Shown here: piece after piece, positions 1 to 64,000 of the stretch
Numbering within the stretch: the first letter of the stretch is position 1
Layout: every line of letters starts with the position of its first letter
Assembly: GCF_040869045.1 (NCBI RefSeq)
Contig: NC_090323.1
Coordinates: 263,566,392-263,630,391, forward strand
Reading direction: 5' to 3'
DNA from: Eurosta solidaginis
Taxonomy: Eukaryota; Arthropoda; Insecta; Diptera; Tephritidae
Length of the DNA: 64,000 nt
Program-made: the position numbers and the translations under genes
Notes under the pieces: model-generated
What the model was told of the DNA's origin: nothing
Database searches by the model: none
The model's input: only the letters and a program-made list of their open reading frames with translations

Positions 1-540
1 GATTGGGTTCTGAACCTGGATTGAGTTCATTACCATTCCGGAGCAGAAGAATATAGAACAGTCACGCTGCAAGGATCTGCTGGGAGGATGAACATATGTC
101 GGAGGGTCCTAACAAACTAAATGGGGTTACACTGAAATAACAGCCCTTGGTCAGACAAAGTTCCGAGGCATTCCGGTACATAGAATTGGCTGCCGGTGGG
201 AGCGGAGGTACGAGTCTCAAAAACTTGTTGAAAGTGGAGAAATTAACTAAGAAAGAGGTTGTAGCATTATACGTCATGCCCACCTATGCAATACATTTGC
301 GGCATTACGCATCATGAACTTCTATGCCAATACATTTTTGTAATAGCACAATATTATGCCGAAAATGAAACCCTTGCCAGTTCACACATTACAAATTTTG
401 CTTAGTCACTCACCCCGGTCAATACACTTGCCGATCGTCAATGTTAGTTTGCCACCAAAATATTAACATACAACGAATAATGTGAATAACCAAATATTCA
501 CATAAAAACATTTTACATGAATAGCAATCTGCTGACTTTG
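1..540. other. Unassigned flank, no gene seen
   Basis: No reading frame here has a recognisable domain, and I see no splice-flanked exon. The minus strand of 62-283 is open for 73 codons but matches nothing I know. It may be the edge of a decayed element that starts outside the window. Confidence 0.4.
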
Positions 541-541
541 C

Positions 542-650
542 ATACAAATCTACATATATGCATACTATTAATACAAATCTACATGTATGTATACCGTTTA
601 TACAAATCTACATATATGCATACTATTAGTACAAATCTACATATCTTTAG
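542..650. repeat. 29-bp tandem repeat, about 4 units
   Basis: The motif ACAAATCTACAT recurs at 544, 573, 602 and 631, an exact 29-bp spacing. Each is followed by an ATATGCATACTATT-like segment. The units differ by only a few substitutions. Confidence 0.85.
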
Positions 651-697
651 TTCGTAAGTATTAGAACATTTAGGAATGTATAGGTTAAAAAATTATG

Positions 698-727
698 TAT
701 AAAAGGGAAAGAATTTCTTTTAATAAA
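698..727 (+). promoter_or_regulatory. TATA box and close AATAAA, LTR-like
   Basis: TATAAAA at 698-704 is followed at 722-727 by AATAAA. Such a close TATA/polyadenylation pair is typical of the U3-R boundary of LTR retrotransposons and rare in host genes. I could not find matching LTR ends or a target duplication, so this may be the core of a decayed solo LTR. Confidence 0.35.
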
Positions 728-904
728 AACAATCAATATCTGACATTCAAAGTCTCCTAATCTATTATTTGAACATTTCAAGGTGGTACCATGCCCATTT
801 CAAAAAGTTGCTTAAAATAGGAGTGGTACCGCCCCTTTTTTAGAATTGGTGGGAAGATAAAGCCTACATCGAGGAAGTATCCTTCGACGGAGCAGGCTGC
901 CAGA

Positions 905-1985
905 ATTTTGTCAAGGTCGTCAGCGGCCGCAAACTTGAAATCTCTGAATTTCTTAACGAAAACGGTACGCGACTTAAGCGCTCCGTGGCCAAAAGGTCAT
1001 TTGGAGGTGATCCCTATCTCTAGGTTACCGCTTCGCCTAATGGTTTCAGTGTGGATGTTGCCTCCGGTAATGGCAGCGGAATCCATACTGATGCTATTTG
1101 GTAAGAAAAATAAGGAGCAAAAGAGTGTCAGATGGTTTCAATGACCGTCTCAAAACATCACTGCAAGTCATAAAAACGAGTAATGGGGTCGCTGGGTTTG
1201 GGTTGGGCTCCCTTAAAGTATTTGTTTTTGGAGAATGGAATGTATTTACCGATGAGGTGGCCAGTAAATGTAACGAAATGGACATAAACGAGGTGGGCAG
1301 CTCCGTACGACCACCACTGGGTCTTCATCGCCTGAGGAAAATGTTATATTAAAGCAAAGGACATGCTGTACAACAACCGGGAGTATTACAAGGTCCCAAG
1401 GTCCTTATGGCCATGTTTGAATGGGAAAGGAACTAGATTCCTTCTCAAGCTAAACAAATCTTTAGTGAGAATACTTACGGTTGTCACCGCAGTCCATTGC
1501 GCTCTTGCACCAATGCTCCGACGGTGGCGCTTACCAACAAGCTGTCTGCAGAGGCTGTCAAGATTAGGAGGAAGAGGGGCGATTCATCACTTACTCTGCC
1601 GGTGTCCAAGACAGCAAACAAGACGTTATAGATTTCTGGGTGCACGGTTTTCCGACAGTCTGGCGGAGATTTGGAAATAAATCTTTCACTCCTACTTACG
1701 TTCATCAGAGAAAGCAAGTAGTTCGTTGAGTACCACTAGGAAGTAGTCAACATTGCCAGTAAGTCGAAAGAAAAAAACGTAATAACGAAGAACCTGCCAC
1801 TTTAGCAGAAAATATGTCCGTCGAAGAAATCGATTGCAAGAGAAACACGTCTCGGTCTCCCGGACACAATCATTGCTGAACTCGTAAATCATGGACAATA
1901 TTTTCTCATTTCTTTTGTAGTTTGCTGAAATAAGAAAAGGAGAACTACAGACTGCGGTGCTTGAGTTTGGTAAAAAGCCCCCTGC
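905..1985 (+). pseudogene. Decayed coding repeat, copy 1 (family unknown)
   Basis: This stretch is homologous along nearly its whole length to 7481-8430, same orientation, with small indels. Conserved runs include TTTCTTAACGAAAACGGTAC near the start and GACATGCTGTA in the middle. Read on the plus strand it gives protein-like segments in at least three frames (about 860-1090, 1098-1350 and 1363-1680) separated by stops and frameshifts, so it looks like an old coding sequence that has lost its frame. Copy 1 keeps about 45 bp near 1037-1080 that copy 2 lacks. I do not recognise the protein. It could be a capsid or accessory gene of a large DNA transposon or an old viral insertion, but no motif supports either. 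Its presence in two copies argues for a mobile or virus-derived element over a host gene. Confidence 0.6.
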
Positions 1986-2307
1986 GATAGAATATGTCTC
2001 TTGAAAAGTGTGTACAATCCAAATTTCAATAAAAAATTAGAATAGAGCTGATTACATTCAACACGATGTCTACAGACCACACCCACAATAAAGCAAAGCT
2101 TGACGACAACCGTAGCCAAACATTGGCTACTTGATTACTTTGAAACCGGCAGCTACAAATATAAATAATAGCAAACAGTAGCGAAAAACAAAAGAATGAT
2201 TTTAGCTTTTATTATCTGTTATTTAAATCTATTTTAGTTTTTATTGACAAAATAAAGAGGACGCCACTCACTGTCTCTACCCAAAAATAGAATCAGGCTT
2301 AATTTGG

Positions 2308-2679
2308 CTACCACGGCAGTCCTGATTGATTGTCGTACTGCTCTGTCGCTCCGAAAATAACGACCCTAAAAATAACATGCGTCGCTTTGTAGCCGCTGTC
2401 GTAAATGTAATCAGGTATGTCCTCATACGATGCCACCATGTCTACGAATTCGGTTGCTCTGTTCCCAAACATCTGCATTGCTATGCGAATAATCTGCAAT
2501 CGGTGCTTTATCAAGAATAAAACACTATCATCGTTCGTGTTGAACTCGAAGTGGTGTATCAGGATTGGCCACTTTGTATTTGGAATCTGAGGAAGCAAGG
2601 GAACTTGCCATTGATGATATAAAAGCTTTTGCCTCAGCTTAAACAGGAAAGGCAAAATTTTAAGCACCTTGCTAGTCAT
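2308..2679 (-). CDS. Hypothetical ORF, 123 aa
   Basis: An ATG at 2677-2679 opens 123 codons. The product has a basic, hydrophobic start (MTSKVLKILPFLFKLRQKLL) that could be a weak signal or amphipathic helix, then mixed composition with no cysteine pattern or known motif. There is no TATA box or clear donor next to it. It lies upstream of a hAT-like terminus at 2941-2950 and may be part of a decayed transposon. I do not recognise it and am not sure it is expressed. Confidence 0.3.
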   Translation of the reverse strand: MTSKVLKILPFLFKLRQKLLYHQWQVPLLPQIPNTKWPILIHHFEFNTNDDSVLFLIKHRLQIIRIAMQMFGNRATEFVDMVASYEDIPDYIYDSGYKATHVIFRVVIFGATEQYDNQSGLPW

Positions 2680-2694
2680 TTTAAAATATATGGA

Positions 2695-2950
2695 AGACTA
2701 CGCGTAGTCTACGTAGCTACGTTAATGAAAAAAATTAACCTTTTTTTAAGGCCGCTTTTTTTCCATATCTGCTTCAAATTTTTCTTAAATTCATTATTAT
2801 AACTTTCATATTATCAATTCTATACTTTTTATACTTTCTTTCATGTTAATCTCAGACTTGACAGTTATACTGATTTTGATAAATCAAAAACAAAAAGGGA
2901 ACCGCTTCTGTAGTTTACTCCAGGGACCAAATATTTCCCCTACGCCCCTG
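2695..2950 (-). mobile_element. hAT-like element terminus
   Basis: Read on the minus strand, 2950-2941 is CAGGGGCGTA, followed by a GGGGAAATATTTGGTCCCTG-like run. CAGGGGCGTA is a very common hAT terminal inverted repeat start. I could not find the partner terminus, so this is one end of a decayed or truncated copy. A short palindrome (CTACGCGTAG and CTACGTAGCTACG) lies at about 2698-2722. Confidence 0.4.
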
Positions 2951-3246
2951 CATATAACAAAATATTAAATCTCAATCAAAAATATTTATTTGAGGATAAT
3001 TCGAAAAAATATATCGCCATTTGGACTGCTGTGTGGAATATCACTCTTTCTCAGTTGCCGTTTTTCTCGTTCTCAGAAAACGCTTGAAAAATGCCCGATT
3101 TCAAAGTTAAAAGAACGCCCTACTTCGGTGTTTTATCCAAAAACGCAATATCTCAGAATTGGTTTAAAACGTCATCTGAAATGGGGCGTTCTGTCGAGAT
3201 AGTGTGATATTCTAGCCAGCAGTCGATTTATAACACCACTTTACAA

Positions 3247-4014
3247 TTAAAGTTTCATTGATTTTTTTATAAAACTTAGAACTTTTGCATTATTTACATT
3301 TATGAATACATCCGGATAACCGTTTATCGCACACCGATATGAAAATGACATCACCCCACATAGTTCTCCATTCACAACGCCCGGTCCTCCAGAATCTCCA
3401 TCACACGCACCAGTTCCACCAACTCCAGCACAAATCATTGAGTTATCCATAGCTGGATTTAAAAACTTATATTTACACGTACATGTCTCCAGTGGTACTA
3501 TATTCAGGGTAGTTGAGCGGAGTTCTTCAATGTTACAAGGACTGGATTCCCTTATTTTACCCCATCCACTAAGTCGTATTTCTGTGCCCTCTTTTAATAT
3601 CTTACTGCAAAGCGGTATTGTGCGTACCGTAGAACTGTTGGTAAAGGGTTCTACCACTTTAATCGCACCTACATCCATACTATAACTTGAGGGATTGTAA
3701 CTACATGAAACAAATCTTTCTATCGCCAGGCGACATTGTCCACGGTAGAGTGTATCGGTTGCACCAGCAATAACGGTGAAGAACCTGCTATTTATTTTTT
3801 CTTTCAGGCAATGAGCCGCCGTAATCACTATTTGCATAGTGACTAATGAACCAGCACAAAAATAGTTGTCTTTGTCGTCATGTAATGCTACTATATATGG
3901 GCTTTTTTCTATATCCCAAGGAATGCCATTAACTATCCGAAATTGCGAACTTGTATACGTAGAAACGAAGCTTAGCATGACAAACAGAAGCCCGAAATAA
4001 ATGCGTGAGCTCAT
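3247..4014 (-). CDS. Secreted chymotrypsin-fold serine protease
   Basis: A single-exon S1-family serine protease zymogen of 255 aa. The start is the ATG at 4012-4014; the codons upstream in frame begin with GTG and are 5' UTR. Residues 1-20 form a signal peptide (MSSRIYFGLLFVMLSF), so the product is probably secreted, perhaps into gut or haemolymph. Activation would occur at R26 before IVNG (27-30). The triad is H68 in TAAHC, D114 in MDVGAIKV and S207 in GDSGGP. The pro-region is very short, with no clip domain, as in digestive enzymes. The residue six before the active Ser (chymotrypsin position 189) is Gly201, not the Asp of trypsin, and the usual SWG substrate strand reads SFS, so Lys/Arg specificity is unlikely. 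The length is normal and the frame is intact, so it is probably functional. Confidence 0.92.
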   Translation of the reverse strand: MSSRIYFGLLFVMLSFVSTYTSSQFRIVNGIPWDIEKSPYIVALHDDKDNYFCAGSLVTMQIVITAAHCLKEKINSRFFTVIAGATDTLYRGQCRLAIERFVSCSYNPSSYSMDVGAIKVVEPFTNSSTVRTIPLCSKILKEGTEIRLSGWGKIRESSPCNIEELRSTTLNIVPLETCTCKYKFLNPAMDNSMICAGVGGTGACDGDSGGPGVVNGELCGVMSFSYRCAINGYPDVFINVNNAKVLSFIKKSMKL

Positions 4015-4073
4015 TGTGACTTTGATCACCGCTTGTTAACTATACAGTAAAGTACGAAAACCTGTGTGGGCGC

Positions 4074-4081
4074 TATTTATA
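4074..4081 (-). promoter_or_regulatory. TATA box of the serine protease gene
   Basis: TATAAATA on the minus strand, 60 bp upstream of the protease ATG. It would place the transcription start near 4045-4050 and give a 5' UTR of about 35 nt, typical of compact digestive protease genes. Confidence 0.7.
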
Positions 4082-4110
4082 CATAATGAAACAAAAAAAA
4101 GCTTTTTCTT

Positions 4111-4164
4111 GTAGATTCCAGGAATTTGACACAAACTTGTATGAAAAATATGTCTAAATTTAAA
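4111..4164. repeat. 54-bp repeat, copy 1 of 2
   Basis: The segment from GTAGATTCCAGGAATTTGAC to CTAAATTTAAA recurs at 63810-63863 with about two mismatches in 54 bp. It begins just 30 bp upstream of the protease TATA box. The flanks of the two copies do not align, so this is probably a fragment of an interspersed repeat, though a shared regulatory block cannot be ruled out. Confidence 0.75.
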
Positions 4165-4189
4165 ACCGTTAAAACTATCATAACAAAAT

Positions 4190-4640
4190 TCGATAGAGAG
4201 GTGGCCTTTAATATAAAAAATGCTTCGTAGAAAAATTAAGAAATCGGTGAAGAACGACGCCCACTTTTATATAAAAGGTTTTTAAAAGGATCGTGGATAA
4301 ATAAAATAAGCTATATCTTTGCCAAAAAGAGCTTTATATCAATGGTGTTTCATTCCCCAAGTGGAATTATGACAAGAAAAAGCAAAAGGTTAAAATTTTT
4401 GAAAATGTTTCAGGAGCCACAATGCGAAGAAAAATTAATGAATGGAAGTAAGATTGGGTGCACATATTTTCCTTATAGCAGGAAATATTTCTAGTAAAAA
4501 TGAACGGGATCGGTTAAACAAATAAATAAATCCCCTGTAACAAAGTTCGAAACGTAATTTATTGAAATTGAAACTCACGCTGAGTTTAAAATGTTCGGTT
4601 ACACCCGAACTTAGACACCCTTACTTGTTTCAATTATGTT
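4190..4640 (+). repeat. Interspersed repeat fragment
   Basis: Ends with ATGTTCGGTTACACCCGAAC followed by CCCTTACTTGTTT. The same closing pattern (a short hairpin, then CCTTACTTGTTTT) ends the repeat at 33350-34098, which suggests related non-autonomous elements. No coding sequence is visible. Confidence 0.5.
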
Positions 4641-7015
4641 TTGCTAATACATTACATGCGCATTTGCATGTGCCATGTTGTTGATCAGCTGACCATGGCT
4701 GGTGCGATTTTAAAGGTTTACAAGGTGGATATGTTTGCTTCCTTCTCTTTCTAACACACTGCTGTTTGACATGCACTTTTTGACATTGAAGTGGCAAACC
4801 AGTGTGGAACGCTAAATGAAGCGTTTAAATCCTAGATCGCTGACATCGGATGCAAAAATTTACACAATTTAATTGTCCTTAATCTTGGACACAATAATTA
4901 TCTTCCCACTTTCAGAACTATTTTTTGTCAGGATTTTTTAGTTTATACACCCAACCTCGAGCTTTTCTATTGAGCTATTTGAGTTTTTAAATCGGAAACT
5001 TCTATGGTATTTGGATTAATTGTGCCCAATTTGGAGGACTTGGTTCAATTTGAATGGTAACAGCTCCTGGATATAACCGAGCACGTTTGTAAATACTCAG
5101 ATCTGACGGACAGCTGATAAAATAAGTATACTTAAAATTATTCTCGTTAAGGTGATTTGAACACAACTTCATAGCTTTTTAAACTGTTTTATTAAGCTTG
5201 ACTCTCTTGAACGAATTTGTTAATTAAAATTTAAGCCACTTCCCAATAAGCTACAAGCTTCAAACTTGGTTTATAGTTCAGAACCCGATGACAATGCAAT
5301 AATAAGAAAAAAACTCCGATAGGTGGCGCATGATCGAGATATTAAAAATACTCGTATATCTGGTCCAATTTGGCACATACTTGGAACGAATATTACATAC
5401 AGTCCGGTAGAAGTGACATCAAAATACTTTGGAGTTCAAGGAGGGACAAGCATATGTGGCGCCGAGCCGAGGAAAGTCTTTGGAAGGATTATGTATTGAG
5501 GACTTACATTGTAGCAAGTATTCAGGAAAGAGTCCTTGTAATAATGAGTCACTAAATGAACTAAATAGAATGAGAAATAATAGGCAAATAAATAAAGACT
5601 AAAAACTTGAGAAGAAAATAATTTAAAAATTTTTTTTAGTTAAACTGTTTTATTGAAAACAATAGTTACATTAAGTAATAATAATACTAAAAGCTTGAAA
5701 ATAATTAGGTAGGTGCTGTGTACTAGTAGTCACACTCCTCATCAGTCTAGGGCGTTGATTAGACAATTAAATAAAAATATTTTATTGACTAAGCAATTGT
5801 GTCGGTAGGAATTTCATTGAAGTAGATGCGTTCAACACAATCTAATACATTATGAGAAGATCGCACGTGTTTTTAAGGAAAGGGCAGATTGAGCGACACT
5901 GGCACCATTTGACATGAAAAAGTAACCAGGTTCCAACTTTTGTTGCAAGCAAAGCACAACAAAAAAGATTTGATATTTGATTTTGCTAAGGGTGCTTTCA
6001 AACTTTGCAAGTGAAATTATTTTTTCCAGTTGTTGGTACTTTTATAAAAATGTCAAATTAGGAAAAGAATAGGAGAGAAAATATGTTGGAAGTAGGTATG
6101 TTTCTTGTATAGAGAGAATGTTTATAACGGTGTTTGGCGAAATTTTGTATGATGGGCAAGGTAAAATAAACTTCAATTGCCAAGTCTGAAGTTCCTTTCT
6201 ATTTACAAACGCAACATCTTGGTTGATTGTGGCGATGTTATTGGAATGCATAAAATTGCGTTCAACGCATCTATTTATATCAAAAAATTGATTGTGGCTG
6301 GGCCATTATTTTTCGCGTGTACTTCAAGCAGTAAACATCTCTACAAAAAAAGTTGAGTTTGTGTTCGAAGCTCTACCAGCGTTGTGCACCACTGCTATAG
6401 CTCAATTTTGAGCAGTCTCATAAAGCAAAAAGTAGAGAAACTGAGAGCAAGAAAGTTTATCATTAAACATTGTGTGAAATATATCAACCGAGCGTAAGCT
6501 AGAGCAGCTCAGTAAACAAAACTTAAAAAAAAAAACCAGTCAGCATTGTAAAATGTTCAAGTTATACATAGTTTAAGTACCTAAAATTTAGGCAAACACG
6601 AACCTAGCTTAAGTCAAAGCAATAAAAAGTAAAAGTTTTTTCTATTCACTAGGCCCATTATAACTTCAGAAAATTTTTGCTCTACCAAAATGACATACTC
6701 AAGGCATTTACGTATATTTCAGCCAGATTAAATGAACACAATCTTGGCAAAATATTTAGTTATTATTTTTCAAAGAAAAAAAAATTGTTTATGATACACG
6801 TGTCTATTTGCACAGTTGAATTTTTTTATTAAACTGAGAAAGGTTGCGTGGTATTTGTACAATGAGTGACATTATTTATAAACACGTAGTCTATTTGCTT
6901 CGTTTAATCTGTTTCCAAACTGATAATGTTATAACGTATACCCCCACAAAACTAGAGTGGGAAGCAAATCACTTAATTTTTAGCAACAACACTGCTCGAA
7001 GCAGGGTTGCGTGAC
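4641..7015. other. Unassigned DNA, no gene seen
   Basis: About 2.4 kb of AT-rich sequence with only short chance reading frames (for example 5370-5555 + and 6042-6251 -), none with a domain. A small inverted motif, GTTTTATTGAAAAC, lies at about 5647-5660. Confidence 0.4.
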
Positions 7016-7019
7016 TTTT

Positions 7020-7230
7020 ATTTAAATGAATCACGAATCCAAAAATAAAATTTATTTTTTATTTGAAAATGTTTTCAAATCCAAGATATTTTTCATCTTT
7101 TAATTCATTCGGCATCCAAATAAAAAATATTTTTTATTTGTTATTTATTTTTTATTTACTCGGCGTTCAAATAAAAGATACTTTTTATTTGTTATTTGAT
7201 TTGACATGCAAATAAAAAATCATATATGTA
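7020..7230. repeat. AT-rich degenerate tandem repeat
   Basis: Four imperfect units built on TTTTTTATTTG and CAAATAAAAAATA, spaced about 55-60 bp and punctuated by TCGGCATCC / TCGGCGTTC / TGACATGC. Low-complexity, non-coding. Confidence 0.6.
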
Positions 7231-7480
7231 ATACTCCTATATTGCTACAAAAGGCTAGGTTCATTCCCAAACATCAGAGTGCCGATATATTGCTGTTTAA
7301 ACGTTTTTTTTTTTTTTGTATTCAATAATCGAATGTACCGAAATTTAAGTTTGTAGTATTACATATATGTAAAAAATGCTTTTTACTTTTTATTTGTTGC
7401 TTTAGGGAAACCAAAAACAATTTTTGTTTCCGATTTGGGTGGCTATCTGAATGAAAGATACATTATGCTTCTTATTTGAT

Positions 7481-8430
7481 TTCTTAACGAAAACGGTACT
7501 CGTCTTGGGCGCTCCGTGGCTAAGAGGTCAGTTGGAGGTGATCCCTATCACTATGTTACCGCTTCCTTCCATACTGACGCTCTTTGGTAAGAAAAATAAG
7601 GAGCTTAAGGCAAAAGAGTGTAAGATGGTTTCAATGACCGTCTCCAAACACCACTGTAAGTCATAAAGAGGAGTAATAGGGTCGTTAGGTTTGGACGGGC
7701 TCGCTTAAAGTATTTGTTTTTGGAGAACAGAATGCATTTACAGAGGAGATGCCCGGTAAATGTTCCGAAATGAACATAAGCGAAGTGGACAGCTCCGTAC
7801 GACCACCGCTAGGTCCTCATCGCCTGAGGAAAATCGGTAAATATGATATTAAAGCAAAGGACATGCTGTAGAACAACCGGGAGTATTGTAAGGTCCCAAG
7901 GTCCTTATGGCCATGTTTGGATGGGAAAGGAACTAGATTCCTTCTCAAGCTAAACAAATGAGAGTACTTAGGTTGTCAACACAGTCCACTGCGCTCTTGC
8001 AACAATGCTCCGACAAGCTATTTGAAGAGGCTGTCAAGATTAGGAGGAAGAGGACTCGATTCATCACTTACTCTGCCAGTCGCCAAGACTGCATAGACAT
8101 TATAGATTTCTATGCGCACGGTTTTTCGACAGTCTGGCGGAGGTTTGGAAGATGAATCTTTCACTCCTACTTACGTTCATCAGAGAAAGCAAGTAGTTCG
8201 TTGAATACCACTAGGAAGTAGTCAACATTGCCAGTAAGTCGAAAAAAAAAACGTAATAATGAAGAACCTGCCACTTCAGCGGAAAATATGACCGTCGAAG
8301 AAACACGTCTCGTTTTCCCGGACTCAATCATCGCTGGACTGGAAAACCATGAACAATATTTTGTAATTTCTTTTGTAGTTTCTTGAAATAAAAAAGGAGA
8401 ATTTCAGACTAAGGCGCTTGACTCTGCTAA
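7481..8430 (+). pseudogene. Decayed coding repeat, copy 2 (family unknown)
   Basis: Second copy of the unrecognised coding relic at 905-1985. It starts at the shared TTTCTTAACGAAAACGGTAC block and ends at the shared GGAGAA-TTTCAGACT region, just before the Penelope-like element. The best open stretch is 7958-8155, basic and ending in a Trp/Arg-rich motif; the matching part of copy 1 is shifted in frame. Comparing the two copies would let someone infer the ancestral frame. No function is claimed. Confidence 0.6.
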
Positions 8431-8476
8431 AAAAAACCAAAACAAGAATAATGCACTAGTAGAAAAACTTTTTAAC

Positions 8477-10018
8477 ATGGAAATAATCACAAAGATGGAG
8501 AGAAAAAGAATGATAACAACCCCCGCACAGCCACCCAGAATCTACGGCCTCCCGAAGATTCATAAGGAAGGAACTCCATTAAGGCCAATATGTTCAGCAA
8601 TCGGGTCACCTTCTTACACACTGTCCAAATATATGGCAGACATTTTAAAAAACGTAACGGCGAGTTCTACGTACAATATTAAAAACACAATTGAGTTTAA
8701 AGAAAGAGTAAACAATACATACATATACGAAGATGAAAAGCTTATTTCCTTTGATGTAGTTTCGCTTTTCCCTAGCATCCCGATACAATTGGCACTTGAA
8801 ATAATACAAGAGAAATGGAATACAATTAAAGAATACACAAAGATACCAAAAACGCTGTTCATGGAAATAATTAAATTCTGCATTCAAGAGAGCAGATATT
8901 TCAAATTCAATGATACTATCTATACGCAACTAAAAGGAATGCCGATGGGTGCACCCACATCCCCAATAATAGCGGATATAGTTATGGAAAAATTATTAGA
9001 TGATACTATGCTGAAGTTGCGACATAAACCAAGAATACTTACCAAATACGTCGACGACCTATTCGCGATAATAAAAGAAAATGAAATACAAAACACACTT
9101 GACACACTAAACACTTTTGACAAAAATATAAAATTTAGTATAGAACTAGAGAACGACGAGGAATTACCATACCTGGACTCCATAATAAACAGACGAGGAA
9201 ATCAATTAAAACTAAAGTGGTATCAAAAGCCTACAGCATCAGGACGAATTATAAACTTTAATTCAAAACATCCGAAAACAATGATTATGAATACAGCAAA
9301 GGGCTGTATACGGAAAATGTTGCAGACTTCAGATGAAGTATACCACAAAGAAGTTAAAAAAGAAATTTTCACATTACTAAGAAACAATGATTTTCCGAAA
9401 AAAACCATAAAAACTTTATTAAGAAAAACCAAAAATTTAAATAGACTAAAAACTCCCGATAAACCCATTATTTTCAAGTCGGTGGCTTATGTACCGCAGC
9501 TATCAGAACGTTTAGCAAAATCTGACTGCTATGATAAAGAAACTACAAAAATTGCACATAAACCTACGAACACTTTAAAAAACATATTTAACAAAACAAA
9601 ATCGAAAATACCAATAATGGAAAAAAATAATGTAGTTTACAAGATACCATGTAAAGGCAATAGCGATGAAACGTGCAATAATATATATATAGGTACTACA
9701 AAGTCCAAACTCAAAACGAGAATTTCACAGCATAAGTCTGATTTTAAATTTTGCCATCAAGTTAATAATCAAAAAACAGCACTCATGGCCCACTGTGCAG
9801 ACAGCGGCCACACACCAAACTTTGATGAGACTAAAATACTGCAACAGGAACAACACTATAACAAACGCTTCACACTAGAAATGTTACACATTATTAATAT
9901 TCCGACTAACACACGACTGAACTATAAGAGCGACGTAGATCACAGCGCACATATCTACAAACACCTGCTCACTAAAAAACAGTACCATACTCCACGTCGG
10001 ACAAAGCAGACGTGTTAA
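8477..10018 (+). CDS. Penelope-like element RT plus GIY-YIG endonuclease
   Basis: C-terminal 513 aa of a Penelope-like retroelement polyprotein, which copies its RNA into DNA at a nicked target. Reverse transcriptase motifs: finger region GLPKIHKEGTPLRPI (about 24-38), motif A SFDVVSLFPSIP with D93, motif B GMPMGAPTSPIIAD (about 154-167) and motif C YVDD (191-194) with both Asp intact. A GIY-YIG endonuclease follows (about 386-445): VVYKIPC, NNIYIGTT, the KLKTRISQHK helix and a Cys/His cluster around 439-445. Canonical Penelope proteins are some 300 residues longer, so the copy is 5'-truncated. The frame is already open from about 8432, so the ATG at 8477 is probably internal. There are no stops or frameshifts, unlike every other TE gene here, which suggests a fairly young insertion. 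It abuts the decayed repeat at 7481-8430. Confidence 0.93.
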   Translation: MEIITKMERKRMITTPAQPPRIYGLPKIHKEGTPLRPICSAIGSPSYTLSKYMADILKNVTASSTYNIKNTIEFKERVNNTYIYEDEKLISFDVVSLFPSIPIQLALEIIQEKWNTIKEYTKIPKTLFMEIIKFCIQESRYFKFNDTIYTQLKGMPMGAPTSPIIADIVMEKLLDDTMLKLRHKPRILTKYVDDLFAIIKENEIQNTLDTLNTFDKNIKFSIELENDEELPYLDSIINRRGNQLKLKWYQKPTASGRIINFNSKHPKTMIMNTAKGCIRKMLQTSDEVYHKEVKKEIFTLLRNNDFPKKTIKTLLRKTKNLNRLKTPDKPIIFKSVAYVPQLSERLAKSDCYDKETTKIAHKPTNTLKNIFNKTKSKIPIMEKNNVVYKIPCKGNSDETCNNIYIGTTKSKLKTRISQHKSDFKFCHQVNNQKTALMAHCADSGHTPNFDETKILQQEQHYNKRFTLEMLHIINIPTNTRLNYKSDVDHSAHIYKHLLTKKQYHTPRRTKQTC

Positions 10019-10200
10019 TAAAAGTATGTATTTATGTGAAATGTAAAATGCAAAATTTGTTTATTGTTATGTTTATTATTTTTGTTAGTTGCTACAATCC
10101 TGAAGATGATTGCCGTTGAGCAATCGAAATATATCGATTTAGAAGAAGAATCAAAGGGTATTTTTTAATTTTTCAATTATAAAACACGGACCTAAAGCCA
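10019..10200 (+). mobile_element. 3' UTR of the Penelope-like element
   Basis: AT-rich trailer with an AATAAA just after the stop, followed by the hammerhead motif at 10096-10139. The right boundary is estimated from loss of structure; no target duplication was found. Confidence 0.6.
10096..10139 (+). ncRNA. Hammerhead ribozyme, Penelope type
   Basis: The core matches the hammerhead rule CUGANGA / GAAA / NUH. CTGAAGA is at 10100-10106. Stem II is GATTGC (10108-10113) paired with GCAATC (10120-10125) across a 6-nt loop. GAAA is at 10126-10129. A minimal stem III (A-U plus one pair, 2-nt loop) follows, then cleavage after AUC at 10135. Stem I is AATC (10096-10099) with GATT (10136-10139). Minimal hammerheads of this layout are known in the terminal repeats of Penelope-like elements, where they are thought to process the RNA. 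Found by eye; activity untested. Confidence 0.7.
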
Positions 10201-10209
10201 GCTATATAT

Positions 10210-11535
10210 ACATATTTAAAGATAAAAGGTCGCCAAAAAATTCATAATTTAAATTATTTATATATACATCTGGCAACTGTGTTGCCAGAACATTCTTTAT
10301 ATTCTTCTTTATTACTTTTTTATCTTTCAATTGATACTTTGACGCATTAACTTTAAAATGTAGCAATTAAATTATTTCATTAATTAAATAAACACTCATA
10401 TATAAAAGCTGCAATAATAATATAAGCCAATGAGGCTGTGCTTTTTGCTGCGACTAAATAGCGCTTACTCGCAGCAAACTGCGACAACGAACAGTAAATA
10501 GTAGCATAATAAATCACAGACTGCTTAATTCATATTGGCGCAACTAGTTGTTATGCTATAACGAGAATACCCTGCAAAAAATTTTGGATTATGTGTTCCA
10601 TTTTCTTCATGTTGGAGTACTCTAACAATACTCCTTTGCAATGCGTTTGCGGACCACCATCAGCCGATCATTGCTCGTTTTTTAATGACCGTGATCACAA
10701 CACGATGACAATCGAACATAGTTGCCAAAAGTAAAATATTGCATACAAATAAGTGATGATAAAATTTTCTATGGCAACTCTGATAAAATTCAACAGCGCA
10801 CTGGTTTTATGTATACATACTATAGTATAGAGAAATATTAGTTTCTTTATTCACGGAAATGCTAAATAACATAAGAATATTCGTAGTATAAAATATAAAA
10901 GTTGTATTGCCCCTCTTCATTTACTTTAATTTTAAATTAATTCACTCCGATAATTCTTTCCGACAACACAATTCCTTTTTAGTATTTTGGCATATGATCC
11001 TCTGTGGGTGATCCATGGAGTACTACAGTGAAAGTACTTTGGGAAGTACTCTCACGTATGTACTCTATGTAATACTCACAAACAAAGCGAGAGTGGGATC
11101 ACCTACTCCTCTCCTAGGACATCGCAATGTTAATTGGAGCACATTATTTGTATGAATACAGATTAGTTTTGGAACACTCCTATACTCCCAAAGGAGTATT
11201 CCTTACACTATTTATGGAGTAATCGCGTTTTTTGAAGGGTAATGTTTGGGTATGAGATTGTGATTAATTAATAACGCGATCGTGAGCTGTACTGTGATCA
11301 TGTAGATCTTCAATTACTGTTCAGTTAAATTTAAGTCTAGTCTTTGAATGTAGTTTGATATATGGGGGAATACAAAATGTAAGCATAGAGTAAGTATGCA
11401 TACGACATTGGTATGCTGTATAATACAGAATGTAAGGGTAAGTGTAGTCACTACTCTGTGGCGTAATGTGGGGACAATGTACGTTGTAGAGCAGATTTGA
11501 CCGAAATTAGACACCAAATTAATGCAAGGTAAGAC
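10210..11535. repeat. Non-coding DNA with GGAGTACT-rich repeat
   Basis: No gene. Between about 10610 and 11225 the motifs GGAGTACT, AGTACTC and ACTCC recur often in both orientations (for example 10614, 11017, 11035, 11046, 11160, 11192). This suggests a palindromic interspersed repeat. The rest is featureless. Confidence 0.45.
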
Positions 11536-11539
11536 GTGT

Positions 11540-12080
11540 TATCAATGTGCTGCTGATAAGTTATCGGTAAATTATTGACGGGTAGTGGGCGTGTTGTTCA
11601 TTTTTTGTTGACGAATTATCGGTTTTTTTTTGTCATAGATGAGGTACGGGCGTGTTATCGATTTGTTATCTAATTGTTATAAATTTGCCAACGATAACAA
11701 ATGTTATCAATGAGCTACCGCTTTTTTATTGTTGAGTTATCACTTTTTAATGGAAAATCTATATGTTTATTATGGAAAATTATCGATTATTTTTCGAGAA
11801 GTTATCGATATGTTAAAATTTGTCCTTTTGTTATAGAAAATAATCTAAATTTTATATAGAAAAGCAATCGTTTATGCATAAAAAATGTATAGGTATATTA
11901 TAACGAAGTTATGTCTAAAAATTATCAAAAAGTTGTCGATTTGCTATTGAAGAGTTATTTCTTTTCATCAAAAATTGTCGACATGACTGCGAAAAACTAT
12001 CAATTTGTTATCGGAGTGTCGCTTATTCGTCATCGGTTTGTTGTAAAGCAGATACCGATGATAGGTCAATAAAAAACTGA
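11540..12080. repeat. Degenerate TTATCGAT-type tandem repeat
   Basis: Many variants of GTTATCGAT, AGTTATC and TTGTTATCG occur at irregular spacing of about 20-40 bp. The pattern resembles an old short-unit satellite and is related in motif to the CGATA cluster at 21915-22135. Confidence 0.5.
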
Positions 12081-12469
12081 TGGCACATCTGTAACCCGTC
12101 CTTTTACAAGCTGATATGAATGCAATAAATAAATTAAATAACAACTGTTTAGTATTGGTTTTCACCGCTTAGAAGTCAATGAAGTTCTTCTCAAGAACCA
12201 ACAAATAATTTGTTTCTGGTAAAGTTAACTGTTATGTTATGTTACTTCAATCCCAATATGAGCTCTAGTTAAGCTTGAAACATTAGCTTTCTAGACGTAC
12301 ACCTGTGAGCTCGCGCGTCGAGTTTCGCGCGAACTTCATACTCACGTCCTTTTTATAATGAATACTGATCATTTAAAACATCTCCAATTTAGAAGGAATA
12401 ACTCTCTCGTGTGTATGTATGTATGTAAAATTATATGCTTGTTAATTGAAAGCTTATCAAAATTGAATA

Positions 12470-13135
12470 AACTGAAAGAAATGGTGCTAGTAAAATCAAC
12501 AAATCTGTTCTGTTGTTCTTGACTTAACGGAGATTCGGTGAAATTCATCGAATTATGGTGAATTCGACCGAGTTCTTTGTCAAGCGAGCAAATTACTTCA
12601 GACATTTCAACAGTTAACAAAATTTTGTAAAATTTATAGATTCCTAATCAATCTAACTGATTTTTATGTTAACACAACTGATCTTACAGGTCATTTCAAC
12701 AGCGAACAATGGTGAATGCATGAGCAAATTTCAAAGAGAATTGTACGCTCACTGCGCTCTCTACTTTGTACTTATGACGATGGTGCTCCTTGCTTAAAAA
12801 AAACACCAAAATAAGAAAACCACCAAATCGAAAAAACACACAAATTGGGAAAACAACAAAAAAATAGTTTTTCAGTTATCAGTACAAAAAAAAACCTTTT
12901 TTGAATTTAATGTGCATAACACTGCAAGAAATTATGCGATACTAGGACACCTATTTATCGGGTACAATTTTGCAACTTTTCCTCCAAGCGAAATGCAAAA
13001 TTGCGCTCTCTTGTTGCAAAAGTTTTGTTTGAACGAACAGGATGTTTCCAAAATTAGTAACATTTTGTTAAAGTTTTTACGAATTTTCACTCACGCGAAC
13101 GAATCTTATAAAATAATAATAAAATTAAAGAAAAA
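12470..13135 (+). mobile_element. TIR transposon, left half (copy 1)
   Basis: Homologous to 53550-54216 over most of its length. The end begins ACTGAAAGAAATGGTGCTAG (the first C of the CACTG terminus is mutated) and continues into a TAGTAAAATCAAC block that, inverted, also ends the right half at 20134. It encodes no transposase and is probably non-autonomous. The right half of the same family lies 6 kb away at 19181-20134. Confidence 0.6.
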
Positions 13136-13591
13136 AAAACTTTTTTAAAAATAAGCTTTTATTATTGGTTAATAAAATTAACTAAAAAGTAAACAATAAA
13201 TTGACTCTAAAGAAATATAACACTTTATAAGTTCATTGTAAGTTTTAACGATAATTGTCTGCGACAAAAGAATTCTATATTGTACATAATTATATATTTT
13301 TAACATTAAAACTTTACACCTAAATTATTAAACCTTACAGTTTATATCACAGTTCTAATTGTTCTAATAAAAAACGTGTTGAATTTTGATGGTATAATTA
13401 AGAACATTTAGGATCTCCTTTTCTTGCTATCGCAAGTTTTTTTCAAATAGGTAATTTTTCCAAAAGCAAAATAAATTACAGAAAAGATTACAGAGTTAAA
13501 CAGCCTTAAAAATTCAGCTATGTTGGTTATACACAGAAATACAACAGAGGGTTGTGTCTCCGCTTTTCGCAAGCGTTGAGATTCACCACGC

Positions 13592-16500
13592 GTGATACGC
13601 GTGATTCACCACGTCCAAATATCACAATCCACGGATAGGTACCGGCGGGTTTGTATGGGCCTTAGGCTGTTATGCCAAAGTAAATACAAATCTTTACCGA
13701 TAACTGTGTTATCGATTAATTTATCGAATTCTAACAAAGTAATATTGCATTGTCATCGGAGTTATACATGTGTGCAAAATTTCAGCTCAATCGGACATGG
13801 GGAAGTGTATCAAATTTAACTTGCAAGATTCCATTACAGACAACAAAAGTGAAACTAAATAAAAGCTTATAATATAAAAAACGGCCTTTTTATACTCAGT
13901 TGAGCAGAGCTCACAGAGTATATTAACTTTGATTGGATAACGGTTGGTTGTACAGGTATAAAGGAATCGAGATAGATATAGACTTCCATAATTCAAAATC
14001 ATCAGTATCGAAAAAAAAAATTCGATTGAGCCATGGCCGTCCGTCCGTCCGTCCGTCCGTTAACACGATAACTTGAGTAAATTTTGAGGTATCTTGATGA
14101 AATTTGGTATGTAGGTTCCTGGGCACTCATCTCAGATCGCTATTTAAAATGAACGATATCGGACAATAACCACGCCCACTTTTTCTATATCGAAAATTTC
14201 GAAAAATCGAAAAAGTGCGATAATTCCTTACCAAATACGGATAAAGCGATGAAACTCGGTAGGTTAGTTGAACTTATGACGCAGAATGGAAAACTAGTAA
14301 AATTTTGGACAGTGGGCGTGGAACCGCCCACTTTTAAAAGAAGGTAATTTAGAAGTTTTGCAAGCTGTAATTTGGCAGTCGTTGAAGATATCATGATGAA
14401 ATTTGGCAGGAACGTTACTCTTATTACTATATATATGCTTAATAAAAATTAGCAAAATCGGAGAACGGCCACGCCCACTTTTTAAAAAAAAATTTTTTTA
14501 AAGTCAAATTTTAAAAGAAAAGTTAATATCTTTACAGTATAAAAGTAAACTATGTCAACATTCAACTCCAGTAATGATATGGTGCAAAAAAATACAAAAA
14601 TAAAAGAAATTTTCAAAATGGGCGTGGCTCCGCCCTTTTTCATTTAATTTGTCTAGGATACTTTTAATGCTATATGTCGAACAAAACATTACCATTCCTT
14701 GTGAAATTTGGTAGAGGCTTAGATTCTAGGATGATAACTGTTTTCTGTGAAAAAGGGCGAAATCGATTGAAGCCACGCCCAGTTTTTATACATAGTCGAC
14801 CGTCTGTCCTTTCGCTCGGTCGTTAACACGATAACTTGAGCAAAAATCGATATATCTTTACTAAACTCAGTTCACTTACTTATCTGAACTCACCTTATAT
14901 TGGTGTAAAAAATGGCTGAAATCCGACTATGACCACGCCCATTTTTTCGATATCGAAAACTACTAAAAATGAAAAAAATGCTATAATATACCAAATACGA
15001 AAAAAGGGCTGAAACATGGTAATTGGATTGGTCTATTGGAGCAAAATATGACTTTAGAAAAAAACTTTGTAAAATGGGTGTGACACCTACCATATTAAGT
15101 AGAAGAAAATGAAAAAGTTTTGCAGGGCGAAATCAAAAGCCCTTGGAATCTTGGAAGGATAACTGTTCGTGGTATTACATATATAAATAAATTAGCGGTA
15201 CCCGACAGATGATGTTCTGGGTCACCCTGGTCCACATTTTGGTCGATATCTCGAAAACGACTTCACATATACAACTACCACCGCTCCCTTTTAAAACCCC
15301 CATTAATACCTTTAATTTGATATCCATATTGTACAAACACATTATAGAGTCACCCCTGGTCCACCTTTATGGCGATATCTCGAAAAGGTGTCCACCTATA
15401 GAACTAAGGCCCACTCCCTTTTAAAATACTCATTAACACCTTTCATTTGATACCCATATTGTACAAACGCATTCTATAGTCACCCGTGGTCCACGTTTAT
15501 GGCGACAACCCGAAAGGGCGTCCACCCATAGAACTAAGGCGCATCCCCTTTTAAAATACTTATTAGCACCTTTCGTTCTATACCCATATTGTACAAAAGC
15601 ATTCTAGAGTCAACCCTGGTCCACCTTTATGGCGATATCTCGAAAAGGCGCCCACCTACAGAACTAAGACCCACTCCCTTTCAAAATACTCATTAACACC
15701 TTTCATTTGATACTCATATCGTACAAACAAATTCTAGAGTCACCCCTGGTCCACCTGTATGGCGATATCTCGAAATGGCGTCCACCCATAGAACTAAGCC
15801 CCCTCCCTTTCAAAATACTCATTAACACCTTTCGTTTGATACCCATATTGTACAAACGCATTCTAGAGTCACCCCTGGTCCACGTTTATGGCGATATCTC
15901 GAAAAGGCGTCCACCCATAGAACTAAGGCCCACTCCCTTTTAAAATACTCATTAACACCTTTCATTTGATACCCAATTCTAGAGTCATCCCTGGTCCACC
16001 TTTATGGCGATATCTCGAAAAGGCGTCCTCCTATAGAACTAAGGCCCACGCCCTTTTAATATACTCATTATTACCTTTCATTTCATACCCATATCGTACA
16101 AACAAATTCTAGAGTCACCCCTGGTCCACCTTTATGGCGATATCTCGAAAAGGCGTCCACCCATAGAACTAAGGCCCACTCCCTTTTAAAATAATCATTA
16201 ACACCTTTCATTTGATACCCATATCGTACAAACAAATTCTAGAGTCACCCCGGGTCCACCTTTATGGCGATATCTCGAAAAGGCGTCCTCCTATAGAACT
16301 AAGGCCCACGCCCTTTTAATATACTCATTATTACCTTTCATTTCATACCCATATCGTACAAACAAATTCTAGAGTCACCCCTGGTCCACCTTTATGGCGA
16401 TATCTCGAAAAGGCGCCCACCTATAGAACTAAGACCCACTCCCTTTCAAAATACTCATTAACACCTTTCATTTGATACCCATATCGTACAAACAAATTCT

Positions 16501-16693
16501 AGAGTCACCCCTGGTCCACCTTTATGGCGATATCTCGAAAAGGCGTCCACCCATAGAACTAAGGCCCACTCCCTTTTAAAATACTCATTAACACCTTTCG
16601 TTTGATATCCATATTGTACAAACGCATTCTAGAGTCACCCCTGGTCCACGTTTATGGCGATATCTCGAAAAGGCGTCCACCCATAGAACTAAG
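13592..16693 (+). mobile_element. Long non-coding repeat, copy A
   Basis: From TATACTCAGTTGAGCAGAGC at 13891 the sequence matches, in reverse, 41440-42942 and 58850-60502. It is non-coding and full of CCACGCCCACTTTTT blocks, each followed by a near-palindromic TTTCGATATCGAAA block, and GTCC repeats. It closes with a 130-bp array. The 13592-13890 leader resembles the units of the 123-bp minisatellite at 17.9-19.1 kb (ATTGCATTGTCATCG...TGTGCAAA). Three copies with shared outer ends indicate a mobile family of unknown class. It appears nested in the TIR transposon split at 13135/19181. Confidence 0.75.
15217..16693 (+). repeat. 130-bp tandem array, about 12 units
   Basis: CACCCCTGGTCCAC-type starts fall at 15222, 15351, 15481, 15611, 15741, 15870, 15986, 16116, 16246, 16376, 16506 and 16636, so the period is 130 bp with one unit shortened to 116. 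Units with the variant CCCTTTTAATATACTCATTA alternate with standard ones near 16040 and 16300, hinting at a 260-bp higher-order unit. Copies B and C of the parent repeat carry only one to three units. Confidence 0.92.
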
Positions 16694-16704
16694 GTAAGAT
16701 TAAG

Positions 16705-17285
16705 AAAGACAACCCTGGTCCACCGCCATCTTACACCGATGCAGGGTGGTTCCAGGGCAATGTCAAGCTAATTGCCTGTGACGACGCCAGGTCAGTAAAC
16801 CTCTATAGGGCCGCCGTCACGCTGATAGGGGTGATATATCCGGGCGCGCGCCTCAAGGTAGTGGAGGTGCGTGATATCCCCTCACGACCAAGGGCTAGAG
16901 CCTGGGTTCCAGTGACGCCGACGGACCCAGCTGACATCCTGGAGCTGCTCCAGGATTACAACCCGCCACAGGTTTGGAAGTTAACCCGGATAAAACCGAG
17001 CTTGTCCTCTTCACGAGGAGGTACAAAGTACCAAATTTTACACCGCCAAGAATTGGGGGCACATTCTAAGCGTTTAGCGATCAAGTCAAGTATTTGGGAG
17101 TCATTCTGGATAGGAAGCTATTATGGCGTGACCATATAGTGGAGCGATCCAAGAAGCAGAACAGTTCACCTGCAAGAGGGCAATTGGCACCTCCTGGGGA
17201 TTCTCCCCTAAGGTGACCTACTGGATTTACACAGCCATTGTGCGCCCGATTCTTCTTTATGGTGCCTTGGTCTGGTGGCCTGCAC
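16705..17285 (+). pseudogene. LOA/jockey-type non-LTR relic (gag joined to RT end)
   Basis: The first half encodes a gag-like piece (GVIYPGARLKVVEVRDIPS, then RPRARAWVP, then DPADILELL). Near 16975 it changes frame into the end of a reverse transcriptase: VNPDKTELVLFTRRYKVP, then a VILDRKLLWRDHI-like segment and VTYWIYTAIVRPILLYG. These are typical of LOA-clade elements. Joining gag directly to the RT C-terminus means a large internal deletion, and frameshifts occur near 17040 and 17130. It is cut on the right by a SINE. Confidence 0.8.
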
Positions 17286-17289
17286 TAGC

Positions 17290-17655
17290 TAAAAAAAAAA
17301 AATAAATGTAAGGCGCGATAACCTTCGAAGAGATCTAAGGCCGAGCTTCTCTACCAATTTGCATCGTGCTCCTATTGATTTTCCCTACAAATCGGCCGGA
17401 CGGGACCTACATGTTTTATGCCGACTCCGAACGGCATCTGCAAGGCAGATGAGTTTTCACTGAGAGCTTTTCTTGACAGAAATACACCCGGAGCGCTTGC
17501 CAAACACTGCCTAGGGGCGACCCCGCTTAGACAAATTTTCTTCTAATTGAAAACCTTATTTCTAAAATTTTGATTTGCTTTGCCCGGGGTGTGAACCCAA
17601 GGCATACGGTGTGGTAGGCGGAGCACGCTACCATCACACCACGGTGGCCGCCGTT
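17290..17655 (-). mobile_element. tRNA-derived SINE (family 1), full length
   Basis: One of nine copies in the window. Read on the minus strand it begins GGCGGCCACCGTGGTGTGAT, with an A-box-like TGGTGTGATGG, and then a B-box-like GGTTCACACCCCGGGCAAAG. A conserved body with CTCATCTGCCTTGCAGATGC and GTTCGGAGTCGGCATAAAAC follows, ending in CGCGCCTTACATTTATTTTT. It has no coding capacity and must use the machinery of another element. Confidence 0.85.
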
Positions 17656-17734
17656 AAAAGTACCTATCTTAAAATGCTTCAAAATGTGCAACGGTGTTCG
17701 GAGCTCTGCATTACCAGGGCTCTCGGCTCCACTC

Positions 17735-19180
17735 CAGATTCCGTTACATACATACATGGATATATAGATAGATACAGGCCAAGCTAATAAAAGCGTGTTA
17801 AAAAGGGCTCTTTCGTAGATGTGCCATGCATCCCCTTCTATCATTAATAAAGGAATGCGTTCTTCGAATTATGTGCAAGGTTTCAAATCAATGGCCATTT
17901 GGGGTGGTCATAAGTTCAATTGACCTTATATCCGTTAACCTTATGTCACCCCCCTATCACATTATTGCATTTTCATTGAGCCTTGATACGTGTGCAAAGT
18001 TTCAATCAAACTTATGGCCATTCAAAGTTGTAATAAGGTATTGACCTTATGGCCGTTGACCTTATGTCGCCACACCATCACATTAATGCATTGTCATCGA
18101 GCCCTGATACGTGTGCAAAGTTTCAATGAAACTTATGGCCATTCAAAGTGGTAATAACGCCAATTGACCTTATGGCCGTTGACCTTATGTCACCACACCA
18201 TCACATTAATGCATTATCATCGAGCCTTGATACGTGTGCAAAGCTTCAATCAAACGTATGGCCATTAAAAGTGGTAATAAGGCAAATTGGCCTTATGTCA
18301 CCGCACCATCACAATAATGCATTGTCATCGAGCCTTGATACGTGTGCAAAGTTTCAATCAAACTTATGGCCATTCAAAGTGATAATAAGGCCAATTGACC
18401 TTATGGCCGTTGACCTCATGTCACCACACCATCACATTAATGCATTGTCATCGAGCCTTGATACGTGTGCAAAGTTTCAGTCAAACTTATGGCCATTCAA
18501 AGTGGTAATAAGGCCAATTGACCTTATGGCCGTTGACCTTATGTCACCGCACCATCACATTAATGCATTTTCATCGAGCCTTGATACGTGTGCACAGTTT
18601 CAATCAAACTTATGGCCACTCAAAATGGTAATAAGGCCAATTGAACTTATGGCCATTGACCTTATGTCACCGCACCATCACATTAATGCATTGTCATCGA
18701 GCCATGATACGTGTGCAAAGTTTCAGTCAAACTTATGGCCATTCAAAGTGATAATAAGGCCAATTGACCTTATGGCCGTTGACCTTATGTCACCACACCA
18801 TCACATTAATGCATTGCCATCGAGCCTTGATACGTGTGCAAAGTTTCAATCAAACTTATGGCCATTCAAAGTGGTAATAAGGCCAATTGACCTTATGGCC
18901 GTTGACCTTATGTCACCGCACCATCACATTAATGCATTTTCATCGAGCCTTGATACGTGTGCAAAGTTGCAATCAAACTTATGGCCATTCAAAGTGGTAA
19001 TAAGGCCAATTGACCTTATGGCCGTTGACCTTATGTCACCCCACCATTACATTAATGCATTGTCATCGGTCCTTGATACGTATGCAAAGTTTCAAATTAA
19101 TCAGACTTCTAGAAACCGGTGAAAATTAAGCTAAAAGATTCCGTTACATACAGGCCAAGCTAATAAAAGCGTGTTAATAA
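17735..19180 (+). repeat. 123-bp minisatellite, about 10 units, with flanking repeats
   Basis: Units of 123 bp (41 codons) run from about 17890 to 19105; one unit is 108 bp. Each contains TTATGGCCATTCAAAGTGGT, CCTTATGGCCGTTGACC and CACCATCACATTAATGCATT. Because 123 is a multiple of three, one frame stays open for over 300 codons, but it starts with no suitable ATG and looks like a by-product of the repeat. The array is bracketed by a direct repeat (ATTCCGTTACATAC...CAGGCCAAGCTAATAAAAGC) at 17738-17800 and 19138-19178. Confidence 0.9.
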
Positions 19181-20134
19181 TTGAGAATCAGTTTCGTTAC
19201 TATTATTTTCATTTCTATTTGAAAACTGAAGTGACGCGCAGCGAAGTTCAAAACTATAAATTGAATAAATTATAAAAAAATAAAATTTGGTGACAGTGCG
19301 TTTAATAAAGCAAAGTAATAAAGTGTATAATATGTAATTGTAAGGTTAAAATAAAGTTCTTGAAACCGACGCCAATGTGATTTAACAAACGGTGCATGTC
19401 CTTATTTTAGCTAGAGCATGTAATAACGCGTGTGTGAATATGTATGTAGCATATATATATATTTATGTATCAAACATGCGTATTTATGTATTCACATATT
19501 TACGTATATATATGGCAACATACTTTCGTACAAAGCTGCCGATGGTAATTAGGTACAAGTTTTTTTTTAATTCAGATTATTTTATTATTATTTTAATTAA
19601 TATTACTAAACATAGCAATGAAATCATTAGAAATGAAATGTAGTTGTGTGTAATTTATACAAATAAAAAAAAACTGCGTCAGTTTAAAAATATATTTATC
19701 CGGCTTTTATTTCAGTTATTAATTTCATAGGTATGAACAGAAAACTCTGTTGATGTCAAAGTTTACGCTAGTAATCTAGAAAAACGGAAAAAGCTGTTAT
19801 TTCAATAGACTTCACTGTCAGTTGAAATTTCGACAATAAACACTGTTAATTTAACATTTTACGCTTGTTATTTCGAATGAACAGAAATCCCTTTCATATT
19901 AACAGTTTTGATTGGTATTCTTAGAGCGACAGTAATAATTGTTAATTTAACAAAATTATGGGTAAAGTATAATGAAACTTTCTTTGTTTATTTGACTACA
20001 AAAACGGTCAATTACGAAATAACGATTTGTGCGCAGTTGATTCACATCTTGTTGCGATGGATAAAAATTGACAGAAATTTCTGTTGAATCCACCCGTATT
20101 TCGGTTGATTTTACCAGTCTTTTTTTTTTCAGTG
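19181..20134 (+). mobile_element. TIR transposon, right half (copy 1)
   Basis: Matches 54504-54944 of the second copy (TTGAGAATCAGTTT..., TATTTATGTATTCACATATT, GTGTGCGCAGTTGATTC), with extra sequence around 19650-19980. It ends TTTTACCAGTC...TTTCAGTG, the inverted form of the left terminus. Most simply the element once spanned 12470-20134 and was split by nested insertions at 13.1-19.2 kb. Confidence 0.6.
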
Positions 20135-21910
20135 TATACTTACAAAATTCTATAAGAACGTTGCTAAAATCTTAAGCGTCCTCCAAGTACTCAACTGAAC
20201 ATAGCAATTGCAAAAAAAACTAAAAATTTTGTAAAATATGCAAATGTTTGCATTCTTATTTGATTCAAAATTATTGCATGGAAATTTTCAGAATTTTTTT
20301 CTGAATTTTTTCATCATTTTTGTTTTTCCCACTACATGTTTTATGATACTGAATTTGTTTTCATGCCACAAATTGGCGACAATTTAGTGGCCATTGTTCA
20401 AACTGAAAACTTTTTCAGCGGTAACAAAAAAGAGAAAGAAAATTACAAAAACTATGCTATGTATATTTCAAATGCACGTTAAGTTGTGGAATCCATTAAA
20501 CGGAGTTAGCTAATTCGTTGCAGCCAATGCGGTTGCGGGGAGGCTTTTGTTGTTTCTGTTGTTAGCCACTTTGCTAAAATTGTGCAACATGGCAAAAGTG
20601 CTAACAACAAATCATTTTGTGTATTTAAATTTCATGAAATTTTTTTTTTCCACAAAATTCTTCATTATTAATGAGATTTTCAAAAATGATTTGTAGCGCT
20701 CATGCAAATTGTGCAATTGTCACAATAAATGCTCGTGCGCTCGATTTCACTAAATATTGTACATTTTTTTATCGCAGTCTTGCATCATTGCTAATCATAG
20801 CATTGGCTTGCAAATTCTGTCCTGTAATGAAAGCGAAATTAAGATCTCGATCAAGTACGTTTGATGGCAATACTTTTGTGGTGGTAAAATGGAAATGTAT
20901 TTATTTATGCATTGTATGAGTGTTTATGTAAATTATATTAAATATATTATAATGGAACTTTAGTTATGTTGCCATTTTTATTTAATGCAAACTAATCTTT
21001 CTCACTAACTAAGTTCATCACTTTTTCAATAATAATATATATACATACTTAAATATATCATGAAATTCCTTAACATACAATATGGTAAAGCTTTGTAATT
21101 TTTATAGAGATGTGATATGCAATTATAGTGGATATAAATGTGGATAAACGGCAAATAAACACGTGAGCGTTATTCTCATTCATCCATATATATGTATGTA
21201 TATTTTACGGCACGGAACTTAAACATTCCTTAGAAATCAGATTATAAGACAAAATCAACGGAACATGGCAAGCGTGGGGTAGAGTCACGATTTCTTCACT
21301 TAAAATGCATTGGTTTATTTTAATTGTTAATAAATAGTCATTGGTAAATACAATTGAGTTTTGTTCCACCAAATTTACTAACTTTATTTATTTAATCTAC
21401 AAGTTAATCAACTCACAGACTAGATGCATCCTACAGACTAGATATACAGGTGGACACAATGAATATGTTCATACATATACATAAGTATAACTAGTTCAGA
21501 ATTTACAAAATAGAATAGGTTTCAGCATACAAATTTAGAATCACATTTTGAAATGCCGTCGGAATGAATGTCGCTCCAAGCACCAAAGTGTAGTTCTTAG
21601 GAAGCTTGGAAATGTTTATCTTTGAATTCATGTTATACTTATTAAAATTTTTATTTCTTGGAAAAAACGCGTTCCCATCCAGCCACACTAAAAATTGGTT
21701 TTAAGGTTTCAAGGCAACAAGTGTATTCTTTTCAATCAGCAAAGGAGAGTGATAAGTGTCAAAATTGTTACAACGATTATTAAAATCTTCGCACAAATAA
21801 CGGAAAGGTTCAGCATTTCAAAATTTGACCTGCATGTGCTTAAAAGAAGTGGCTGAAAATGCCTCGAAGGTCTGAAAGGCCTGAAAGGAATGTTAGACAT
21901 AATTTATAAT
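20135..21910. other. Unassigned AT-rich DNA, no gene seen
   Basis: No domain-bearing reading frame or convincing exon. Short frames at 20671-20919 (+) and 21503-21688 (-) show nothing recognisable. Confidence 0.4.
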
Positions 21911-21914
21911 TTCA

Positions 21915-22135
21915 AATATCGATGTTTCCGATAGCTTTTCGAACGCAAATCGATGACGTTTTGATAACAAATCGATATATTTTCGATAACAAATTGCTAG
22001 CACTCCGATAAAAAAATCGATAACTTTTCAAAAAAATATCGATAATTCTTCGAAATCGATAACTTTTTAATAACGAAACGATAGTTTTTTTTGTAACTTT
22101 GAATGATGAGTTATCCATCCAATACCCTTCGATAA
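21915..22135. promoter_or_regulatory. Cluster of CGATA / ATCGATA motifs
   Basis: About ten CGATA pentamers lie on one strand within roughly 220 bp (for example CCGATAGC, TTCGATAACAAAT, ATCGATAACTTT, TATCGATAATTC). In Drosophila, CGATA clusters bind BEAF-32 and TATCGATA binds DREF, so this could be boundary or promoter DNA. The motifs also look like an old 20-bp-scale repeat, and that explanation is at least as likely. Confidence 0.35.
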
Positions 22136-22199
22136 ATATTCGAGGTAATGTGTTGAAGATAATATATGCGAAGAAGGCAATTGGGAAAAACTTTACAAC

Positions 22200-22380
22200 A
22201 ACTAAGGAATGACGTAGCTGAATGCATTTATAACCATTTCAACTATCGTAGGAGTGCGGGTTCGACTCCCACTCCCGGGAGAAAAGGCTTTGAAGAGATT
22301 TACAAGGTATAATCGAAACAGCTGTCGCCTTGTCCGTCCTGATGTCACGTTGTTTAAATTTTTCCCAAATTATTAAATAA
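22200..22380 (+). mobile_element. tRNA-derived SINE (family 2)
   Basis: An A-box-like TAGCTGAATGC at 22217 is followed by a perfect B-box GGTTCGACTCC at about 22259. The body GAGATTTACAAGGTATAATC, then CAGCTGTCGCCTTGTCCGTC and CACGTTGTTTAAAT recurs twice, as a foldback, at 56045-56215. The 3' end runs into AT-rich DNA. Confidence 0.7.
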
Positions 22381-23093
22381 ATTATAAAATTAAAAATTGC
22401 TTGAAATAAATGTTTTCATACATTTAAAGCGATACGGGCAATCCCCGGTTAACTCATATAAATGATCGAGGACGTTTTATTAACAAATCAATGTCATCCC
22501 TAGAAGTTAATCACACGATTTCTACATATATGTCGCTGGGATTTGCAGTAATATTTCCATCGCTGTAAGAAAATCACAGGTGAATGAATATATTCGAATC
22601 CCAGTCCACACTCTATTAAATTTTTCTTAGAATTTGAATAGTGGTGTTCTCTGGAGTAGTAGCATACTCTTTAACCAATAACAAATATTTATTAGCAATC
22701 CCAATAAAGAAGTCCTTAAAAAACACACAAAGTTTCGATTCCGATTCCGCACACGGCTTTGATATTTTGGTTTAAGGATAAATAAGTTGGGATGGTTGCG
22801 GCAAAATGTCTGGTTCTGGCTCTGATTTCAGCAGCTTTTATAGTTTTTGACCCGATTTCAGTTTTAGCTCCCATTTGTTTTTCGTATGAAGTTCCAGTTT
22901 AAGTTCCACCTACGATTTCAGTTTTAATCTCAGATTCTTTGCTTTTTCGTATTCGGTTTGATTTCAGTTCCGCCTTAGTGCGTCCACAGCATCCGCCTTA
23001 CACGGTAATTATCCCCCAAAAACAGGGGCGAAAACTGTTATTTCTTTTATAATATAATTCCTTGCAAAACCATTCATTTTGGACTTTTAATAT
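22381..23093. other. Unassigned DNA, no gene seen
   Basis: Includes a stretch at about 22810-22980 in which GATTTCAG, TTTTAG and GTTCC-type words recur irregularly, perhaps a worn short repeat. No coding signal. Confidence 0.35.
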
Positions 23094-23640
23094 TGTGACG
23101 AATATTAGTGACACTAAGTGATACTCACATTAATAGTCTGATGCTAAGTAAATGAAGTCACAACAACAATAGAGCAGACAGTCACTTGTATCTACATAAA
23201 CGAATCAATCATTATGTCTACAATATGTACGTACACGCAGCGCAGAAGCAACGCACAACCACATGCATATATCTGAGATACTCCCGAAAGTATGCAATAA
23301 TTGTGCAAGTATCACTCACATATACACGCGCATATGAGAAGCTATAAACGTAGTTATAGCTAATAATTTTATAGCTGCTAACTAACTAGTAAATTCTAGA
23401 ATAGAACCGCCTAGAAATATGCAACGAGGAAACCAGACAGTATAAAAGGCAGCAACAGTAGAGGTTCGACAATCAGTTTGATTTAAGACGCTATCTGGCG
23501 AGGAATAGAAGTGTTATTGAAGTACTTTAATAAAGGCCATTTTGCATTATTGAATAGTGGAGTTATTTTATTCAACAGTTTAGTGATTCTAGCGTTAGCA
23601 GAAGGTTGCAAATAAGCGGAATTGCAGTAAATTCGTTACA
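23094..23640 (+). mobile_element. Solo LTR
   Basis: 547 bp bounded by TGTGACGAAT and its near inverse ATTCGTTACA (TG...CA ends). It is flanked on both sides by the direct repeat ATAT, a 4-bp target duplication as made by Ty3/Gypsy-type integrases. Inside are a TATA box (AGTATAAAAGGCAG, about 23440) and a downstream AATAAA (about 23530). No internal region follows, so the element was lost by LTR-LTR recombination. Confidence 0.8.
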
Positions 23641-23686
23641 ATATATTTGGTTCAAGATAAAAATTATTTTCGGATTTTTATTACCT

Positions 23687-23806
23687 GAGTCCGATAGAAC
23701 TAGTTAAACTGGGACTTTTAAAATAAAAAGTACGAAATAAAAGTAATAAAAGTATTTCCGGACTTTTATTTTTAAAACTCCGAGTTTAACTAGTTCTATC
23801 GGACTC
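23687..23806. repeat. Inverted repeat (foldback)
   Basis: GAGTCCGATAGAACTAGTTA at 23687 is the exact inverse of the right arm ending GGACTC at 23806. Arms are about 46 bp with a spacer of about 25 bp. Probably a small foldback element. Confidence 0.75.
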
Positions 23807-25380
23807 AAAAAATAAAAATACAGATTTTACTATGTATATACTATACTATATGTGGACTATTATGGAAAAAGTTCGAAAAATAAAAAGGATGCACGATTCG
23901 ACATGATATTGCTATAGGGATACCTGGAAACTCAAAAATTTTCACCTAGGAAAATTTTTTGACCAGGACTTTTTCGACTCCGAAAAAAAATAATTATTAT
24001 TTTCCGTCCCTGCCCGAAAACAGGACTTTTTAAACTGATACGTTACAGCAAGTAACACTTCCCAATGTGCTATAAGCATTTCGTGGATTTTCGCAGATAA
24101 TGAACTGCATTGTAAGTACCTAAACTCATTGCAAAAGCGTGATTTTAAACCATAGATCCAGGTTGCCAACTTGTCTATTAATTTGTATTATTTAGTGTTT
24201 AGGTTGTAGGCAAATAAAAGCAAATCTACAAAATATGCACTTAAAACATTAAACGATCACGATTCAAGTATTCGGTTTCATACTTTGATTCCTTGCAAAA
24301 CTAAAAAGCATATTCGTACTATCTGGTACTAACCCAATTTTAGGCTATCGCGCGATGTTGCACGCATTCTTAAGAGAGCGACACGCAGCGTAAATTGGCA
24401 GTAATCAAAAAACACGTAACATCCATGAAACGTTCAATACCCCCAATGGTACATGACAATGGAACCAAAACAATCCAGTGGCATATACAAAGTTACAAAC
24501 ACAATAACTGTACAAATGTACAATTCGAAAGAGCTGACTATTCTAATTGGATATATTTGAACTCAGTGGCTAATAAATCAATCAGAGAAGTCTTCTGAGT
24601 TTTGCGAATTTGTAACTGAAATTAAATTAAGAACACGAATATAAGCAAATTTTGCATTCTCATACAAACTTGCAAAGAACAAATTATGAACAAGCCACTG
24701 TGGTCCGTAAGATGATCTTCGTCCCAAGTCAGGGATTTACGCTTTGTGTTTATATTAATATTTACATATGTATATATCTTTGCACAGATTTATTGTTTCT
24801 CTGGCGGCTGGCAACGCTTCAGTGAAATGGGGTTAATTACGAGGAGAACCACCTGCTCAAATACAATTCAACTAAATTACAAATTGTTGTTGCGAATATC
24901 TGCCTAGTACGACTTCCAGTCAACTACTTTTCATTTGCATACCCACCAAAAAATTATGTAACACTTCACTGATATTATTATTTGGCGGCTCAAGCGTACC
25001 CCATAACTCACTCTGTCTCTGAGAGACAGAGTTATGTATATGACTGACAGTTCATGTAGAGCAAGGCTTACGTAAAAAGACAACAAGCCTCGAGTTAGAT
25101 TTATTTTTATAATTTCTTGACAACCGCGGAAAACATTTTAAGGACTACGGTTTAAGGGAAAGAGGTTGTCATCATGTTTTAAGATGTAGGGGACGTGTAG
25201 GGACATACAGTTTCTACAAAAGTGGAAATGAGAAGTAAGGGGCAATTCGGAGCCACGATGCTATTTTTGTCTCTACAAACGTCTGGGTGAGGTTTTCCAA
25301 CAAAGTATTTGTGCGGGCCGACGCACTAATAGATAAAAGGGCCAACCTGGAAAACGGCCCGTTTAAACCACAGTTAACCA
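23807..25380. other. Unassigned DNA, no gene seen
   Basis: No supported exon. A short perfect hairpin, AACTCACTCTGTCTCTGAGA followed by GACAGAGTTA, lies at about 25003-25036. The rest has only chance open frames. Confidence 0.35.
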
Positions 25381-25382
25381 TA

Positions 25383-25505
25383 CCACTTTGGCCGCTTAAG
25401 CTGAGCTGAGCAGCAAATTTGTATGTTATCGAACAAAGTGGCAAAGTTAAACTCTAGTCAACTATAACTGGAGTTTAAACTCGCACTAAAAAACCGGGAA
25501 TTAAT
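25383..25505 (-). mobile_element. Worn MITE end (CCGGTTTTT family)
   Basis: Read on the minus strand this begins TTCCCGGTTTTTTAGTGCGA and continues with AGTTTAAACTCCAGTTA. That resembles the right terminus of the MITE at 60656-61976 (GGCCCGGTTTTTCAGTAGTT). One degenerate end only. Confidence 0.45.
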
Positions 25506-25544
25506 GAGAAATTAAAAAAGGTATACCATGACTGTCCCCGCGAT

Positions 25545-26110
25545 ACCGTCAAAGTAATGCTTGGATTCTTCAACTCCAGGATCGGAAAGGAGGGGGTCTT
25601 TTGTTATACACTTGGAGAATTCAGCCTACGTAACACAACGTGTTTCCTTTCCAACGTGTTAGCTTTTATTGACTTCGCTGTAGCTCGAAAGATGGTAATC
25701 AACAGTATTAGCTTCCAGCATAGAAAGATAGCACCAATGTTACTAATGTGCGCATGCTACGAAGTCTGAAATTTGACTCGGATCAATATCTTCTGACAGC
25801 CAAGTTACGTACACGTCTCAGTGCCCAAGAATAGTTTTCTGTCGAGAAGCTCACCAGACTGCTGCTCTAGTTGGCTCTAAACCCTACTCACTCATAATAA
25901 TCTTTGGCCTGCGAATGTAACCCAGGAGTATAAGAAATTCTTGTGTGCCACTTCTTTGGACACCAAATATATGCAGAACTGAAGAGCAACTAGTAAGATA
26001 GGAAAACTTCGCAGCAGAGGGTGGTATATCGAAGCGTTATCGTATATGAGTGATAAGAAAGGTCAACTCAGAAGAAAGAAACGTGAGACAAGATGGCGTT
26101 AACTCTATCA
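25545..26110 (+). pseudogene. RTE-like non-LTR endonuclease relic
   Basis: An AP-endonuclease-type segment reads FFNSRIGKEGVF, then FSLRNTT, IDFAVARKMVINS and FQHRKI from 25563. This is the region with a GDFNARVGKEG-like motif and a following RLIDFA motif in RTE/BovB-type retrotransposons. The key motif is altered (FFNSR for GDFNA), and several frames are needed to continue through 26110. The following 500 bp may be more of the same element but I cannot align it. Dead and 5'/3' incomplete. Confidence 0.65.
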
Positions 26111-27240
26111 AAAAATCTGGCGGATGATAGAAAATTTCAAGATCGGATCGATAAAGCCCCAATGAAAATTGATAGATGAGCGTTAGTGAACCCAATCATT
26201 TAGACAGATCTTCTGCCATCCACTTCCGGCCAAAACGATCTATTTACCCTGCAAAAGGTAGTGTCCGCCGAGCGACCTTAACTGACTTACAGAGTGTACT
26301 TGAGAGAGCCCTCATTGCTAAATAGCGGGAACATGACAAGCTCCATACCCCAATAACTGACGGCGTAGAGTACGTTCCGGCACACGACTGTTCCGAAGTG
26401 AGGTGATAATATTTCGGCAAGCTGTACGGAGAATAAGAGCTGGAAAAGAGGTTATAAACTTTAGTCTATGAAGGACTTTATCTGCCTTAGGTCAAGCATT
26501 GACGCCTTAACAATATTAACCATGATATCAAACGAGGGATCACTCTTTCCAACAAATCGAGCCCTAATAGGAACTGTTGCCAAAAGAAGAATACAATTTC
26601 ACAGGAGCTTTTCATGACACTCCCACGTTTCTAAGGGTCAAAATCCCAAGAAAAAGTTAGTGTCGCCTCACCTCTTGTATAATAGCAAAATATCAACTTT
26701 TTTCTGTTGTTGATGAAATGCCATTTTCGGCTGAGTATGCAATTGAAAAGTAAAATTCTCTCAGGAAGAAAAAGTCATTTTTACAACTACTGGTCCATTT
26801 TTTGGTGGGTATACGGCGGCATACGGACGTTCTATGCATATTTGTTTTTTTATTTTAGTTTATTGCATTACGTTAATATGCGGCAATTTTGATGTTGCAA
26901 CCACAGAAACCAGCATCGAAACTGTATTAACATATAATTAAGGGCCGAAATTGTGGTGAGTGGCAAAATTATGGTAAATTGAGGAGATGAACTTTCGTTC
27001 GAATGCACTTTAGCCGACTTTTGTATGCTATATGCACACAAATTTATATATAAGTATTTATATATATATATATATATATGTATGTTTGTATGTTTCTATG
27101 AAATCTCAGCTATACAAATCGAATTGAATAAGTTTGAATTTTAGTAAATTACGTATTTAAGGGCACAGCTTGAGGCGGGGAATCATTGGATTTGATTATT
27201 TCATCAAACTGATGCTCGTCTCAGTAAGCAATCAATTTGA
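26111..27240. other. Unassigned DNA with a (TA)n tract
   Basis: Possibly the decayed continuation of the RTE-like relic up to about 26650. A dinucleotide (TA)n tract of about 25 bp lies at 27055-27080. No gene seen. Confidence 0.35.
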
Positions 27241-27630
27241 TTTGTAAAAGCATGAATACAAGGTGAATTCAGCACAAGGAGGTGTAATCCCATTAGCTGA
27301 TTGCTTCTTCCTAATAATTTCAAAGCAACACCTTGGCTCAGCAAGATATCTGTTATTCCAAGGCGAATTCAGTAGCAGGTGTTGTTATCCCAACAGATGA
27401 TTGCTTCTTCTTGATTATTTTCTATACAGCGCCTTAATCGAAATCAATGAACATTTTCTTACGACTTGACATTTTTCTGCACGGCGAATTGATTGAATTC
27501 GCTTTACCACCACCTGGTATAGATTCGCCTTGAGTTAATCGAAATCAATGAAAATTGTCTTTTGACTCGATATTCTTCTGCACGCCGAATTGAGTTGAAT
27601 TCGCTTTCCATTCACTTCAAATATTCGGCT
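27240..27630. repeat. Imperfect tandem repeats with GGCGAATT words
   Basis: Two pairs of units. The first, at about 27260 and 27360, shares GGCGAATTCAG and TGATTGCTTCTTC with a spacing of about 100 bp. The second, at about 27437 and 27537, shares TTAATCGAAATCAATGAA, TTTTTCTGCACG-like words and GAATTCGCTTT with a spacing near 103 bp. Non-coding interspersed repeat. Confidence 0.7.
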
Positions 27631-27944
27631 TGGGGGAAACAAAAAATTGCTTTCAAGGACGCGCTCTTCAATGAGATTTAATAAATAAAAGATCTCAATT
27701 ATAGCAGGAAGTGGGAATTTCTGTTAAATGGTTGTGTTTCTTTGTGAATTTTTATTTCTTTATTCATACAGTAGCGAACAGAAAATTGCAGTACCATTTT
27801 TTTTTTTTGAAATTTCGTCAATATTTTATTTTTGATATTTTAAGAAACAATTTTATGAATTTTGTTACTGAAACCTGGCAAATTAATCTTAAAAACTTTT
27901 TAGGAGAAATTAGAAAATTTGAGGAAGTTTCCAACATTATTTTT

Positions 27945-28245
27945 TAGGGTGCTATGATTTTTTTTGAGTATGCCGTTATGCAGCCCAATAATTTTTTTCG
28001 AAGTATAAGTTATAGGTCTTCCAAAGTTCGCACTGATTTTTGAAAATTTTTTTTTTCAAGAGGCTGTTGCAGATTTTCTTTCATGTAAAAAAAGGCACAC
28101 TATGTATGGGGAAAATCTAAAAGTCCATACGGAAGTAAAATTATCAAAAGTCAATTCGAATTTTTAGAGACTTATAACTTGCACTTTGATTAAAATTGAT
28201 TGGGCTACTAATCTGCATACTCGAGAAAATTCAGGACTCCAAAGT
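27945..28245. mobile_element. MITE with long inverted ends
   Basis: The left arm (GAGTATGCCGTTATGCAGCC...AAGTATAAGTTATAGGTCT) matches the inverse of the right arm (CGAGTATGCAGATTAGTAGC...GCAAGTTATAAGTCT). Arms are about 60-65 bp at roughly 75-80 percent identity. Short, non-coding, no target duplication confirmed. Confidence 0.65.
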
Positions 28246-28508
28246 TCGAAATTTTTGTAAAATGTTCACGAAATTTTGAACTATTACGAAAATGGTTTGA
28301 AGATTGGTTTACATAGTTTCAGTTGAAAAATTTAATAAAGTTTTTTTTTAAATATCGAGAATAAAAAAAGAATTTAGTTGACAAAAATTGAAAAAATATT
28401 TTCACTGCTATTTTTTTGCTCGCTATTATACGTGAATGCTTATTAAGGTATGAGAATTTTCTGGACACATATAAGCGTCGACTTAGCATATTAATATATG
28501 TATACATT

Positions 28509-29100
28509 AGACTGGGTCGATTTATTAACCGATATCGCGCCATCGATTTTTCGATAGGATTTGAGCTCAGAAAAAAAAGTTCCACTACGTATACCCAAAC
28601 AAATTATTTTCGAGCCTGCGAAATTTCATTTTTTGACTTCTAAAAAAATTTTCATTTGATGGTAAAATTTTCATGTATACCCTGTCCTGCGAAAATGTCC
28701 GCTAAAAACGTTGCCGATAACAGTTTTTTGAAAAAAAAAAATATATACATATGTTAATAAATATTTTTTTTCTTTTTTTTTCAAAAAACTGTTTTTTGAA
28801 AAAAAAAATATATACATATGTTAATAAATATTTTTTTTCTTTTTTTTTCAAAAAACTGTTATCGACAACGTTTTTAGCGGATATTTTTGGGTCGGGCAGG
28901 GTATATATATGAACATTTTTTTAGTAGGTCATGTAAAAAACCTTAAAAATCAAAGTCGAAAAAAGTCAAAAAAATTAAATTTCGCAAGGTCGAAAATAAT
29001 TTTTTTGGGTATACGGAATGGAACTTTTTTTCCTGAGCCCAAATCCTATCGAAAAAACGATGGCGCGATATCGGTTAACTTTCGTCCATACCCACCCTAG
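28509..29100. mobile_element. Large palindromic foldback element
   Basis: About 590 bp that fold into one long hairpin. Outer arms share GTTAACCGATATCGCGCCAT-type sequence and TTTCGATAGGATTTG; middle arms share CGCTAAAAACGTTG. The centre holds a duplicated 68-bp unit (28723-28790 and 28791-28858), itself palindromic around ATATATACATATGTTAATAA. Flanking TATACAT occurs directly beyond both ends, a candidate 7-bp target duplication. Confidence 0.8.
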
Positions 29101-30145
29101 TATACATACTATATTAATTATGGTTATTCATCACACATAATTCAGATGTGGCTACTCTGGTATTGTTTCAAAGTTTACCACAATTAATCTTCATAACACT
29201 TTTGGTATATTTATATGAATTTGCTAATTCTTTTTTTTATTTCTATTTTGTGAAGTGTTGGCATTCAAGTTGTTGCTACTGCTGTTGTATTGTTGCGGAT
29301 GCATATACTTTTTTTGTTTTTTTGGTTTTGGTTGGGTTTTGTTACAACAATAAATCTGCTTATGTCAGAGATTTATTGAAGTTATCAGACCTTTTATGAC
29401 CCTCAGCATACTTAGCTCGCACACTACCGTTTTAGTGGTATACGCAAATAAAGTCCGACGAAATCTAATTAAAATTTTCAAATGGGTTCATATCGTACGT
29501 AGCTTATAGGTATGTAGGTATGTCTTATGTATTCAGCATATTTAGCACGTCAGCATAAAATTGTTATTTTAATGTTAAAACATTCAATTTGGCAGGAAGT
29601 TTACATCTAAGGGATCGACTTCAAATATGTTGATTTTGGAAGCTTTCCATGTAAGCATAGCCGAAGGGATCTTTAGACCTCACAATCTTTCCTTTTGGTA
29701 GCTACATATCAATTTCCTTGCCATAATAGAGAATTAGTCGACGCTCCGCCGAAGTGGTGGTCGTATTATCCGCATCTTTATATTAATTCCACAAAATTTT
29801 ATAAAATATGTTTCTAAATATTAATGTCTAAAAAACCGCTATGGGCGGTAAAACACAATCATATTTGTCAAATTTTATGGGCCTTAACTGGAGATTATCA
29901 TAATTAACCGGTTCATTCCAAGAAGCGAAAATAAACTTTCTAGCTTCCTTTCTAGTATACTTACTGTTCTAGTTACAAAAAAAGTGTTTTCTTTTTTAGC
30001 TCTGTTTAAGTTCAACGTTACCAACAGCATTTCTTTTAAGTTTTATATTGTTTTATATTATTTCTCTTTTATTTATAAATCTGTTCCAAACAAATTTAAT
30101 GGGAAATTTTAAATTGAAGTTTTCTAACTCTCCGAGAGCTTGGTT
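29101..30145. other. Unassigned DNA, no gene seen
   Basis: Short open frames only (29148-29399 + is hydrophobic by composition but has no domain). No splice-flanked exon. Confidence 0.35.
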
Positions 30146-30149
30146 TAAC

Positions 30150-31060
30150 TGGTTTGAGAAAAGCCACAGGCAGCATTCAAGTATATTCTAGAGACTACCT
30201 CGGGATCATTTCGGGACTATTTTAAGAATCTTATCGAAAAAACTTCGGATTAATCTCGGGTTTTTGTATCATTTCGAATTGAATTTTAAGCCTATTTCAG
30301 TAGCATTCGGGACTACGTTTTAATTTCGGATCTGTTTGGGAATGTTTTTGGTAGTTATCATTTTGGGAGATTCTCGAGCGTTTGGGAGTTTCCTTTGAAA
30401 TAGATCAAGGATTGCTCTCGGGATCATTTCGGAACTAATATGTAATGGCTTTAAGGATCATTCCAGTTTTATTTATTGTTTATTATTTCATACTTCCTGA
30501 TCATATCGGGAGCGTTTTCGGAACTATTTCGAGAAGAGTAGGAGCCTGTTCCAGGGACTATTTAATTTCGACCATTTGGAGATCACTTAAGAACTGTTGC
30601 AGGATTGTCTTAGAGAATTGTTTAAGAAAACATAGTGATGACTCGAAAAAATCAGGATTTGTTTGGAGATTATTTCCAAACAGATTCCGTGCTATTTCGT
30701 GATTTTTTAAGGATAATTTCACGAATATTACCCGATAGTATCAGAATTGTTACTTCATGATGATTTTAAACCTGCTTTCACAATCAGTTTTAGATTAGTA
30801 GGGAACTGTTTCGGGATTGTTTTTAGGGTAAATTTGGTACCATTTAAAGGCTATTAAAATATTTTCCGGCATTATCTGAAGATTATTAAGACTTTGTTTT
30901 CAAGGTCAGTGCGGGATCATTTGGTATTAATTTTCGGATCTATTTCAGAACTATTTTTTGAGATCTTTTGATAACTTGTTTGGTATAGTTTCGGGACTTT
31001 TTGCAGGATCACTTCTATACTATTTCAGGATATATTCAAATACGCATTAATGAAGTCTTC
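30150..31060. repeat. Highly worn tandem repeat, TTCGGGA words
   Basis: The words TTTCGGGA, GGATCATTTC, GGACTATTT and GGATTGTTT recur about every 30-40 bp for some 900 bp, none identical. This is consistent with a very old short-unit satellite. The 85-codon frame at 30445-30702 lies inside it and is not convincing as a gene. Confidence 0.55.
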
Positions 31061-31799
31061 ATAAAGAATCTATTTTAATTTTCTCATCAAAAAATCTTAA
31101 ATATTATTTCTAATTGCTGTTTTATGTACAGGTCCCATTTTCGCTCTTATTTGGAATCCAAATCTATAAATAAAGTTTTGGTTGTAAAGATGAAGATTCG
31201 TGCTTTTAGCGAGCTTTGGGCATTATTGGCCGTAGTGCTTTTGTTTAGCTATATTTTATTAAAATAATTTGTTAAAAATAAACGATTGTGAGCACACAAA
31301 GAAATCTATTCGTACTATGGCACTATTGTGAGTATTTGATTAGAATTAACACTGCATTACCGGCAGTTGCTAACATTTGCCAGATGGCAGCGCAATCCCA
31401 TGTAAGTTTTTATTGATAAATGATTGATAGAACGCTGACTTCTGTTGATATTTGATATGAGACGTTTATATTAGTTGTGCAATATGCGCACGGGTCCGGC
31501 TCGTAGTATAAATTGCCGCTTGATTAAAAGAAAAACAAAAGACTTAAGCAACGAACTTGCATTTATTTTAGTAAAATAAAAGTTTCGGAAACAAGTTTCG
31601 CCATCCAAGAAGCACAAAGAGTCTAGTCAACATACTGGAAAGCAGCTCTGAATAGCACCGAAATATGCTATTTATGTACACAAAGGTCATATTTTGGTAT
31701 GAATATGTGTATAACTTGCTCATCATATACTAAATACCGTTGACTTTCCAGTTGTATTTGCCTTTAACATTCACTAAAAATTAAGCGTTCAAAATCCAT
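31061..31799. other. Unassigned DNA, no gene seen
   Basis: AT-rich; no domain or exon signal. Confidence 0.35.
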
Positions 31800-32495
31800 T
31801 CTGCACATTCGACCTGTAGACCTGGTAGCAAAGAACATAGCATTAACAACTGCAATCAGGCTCGGTGCCTCGGAGCAGCTTGAGCGCCGACCATACGGCC
31901 ATAGTAGTATAGCGTCATCAATCACAAGACGAACAGAATACCTGATTTCCTATTTGCGCTTCGAGGACGATCTTAAGGACACAATAGAGGTGGACGGTTG
32001 GCGCAAGGGTGCAGGTTCAAGAGCGGGGCTGTAAAGTGTCGAAGATTATGTGTAGGTCTTACAACCTTAGTCTAACAAAGTTGCTTCTATCATTAAAAAG
32101 AGAGGACTGTAGAATTATGACGGATATTCTGACTGGACAGTGCTTTCTGGCGTCACATGCCTTTAAATTAGGCTTGGTCAGTGATAGTAGATGTAGGAAG
32201 TGCGAGTTGGAGGAGGAAACGATCGAGCACGTTCTGTGCTCGTGCCCTGCACTTGCCAGGGTAAGACTCCAGCTATTAGGAGTGATACAGCTATCAGATC
32301 TAGCAGCAGCAAGGGCTTAAGTCCTAGGAAGATTCTAGTATTTGCCAAGAGGTCGGAGTTATTTTATAACAAAGGTCCTGTTTTTTTATGGGGTTTTTCA
32401 GTTTGGTCGTTAAAATAAACTTCTGGTAACACTACGGACTCAATCAGTCTATGTGAGGTCCTCATGGACCGGCCAGTTCAACCTAACCTAAGCGT
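31800..32495 (+). pseudogene. LOA/jockey-type non-LTR 3' end
   Basis: 5'-truncated end of a non-LTR element. Segments read AIRLGASEQLERRPYGHSS, YLISYLRFEDDLKD and, from about 32030, LTKLLLSLKREDCRIMTDI then LTGQCFLASHAFKLGL. A CCHC-like tail follows (CRKCELEEETIEHVLCSCP) that is typical after the RNase H region of these elements. Frames shift near 31970 and 32020 and a stop interrupts the middle. The 3' UTR ends TTCAACCTAACCTAA at about 32490. Confidence 0.8.
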
Positions 32496-33345
32496 TGAAA
32501 ATACATAACGAAAATATTCTAACTTTGAATACTTAACGTAGTTTATAAATATATTATCTTTGCAAATAAGTTTGTTAAATTTAAAAAAAGACAATACCAC
32601 AGTTTTGGCAAATTGTACGATTTTTATGGATTGCAAACTAAACCAAAAACCAAAAACCAGTTTGCTAGTTTTTTATTTTAATGATTTCAATTTATGAAAT
32701 CCTTTTTTTGTTCGTTTTACGGAAATTGGAGCGACTACTTTTTGAAAAAAAATCGAAAAGAGTTCATATTAAATACATCACGATAAGTTCAATAATTATT
32801 TTATAAAGCAACAAAACAACGATATGATTAAATAGATCAAGAATTATAAAATATACATTCCAATGTGACAAATTTTAAGAATTTGTGATGATTCCTCTGT
32901 TGTTTTAACATTTATATGAAAAGAACATAAATTTGTATTAATCATCTTCAAATTAAAATTATGTTTTTGCAAAACTGCATATTTTAATTGGGCATTCTCG
33001 TCCCACAGCTTTTAAAAGAGCTCTCTAAAGCATCAAGGGAAACCTTTGCTATTTCAAAAGTTAAAACCAGTTGCGAATCTTAATTTCAATTATTATTTAC
33101 ATTTTTTCTTCCTTTTTGAACATACTTCTCTGATATACATAAAATTATTTTTATTGTTTATTTAAGCTTGTGTGCGTTATTTTTCACCTATCTGATGCGT
33201 CCCGAAACAAATGAAATGTGCAAAAGTTTGACAACAAGATTAATGACCGTGATATAGTAGATTGCAAAATTATGCAGCAATATTAATCTAGATTTCATGC
33301 TTAAGCTAAACTAAAACAGTTTAATTTATGACATGCCTAAAATTT
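32496..33345. other. Unassigned AT-rich DNA, no gene seen
   Basis: No open frame with a domain and no repeat that I can pair elsewhere in the window. Confidence 0.35.
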
Positions 33346-33349
33346 ACGC

Positions 33350-34098
33350 TTTTTATACCTTTCATGAACATGAAATGGTATATTAACTTTGGTCCTATGT
33401 TTGTAACGTTGAGAAATATAGAAGATAGACTCACCATTAAGTATACCGAATTGATCAGGGCGACGAACTGAGTTGATATAGCCATGTCCGTCCGTCTGTC
33501 CGGCCGTCCGTCTGTCCCTCAAATTTTGAGATATCTCAATGAAATTTGGCACAAGGATGTATTTTTGAATTATATTAGACATTTGTCGGATCCGGTACGA
33601 TCGGACCACTATAACATATATCTCCCAAACAACCGAACGTGAAACTCAGTGATATATATTCTAATATATCATAGAAGATATCTTGAAAAAATCACTTTGA
33701 TCGGAGCTATATATAGTATATATCCCATACAACCGATCGTTCCGATAGAAAGATTTTTGGCAATTTCTCCCTTAATTTCCAATATAAAAACGTTAAATTT
33801 GGTGATATTTATTCTAATATATCATAGAAGATTTCCTGTAAAAATCATTTCGATCGGAGCTATATATAATATATATCTCATACAACCGATCCTTCAGATA
33901 AGGTGGTTTTTGCCATTTTTTATATTATATTTGTTTTAAAAATCGTTTAGGTATGTACATCTGTTCACTATATATTTCTTATTTTATACATCCGATTATT
34001 TGGAGATTACGAACGGGATAAGATTATTGTTCAGCCCCATTCATGAAAGTTATGAAGTCTTCGGCACAGCCGAAGACAGTCGCGTCCTTACTTGTTTT
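33350..34098 (+). mobile_element. Non-coding interspersed repeat, GTCC-rich
   Basis: Starts TATACCTTTCATGAACATGA and has a (GTCC/GTCT)n tract at 33485-33520. A 130-140 bp segment (ATATCATAGAAGAT, GATCGGAGCTATATATA, CATACAACCGATC) is repeated twice. It ends with the hairpin CTTCGGCACAGCCGAAG and CCTTACTTGTTTT. The same ending style occurs at 4640. Non-autonomous, class unknown. Confidence 0.65.
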
Positions 34099-34194
34099 AA
34101 ATTGTTGTTTAAACTTAGCCGTAGACACTTTTCCTTATTTAATAGCAATAAGCAACTGCTTCGAAAATTATTGCCTTGAGGGGCTATATTAACT

Positions 34195-34640
34195 ACTGTG
34201 GACTGTTACAATCACAATGGACCCCAGCGGATTAGAGGGCTTAGAATATACCCACGGTAGGTATGCCTGTCGTAAGAGGCGCCTAAAATACCAAATTAAT
34301 TAAAGGGGTTGCGAGTGCAATATATATATAGCTTCCCCAACCCAATTGTCAACATCACCTACTTGTGTCGAATCCTGTTTCATTAACAGCCGTGGCTCTG
34401 GCGACCCCGAACTCCGGATGGATCTACAGGGTGGGAGGGTGGTATGACCTAGAAGGTTTTATGTGGTCATACCAAATCGTTCCCGAGATGGTCGGGCTAG
34501 TACTTTTATGGTGCTTGTTAACGGAACGTACCGGATCTGCATCCAGCAAAGGACCATCAACATCGATAACACTCTCCAAGACATTCGGGGAGTGTCCTTA
34601 TCGCTACAACAACAAAAACATTCACAATGGGCAATAAACT
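34195..34640 (+). repeat. Repeat resembling a non-LTR 5' UTR
   Basis: GC-richer, structured sequence with GGATTAGAGGGCTTAGAATA, GGTATGCCTGTCGTAAGAGG, CCCGAACTCCGGATGGATCT and paired GGGAGTGTCC words. It ends in a CAA-rich run (CTACAACAACAAAAACA). The CAA tail and lack of coding sequence suit a 5' UTR or fragment of a jockey-type element. No second copy exists here for confirmation. Confidence 0.45.
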
Positions 34641-35411
34641 CATGTTTGTGTGACATTTTGGAGTTTGGCAGTACTGGTCAGCTCCAGAATGGCCCATAAA
34701 CTCGAGTTTAATTTAGCAGTCTACATTAATTAATATAATATAGAAAAAACTACTTGTTACTATTAAACAAGGATAGATAACACCGACGAGATGAGAAAGA
34801 GTGGAGTTTGTTTTAAATTGTGACAGCTGGAACACCTCGAATTTTTATACACAAATGTTTGCCATTTTGTTACTAATAGCATAGTACAGTAATGTCTTAA
34901 CCCGTTGGCTGCCAGTGATTCACCGATGATCACATCAAAAAAAATCCCTCTTGCGCCACCTACATATACGTTTGGTTGGTTACGTTTAGCAAGTAAGAAT
35001 AAAAATTTCTACCCACAATGATGTCGAGACATATGATGAAGCTTTATGAAACTCCTGTCCTGTATATGGACCAATGTGATTATCTATGCATTTATTACGT
35101 AAACGCGTAGCGACTTTGATTTTTGACCAGCAGCCAATGTGCTAAATTACTATTACTAGGATGTCAGTGATGTTGGCAGCCTTAGGTAAAAATTTTGGAA
35201 CGAATCCGTTACTATTGTTCGGAATTTTTTGAAACCACTTAGAACTAATTTCATTTTTGGAAGTAGCCTGTGACTGGTTCGGAAAAAGTTTGGCGGTATT
35301 TTTTAACTTTTTGTTTATCAGTTTGAAACATTATTAGTAAAATTTTGCGACATGAGCATAAAAACCTATTATATTTCAATCATGACAGAAATAAATACCA
35401 GGTATGTAAGT
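34641..35411. other. Unassigned DNA, no gene seen
   Basis: No supported coding or repeat feature. Confidence 0.35.
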
Positions 35412-35765
35412 TCCTAGTGTGGTGGTACCACCTAACAAAGCAATGGTCCTGGGTTCAACTCCCGGGCAAAGTCACATAAAAAATTTAGAAACAAGTTTTT
35501 TATTATAAAAAAAGGTTTTTCTAGGCGGGGTCGCCCCTCGGAAGGGATTTAGCAAACACACCGAGTTCATTTCTGCGATGAAAAGCTTCTTAGTGAAAAT
35601 TCATCTGCCTTGCAGATGCCGTTCGGAGTCGGCATAAAACATGTAGGTCCCGCCCCGCCAATTTGTATGGAAAATTAAAAATAAGCAGCACGACGCAAAT
35701 TAGAATAGAAAGTCGGCCTTAATATCCTCGCAGGTAAGTAGCACACAATATTTATTTATTTTATG
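35412..35765 (+). mobile_element. tRNA-derived SINE (family 1)
   Basis: Full-length but diverged: the A-box region is TGTGGTGGTACC, the B-box is GGGTTCAACTCCCGGGCAAA, and the body has CTGCCTTGCAGATGCCGTTC. The 3' end at about 35750 has become CACACAATATTTATTT. Confidence 0.85.
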
Positions 35766-36685
35766 TAAGTTCATTAAGTTTCAGCTCGTAATTTTTACTC
35801 TGAGCATTTTTCCAAAGATCTCATTTGAGATAGTATAACCAAAATACAGGCTAAACCGTTTTGAAGAAATATCGAAACTATCCTGACCTAAACTTAGAAT
35901 ATGTCTTGAGTTAAATCCAAAAATTATAAAATTCGTTTCATAATATTCTTTAACTGATCCCAAAATTACGTTGTGAAATCTTCAAATGCATTTCTAATGC
36001 CATATAGAATTTTTCATAAAAAAAAGCAGTAAGCGCAAAATCAAAAAGTACGAAAGTAAATCCGAGAATAGAAAACAGACGAAGAATAATTCTCACAACA
36101 AGTGCTATTTGATGATGCTCGTAATCACGGAAGGTGTCAAGAAAAGGCGAACTGATTCTTAAAGTGTTCGAGAGAGAAAATCTTCTGAAGATTTATAGTT
36201 TATATGCGTTACCGATGATCTTGGGCTGCATAAAATGTACGCAGATATGAGGGTAGTGCAGCGAATAAAAGTCCAAAAGCTTCACTGGCTAAGTCAGTGG
36301 AGGGGAAAACCACCACTGAGTTGGGAGGGGCAGGTGGGGGAAAGACTTAAGCTCCCTTGGTTCTCCGCAGTGCCCTCAGTTCTCTCAAAACAGTGAAAGC
36401 TAGCCTGACTTGTTAAGAAGCGGCTAAAATCCCTTAGGCTGTTAAGCAAGAATTAATGATGATTAAAATTTCCTAGAAAAAGTATAGCTAACTTCAAAAA
36501 TTGTCAAGTGGTAGCGAAATTTTTATAGAATTAGAATAGTCCCCCATGTGGTCCCATAAGGGCTAAAATGGTTAAATTAGTATACAAAGTATGCCCAAAA
36601 AAAGTTTTGAAACATATATGGAAATTAATTTAAATTAGACAACGTTTCTTCGTCGAAGTTTTGTTTCACCAAACTTCAAAAAATT
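35766..36685. other. Unassigned DNA, possible TE tail
   Basis: Between about 36120 and 36470 the plus strand has a worn coding look (GTGTTCGAGAGAGAAAAT..., GGGGCAGGTGGGGGAAAG) that may be the C-terminal tail of an RTE-like element, with several stops. I cannot support this beyond composition. The remainder is featureless. Confidence 0.3.
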
Positions 36686-36689
36686 TGGG

Positions 36690-36890
36690 AAGGGATCAAA
36701 TATTTCTCATGCAGAAAGTTTTGATAACATTACGATTGCCTGATGATGATTACGTGGCGGTTTTCGAAATGGTACCATCGCAATATGCCAGTAAATGTTT
36801 CTTCCTTTTCAGTTTCTCTTAGAAAAATATAATAATTGAATTTTCAATTATTATAAGCCGGTGCAAAGCGCGTGAATTCTTAAATTTAAA
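36690..36890 (+). mobile_element. Hammerhead SINE, copy 1 (5'-truncated)
   Basis: Shares with copy 2 the blocks TTTTGATAACATTACGA, CCTGATGATGATTACGTGGC, GAAATGGTACCATCGCAAT and TAAATGTTTCTT. It also shares a 3' tail, TCAGTTTCTCTTAGAAAAAT plus AATAATTGAATTTTCAATTA, a perfect small hairpin. The tRNA-like head of copy 2 is missing here. Confidence 0.75.
36735..36784 (+). ncRNA. Hammerhead ribozyme motif in SINE copy 1
   Basis: Stem I is ATTGC (36735-36739) with GCAAT (36780-36784), five pairs. CTGATGA is at 36740-36746 and GAAA at 36766-36769. Stem III is A-TGG, loop TA, CCA-T (36769-36778), with cleavage after AUC at 36779. Stem II (36748-36765) is weaker: G-C, A-U, two U.U, A-U, C-G around GTGGCG. 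All invariant core bases are present. Confidence 0.65.
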
Positions 36891-37278
36891 TATATATAAC
36901 ACACTGTGTGTGCGTGTGTGTTCGCTATGGAGATGTATTTTCCACACTTCAATCATCACCAAATATTGGCTATAGGTTCCTTTGAAAAACACGAATGTTT
37001 TAGGCTAAAAATAATTATGAATATTTAGTTATTATAAGCCAGTGTTAAGCTCATGACTTCTTAGATAATAAGTATAAACTGAACACACCATTAAACAAAC
37101 AAACATAAATATGTAAAACTGAGCGCGAGTTTACAAAGCTTCTCATTCGCAATGAAAAGGAACTTTACAAAAACAAATCTACATAACACACAAATTAATA
37201 TAGAGACAGAATGTCTAAATTGTGTTGTTAGTGTAGAAATAAGATAAACTGAATTAGGCCAGGAAACAAATACAAGCA

Positions 37279-37500
37279 GGATAGCCTAGTGGTTAAGGCA
37301 ACTGCAATTTTACCGTGTGATTCGCGGTTCGAATCTCGGTGAAACCTTTGATAACATTACGAAATCGCCTGATGATGATTACGTGGCATTCTTCGAAATG
37401 GTACCATCGCAATGTAAATGTTTCTTTTTTTCTTTTCAGTTTCTCTTAGAAAAATATAATAATTGAATTTTCAATTATTATAAGCTCGTGAATTCTTAAA
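37279..37500 (+). mobile_element. Hammerhead SINE, copy 2 (full, tRNA-headed)
   Basis: The head has pol III promoter boxes: A-box TAGCCTAGTGG (about 37285) and B-box GGTTCGAATCT (about 37326), spaced as in tRNA genes. The acceptor and anticodon arms do not fold as a normal tRNA. The body holds the hammerhead motif at 37364-37413. It ends with TCAGTTTCTCTTAGAAAAAT and an AATAATTGAATTTTCAATTA hairpin. About 220 bp, no coding. Confidence 0.75.
37364..37413 (+). ncRNA. Hammerhead ribozyme motif in SINE copy 2
   Basis: CTGATGA is at 37369-37375, GAAA at 37395-37398 and stem III TGG/TA/CCA at 37399-37406, with cleavage after AUC at 37408. Stem I is ATCGC (37364-37368) with GCAAT (37409-37413), four of five pairs. 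Stem II differs from copy 1 (GATTACGTGGCATTCTTC) and is weak. Confidence 0.6.
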
Positions 37501-37549
37501 TAAGAAGCGAATGAATTATAAATCTGACACAGAAGACTGTACGCACGTC

Positions 37550-38060
37550 TATCGAAATTTAGTGCTGAAACAACAACAACATACAATGTGATTTGATCAG
37601 TGTTCATCATACGGCAGCGAATACATACTTGGCTACAACAAACACAGCAAGAAGATGATTAGGAAATTTGTTCTTATTGTTTGTTGTTACATATTTTTTT
37701 AATTTTGTTTCTACTTGACGGTAAATGCTTTAAGAAAATTTTGTTTACACTTACGGTACTTTAAATTTTTTTACCTTTTCTCCTGCTTTGTCTTTGTTCA
37801 TTCATCTGTTTTAACATATCATCAGTCGAACAAGTAAATTCATTTGTGCAAGTTGTATTTGTTTATGAAATACATATGTCAATATGTAAAATATCCACCT
37901 GCTATTCTTATATTTGCCTAATGTTTGTTATTCTATTTTGTGTTTTTTAGTCCTGATGATGGTTTCAGATTGAAACCGAAATATCGACCAATTATATAAA
38001 TTATAATACCACAAAATATATGGTGTTTTATTTATCCTTGCGGCTTTGAGCTCAATAATT
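37550..38060 (+). mobile_element. Penelope-like 3' end, second family
   Basis: Non-coding AT-rich DNA leading to a hammerhead at 37950-37988. It resembles the layout downstream of the intact Penelope-like gene but is not close in sequence, so it is probably the 3' remnant of a different subfamily. The left limit is uncertain. Confidence 0.45.
37950..37988 (+). ncRNA. Hammerhead ribozyme, Penelope type
   Basis: Stem I is GTC (37950-37952) with GAC (37986-37988). The core CTGATGA is at 37953-37959. Stem II is a perfect GGTTTC (37961-37966) with GAAACC (37972-37977) around AGATT, and GAAA is at 37978-37981. Stem III is a one-pair A-U closing a 2-nt loop, and cleavage follows AUC at 37985. This is the cleanest hammerhead in the window and has the minimal stem III seen in Penelope-like elements. 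Confidence 0.75.
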
Positions 38061-38390
38061 AACCAAAAAGTTAAAATACACTTATAGGGCTATTAACAAA
38101 ACCCAAAAATTAAATAATAAATATAAATTGAACACACCATTAAACAAACAAACAGAATACAAATCTTGAACTTTAGGAAATTCCTTTGTTTCTTATTTAG
38201 TGCAATAGTTCTGCCTCCCGAGGTTGTCCGAAAATCACACAAGAAACTATGTTTTTGCCATCAACTCTGAGAGTATGATTTGAAGAGAGAATTAAGAGCA
38301 TCATACGTATTCCAAAATACGGGCAGCGAAACGAACACGTCCTTTGATTGGCCATTCGCAGAATGTTCGATTTAGAAGGAAAGTCGTCAC

Positions 38391-38585
38391 CATGGCGGAA
38401 CGATACAAGGTGGCAGCATGGGTCAGTTGATTATCAACTTTTTTTTATTTGATTTGATACATCAACTTCCGGCGCAGTGCGATTTTGACATTTGTCCATC
38501 GAATTTACAAAAACAAAGTACATTGAATTTATATTTATGTTTGTAGGTATGTCACCATGCTGCCACCTTGTATCGTTCCGCTATG
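38391..38585. mobile_element. P-element-like MITE, copy 1
   Basis: 195 bp with inverted ends starting CATGGCGGAACGATACAAGG (then TGGCA) and closing TGCCACCTTGTATCGTTCCG-CTATG. It is flanked by a perfect 8-bp duplication, GTCGTCAC (38383-38390 and 38586-38593). The end resembles the Drosophila P-element terminus (CATG...GAA...A.A.AAGGTGG pattern), and 8 bp is the P-type duplication size. Non-coding. Confidence 0.85.
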
Positions 38586-38949
38586 GTCGTCACAATTCGG
38601 TTGAGTTTTTCGTTTGGTTAGATGCACAGTTGCCACACCATGTTTTTATTTGGGGCCAAAAATTTATCAAAAAAAAAAAGGACCAAATCTCAAAGAAATG
38701 GACCAAATTTTTGTGTTTTTTAATTCGCTTACAAAGAATTCGGCAATTCACAAATGTGTCGAATTCGTTGTACAATCTTTAATTTTATGTTATGGTAAAG
38801 TACAATGCCACACACACTTTCATTTTAACAAAAAGCCTTATATAAATATATGTTTGAACTAAAACCCTAAGAAGAAAACCCGTGTCGCAAGCCAAACTAG
38901 TTCTGTTTTATTTACATAAAAATCTTATTTAAGATATTTTTAAGAATTA
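38586..38949. other. Unassigned AT-rich DNA
   Basis: Reading frames on both strands (38492-38782 + and 38590-38775 -) overlap the MITE and each other and show no domain. No gene called. Confidence 0.35.
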
Positions 38950-39215
38950 AGAGCTTAACACCGGTGAAAAATAATTGCTATTCAATTACTGAGATTGTTA
39001 TTCAATTATTATTTTCGTTTATTGGGAAAAACTGGAAAGAAGGAAACATTTAATGGCATATTGCGATGGTACCATTTCCAAAACCACCACGTCATCATCG
39101 TCAGGCAATTTCATAATTTTTTTTTTATTCCAACAAGTTTCACCGCGTATTGAAACATGGTCAAACTGCTGAAATCACAATCGCCTAACCATTAGGCAAT
39201 TGTGTTGTATTTGCC
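38950..39215 (-). mobile_element. Hammerhead SINE, copy 3 (inverted)
   Basis: Read on the minus strand: a worn tRNA-like head (ATTGCCTAATGGTTAGGCGA at about 39200), then CGCGGTGAAACTTG. The hammerhead block, TAAATGTTTCC-TTCT, CCAGTTTTTCCC and an AATAATTGAATAACAATC tail follow. The order of parts matches copy 2, so head, ribozyme and tail belong to one family. The B-box is no longer recognisable. Confidence 0.7.
39060..39109 (-). ncRNA. Hammerhead ribozyme motif in SINE copy 3
   Basis: On the minus strand, stem I ATTGC/GCAAT is fully paired. The core is CTGACGA (position 7 may be any base), GAAA is present, and stem III TGG/TA/CCA and the AUC site are intact. Stem II is TGATGACGTGGTGGTTTTG, with the closing pair lost. 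Core, stem I and stem III are thus kept in a copy that differs at many other sites. Confidence 0.62.
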
Positions 39216-39559
39216 TTCCTTAAAATATCTTAAGTAAAGTTGAACACACCATTAAACATAAAAACATAAATATCTTGTTTTTAAAATAAATGTCTGCAAA
39301 ATTAGTCCTAAACGTTAAAAAAAAAAGTTGTTCCCAACAGCTGGATGTTCCATTTTTTTAAATTTATTCTTTACTCTTCCGTACCAATGCACCCTCACTC
39401 TTTAATTTTCCCATCTATGGCCTAGAATCAGCAAGTGAGAGTTTTGAAATGTACACTTTTTTCCACATAATTTGTGTTAGAGAAAAATTCACCTTTCAAA
39501 ACTCACATTTAGTGAATTTAGCCGCAGTCCCTAGATTAACCGTTGAGAAGTCTTAAAAC
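39216..39559. other. Unassigned DNA
   Basis: Contains GAACACACCATTAAACA at about 39242, a word also found at 37081 and 38131, so probably part of another small repeat. No gene. Confidence 0.35.
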
Positions 39560-41305
39560 AATATATAATGCATCCTACGGTCGATAAAGATAGACGGAGA
39601 GCCAATAGACACGCACATAAACACAAATTCAGCGCGTCACCAAACGCCATCACCGCTAAAGAGGTTGAGGACGCCATTGGTCGCGCTAAACCATCCAAAG
39701 CAGTGGGCCCAGACGGCATAGCCATGCCGATGCTTAAAAGCCTAAGGAAAAAGGGTTTCAAATATTTATCGCATGTCTTCAACCTGTCTCTTTCCACCTT
39801 TGTCATACCCGAGAAATGGAAAATGGCCAAGGTGGTCCCACTACTAAAGCTTGGGAAACCAGCTAACATAGGTGAGTCGTATCGTCCGATATTTCTCCTA
39901 TCGCCAGTGGCAAATACGCTTGAAGCTAACCTCTCATCAGCATGGCTTCAGAAAACTCCATAGCACTACCACCGCACTAAATGCCATTAGCACCCAGATC
40001 AATTGCGGTTTAAATCAATACCCCCACCATAGAACAGTACTCGTAGCGCTAGACCTAACAACAGCTTTTGACACGGTCAACCATGGCTCGTTACTGCAAG
40101 ACCTGGAAGGGTCTACCCTTCCCCCATGTCTTAAAAGGTGGACCGCAAATAATCTGGGTGGTCGGCAGGCATCGGTGCAATTTAGAAACGAAACATCAAA
40201 ACCAAGGAGAATTAAACAAGGGGTGCCACAGGGTGATGTCCTATCCCCACTTCTGTTTAATTTCTACATATCTAAGCTACCTCCACCACCGGAAGGAGTC
40301 ACAATCGTTTCCTACGCCGATAACTGCACAATAATGGCCACAGGCGCATGCCCAAAGATCGATGCGCTAAGCAATAAAATAAACGGCTACCTCCGTGATC
40401 TCTCCAGTTTTTTCACCACGCGAAACCTGGCATTATCACCGACTAAATCTTCCGCCACCTTATTTACAACATGGAAGTCCCAAATGTCGACCATTTTGAA
40501 CATCCACGTCGATGGCACTACGCTACCGACTGTCTTACACCCCAAAATCTTGGGTGTGACGTTTGATCAGGATCTACATTTTGGTGAGCACGCAGCCGCA
40601 GTTGTTCCGAGAATTCAGAGCCGTAACAAAATCCTCAAATCCCTCGCTGGAAGTACCTGGAGAAAAGATAAAGAAACTCTCATGACTACATACAAAGCAA
40701 TTAGCCAGCCGATTACGTGCTACGCGTCACCCATATGGTCGCCAAGCCTAAAAATTACCCACTGGAAGAAAGTACAGGCCTGATTAATGAACCAGCACCG
40801 CCTAGGGGCTTAAGGAGTCATCTCCGTAAGCATTTTGAGGAAATACGGCACCTGAGAACCCAGCCGTATGAAGCGAAAAAACACAAGCATGTCCTTGGTG
40901 AACTCCGTAAACAGGCGTCGGACCTTTATGCCGGGAATTGCCCGGAGAATCCAGTACTTAAAGAAAAGTATCCAAAACTCGCGGAAGAGGAACGCATACT
41001 CCCCAGGGAAACGCGTGTCACTCTTGCTCAACTTCGTTCTGTAACAGGCTAAACTCTTACCTATCCAGAATCAACCCCGACATACAAAATGTATGCCCCG
41101 CTTGCAATGTGTCCCAACATGACACCAACCATCTCTTTAATTGTAATGTGGATCCAACGCCTCTAACACCCCTTTCCTTACGGTCCACTCCAGTTGAAAC
41201 GGCAAGTTTCCTTGGACTCGCGTTAGAGGATATTGATGACAATTTGTAATCGGCCGTGGCTATTAGGTGGGGCGAAGCATTGCTACACCAACAACAACAA
41301 CAGAA
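39560..41305 (+). pseudogene. Jockey-type non-LTR retrotransposon, dead copy
   Basis: 5'-truncated reverse transcriptase gene. 39568-39900 holds the RT start (AKPSKAVGPDGI, then KMAKVVPLLKLGKPANIGES). After a frameshift near 39900, 39930-40783 holds QHGFRKLHSTTTAL, ALDLTTAFDTVNH (motif A), RIKQGVPQGDVLSPLLFNF (motif B), VSYADNCTIMA (motif C) and the thumb with LGVTFDQDLHFGEHA. Motif C reads ADN instead of ADD, so a catalytic Asp is lost. A second frameshift near 40770 leads to a C-terminal part, and a third near 41040 to CPACN...HLFNC, a Cys/His knuckle. The 3' UTR ends at about 41300 in a CAA repeat. No endonuclease domain remains. Confidence 0.9.
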
Positions 41306-41439
41306 GTCTTAAAAGTGTCAACTGTTTAGTATTGGAAATTTGTCTACGTACGAGGAATTAATTAACAATGTTATTATTAAAACTTCTGGGTTCTGCTCTC
41401 CAACTGGAATAATTTGGCATAAAGCGTTTATATTAGGTC

Positions 41440-42942
41440 TACGTCGAGCCTTCTCGAGATATAGCCATAAAGGTGGACCAGGGGTGACTCTAGAATGTGT
41501 TTGTCCGATACGGGTATCAAATTAAAGGTATTAATGAGGCTTTTAAAAGGGAGTAGTTGTAGTTGTATATGTGAAGGCGTTTTCCAGATGTCGACCAAAA
41601 TGTGGACTAGGGTGACCCAGAACATCATCTGTTGCATACCGCTAATTTATTTATATATGTAATACTACGAACATTATTCCTGCCAAAATTTCAAGGGTTT
41701 TTTATTTCGCCCTGCAGAACTTTTTCATATCATTCTACTTAATATGGTAAGTATCACACCCATTTTACAAAGTTTTTTTTTTTAAGTTATATTTTGCGTC
41801 AATAAACTAATCCAAATACCATGTTTCATCCCTTTTTTCGTATTTGGTATAGAATTATGGCATTTTTTTCGTTTTTCGGAATTTTCGATATCGAAACAGT
41901 GGGCGTGGTCATAATCCGATTTCGGCCATTTTTTATACCAATACAAAGTGAGTTCAGATAAGTACGTGAACTGAGTTTAATAAAGATATATCGATTTTTG
42001 CTCAAGTTTTCGTGTTAACGGCTGAGTGGAAGGGCAGGCGGTCGACTATGTATAAAAACTAGGCGTGGCTTCAACCGATTTCACAGAAATAAGTTATCCT
42101 CCCAGAATCTAAGCCCCTATCAAATTTTACAAGGATTGGTAAATTTTTGTCCAAGTTATGGCATTAAAAGTATCCTAGACAAATTAAATGAAAAGGGCGG
42201 AACCACTCCCATTTTGAAATTTTCTTTTATTTTTCCATTTTATTGCACCATATCATTACTGGAGTTGAATGTTGACATAATTTACTTATATACTGTAAAG
42301 ATATAACATTTTTTGTTAAAATTTGACTTTAAAAAAAAAAATTTTTTAAAAGTGGGCGTGGTCGTTCTCCGATTTTGCTAATTTTTATTAAGCATACATA
42401 TAGTAATAGGAGTAACGTTCCTGCCAATTTCATCATGATATCTTCAACGACTGCCAAATTACAGCTTGCAAACTTTTAAATTACCTTCTTTTAAAAGTGG
42501 GCGGTGCCGCGCCCATTGTCCAAAATTTTACTAATTTTCTTTTCTGCGTCATAAGTTCAACTCACCTACCAAATTTCATCGCTTTATTCGTCTTTGGTAA
42601 TGAATTATCGCACTTTTTCTGTTTTTCGAAATTTTCGATATCGAAAAAGTGGGCGTGGTTATAGTCCGATATTGTTCATTTTAAATAGCGATCTGAAATG
42701 AGTGCTCAGGAACCTACATACCAAATTTCATCAAGAAACCTCAAAATTTACTCAAGTTATCGTGTTAACGGACAGACGGACGGACGGACGGACATGGCTC
42801 AATCAAAAATTTTTTTTTTATCCTGATGATTTTGATATATGGAAGTCTATATCTATCTCGATTCCTTTATACCTGTACAACCAACCGTTATCCAATCAAA
42901 GTTAATATACTTTGTGAGCTCTGCTCAACTGAGTATAATTAT
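41440..42942 (-). mobile_element. Long non-coding repeat, copy B
   Basis: Inverted copy of the family at 13887-16693, from one 130-bp-type unit at 41440-41560 to the shared outer end GAGCTCTGCTCAACTGAGTA. It carries the same CGCCCAC and TTTCGATATCGAAA blocks and a (GGAC)n tract at 42773-42795. Short frames inside are not genes. Confidence 0.8.
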
Positions 42943-43186
42943 AAGAGGGTTAATGAAGGTGTGGAAAATTTTGTGTGCAGTGTTGAACATTTTCACCCCA
43001 GTGAAAAAAATAAATAAAAGTACCAAAATCTTGATTACAGCCCAAAACGGACCAAAATTGAAGAAATGAGGCGCACCAAATAGGATTGGCAAGGACCATT
43101 TTTGGTCCAAATGGACCAAAGTGGCAACCGTGGTTAGATCTTAAAAATCGGTATTCAATTATTCTCTATCTTTCATGCAAACTTAC

Positions 43187-43538
43187 CTCTTTTCGCTCGT
43201 TGCTGCAACTCTTGCTGCTGCTGCTGCTGCGGCTGTTGCTTTATCTGCTGTTGTTGTTCTTGTTGATTTGATTGCATTGATTCTTGTTGTTTTGACTGTA
43301 CTGATTCTTCTTCTTGTTTTTTATTAGCATATACATGTACTTTACTAGATACTGGACTATTGACTATGCGCGTACTATTAATGCCGCTACCATGAATGGC
43401 GCTACTAAGTGGGCTATTCATTTTGATATGTCTGTTGTTATTGGTGTTGCTGTTCTTCTTCATATAATTGTGATTGCTATTGCCTGAGTTGACAATGCCC
43501 AATAATAAAAGTACAAATATAAATGAAACGTGTGTCAT
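43187..43538 (-). CDS. First coding exon of a secreted, Gln-rich protein
   Basis: The ATG at 43536-43538 opens 117 codons. Residues 1-18 (MTHVSFIFVLLLLGIVNS) are a clear signal peptide. An Asn/Ser-rich stretch follows, then a Gln-rich region (about 75-112, CAG/CAA runs) ending QQRAKR, a furin-type dibasic site. Directly after AAAAGAG comes GTAAGT (43186-43181), a textbook splice donor leaving one base of the next codon. The mature domain should lie in later exons at lower coordinates, perhaps outside the window; I did not find exon 2. Signal peptide, low-complexity pro-region and basic cleavage site suggest a pro-hormone or growth-factor-like ligand. That is inference, and I cannot name the gene. 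The in-frame codons upstream of this ATG lack another ATG. Confidence 0.7.
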
Positions 43539-43592
43539 TATGATAAATGTTTGTACAAAATTATTGCTGTGGATGATATTGAGATATTGCAC

Positions 43593-45568
43593 CGAAGAAT
43601 TCTATTATAAAAAATTGTATAACTAATTTGACTTAATACATATATTGAATTGATTTATTTCACTATTTCGTTAACATCGTTTAATAAATTTTTTTTCCAA
43701 CGATTTGATGTCTAAATTCCTTAATTTTGCATTCGTTAGTTTGACCGGCGCATGTGCACAGTGCGATTAACTTGAGCCGATAATAAAGGTGCGCGGGCAA
43801 AATTACCTTTTCAGACTTTTAGTGCGCAGCTGACGATCACAGCGACACAGGAGCGTTTTACAAGCAATCAAATGTCGCTTCAGTAATGCAACGGTAACTC
43901 AAACTTTCAAATGCACATACCAAGTTTATGCTACACAACGAATTGCTTTCATAGCTACCACGGCGTATACTTGTTATTATTTGTGTGGGTGTGTGTGTAT
44001 GTTTTGTGACACTACCTGCAGCTAGGAGTCTAACTTTTAACTGTAACGAAATTTTAAATCAATAATAAACAAATATACGGAAAACTAAACTTTTTGATTA
44101 TGCAACAAATACATAAACAAGTTTCGTTGACGGTCGCGCATGCGCAATGGGCGCACTGGGTTTACTTGCAAACTTTGATCTTTAACACTTTACACTTTAC
44201 AGGTGTGTTATTACACTTGGTTATTTTGCTTTTTAAATTTTATTATTTGTGTCCATTTTCAGTTCATGTACCTATAACACATTCACTTTACACTCACTTT
44301 TGTTGGTGTGACGGATCATAGCGCTGACGCGTTGTTAGTTGAATCGGCTTGGCACTCAACCGAAAAAGAAAAGTATTTCACACATTCAAACTCTTTCTTA
44401 ACTCAAAAGGCTACTTCAGTAGCAGTGACAATATTTGTATGCATATGCTAATAGTGACGTTGACATTTGATAATTGCTGCAACATCAAACATCAATTTAA
44501 CTTAACCTCCAGCCATCGCCTATATAAATTTGTTCAGCAATACAACAAATTAATTAATTAGTGCACTCTTAAAGCCATCAGCATCATCTCTTCATTGTTT
44601 TCGTGCATTTGTTATTGTTATTTTTTGTTTTTGTTTTTTTTTTTTTTGCAAACAAACAATGCACAATAAGTCAATGATTCGCGCTTTGTTTTTGTTCCAA
44701 TAATATTACCAGCAAGTTTTAATTTTTAACAATCAAGCTGTTGATTTATTGTTGTATTTGTGATGCTGTAACAAAAATGCACTCGCTTTTGTTCAACAGA
44801 TATGAAACTCCCAAAACTGACCGTTACTAAATTACCTACACAAGTGCTCATTGGCTCTGATGGTCACTCTCAATACACTCACCCTCTTTGCATTATATGC
44901 GCTCTTAATTTTTAAGCTAACTCACTTTGTATGTAGTTTGCTCCCTCCAAACTAATTTTTCAATCAACAACTTTTTTTAAATTTTATTTTAGCCTACTCG
45001 CATTTTTACTGCCCCGATCTTTATCATTCGCTCAAAGACTTGCGTGCTGCCAACACTTTACTCATTTGCTTCGCGTCATATTTTTATTTTTTTTTTCAAG
45101 TCAATTCGTAATTCTTTCCGCTATACAAGTGCTGAGTTTAACGAGCAACCAACGGTCTCTCTGATTGCTTGCTTGGTTATCAACAAACTAACTTTTGGCT
45201 ACACAACGGAAAGTCACTAACTGTCAATGATTCTCTGAATTGTGCGATTGCTCTTTGTTTATAAATCGAAGCGGTTAAGAGAGTTTGAGTCTCCTGCTCA
45301 ATCGATCTCTGCTGTTGGGATCTCTTTACTTAAAAGTCGTCTTAAGATTAAATTATAGCGCTTGCATTTCATTATAATTTTTGTTGTTGTATGAGAGGTT
45401 ATTTCTTCCTGAACTCTATAATACAGTTTTCACACAGATACTTAATGATCTCATTTCACCTTCTAATGAAATCGTAAATTTTTTGCTTTCACACAGAAGT
45501 AACTGCTCGATTAGTATGAAGGAGAAAATGTGAAGCGAATAAAATGACAATGCTATATGACAGACAAT
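43593..45568. other. Likely upstream region of the 43.5-kb gene
   Basis: No coding exon or known repeat. There are poly(T) and (GT)n-like tracts (about 43985-44000 and 44635-44650). As the 5' flank of a minus-strand gene it may hold 5' UTR exons and enhancers, but no TATA box is evident near the ATG. Confidence 0.35.
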
Positions 45569-45753
45569 CATGGCGGAACGATACAAGGTGGCAGCATGGT
45601 GACATACCTACAAACATAAACAAATTCCATGTAATTGTAAATTCGATGGACAAATGTCAAAATCGTACTGCGCTGGTAGTTGATGTATCAAATCAAATAA
45701 AAAAGGTTACAATCAGCTGTTCGATTCGGCCACCTTGTATCGTTCCGCCATGC
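45569..45753. mobile_element. P-element-like MITE, copy 2 (opposite orientation)
   Basis: 185 bp with both ends CATGGCGGAACGATACAAGG / CCTTGTATCGTTCCGCCATG, intact on both sides. The interior is the reverse of copy 1 at 38391-38585 (here GGTGACATACCTACAAACAT follows the left end). Flanks CAGACAAT (45561-45568) and CAGTCAAT (45754-45761) match at 7 of 8 bases, an aged 8-bp target duplication. Confidence 0.85.
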
Positions 45754-45761
45754 AGTCAATG

Positions 45762-46784
45762 ACATTTACTTTGAAAAATGACATTTTTAAGCACTGAACA
45801 CACCAAAAACTAAGAAGCAGAAACGGAAGCGGAACGCTGCCAACAGAGTTGCATTGTGCTTTTGACTTCATTAGGCTTTCGATTAGCTACTAATGAAATA
45901 ATTATAGATTCGAATTTTGTAGGGAAGATTGAGCTCAATAAGCGTCGTAATGTAGAAAACTGCCTTTATTATTCAATAAGCCGTCTGTGTGAAAACAGTA
46001 TAAGGCCTTTTACCCAATTTAAAACAAACTAGTTTCTCGCTCTTGACAGTTAGACAGAATTCAGCCCATAGTATTAAGCTTATCTCACGTCCGACCGATG
46101 CCACTCTACCCACAATGCCCTCTGGATGTATATTCAGCATCAGCTTCAACATCATTTACAAGTTGTTCCATTAACTCCTCTAATACAACAAGAGAATTCC
46201 ATTCTACAGATAACAAACTCTTAACTGTGCTAAGCGTGTTCATTGCTTTATGCCGGACAAGCGTACTATTGAGGAGTATCGGTTTTTGTCAATGTACAAC
46301 GTGTCCTCTCTAGTCACTTCCCATGAAGTATCACTGTAGGTCTCGCGTTAGTGGTGGTGTACTGCCCATAATGCCGAAAGCATCAGTGTTTAAATAAGGA
46401 GACAACTTGCATCAAACATACTTTCAAGAGGCTAACGCCACCCTAGGTTCCTTACAGAAGAAGTAGATGAAATGACGGGCACCTCAAGGTGTTTGAGCGT
46501 ACTGGATCTATCATTTTTCAGGTCTTTTTGATTAGTTATACTCGAAGGTGCAATATATTGTGAACAACATCTAAACGAGCCTGCAGCGTTACAGACGTGG
46601 TATGTATAGGCCCGAGGTCACAGTGGTGTAGCTGAGAATTGAGCTGCCGAAGAACTACCGAGAAAGGTTTATGAGAATACCGAGTTGAAATTTCTTTCAT
46701 TTGGTAAAAATTTCTAAATTCTTTGCACCGGGCGCTATCTATCGCAATCCTTAAGAATTTTCTAAATACTTAGATCCGTGCCGG
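45762..46784. other. Unassigned DNA, no gene seen
   Basis: Around 45960-46090 the minus strand carries AATAAAGGCAG after a TATAC-type word, which might be LTR-derived. No ends could be found. No host exon. Confidence 0.3.
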
Positions 46785-46980
46785 CGGACGTTGTTGGTGG
46801 TAGCAATTCGAAACAAGTTTTTCTAAGCGGTTTCGCCGCTCGACAGTGGTTTGACAAATAATCCGAGTATATTTGCACCATGAAAATCTTCTCAGTGATC
46901 TGCCTTGAAGGTGCGGTTCGGAGTCGGCATAAAACACGTAGCCTACCCTGCGCCGCACTGACAAGTTCCAATTGGATCAA
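46785..46980 (+). mobile_element. tRNA-derived SINE (family 1), worn
   Basis: The middle part is recognisable: GAAACAAGTTTTTCTAAGCG, a GTCGCC-like block, GAAAATCTTCTCAGTG, CTGCCTTGAAGGTGC and GTTCGGAGTCGGCATAAAAC. Head and tail are lost or very diverged. Confidence 0.7.
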
Positions 46981-47149
46981 CTATACTTTGGACAGAAGTT
47001 CTTACTCAGTAACAGTCAATCTCATTTTGCTGTAATCGATGCGGTTTGTGGAATTGATTTCATGTCGATTAGACATGCGTTCTTCCGTGCTTTTTTCACA
47101 TGAGTGTTGCTTTAAACAACTCTTGGCCGCAATGTTTGAACAGCTCAGT

Positions 47150-48050
47150 TTCTAGCTGGAGTTTTCCGGCGCAATGAACGGATTTTCCACAGGTCGACAT
47201 TCCTCATTACACCAGTTGTTTTCGCAGGCTCCTTGCAAACATGGGGCGTCCGCAGCAGCGGTATATAATGGGAAAGTAAGTGTTCTTTCTTCTCGGCTAG
47301 ATGTCCGCTTCGACGCAAACTTTCCCCCAGAAACGAAAACTTGTGCATTTTCTCCTAAAAGGTAGAGTTGCGAGACTATATTTTGATGTAGCTTGGGGTA
47401 TATATTTATGCTGGAACCGGATACTGTGCTTCCCGTCAAAGCCGCTGCGGTTGACGTAACAAGGCCACATGGTCGTTCTTCATAGCCCCGTCCGTTGTAC
47501 TTCCTGTATGACGCCGATGTCAACCTCTGACTTCACGGGGGCATCTGTGCCTTCTTCTGTAAGTGCCCCGACATTCAGGTAAGTATATTCCCTCAAATCG
47601 TAGTCCTTTAAACGTTTGCCAAGGTCGATATCAGAAAAGAGATCCCATCCGACTATTTTTAACTAGTTTTTTCATTGATGTTTTACGTGAGCATCCCAAG
47701 ACCAGCGCTCAACCCAGTTACGAGATTTTCATTTTATACGCCTGTGAGGAAAGGCATACCTTACTTTGGGTTTATCCTGAGCCCAATAGCCGGCTGGGTT
47801 GAGCCCAATCAATTGACTGAGTACCTACCATGCACTTCCGACCCGAAAATTCAGTTTGTATTGAGAAGATAGTCAATGCCCAGTTTTGCTGATCATATTT
47901 GAATCCCATCTGCAAGAGAGCGTAGTACATCCTCGAGGGCATAAGTGTTCCTATAGCCCGTCGCGTCTGATTCGATAGCATCTATTCTGCCCAAAATATC
48001 CGCTTGACAATTGCTTTTGCGTCCTGGTATTTATTTTAAAGTCGTACCAA
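47150..48050 (-). pseudogene. Decayed TE-like coding sequence
   Basis: On the minus strand, several open pieces (47152-47523 and 47772-47981) have coding-like composition, higher GC than the flanks and many frame breaks between them. Short recognisable stretches such as NVGALTEEGTDAPVKSEVD and DVLRSLADGIQIRSAKLGI look retroelement-derived, but I cannot assign a family. No intact gene. Confidence 0.4.
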
Positions 48051-48411
48051 ACTATTCAGGGCCGTGTATCGCTTTCCTGTACGCTTTTGAGCCCCCGATT
48101 GACCTGGCGAGAGAAGAGTCTAACCGATAGCAACATTTTAAAATGACTCAATACTATGTATTTAAACGTAAGTTCTGTCAGACCTGCTGCTCCACCAGAT
48201 ATTATTAAGAAATATTTCGTAAAATATTTACAATACTACCACCCATGGAAAGTTTTCGAATCTCAAATTCTTCGCATGCAAAAAAATTTGAACAGCGTTA
48301 AAATATGGCCTCAAAGAATTATGACACTTGAAGGTGAGTAACGCATCAATCATCTTGCATGTGGCTATCTTTTGGCTGCTTTGTAATATGCAATAATAGT
48401 TGGGTATAATT

Positions 48412-48775
48412 TGGGCGGCTGCTGTGGTGTGGTGGTACCGTGCTCCGTCTAACACACCGAGGGTCTTGGATTCAAGTCCCGGACAAAGTAACAGCAAAAA
48501 TTTAGAAACAAGCTTTTTCAATTAAAAAAAAAATAGTTTTTCTAGTAGGGGTCGCCCCGCGGAAGTGTTTTGGCAAACACACCGAGTTTATTTCAGCCAA
48601 GAACAGCTACTCATTAAAAACTCATCTGCCTTGCAGATGCCATTCGGAGTCGGCGTAAAATACGCCAATTTGTAGGAAAATTTAAAGGGAACACGACGTA
48701 AATTGGAGGAGAAGCTCGGCCTAAATCTCGTCGGAGGTAAATCGCGCCAAGTATTTATTTTTTTTTTTCTTTAGT
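48412..48775 (+). mobile_element. tRNA-derived SINE (family 1)
   Basis: Full length. Head GGCGGCTGCTGTGGTGTGGT, B-box region GGATTCAAGTCCCGGACAAA, body CATCTGCCTTGCAGATGCCA and tail GTAAATCGCGCC followed by poly(T). Confidence 0.88.
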
Positions 48776-49278
48776 TAGGCATAATCCGAGCAATTATACA
48801 GCAATTAACATTCCATATCTGCCTAACTATTAAAATAATAATCTTGAATCTATAGTAAATTTGTATCTTCACTTGCTAATCAAGTTGCTAATATCTTCTC
48901 GATTTTTTATGTGACTTTGATTTATATATTCTCATCAAACCAAAAATCTGCAAACATTAAATTTAAATACTTGTACAATTTGCACCAAGATTGGTGTGTT
49001 GCTGAAGCCGTCTGAAGTTGGACGTGGGCATCAAACGCGCATCTGAATAGCAAACAAAGTAAATTGGACCAGCCAACTGTGACGCGTGCATATGTGTGTT
49101 TGTGTGTGTTTGGCAAACATGCAAAACTGACCACCACCGCATTTTTGTTAAATGTTGATTTTGTAGTTGCATTTGAGGATTACATTAAATGCCATTTATT
49201 AACACTTATTAGTGAGCGAGCGCGAATGACAACACAAACGCCAACGCCAAAGTCAACTTTGAATAGCAACAACAATAT
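48776..49278. other. Unassigned DNA left of the hAT copy
   Basis: Only short overlapping frames on both strands; no domain. It continues after 52078 as the other side of the insertion site. Confidence 0.35.
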
Positions 49279-49352
49279 GATGCGAGCAGGGCCGTAGAGA
49301 GAAAATTCGGGCCCGGGACTAAACGATTTACGGGCCCCCTATAAAAAATCCA

Positions 49353-49679
49353 CTAAATAATATCAAAATTTAACTGTCTTGCCAAAACGGATTCAACACA
49401 AAGCGTGGCAATTCCTGAAACTCGCTCTTGAGATGAACACGATCTATGAAAATTTTTGATTCTTGAAAGGACGCTGAAGGAACGTTCTGCACTAGCTACA
49501 GTGACAGGTATAGTGCAAATGATACGTAAAGCAATACAAATGTTGGGGAAAATTGTATACAGATTTTGAAAAGAGATGGCATTCAGCAATTCCAATGGTG
49601 ACAGACCTTTATCAAAATTTGCTTCGTAAATATGTTTCAAGTGAATTATTTGCATTCTAAGCGTTGAGAAATGTCTCAC
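49353..49679 (-). pseudogene. hAT transposase, C-terminal dimerisation region
   Basis: Contains TVASAERSFSVLSRIKNFHR, the highly conserved hAT dimerisation signature, followed by LCVESVLARQLNFDII at the end. This is the last segment of the transposase at 49279-52078. It lacks its own start and is separated from the rest by frameshifts. Confidence 0.9.
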
Positions 49680-50122
49680 TTGTATTTTTCGACAAATTTT
49701 GCTGCGCTCGCCCGAACCGTAGTTTCATCCATGTCTTCAAATTGCCACAAAAAGAAAAACCTCTCGCTCAAATTTCTCATAGCTGCAAATGGTTCAGTAA
49801 TGCCAGTGATTACAGAATTAACGATCACCAAGAATGTATTGTTTTTAAAATCAGACTCTGAATCATCCGTAATCATCTCATTTAAATTATCTTCAGAACG
49901 TCTTTGGGCTTTCTATTTCGAATGTCCGGAAACTTTGGCGAGATGTTCAATTGAATAGCAACTGTTTTGCATTCGTTTAAATTTGTTTCTCATTGGTTCC
50001 TGGGCAACTTTAAAACATCTAATAAGGCATCTAGATGTCGGACCTCAACATCTATGGTGGCATCTCTAGCTTGAAGGACCACGTTTCTTTCATTAATGGA
50101 AGTCAGTATTTTGAACAAAATT

Positions 50123-50474
50123 GAGGCGGCCACCATGGTGTGATGGTAGCGTGCTCCTCCTGCCACACCGTATGCCCTGGGTTCGCTCCCCGGGCAAAGC
50201 AACATACAAATTTTGGAAATAAGGTTTTTCAATTAGAAGCAATTTTTTCTAAGCGGGGTCGCCCCTCGGCAGTGTTTGGCAATCGCTCCGATTGTATTTC
50301 TGCCATGAAAAGCTCTCAGTGAAAACTCATCTGCCTTGCAGATGCCGTTCGGAGTCGGCATAAAACATGTAGGTCCCGTCCGGTCAATTTGTAGGGAAAA
50401 TCAAAAGGAGCACGACGCAAAATGGATTAGATCTATTCGGAGGTTATCGCGCCTTAAATTTATTTATTTATTTA
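50123..50474 (+). mobile_element. tRNA-derived SINE (family 1) inserted in hAT
   Basis: The best-preserved copy in the window. Head GGCGGCCACCATGGTGTGAT, B-box GGGTTCGCTCCCCGGGCAAA, body AAAACTCATCTGCCTTGCAG, GTCGGCATAAAACATGTAGG and tail TTATCGCGCCTTAAATTTAT. It interrupts the hAT transposase between its middle and C-terminal pieces, so it inserted after that element. Confidence 0.9.
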
Positions 50475-50555
50475 AGATACATTCGAACTTGTTGATGTAC
50501 TTGAGAATGCCGGTAACATCTCCGTATGCTTGCCTAGTCTAATTTTGCTTTTGTC

Positions 50556-50909
50556 TCAAAGATTATGAAGAGATCTCGGTACATGATTTTTAAGGACGTT
50601 CCATCGTTGTGGACTGCTGCTGCAAATAGTAAAATATTTTTGTGCAACTCCGAAGAAAGTAATTGCAGCCGTACAACATTCTGCAGCATCAACACCACAT
50701 AAATTGAGACTGTGGATTGCACAAGGCGAGTAATCAGCATTCGAGTTTTTGTCGAGAATGTGACGTAGTGCTCCGTTGTAAGCTCCTTTCATATTGGCGC
50801 TGTTATCGTACCCTTGTGCACAACAATGTTTTAATGGGATTTTATGTTTACCTAGAGTATGGCAAATTAGATCAGCGATTTTCTTACCAGTTTTTTGGTT
50901 AGAATTCAC
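50556..50909 (-). pseudogene. hAT transposase, middle (catalytic core part)
   Basis: Carries KHCCAQGYDNSANMKGAYNG, the CxGxxxDxAxxMxG-type motif of DUF4371/ZMYM1-like hAT transposases, then CAIHSLNLCGVDAAECC. The conserved DxxxNM pattern and the HxLNL motif are intact, but the reading frame is cut on both sides. Confidence 0.9.
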
Positions 50910-51155
50910 GAAGCCAAAAACCGTTCTTGAATTGTAAAATTTGTTGTTTTCGAATTGAAATGGAGGTAGCGCAAAACCTGGCTTTCTTGCGTTGATCTAA
51001 TATAGTTCCCTCCCGTGTTTTGCACAAATTTCTATAAACTCGTTCTGAATGTCTGGGGAAAGATAGTGAACTTATAAACGTTTGTGCTGTCGTTGTGAAA
51101 TCCTAACTTTCTTCAAATGATCTCTAAGTATCGGATCATAATGACTTATGAGATC

Positions 51156-51710
51156 TTAGATACCCAAAAAATTTCCATTGTTTCGTTCACCAATATATAT
51201 ACTTTCGCCTTTGAAAGCTACGCCTCTTTCACCCAAAAATAAAATAGTGTCCAAAATTCTATGTAAAATTTCCATCCACGTTTCAGTTTCAGTGATTAGC
51301 TGTTCACTGATAAGTGTATCAATTGTAGCCTCCTTTTGAATTAGATTTTGTAAAGATCGCCATTGAATATAACATTCAATGTGAAATTGAGTATTTTCGT
51401 GTGATGGCAGTTTATCGTATAGCTTCTTCCATACCTGGAATTTCGAATATCCGCCAGGACAACGAATTTTAGGTCGATTTAAAGTATTGGTGCTTAACAG
51501 ACGGCATGGTAGGCAATAAAAAGCATTGCTACTGGCACTCCACACTAACCAGTCACGCTCCAGTTTCTCTCCATTTGGCAAGATTCTGTTCAACAACGAA
51601 GTAGGAAATGCCTCGTCATGATAATTACGTGGATAAATAACAGGACACTTTTGATGACCTCGACGAATTATTTCGTTGACTTCTTCAGGTCGCAAAAACT
51701 CATTGTTCAC
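51156..51710 (-). pseudogene. hAT transposase, N-terminal TTF-type zinc finger part
   Basis: 184 codons beginning near the zinc-finger region. RDWLVWSASSNAFYCLPCRL (TTF-type finger), GGYSKFQVWKKLYDKLPSHE and HIECYIQWRSLQ are the usual order before the DUF4371 domain. It ends FLGERGVAFKGE, where intact family members continue into the catalytic part. Further N-terminal sequence, up to about 51960, is out of frame. Confidence 0.88.
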
Positions 51711-52078
51711 GGTACCGATATCGAAATCGTTTAAATAATCTGGACTTTGATACAGAGTTGGTGGTATTGTTGGAAGACTTCTTGAAGATGGACCTTCATC
51801 AGTGTCACCACCAAAACTTTACGATTTCGGATTCATCTAAACATAAATTTTTGTTTAATATTTTTATTGTCTCCTCACTGTTCGAAGGCCCAGGCAAAAG
51901 ATCATTATCAAAATTCGTTGCTTTTGAAATTCGGCTTAAAATTTGCGCATGGAACAACTAAAGACCCTCCTGAATTAAAAAAAAATGTCTTAGTACCTCT
52001 AAATCGCGGGCCCCCTCAGAAACCTCGGGCCTGGGGGAATCCCCCCATTCCCCCTCCCTTCCCTGGGATGGATGCGAG

Positions 52079-53549
52079 CAGAGCAGAAGAGCGCCGAGTA
52101 ATAAATTTAGCTGAGGAACGATCTTCATTCACATAAAATCCAATCCGGTTTTTTTTTCAAATAATTTATTCACACAAAACGACGCTGCTGTTGCAGCATG
52201 AGCACCGTTGGCAACATTGCAAAATGTTTGCAGGTTTTCGTGCGATTTGCAATAACATTCTACTACATTTGTATATATTTGTCTTCTCCTACAACTTTAT
52301 TTTTGGCATGTCAGTTTTTACCTTCGTTTTCACAGGCGTCCACCTTGTAGGCATGAGAATCCTTATACCCACTGTAGTAGGTGCAACCCCCGCCTTTACA
52401 CATTACATGCCCTTTTAACATTGGCATCTCATTAGAGGAGGCTCCCGCCACATGTAGCATACTAAATACCTTGGCAAATATCACACTCTAGACCTTACTG
52501 CAAGGGCGTGTCCTGCCACACATTGCAGGCTTTAGTGTACACTTGTTCTCAACATACCCAACAATGTAAACTAAATGTCTTGAGGAATATACACCGAAGA
52601 GGCTTGATAATGTGCATTGTAATAGTGCCACGAGAAAGTGCTCGTCCAATTGGGCATCTCGCCTCTTCTAGAACAACAAGGCTTTGTACTTATACTCACC
52701 TTATGCTTGGTTTTCACTAGGTCAAATTTCACCACAAACTAGGATCAATGAAAACGGGTCTTCATACAACGTCAAGTGCGTTTGCCGCCAGTTTTGACTA
52801 GAGAGTAACAATTTAATTGGGCAATAAGTGAAAACAGCAGGTGCCTAACGCTTTGGCAAATTTGAATACAAAATTTTAGCGTGAGTTGTGACCACACACT
52901 TTTTTATCGACTTTTAGTCAGTAATGTGATATGAAAGGCCAAAATGGCCAGAGGATCAGATTGAGGCAGTTTTAATGTCGGTTATTATGACCAACTGGAA
53001 ACCAAGCACTAGTCTGTGTTTTCTTATTTTTGTATTCGTCTTCTTCTTTCTGTTACTAATGAACAAAAGTTTATTCGCTCCTGCTAATAGAGAATTAATC
53101 ATTTTCGTAGCTTTTTTGCCATATTATGGCGAATTCGCTTTACGCCGATTTTAATTCGACGAGTGGAACTTCCTACTAGCCTAATACAAATTTGGGTATG
53201 GTTGCTTGTCTCTCTGCTCTACTATGAGATGAGTATCTGTAGAATGAAATTATAAAGTGACCGCCACTGCTTTGCCCACAACTATGCACCTGGATAATAT
53301 CGTTTTTTTTTTGTTAAATGATGTCCAAAGCTATCCAAAATATTGGATTTTGAATGAATACGAACACAAAAAACATAATTTTGGGTCATGAATCATGATT
53401 TTGGGCGACCTCGATTGATCTCTTCTTGAGTTGGTACCTGTTTTAGAAATGTGTCTAAATCCCGGTTTTCAAATAGTCGTTTAGTTTACATTATATCATC
53501 TTCATTCAAATTCGGACGTCATTTAGAAAAACAAATATAATATCATCTG
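52079..53549. other. Unassigned DNA, no gene seen
   Basis: Short open frames only (52191-52418, 52508-52720 +). GC-richer sequence at 52340-52720 looks TE-derived but matches nothing I recognise. Confidence 0.35.
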
Positions 53550-54944
53550 CACTGAAACAAATGATGCTAGTAAAATCAACATATCTGTTCTGTTGTTCTT
53601 GACTTAATGGAGATTCGGTGAAATTGATCGAATTACGGTTAATTCGGCCGAGTTCTTTGTCAAGCGAACAAATTAGTTTAGTCATTTCAACGGAACAGAA
53701 ATTGTTGCTCTTAAGTTAACAAAATTCTGTAAAATTGACAGATTCCTAATCAATCTAACTGATTTTTTTGTTAACACAACTGATCTCACTGGTCATTTCA
53801 ACAGCGATCAACAGTCAATACATGAGCAAATTTCAAAGAGAATTTTACGCTCGCAGCGCTCTCAACTTTGTACTTATGACGATGGTGCCGCTTGTTAAAA
53901 AAAAACACCAAAATAAGAAAACCACCAAATCGAAAAAACACCAAAATGGGAAAACAACAAAAACAGTTTTTCAGTTATCAATACAAAAGGAAAACCCCTT
54001 TTTTGAATTTAATGTGCCAAAAATTATGCGATACCAAGGGCCCTATTTATAGGGTACAATTTTGCAACTTCTCCTCCAAGCGAAATGCAAAATTGCGCCC
54101 TCTTGTTGCAAAAGTTTTGTTTGAACGAACAGGATTTTTCCAAAGTTAGTAACATTTTGTTCAAGATTTTTTGAATTTTTACTCACGCGAACGAATCTAA
54201 TAAGATAATAGAAAACATCCTTTGTAATGTTGATGTTTCCGACAACATTAAAGTTTGAGTTGTTTTGGAATCGTTTCACCTTAAAGTGCTACGAAAATTA
54301 AACCTGCAGAATTACATGTAAAGTTACTCCAGTGGTGAATTACCTTCCTGCGATTTGATTCTTTACTTTTCTATAACTTACAAGTTCTCTATTTAAAATG
54401 TTATGTCAAACATTTATACTACAAGTTTTGTTCGAAACAACCAAGTGTGGCAACTAAATGCGAGAGAAGAAATTGAGAATGACCTGAGCTGCAACTGAAA
54501 GAATTGAGAATCAGTTTTGTGACTACTATTTTCATTTCTATTTGCAAAGCGAAGTTCAAAACTATAAATTAAATAAATTATAAAATATAAAATTTGGTGA
54601 AAGTGCGTTTTATAAAACAAAATAATAAAGTGTGTAGCGTTTAATGTGTGCCAGCAATTGAAGTTCGGTTAGTAAGTGCGTACATATGTATGTATATGTA
54701 GCAAGCATGCGTATTTATGTATTCACATATTTACGTATGTATGTATATGGCAACATAGGTACTTTCGTACAAAGCAGTCGCACCTACTTTTTTTTGTTCA
54801 TTTGACTACTAAAACGGTCAATTACGAATCAACGATGTGTGCGCAGTTGATTCAACATCTTGTTGCGATGAGTAAAAATTGACAGAAATTTCGGTTGAAT
54901 TGACCCGTATTTCATTTGATTTTACCAGTCTTTTTCTTTCAGTG
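53550..54944 (+). mobile_element. TIR transposon, copy 2 (complete)
   Basis: Starts CACTGAAACAAATGATGCTA and ends TTTTACCAGTC...TTTCAGTG, imperfect inverted ends of about 30 bp. The left two-thirds match 12470-13135 and the right third matches 19181-20134. 1.4 kb, no transposase, so non-autonomous. No clear target duplication was found. Subterminal sequence includes GATTCGGTGAAATTGATCGA and GTGTGCGCAGTTGATTC. Confidence 0.7.
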
Positions 54945-55619
54945 TGGGTGCACAGTTGTAGGTAAAGCAGTGCAATTACAGATTCGAGTTCAGGATCTCA
55001 AAATCTATATTAGAAAACTTTCAAATGCTTACGCAGGGCTAAATTAAGAACTAAGTATTTACGATATAGACTTGTCTTTTATTTATTTTCATTTTCAAAC
55101 AAATTTCTTCAAATATACCCCACTGTATGAAGCGCTTCGTAAAACCACACAGAAGTGTCGCAATGCCATAAAGCTAAACATCGCAACAACAGCAACTTCA
55201 ATAGTGGCAGTAACAACAGAATAAACAACAAGGAGAAAGCAACACCAACATCAGTCATCATCAGTATCGATGCAGCAGCAATGATTGTAAACGAGTCGCC
55301 AGCAATCAGTTGGCTAGAAGTTGCTATGTTAAGTCGAATAAGGTAATCTTGCGAACTAGCGATTTTCCATTTTTATGGCTTAACGCTTTTAAACGGACTT
55401 TATGATGCACGCAATTGTTGCTTTTGAATGTATGTATGGCTGTGTTTTGTTGTGATAATTGGCAAATATTGTTGTTACTGTTTCTGTTACAATTACCATC
55501 GTTAACTGCAACAATGCAAAAACAGTAAATTCAGGCGCGTGCCAGGCGTGCCAACTACAATAAGTTGCTCTCAAACATAACATAGTTCCTCATGCCAATC
55601 GCAGCATTCAAAATTGCAA
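54945..55619. other. Unassigned DNA, CAA-rich in part
   Basis: CAA/CAG-rich sequence at 55180-55290 gives short open frames but no recognisable protein. No gene called. Confidence 0.35.
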
Positions 55620-56040
55620 AGGGTTTTTTGTTATAAAATTAAGATTTTTTATAAAATTACGATAGCTTTAAGCATAAAAAACTATAAAATAAAATTAAAA
55701 TATTCAAAACAATAAAATAAAATAAAAAATAAAAGAAAACAATATAAAATAAAAAAATAAAGTGGAATTAAATTTAATTAAATAAAATAACATAAAATGA
55801 AATGAAACAAAATAAAATAAAATAAGTAAAATTAAATCTAATTTAATCAAAAAAATTTAACTAAATAAAATAAAATGAAATTTAATTAAATAAAATAACA
55901 TAAAATAAAATATACAAAATAAAATAAATAAATTAAATTAAATTATATTTGTATGAATTAAGCTGGGATTGCCCTTATTGATTTTTTAAATGTATGAAAA
56001 CATTTCAAATACATTTTTTTTTAAATAATGTAATAATTTG
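55620..56040. repeat. AT-rich low-complexity DNA, (AAATAAAATA)n
   Basis: Almost pure A/T sequence built from AAAATAAAAT and AAATTAAAT words. Similar stretches lie at 56220-56395 and 56700-56810 around the inserted SINEs, which suggests one AT-rich tract broken by insertions. Confidence 0.85.
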
Positions 56041-56044
56041 GAAA

Positions 56045-56215
56045 AATTTTAAACAACGTGACATGAGGACGGACAAGGCGACAGCTGTTTCGATTATACC
56101 TTGAAATCTCTTCGAATCCTCTTCTCCTTTTTCAAATCCCACTCCCGAGAGATTTACAAGGTATAATCGAAACAGCTGTCGCCTTGTCCGTCCTCATGTC
56201 ACGTTGTTTAAATAT
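56045..56215. mobile_element. Head-to-head pair of SINE family 2 tails (foldback)
   Basis: The block AAACAACGTGACATGAGGAC...TGTTTCGATTATACCTTG (56053-56103) is followed, after about 55 bp, by its exact inverse GGTATAATCGAAACAGCTGT...GTCACGTTGTTTAAA. Each arm is the body of the SINE at 22200-22380. Transcripts of either strand would form a hairpin of about 55 bp. Confidence 0.8.
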
Positions 56216-56395
56216 TCCCCAAATTATTAAATTAAATTTAATTTAATTTAATTTAATTAATAATTTAATTTAAATTAATTTAAGAAAATAACATAAAATA
56301 AAACAAAATTAAATAAACTAAATTAAAATAAAACAAAATAAAATAAAATAAAGGTAAATTAAATTAAATCGAATTGAGTCAAATTGAAATTAAAT

Positions 56396-56700
56396 AAATG
56401 TAAGGCGCGATAAGCTCCGAAGAGATTTTGGCCCGAGCTTCTCTTCCAATTTGCGTCGTGCTCGTTTAATTTTTCTTACAAATTGGTGGGAGGGGACCTA
56501 CTTATTTTATACCGACTCTGAACGGCCTCCACAAGGCAGATGGATGTACAAGGAGAAGCTTTTCATTGCAGAAATACACTGGGAGTGCGTGCCAAACACT
56601 ACCGAGGGGTGGCCCCGCTTAGAAAAAATTTCTTCTAATTGAAAAACTTGTTTCTAAAATTTTGATGTTGCTTTGCCCGTAGCACGCTACCCGCCGTATA
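56396..56700 (-). mobile_element. tRNA-derived SINE (family 1), head truncated
   Basis: On the minus strand the body and the TTATCGCGCCTTACATTTAT tail are good. The head stops near GCTACGGGCAAAGCAAC, so the promoter boxes are mostly gone. It sits inside the AT-rich tract. Confidence 0.85.
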
Positions 56701-56857
56701 TGTAAATTACATAAAATAAAACAAAATTAAATTAAGTTGACTAAATAAAATTCAATTAAATCATATTAAATATAATTAAATCAAATTAAATAACTAAATA
56801 ACAAACAAAAAAATTGAATGGAGAACGAAATGGAAAAGTTTTAGAGAGCCCTTTGTA

Positions 56858-57420
56858 TTTTGTTGTTGTTGTGCTAACAGTGCTTCGCCACATTCAATGG
56901 GCCATTCACAAATTGTCATCAAAGTTCTCTAATAGGGGTTCAAATAAACTAGCAGTTTCAACAGGGGTGGACCATAGGAAATTTGGTGTTAAGAGGCAGA
57001 GGTTTCACATTACAATTGAAAAGATTGTTGGTGTCATGTGGAGACACATCGCATGCAGGATATACATTACGTATGTATTTCCGGGTTGATTCTGGACAAG
57101 TAGGAGTTTAACTTGTTACAGTATTCAGAACGAAGTTGGGCCAGAGTGATCCATATCTCCCTTGGTAGTATCTTTTGCGTTCACCCGGCTCGTCCTAGAA
57201 AAGGCGTTTACCAATTCTGTGTGGATTTTATTTAGGACCTCCATACGTTTGTCTGTATTAAAGGAACGGCTGACTAGGCAGGATCCCGATCTCATCATAG
57301 TGCTTATGGAGATGTTCTCTTAACCCTCTTGGAGGCGGGGCTAGATCAAGCAGTTTTTTGCTAGGGTTTCCAGGTTTTTGACAACTCAGCAAAAGCTGTC
57401 AGTTCAGCATTTCGTTATGC
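56858..57420 (-). pseudogene. Jockey-type non-LTR 3' end, inverted
   Basis: On the minus strand: NSYLSRINPEIH, then a Cys/His tail (CVSTHDTNNLFNCNV), STPVETASLFEP and a stop before a CAACAACAACAA terminus at about 56860. These parts match the C-terminus of the element at 39560-41305, of the same family but diverged. Upstream sequence to about 57420 is worn. Confidence 0.7.
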
Positions 57421-57612
57421 TCGTTAACATTGAGCTCTTTTGCCTCATTATGTAAGTAGATAGTGCTCAAGGGTCATAAGAAGACATCCCATGACAGTTT
57501 TAAGTGCAGTATTTCGGTTTCCACCGCAGCCGGTTTTATTTGCTGGAGCGACTCGGAATTTTTTGTCCCGGCCTTTGATTGCCATTTCAGTGTAAACCAA
57601 TTTTATTTACTG
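57421..57612. other. Unassigned DNA
   Basis: Probably more of the worn non-LTR element to its left; no clear motif. Confidence 0.3.
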
Positions 57613-57968
57613 CGGCCGCCGTGGTGCTGTGGTAGCGTGCTCCGCCTACCACACCGAAGATCCTAGGTTCACGCCCCGGGCAAAGCAACATCGAAAATTA
57701 AAAAGGTTTCTTCAATTAGAAAAAGGTTCTTTTAAGCGCGGTCGCTTTTCGGCAGTGATTTAGCAAACACTCCGATTTCTGCAATGAAAAGTTTCTCAGT
57801 GAAATTTCATCTGCCTTGCATAGGCTGTTCGGAGTCGCCGTAAAATGTGTAGGTCTCGTTCCGCCAGTTTGTAGGAAAAACTTTTAATTTTTAGCGCAAC
57901 GCAGATTGGAAGAGAAGCTCGGCCTAAAATCGCTTCGGAGGTTATCGTGCCTAGCATTTATTTCATTT
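57613..57968 (+). mobile_element. tRNA-derived SINE (family 1)
   Basis: Full length. Head GCGGCCGCCGTGGTGCTGTG, B-box GGTTCACGCCCCGGGCAAAG, body CATCTGCCTTGCATAGGCTG and tail TTATCGTGCCTAGCATTTAT. Confidence 0.88.
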
Positions 57969-58363
57969 AGTTACTTTTTCAAAACCGGTTATGTTTTTGG
58001 AAACGATTACCTATCTTAGCTCAGAACCAATAAATAAAGTAAAATGAAAAAAAAAACTGCAAAGAAATTTCATAAAAAGAAAAAAGTTTATAAAAAGAAA
58101 AAAGAATTCGGAAATCCTTATACTGAATTTCCAGCTTGAATAAGGACAGCAAAAAAAAATAAATATAATAAATAATAACATCCTTTCTTTCCTGTATATG
58201 AGGAATTTGGAATGGAACTCTTTTTATTTATTTTTTTTTTTTATATTTTATACGATTATTATTGCTTTAAACAGAATATAAAAATAAAATTCAATTTAAA
58301 TACATTTTTGATTTTAACGCAAATAATTTTTTTAAATTAATTTCAATTTTAGTTTTATTTCTT
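57969..58363. other. AT-rich DNA, probable 3' UTR of the 58.4-kb gene
   Basis: Downstream (minus strand) of the stop at 58364-58366. Several AATAAA words occur on the minus strand around 58215-58235, suitable as polyadenylation signals. Otherwise low complexity. Confidence 0.4.
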
Positions 58364-58615
58364 TTATTTCTTCTTCTTCTTTCCTTTCTTTCCCTTCTTG
58401 CCCTTGCCACCGCAGAGTGCAGCAAGCGCTTCGTCTAGCTCTTTATCAGTGATCTGTGTTTCGGTGGTCATTTTCTGTTTGGGCAACACAATCGGTTCTT
58501 TCGGTGTCTTCAATTCGATTTCGATGGTATTCCGCTTGCGACGATGCTGTTGCTTGTTGCCTAATTTCACTAGAAAAACATCGCTATCCGTGTCTTCGCA
58601 GGTTTTGTAACAAAC
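58364..58615 (-). CDS. Terminal coding exon, Lys-rich C-terminus
   Basis: An acceptor TTATTCTTTCAG (minus strand, ending at 58616) is followed by 83 codons in phase 0 and a stop. The peptide starts VCYKTCEDTDSDVFLVKLG, has a basic patch (QQHRRKRNTIEIELKTPKEP) and a short acidic helix-like stretch (ITDKELDEALAALCGG). It ends in a (GKKGKK)n basic tail. Coding character is good: no low-complexity bias before the tail, and Cys/Asp-rich. Earlier exons must lie at higher coordinates; I could not find them. I do not recognise the family, and no localisation is claimed. Confidence 0.65.
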   Translation of the reverse strand, partial: VCYKTCEDTDSDVFLVKLGNKQQHRRKRNTIEIELKTPKEPIVLPKQKMTTETQITDKELDEALAALCGGKGKKGKKGKKKKK

Positions 58616-58844
58616 CTGAAAGAATAACAAGTAATGCTAAGATTAAAAGAATGCGTTTGTATTTTAGTTTTTAAAAAAAAAATCGGGATTATATATGTAA
58701 TCCCTATTGCCCAGCTCTGATTTCCGCAAATAGTTTTTAAATTTTAGAAGAACACAATTATTTCGTAACCGAACATTACATACTCAGTTGAGAGCTATGG
58801 AGACAAAATAAGGGAAAATCACAATGTAGGAAAATGAACCTAGG
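58616..58844. other. Intron sequence of the 58.4-kb gene
   Basis: Directly upstream of the acceptor at 58616; AT-rich with no coding signal. The donor was not identified. Confidence 0.4.
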
Positions 58845-60502
58845 GTAACTCTGGAATGTGTTTGTATGACATGTGTATCAAATGGAAGGTATTAAAGAGT
58901 ATTTTAAGAGGGAGTGGGGAAAAGTTCTATAGGTGAACGCCATTAAGGAATAGCCATAAAGGTGGACCAGGGGTGACTCTAGAATTTGTTTGTACGATAT
59001 GGGTATCAGATGAAAGGTGTTAATGAGTATTTTAAAAGGGCGTGGGCCTTAGTTCTATAGGTGGACGCCTTTTCGAGATATCGCGTTTGTACAATATGGG
59101 TATCAAATTAAAGGTGTTAATGAGGGTTTTAAAAGGGAGTGGCTGTAGTTGTATATGTGAAAACGTTTTCTAGATATCGACCAAAATGTGGACCAGGGTG
59201 ACCCAGACCATCATCTGTCGGGTACCGCTAATTTATTTATATATGTAATACCACGAACAGTATTCCTGCCAAGATTCCAAGGGCTTTTGATTTCGCCCTG
59301 AAGAACTTTTTCATTTTGTTCTACTAAATACACCCTTTTTAAAAAGTTTTTTTCTAAAGTTATATTTTGCGTCAATAAACCAATCCATTTACCATGTTTC
59401 ATCCCTTTTTTCGTATTTTAGAATTATGGCATTTTTTTTCATTTTTCGAAATTTTCGATATCGAAAAAGTGGGCGTGGTCATAGTCGGATTTCGGCCATT
59501 TTTATACCAATACAAAATGAGTTCAGATAATTACGTGAACTGAGTTTAGTAAAGATATATCGATTTTTTCTCAAGTTTTCGTGTTAACGGCCGAGCGGAG
59601 GACAGACGGTTGACTGTGTATAAAAACTGGGCGTGGCTTCAATCGATTTCACCCTTTATCACAGGAAACAGTTATCGTCCTAGAATCTAAGACCCTACCA
59701 AATTTCACAAGGATTGGTAAATTTTTGTTCGACTTATGGCATTAAAAGTATCCTAGACAAATTAAATGAAAAAGGGCGGAGCCACGCCCACTTTGAAAAT
59801 TTCTTTTATTTTTGTATTTTGTTGCACCATATCATTACTGGAGTTGAATGTTGACATAATTTACTTATATACTGTAAAGATATTAACTTTTTTTTTAATT
59901 TGACTTTAAAAAAATTTTTTTTATAGTGGGCGAGGTCGTTCTCCGATTTGGCTAATTTTTATTAAGCATAAATATAGTAATAGGAAATGTTCTTGCCGAA
60001 TTTCATTATGTTATCTTCAACGACTGCCAAATTACAGCTTGCAAAACTTCTAAATTACCTTCTCTTAAAAGTGGGCGGTGCCACGCCCATTGTCCAAAAT
60101 TTTACTAATTTTATATTCTGCGTCATAAGTTTAACTCACCTACCAAGTTTCATCGTTTTATCCCTCTTTGGTAATGAATTATCGCACTTTTTCGATTTTT
60201 CGAAATTTTCGATATCGAAAAAGGGGGCGTGGTTATAGTCCGATATCGTTCATTTCAAATAGCGATCTAAGATAAGTGCCCAGGAACCTACGTACCAAAT
60301 TTCATCAGGATACCTCAAAATTTACTCAAGTTATCGTGTTAACGGACGGACGGACGGACATGGCTCAATCAAATTTTTTTTCGATACTGATGATTTTGAT
60401 ATATGGAAGTCTATGTCTATCTCGATTTCTTTATACCTGTACAACCAACCGTTATCCAATCAAAGTTAATATACTCTGTGAGCTCTGCTCAACTGAGTAT
60501 AA
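58845..60502 (-). mobile_element. Long non-coding repeat, copy C
   Basis: Inverted copy of the family at 13887-16693. It has about two and a half 130-bp units at 58850-59200, then the CGCCCAC/TTTCGATATCGAAA body, a (GGAC)n tract at 60343-60360 and the outer end GAGCTCTGCTCAACTGAGTA. It probably sits in an intron of the minus-strand gene ending at 58364. Confidence 0.85.
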
Positions 60503-60655
60503 AAATAAATAATTACTTTGCAAACGTTTACTCTTAGTCCAATATTTGCTTAAGTATTCACATCTCTATGTTTATGTTTATTTAACACTTAAGACAATGT
60601 GATTTTATGATTGTCAATAAAACTGAACAATTTCGTTTGTGTTTAGTTGTACAAA

Positions 60656-61976
60656 GGCCCAGTTTTTCAGTAAAAGTTCAACTCAGTTTGTCAGTTAAAC
60701 TGCGCTTAAACTTAGTCTGAAGGTTTTCAGTCTACTTTAACTGAAACTTAAGCTTAGTTTAAGCGATAAGTTATTTGCGTTCGTTCAAAATGGCGTCGAA
60801 TATACCCAACAAGCATTTAGGCTTGAGTACCATCAGAGCTCATGTTGATAACAAGGCATACGTCTAAAATCTCAAGAGTTGTTTTGAAACAGTGGCTCAA
60901 CTCGAGAATCATAGCGTACTCAGGAAAAGAGGGAATTTTTTATAAAGCAAAAAATGGTATTATTTACTTAAGTTGAAAAAATTTAATTAATCACTTGTGC
61001 TTTTCCAACTGGACTCAAATGTAAGATTCCATACTACAGTATTTTCACGAAAATCAAATGAAATATATATAATTTAAAAAATAAATAAATGTGACACAAT
61101 AACCTCCGAAGAGATTTTAGTCCGAGCTTCTCATTCAATTTGCGTCGTGCTACTTTTAATTTTTGCTACAAGTTGGCGGGACGGGACCTACTTGTTGTAT
61201 GCCGACTCCGAACGGCTTATGCAAGGCAGATGAGTTTTCACTGAGGCAGAAATTCACTCGGAGTACTTGCCAAATACTGCCGAGGTGCGACCCAGCTTAG
61301 AAAAATTGTCTACTAATTGAAAAACCTTGTTTCTTAAATTTTGATGTTGCTTTGCCCGGGGCTTGAACCAAGGATCTTCGGTGTGGTAGGCGGAGTACCA
61401 CGGCGGCCACCTATATAATTTATTTTGGATTAATCCACCACTAATTTTGGATTAATAAACCACCTTGGAGATCTTTTTCAACTCTACCTCAACTCGTTAT
61501 GCAATGTAGGATATCAACTAGAGAAATGTGTCGAATATTCATTTGAGAACTGTACATTTCCCAAAATATCTCGAAATTGGGATCATGATTGGAAAATATT
61601 AATGACGTTGGAGATCAGCTCGAAAACTTTTAATTTTGCAAAATTTCTCAAAGTTGAATAGTTGAACTCGAAAACTATCTGGTTTAAGAATTATTAAATA
61701 ATGATGGATATCACTTCCGCAACTAGATATAGGTATATTTCGCTCAATACATTTTTTTCCATGTTTGTTGGGTAAACAAAATCCAGTTGTTGCCGTATCT
61801 ACAAATTATCTAGATAATAAAAAAACCAATGTTGCCGCACAAAAAAGCATACCCCAACGGCTGCCTTGAACTGTGACTGAAAAACTGCTCAGTAGTTTAA
61901 CTGGAGTTTAAATTTTACTTGAGTTTAAGCAAGCTTAGTTTAAGCTTAGCTTAACCAACTACTGAAAAACCGGGCC
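60656..61976. mobile_element. MITE with GGCCCRGTTTTTCAGT ends, SINE inside
   Basis: The left end GGCCCAGTTTTTCAGTAAAA and the inverse of the right end GGCCCGGTTTTTCAGTAGTT match. Both arms continue with AGTTTAAGC and AAACTTAGT-type words for about 100 bp. The interior is non-coding and is interrupted by a SINE at 61078-61412. A short frame starting ATGGCGTCGAAT at 60790 runs only 25 codons. No target duplication is clear. Confidence 0.7.
61078..61412 (-). mobile_element. tRNA-derived SINE (family 1)
   Basis: Nearly full length on the minus strand. Head GGTGGCCGCCGTGGTAC with a small deletion at the A-box, B-box region GGTTCAAGCCCCGGGCAAAG, a standard body, tail ATTGTGTCACATTTATTTAT. Confidence 0.88.
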
Positions 61977-62350
61977 TAAGAGTTTTTCAGATGAAGTGAA
62001 ATCTGGTTTCATATTTTTACAAAAAGTGTGTAAATGTCGAAGTTTCCTATAAACTTCAGAAATGTTTGTGCTAAATTTGAGAAGGTTGGACTGCCGCTCA
62101 CATTGCATAAAGTTTGTATGAAAAAACAAAAATAAAATTAAATAACAATTCGCAGTTTGTAATGTTGCTTTTAGGAGAACCTTTACTGTAATTAGCACGA
62201 AAATACAAGATATAGTTGGTTAAAATTCTAAAGCATTTTACCGTGATTTTTATTTAAGTATACCGTTTTTACCTTACCAAAAAGTTTAAAGCGAGGTTTC
62301 GATTAGATAAATATATCGTGCAATATCTTGCGTGAGTAGATCAGTTCCTC
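61977..62350. other. Unassigned DNA, no gene seen
   Basis: A 79-codon open frame on the minus strand (61959-62198) overlaps the MITE end and has no domain. Confidence 0.3.
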
Positions 62351-62356
62351 CTATCC

Positions 62357-62490
62357 TATATAAAACATCAATTTTCGAACTCGTTCAACAAGTGTTTTGA
62401 TACGTAAAAGACTGGAATAGATCGCATCGTTTGAAATGATTCGTCTAGTTGTGTTTGTCAAAAAGACTGAAACACTACACCAAATCCAGT
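62357..62490 (+). promoter_or_regulatory. Possible core promoter with short ORF
   Basis: TATATAAAA at 62357-62365 is followed 28 bp later by an initiator-like TTCAACA (62384-62390) and, about 50 bp further, by an ATG at 62436. The ORF is only 18 codons (MIRLVVFVKKTETLHQIQ), with a hydrophobic start like the beginning of a signal peptide. It could be a first exon, a dead gene 5' end or chance. No matching donor was fixed. Confidence 0.3.
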
Positions 62491-62599
62491 GACAAAATAA
62501 ATCACCGTGACTTGCAGATACAACAGGCAGTTATACTTACAAAGAGTCGCAATTAAGCCTACCCAATTACGGATCTCGTCATATATATAAAAAAATACT

Positions 62600-62800
62600 T
62601 GGCACGATTTACCTCCGTGGATATTAAGACCGAGCTTCTCTTTCAATTTGCGTCATTCTCCGTTTTAAGTTTTCCTACAAATTGGCGGGTGGTACCATTT
62701 TTTATGCCGACACCGAACGGCATCTGGAAGGCATACGAATTTTCACTGAGAAGGTTTTCATGGCAAAAACCATTGCGGCGACCCCGCTTATAAAAATGTT
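62600..62800 (-). mobile_element. tRNA-derived SINE (family 1), partial
   Basis: The 3' two-thirds on the minus strand: AAGCGGGGTCGCCGCAATGG, TTTTTGCCATGAAAACC, CTTCCAGATGCCGTTCGGTG and tail GGAGGTAAATCGTGCC. The head is missing. Confidence 0.8.
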
Positions 62801-63119
62801 TACTTCATGACCTTCACTTTAATGAAAAATAAAAGCAAGAATATTAATAATAAAGCAATTTTCGCAGTTGAAGTCGCGCTCATAGGCTAATTGGATACAA
62901 TTTCGGGCATAATTGCGAAACTAAATCAATTAATTTGGTGTGCAGCTCCTAATTTAATAACCAAAAACCTATAAAATTACATTACAATTTTACATAAACC
63001 ACTTTACGATTGAAAAGTTGCACCAAGTAAGTTATAAATACATATTTGAATTTATTTATAAGTTTATCGGTTACATACCAAATAAAAACTTATAACTCGA
63101 CTTTTCCAGCGCTACCAAA
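62801..63119. other. Upstream of the small RING-like ORF
   Basis: AT-rich; no TATA box is obvious within 100 bp of the ATG at 63120. Nothing else seen. Confidence 0.3.
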
Positions 63120-63290
63120 ATGGAGTTTAAAGACAATTGTGCTGTGTGCGTAAATAAAATGCAAAGGAAGTCCGTTGTTCGCCTATTACCATGTGGGCAT
63201 CTCTTTCATGGGCAGTACATTGAACCCATATCAATATGTAGTTATTGTCACTACCCGATATACTATTTATTACATTATATTCAATATTAA
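63120..63290 (+). CDS. Mini RING-H2-like protein, 56 aa
   Basis: ATG in good context (CCAAAATGGAG) opens 56 codons with stop at 63288-63290; AATAAA follows at 63299. The residues fit a RING-H2 zinc-binding pattern, as in E3 ubiquitin ligases: C7-x2-C10, C25-x-H27-x2-H30, then C40-x2-C43 followed by HYPI. The sixth ligand, expected three residues after H30 in FHGQY, is Tyr33 instead of Cys, a one-base TGC-to-TAC-type change. The spacing from there to C40 is shorter than usual. So it is either a decayed fragment of a larger RING gene or a tiny protein with only one complete zinc site. No neighbouring exon was identified. Confidence 0.55.
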   Translation: MEFKDNCAVCVNKMQRKSVVRLLPCGHLFHGQYIEPISICSYCHYPIYYLLHYIQY

Positions 63291-63349
63291 AATTACTAAA
63301 TAAAACGGATTTCGCATTTTCAATTGACAATTTTTATCCTTAAAAATAA

Positions 63350-63805
63350 ATAAATGTTTCGCATTTTCATTTAATGCTTTCTCATTCAAAATTTACTTAC
63401 TTTTCTAGTTTCTCTATAACGCTTTCGCATTTACAATTGACTATTCTCATTTCCATATGACGCTTTCGCATTTTTAAGTGATACTATCTTATTTATAATT
63501 GACATATGACGCTTTCACATTTTTAAGTGATATTTTCCTATTTATAATTGACTACGTACTCTCAATTACAAATGACGCTTTCGCATTTTCATTTGATTTT
63601 TTCTCATATACAAGTTATTATTCTCAATTTCATATAACGCTTTCGCATTTACACTTGACGCTTTCTAATTTACAATCTACAAATCTTGTCTTCAAATTAC
63701 GCTTTCTCATTTTGAAGTAACTATTCTCATTCTCATATGACGCTTTCTTATTTTAAAGTAACTATTCTCATTTCCAAATGACGCTTTCTCATTTACAATT
63801 GAGGA
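63350..63805. repeat. Degenerate minisatellite, GACGCTTTCGCATTT units
   Basis: The words TGACGCTTTCGCATTT, ATTGACTATTCTCATTT and AAGTGATA recur with a basic spacing of about 25-50 bp for 450 bp. About ten units, all diverged. Non-coding. Confidence 0.8.
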
Positions 63806-63809
63806 TGGT

Positions 63810-63863
63810 GTAGATTCCAGGAATTTGACACAAACTTGTAAGAAAAATATGTCTAAATTTAAA
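63810..63863. repeat. 54-bp repeat, copy 2 of 2
   Basis: Near-identical to 4111-4164, which lies upstream of the serine protease promoter. Here it follows the minisatellite directly. The sequence after 63863 differs from that after 4164. The remaining bases to 64000 show nothing recognisable. Confidence 0.75.
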
Positions 63864-64000
63864 GCTGGGAGCGTGCTTAGCTAAATTTCTACCTAAATTG
63901 AGAAAAAACCCAAGCCACTGGAAACTGCCAATATTGCAGTGCAAAATAAAAAATTTAGCAGATTTTCTCAGCATACTTTTCAATCTAAATTCATATGTCA

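Follow-up and report, generated by a model that had tools for sequence, protein, structure and literature searches.

The genome of Eurosta solidaginis (Tephritidae) harbors, as our analysis supports, a multi-copy SINE-like family in which pol III-type boxes and a hammerhead-type block are united in one repeat unit. The unit is 453 b long and comprises, in this order, a tRNA-like part (at u200, u denoting a position in the unit), the hammerhead-like block (~u274-349), a hairpin and a 3' module. We consider it probable that the family is a short, non-autonomous, tRNA-containing retroelement of this fly, equipped with a hammerhead of the type known from Penelope-like elements (PLEs) and moved by a Penelope-like reverse transcriptase. 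The features on which this reading is based are listed in Table 1 for the window, i.e., the whole stretch of 64,000 nucleotides that was analysed.

Table 1. Features of the SINE-like family and of PLEs in the window (u, position in the 453-b unit)
Feature	Positions	Strand	Basis and details
PLE ORF, 513 aa, reverse transcriptase	8477..10018	+	Pfam RVT_1; GIY-YIG end by eye
PLE hammerhead motif	10096..10139	+	stem I AATC/GATT; core CTGAAGA 10100-10106; stem II GATTGC/GCAATC; predicted cut 10135^10136
Copy 1 of the unit, 5'-truncated, u262 to u6-8	36714..36904	+	BLAST to tandem unit; alignment
Hammerhead-like block, copy 1	36726..36799	+	outer stem I 36726-36733 / 36791-36799; inner stem I 36735-36739 / 36780-36784; core 36740-36746; extra U 36747; stem-loop II 36748-36765; GAA 36766-36768; stem III palindrome 36769-36778; predicted cut 36779^36780
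A/T hairpin between block and 3' module, copy 1	36828..36855	+	
Second unit plus a bit of the preceding one, u379 across the unit boundary to u445, contains copy 2	37007..37507	+	end 37490 under other scoring
3' module and tail at unit boundary, portion aligning with PLE 3' end	37038..37110	+	GCCAGTGTTAAGC...GAACACACCATTAAACAAACAAACATAAAT
tRNA-like part, copy 2	37279..37346	+	A box 37282-37292; B box 37327-37337
Hammerhead-like block, copy 2	37364..37413	+	core 37369-37375; stem III 37398-37407; predicted cut 37408^37409
A/T hairpin between block and 3' module, copy 2	37455-37482	+	
P0020-type PLE 3' part, proposed partner family, own hammerhead motif	37850..38109	+	stem I 37950-37952 / 37986-37988; core 37953-37959; stem-loop II 37961-37977; predicted cut 37985^37986
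Unit-boundary fragment, u434 to u28	38110..38157	+	
Copy 3, subfamily B	38950..39213	-	alignment, comparison with unit; runs from 39213 to ~38950
Hammerhead-like block, copy 3	39060-39109	-	core 39104-39098; stem III 39075-39066; predicted cut after 39065
tRNA-like part, copy 3	39137-39201	-	

All three copies reported in the preliminary description are present in the window. Copies 1 and 2 are parts of a tandem arrangement, and the window locus proved to be a single duplicated locus together with two other genomic loci, L001 and L002. A first look at the genome gave 2694 candidates with copy 2 as the query and 1784 with copy 3, 40 of which were scored in each case. The unit is short, non-coding, dispersed and high in copy number, as SINEs are, and no clear target-site duplication was seen in 12 copies inspected. 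A satellite or tandem repeat that carries chance tRNA and hammerhead fragments and spreads via recombination, not retrotransposition, would agree with five of the 28 loci L003-L030, which are head-to-tail arrays with a spacing of ~450 b (L013, L014, L023, L024 and L025, of which L014 and L025 overlap; tandem arrays sit at C5:91.9 and 92.7 Mb), and with seven further loci holding more than one unit. Nevertheless, eight of the loci consist of a single segment and eight more of one copy accompanied by an inverted or other piece; the copies are dispersed over several large contigs, their 5' ends vary and their 3' ends cluster. Such an origin, already strained by the dispersed copies, appears highly improbable to us.

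The A and B boxes were found as initially described: copy 2 has them, those of copy 3 are worn, and copy 1 has none because it starts at u262 of the unit. On the other hand, the tRNA-like part, originally taken for the head of the element, is not 5' terminal, as it begins at u200. The boxes are kept at this internal position in both subfamilies, A and B. Among 45 subfamily B rows (not deduplicated), 13 begin 21-39 nt upstream of the boxes. ARAGORN detected no tRNA in the whole window, and the Rfam tRNA model gave a weak match to the sister copy L004 (14.7 bits vs a cut-off of 29). TTTT runs, which could terminate pol III, are present within the unit. The idea that head and body are chance neighbours was not borne out, as 49 distinct subfamily A and 39 distinct subfamily B copies, chosen by the tRNA-like part alone, yielded consensus sequences that contain the block at its position. 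The proposal of a SINE joining a tRNA part to a hammerhead-type block stands as far as the joined family is concerned, but not with the tRNA part as a head, and the block is seen to be related to PLE-type hammerheads of this genome.

The hammerhead-like block largely answers to its initial description. The core CTGANGA, GAAA and the palindrome ATGGTACCAT followed by C are intact in all three copies, and copies 1 and 3 carry ATTGC/GCAAT as stem I, in which copy 2 has the single mismatch that had been pointed out. Both subfamily consensus sequences possess CUGANGA, GAAA, UH and stems I and III. They do not possess a stable stem II, whose weakness had also been noticed (4, 4 and 5 of 6 pairs in the three master sequences examined). 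A loose pattern (core, GAAA, stem III and 5-bp stem I, no stem II) matches copies 1 and 3, not copy 2. The hammerhead motif alone would be suggestive only, because random sequence yields this pattern 0.06 times per 64-kb window (37 cores in 600); it is the genome-wide family that makes the three-copy observation solid. Two additional features were assessed against random sequences: (i) UGGC in loop II lies opposite GCCA of the stem I loop, which 765 of 20000 random loop pairs equal, and (ii) the outer stem I comprises 8 pairs, which 436 of 40000 random cases equal. A laxer outer-stem test (6 pairs, G-U allowed) was dropped, since 7448 of 20000 random flanks pass it.

Other results were unfavourable to the block or without yield. 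The predicted hammerhead folds of the three masters have energies of -4.6, -4.1 and -5.1 kcal/mol vs optima of -13.6, -15.8 and -14.4 kcal/mol (9-12 above). A descriptor that finds both PLE motifs of the window does not find the window's SINE copies. The confirmation expected from the Rfam hammerhead models was not obtained, with no match at the gathering score in the window and none at E<=10 in 36500-39400, 36715-36800 and L004. This negative result says little because the PLE motif at 10100 also escapes Rfam, and we dropped Rfam as a judge of the ribozyme for this reason. A 19-base piece of the block had no match in the viral and prokaryote collections. The block might form a self-cleaving RNA.

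The two subfamilies provide a measure of conservation. In the comparison of the consensus sequences from the 49 A and 39 B copies, 2 of 50 block sites differ, against 36 of 134 and 9 of 70 sites in the nearest flanks (Fisher p 0.002). An earlier comparison of 33 and 28 copies (2/50, 37/135 and 9/70) was replaced, as its copies had been picked via an intact block word that fixes 18 of the 50 sites; the re-run gave nearly identical numbers. A first statistic, on copies 1 vs 3 (0/30 critical vs 12/66 flank sites changed, p 0.016), is superseded by the subfamily comparison. Individual A copies lose the core at about the flank rate (17/456 vs 38/1359). The compensatory changes sought did not appear, as no double change to a Watson-Crick pair was found in stems I, II and III among 80 distinct copies, and we dropped covariation within the SINE as a test, with none seen and too few masters. 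Random core changes without covariation, named in advance as a refuting outcome, are thus what the individual copies show, but not the two masters, between which the block is nearly unchanged.

The PLEs of the same genome provide a counterpart of the block. The product of the 513-aa ORF is 99% identical over 95% to a 743-aa E. solidaginis protein, and is shorter than most long relatives. The frame after the tail of the P0020-type family (L102) begins like the PLE protein P0020, a predicted 848-aa E. solidaginis protein (62.5% over 32 aa, E 3e-10), and related PLE families contain open PLE frames. A search of the viral and prokaryote collections with the PLE protein gave eight pattern matches, none confirmed as a relative. 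Across 11 rows of PLE motifs, stem I pairs 1-3 are paired in 11/11 and stem II pairs 1-6 in 10-11/11, and covariation across families is evident from five positions at which both bases have changed to give another pair type. The order of elements in the SINE block equals that in the PLE motifs, including one extra base before stem II. Judged from the sequences, the block has the layout of the fly's putative PLE minimal hammerheads, two of which lie in this window.

The 3' ends also point to PLEs. Counted in nt after the predicted cut, subfamily A copies end at 108-125 in 16 of 50 rows, at 150-157 in 10 and elsewhere in 24; these rows leave out edge rows and rows inside arrays, and count the duplicated locus (L001, L002 and the window) thrice. 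For subfamily B, 22 distinct copies were counted in which the word spanning GAAA to stem I is intact; six end at 111-125, seven at 154-168, and nine extend to 210 or beyond. Earlier B values (7/45 at 111-117 and 26/45 at 153-172) were replaced because they ran into the consensus end (10 rows at 172). The window PLE, represented by 28 distinct rows, has a short end (~nt 86) in four and a long end (~nt 110-125) in 18, while five run into the next unit and one is cut off. Inverted pieces are a trait of PLEs, and both the window's PLE family and the SINE show them. Copies in complete or partial tandem, given as a PLE trait in PMC11167929, likewise occur in this PLE family and in the SINE. The two 3'-end clusters of the SINE, ~40 nt apart, resemble the optional PLE 'tail', which the same source describes as a 30-40 bp extension between two reverse transcription start sites in an AC-rich stem-loop.

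In global alignments anchored on segments chosen after the free alignment had been viewed, none of 2000 shuffles was as good as the match of the last 72 nt of SINE A to the P0020-type family and a sister copy; for SINE B, 7 and 22 of 2000 shuffles were as good. With two other PLE families, the anchored SINE 3' end was not similar (496-1179 of 2000 shuffles as good). Free local alignment between the SINE and PLE 3' parts was not significant, the best of 28 comparisons having 17 of 400 shuffles as good. Each of the four 3' segments folded formed a single long stem, after which an A-rich end is left unpaired. The apparent resemblance of the 3' module to that of one resident PLE family is supported but not certain.

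SINEs are described as borrowers of LINE enzymes. The family could be a tRNA-derived SINE moved by an ordinary LINE, its hammerhead likeness being either a conserved central domain of other use or a functionless fossil. The tRNA boxes, the 5' truncation and the short A/T-rich 3' end are SINE-like in this sense, and the predicted fold, the poor stem II and the lack of both Rfam hammerhead matches and compensatory changes disfavour a working hammerhead. Nevertheless, the two 3'-end clusters and the tandem arrangement are PLE-like, the core order is common to the resident PLE motifs, and the 3' module, in comparisons made with PLE families, is similar to one of them. We regard movement by a LINE as decidedly unlikely.

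If a Penelope-like enzyme is responsible, the PLE protein would bind the 3' module of the SINE RNA, reverse transcription would begin within or next to a terminal stem-loop, at either of two points, and the inserted copies would frequently be truncated on the 5' side. Transcription may proceed from the pol III-type promoter or from the upstream neighbouring unit, giving monomers and multimers. The least certain steps are that the block might adopt a type I hammerhead fold, preferably in a dimer held together by the 10-nt stem III palindrome, and that it might cut multimers before GCAAT into 453-nt units, possibly circularised. In an anole PLE, disabling the hammerhead left in vitro insertion unaffected, and cleavage occurred only with the protein added (PMC11167929). 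The complete scheme of a SINE and PLE parasite pair, in which a tRNA-promoted RNA ends in a PLE recognition module, a dimer-type hammerhead cuts multimers and a PLE rather than a LINE enzyme carries out insertion, is tentative and, in our view, somewhat less likely than not.

Self-cleaved multimers could alternatively yield circular RNAs that serve as templates for new copies, which would make the family a true non-LTR retrozyme with an incidental tRNA-like part. Animal non-LTR retrozymes share with the fly element non-coding tandem units, type I hammerheads and a proposed mobilisation by PLEs (PMC7229834, PMC7761336), but are quoted there at 170-400 nt, as opposed to a 453-b unit with a tRNA-like part and copy ends unclustered at the cut. 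Tandem units, copies starting within the preceding unit and the dimer-suited palindromic stem III would suit this origin. The copy at L011 starts at u331, adjoining the predicted cut after u329, and continues through the next unit, as a once-cut multimer would give, and L004 starts at u322; however, these are single cases at about the expectation from uniform 5' ends. Neither copy starts nor 3' ends cluster at the predicted cut, and stem II is weak, so that we hold a retrozyme to be unlikely.

Sm-alpha of schistosomes, the subject of work by Ferbeyre in 1998, reportedly has a pol III promoter and tandem copies. Like the fly element, it is short and SINE-like with a type I hammerhead (PMC8490949); the fly element differs in its host and in its PLE-like 3' end with a tail, and the two are likened by these features. 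The minimal hammerheads of PLEs (Cervera and de la Pena 2014; Lunse et al. 2017) are described with the same core order, a short stem I, a very short palindromic stem III and a position ~100 nt before the 3' end, whereas the SINE has no protein gene, an imperfect stem II and a stem III palindrome that measures 10 nt rather than 4-6. The non-autonomous Penelope elements of Heliconius butterflies are comparable in being short and in their assignment to Penelope; the passage on them in PMC6685494 names them and describes neither a tRNA part nor a ribozyme.

If our preferred reading is true, this abundant tRNA-containing element with its Penelope-like end would clearly exemplify a SINE-like parasite that depends on a different class of retroelements, and would at the same time offer a natural test of the purpose of PLE hammerheads and of the insertion of other RNAs by PLE enzymes.

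Checks of sequence, repeats and alignment confirmed that the window carries three copies of a SINE-like repeat with a hammerhead-like motif, as put forward in the preliminary description. CTGANGA, GAAA and ATGGTACCAT followed by C are present in each of copies 1, 2 and 3, and stem I forms 5/5, 4/5 and 5/5 of its pairs, respectively, in line with the pairing originally described. The motif by itself proves little, since random windows contain the loose hammerhead pattern, in which stem II is left out, at a rate of 0.06 each (37 cores in 600). A search with the Rfam hammerhead models, suggested in the same description, gave no hammerhead, and likewise missed the motif at 10100 in a Penelope-like element (PLE). 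As a second copy of the region lies ~160 kb away, with two matched stretches at 97-98% identity, the region seems to be within a segmental duplication.

Coordinates of features in the window, the repeat unit (u positions) and the genome (C4, C5 and C2, contigs)
Feature	Position	Strand	Remark
Copy 1	36714-36904	+
Copy 2	inside 37007-37507	+
Copy 3	39213 to ~38950	-	subfamily B
PLE frame	8477-10018	+	motif at 10100
PLE 3' part	37850-38109	+	motif at 37953
Repeated-peptide open frame	18148-19122		SPHHHINALSSSLDTCAKFQSN...; probably a tandem DNA repeat
Inverted repeat	38389-38587		33 nt, 97% complementary, arms 133 nt apart; possibly a fold-back element
Frames resembling non-LTR reverse transcriptase (by eye)	39568-40783		directly past copy 3
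Unit start	u1		GAACACACC
tRNA-like part	from u200
Hammerhead core	u290
Predicted cut	after u329
Second copy of 36690-39215 region, L002	G000:C5:263763390
Second copy of 36690-39215 region, L062	C5:263764845
Clustered PLE copies with open frames	G000:C4:107263390-107297207	both
Clustered PLE copies with open frames	C2:146290494-146302380	both

In the genome (1.908 Gb, 569 contigs), copy 2 as query yielded 42 matches of 87-100% identity among the 40 scored of 2694 candidates, and copy 3 yielded 57 among the 40 scored of 1784. Alignment of the copies with their flanks demonstrated that similarity continues upstream of the tRNA-like part in many of them, and in locus L013 and its neighbours whole elements follow one another head to tail in units of 453 b. 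Copies 1 and 2 are, with the stretch in between, parts of one such tandem. Loci L003-L030 (n = 28) comprise eight with a single segment, eight with one main copy plus an inverted or other piece, seven with more than one unit and five arrays, two of which (L014 and L025) overlap. The repeat is a real, abundant, composite element.

Copies chosen by the tRNA-like part alone and then deduplicated represent two subfamilies, A (n = 49) and B (n = 39). Their majority sequences differ at only 2/50 sites of the hammerhead block, namely at the free base N7 and at a position in stem II where a U-U mismatch becomes G-U, as against 36/134 of the nearest comparable upstream sites and 9/70 of the nearest downstream ones (Fisher's test, 0.002). 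The conserved stretch extends from AACATTAC through GTAAATG, and these arms could pair into an 8-pair outer stem I containing one bulge, which 436 of 40000 random flanks match; loop II UGGC is complementary to the stem I loop GCCA, 765 of 20000 random loop pairs being as good. Changes in 51 distinct A copies (core, 17/456; stem I, 17/509; stem III, 13/510; stem II, 56/911; flanks, 38/1359) indicate free decay of copies after insertion. The compensatory changes proposed as a check of the stems did not appear: among 80 distinct copies of A and B, no base pair in stems I-III had both of its partners replaced so as to give a different Watson-Crick pair. The source sequence is thus constrained, which falls short of proving the fold.

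The hand-drawn hammerhead was calculated at -4.6 (A), -4.1 (GAATTC variant of A) and -5.1 kcal/mol (B) versus free optima of -13.6, -15.8 and -14.4 kcal/mol, respectively, with an energy model that excludes loop-loop contacts. The gap is narrower for the PLE motifs (-5.7 vs -7.0 at 10100; -5.8 vs -10.9 at 37953). In a dimer of the 50-nt block, the ten-base palindromes pair as helix III would, and the remainder folds into a non-hammerhead structure. The SINE-like element carries a candidate ribozyme.

A descriptor including a paired stem II matched the window only at 10100 and 37953 (random expectation 0.025 per window; 200 in 7944). Across 95% of its length, the PLE frame is 99% identical to a protein of the tephritid fly Eurosta solidaginis, and the first motif begins 82 nt past the stop of this frame; 30/34 motifs are identical in 30 loci of this family, overlapping loci being counted twice. 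The regions preceding the two motifs align (66% over 113 b, E = 8e-7). In 12 further PLE loci the flanking sequence is arranged in the same order, and two related families contain open PLE frames. Removal of the near-duplicates L094, L100 and L101 left 11 of 14 PLE rows for pairing, in which stem I pairs 1-3 form in 11/11 and pair 4 in 5/11, and stem II pairs 1-6 in 10/11 or 11/11; stem I pairs 2 and 3 and stem II pairs 2, 4 and 5 include types altered on both sides. The core or GAA is damaged in 4/14 rows (L092, L097, L100 and L101) with stem II still paired, and their hairpin may be kept for a purpose other than cleavage. In every PLE row, as parsed, A9 is separated from stem II by a single additional base, a feature also known from a viroid hammerhead.

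The 3' module of the SINE, spanning CCGGTGTT to the second end, was compared with PLE families by global alignment and 2000 shuffles, a test designed after inspection of a local alignment of the 3' parts, by itself without significance. Against the PLE family of 37850-38109, A scored 15 (shuffles, -4.0 ± 4.4; 0/2000 as good) and B scored 8 (7/2000), or 6 against a sister copy (22/2000); for two other PLE families, 496 to 1179 of 2000 shuffles were as good. Four folded 3' segments each contain one long stem, differing in bases, and an open A-rich end. In locus L102, the frame behind a tail of the 37850-38109 type opens like the E. solidaginis PLE protein P0020.

SINE-like copies end in a manner similar to a young PLE family of the window, in which 4/28 distinct rows end ~86 nt and 18/28 ~110-125 nt after the predicted cut, 5/28 continue into the next unit and 1/28 is cut off. 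The A copies end 108-125 nt past the cut in 16/50 rows, at 150-157 in 10/50 and elsewhere in 24/50, with one duplicated locus entered three times (L001, L002 and the window) and some ends moving with scoring; among 22 distinct B copies, six end at 111-125, seven at 154-168 and nine reach at least 210. A published study of an anole PLE placed two start sites of reverse transcription within an AC-rich stem-loop, accounting for the optional PLE tail of 30-40 bp (PMC11167929).

The 5' ends are scattered, and the starts of L011 (u331, beside the predicted cut) and L004 (u322) are about as frequent as expected from scatter. Several copies start slightly upstream of the pol III boxes, at u177-190 (L016, L017, L019 and L022; in a second alignment L016 shifts to u163 and L019 to u202) or u188 (copy 3), and 13/45 B rows begin 21-39 nt upstream, seven of them, probably one composite lineage, at the identical base. 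Such starts fit pol III initiation, a pattern spotted post hoc; TTTT runs, as within the 453-b unit, argue against long pol III transcripts. Inverted head-to-head pieces adjoin a number of SINE-like copies. In nine B copies (L067, L070, L073, L077, L079, L082, L085, L088 and L089) the piece starts at nearly one and the same query base (166-169). The 5' end of the main match is 6-17 nt away, as though the composite itself had multiplied. The inverted repeat between copies 2 and 3 has a weak microRNA-family match, far under the cut-off.

In the literature searched, PLE hammerheads are known, PLEs are thought to move animal retrozymes, a schistosome SINE-like element bears a hammerhead, and Heliconius carries short non-autonomous Penelope elements. 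The passages searched, mostly outside subscription papers, gave no description of a tRNA-containing fly element that unites a hammerhead of the PLE type with PLE ends. With 3' ends set against PLE families alone, mobilisation by PLEs is the best-supported explanation for the spread of the SINE-like element.
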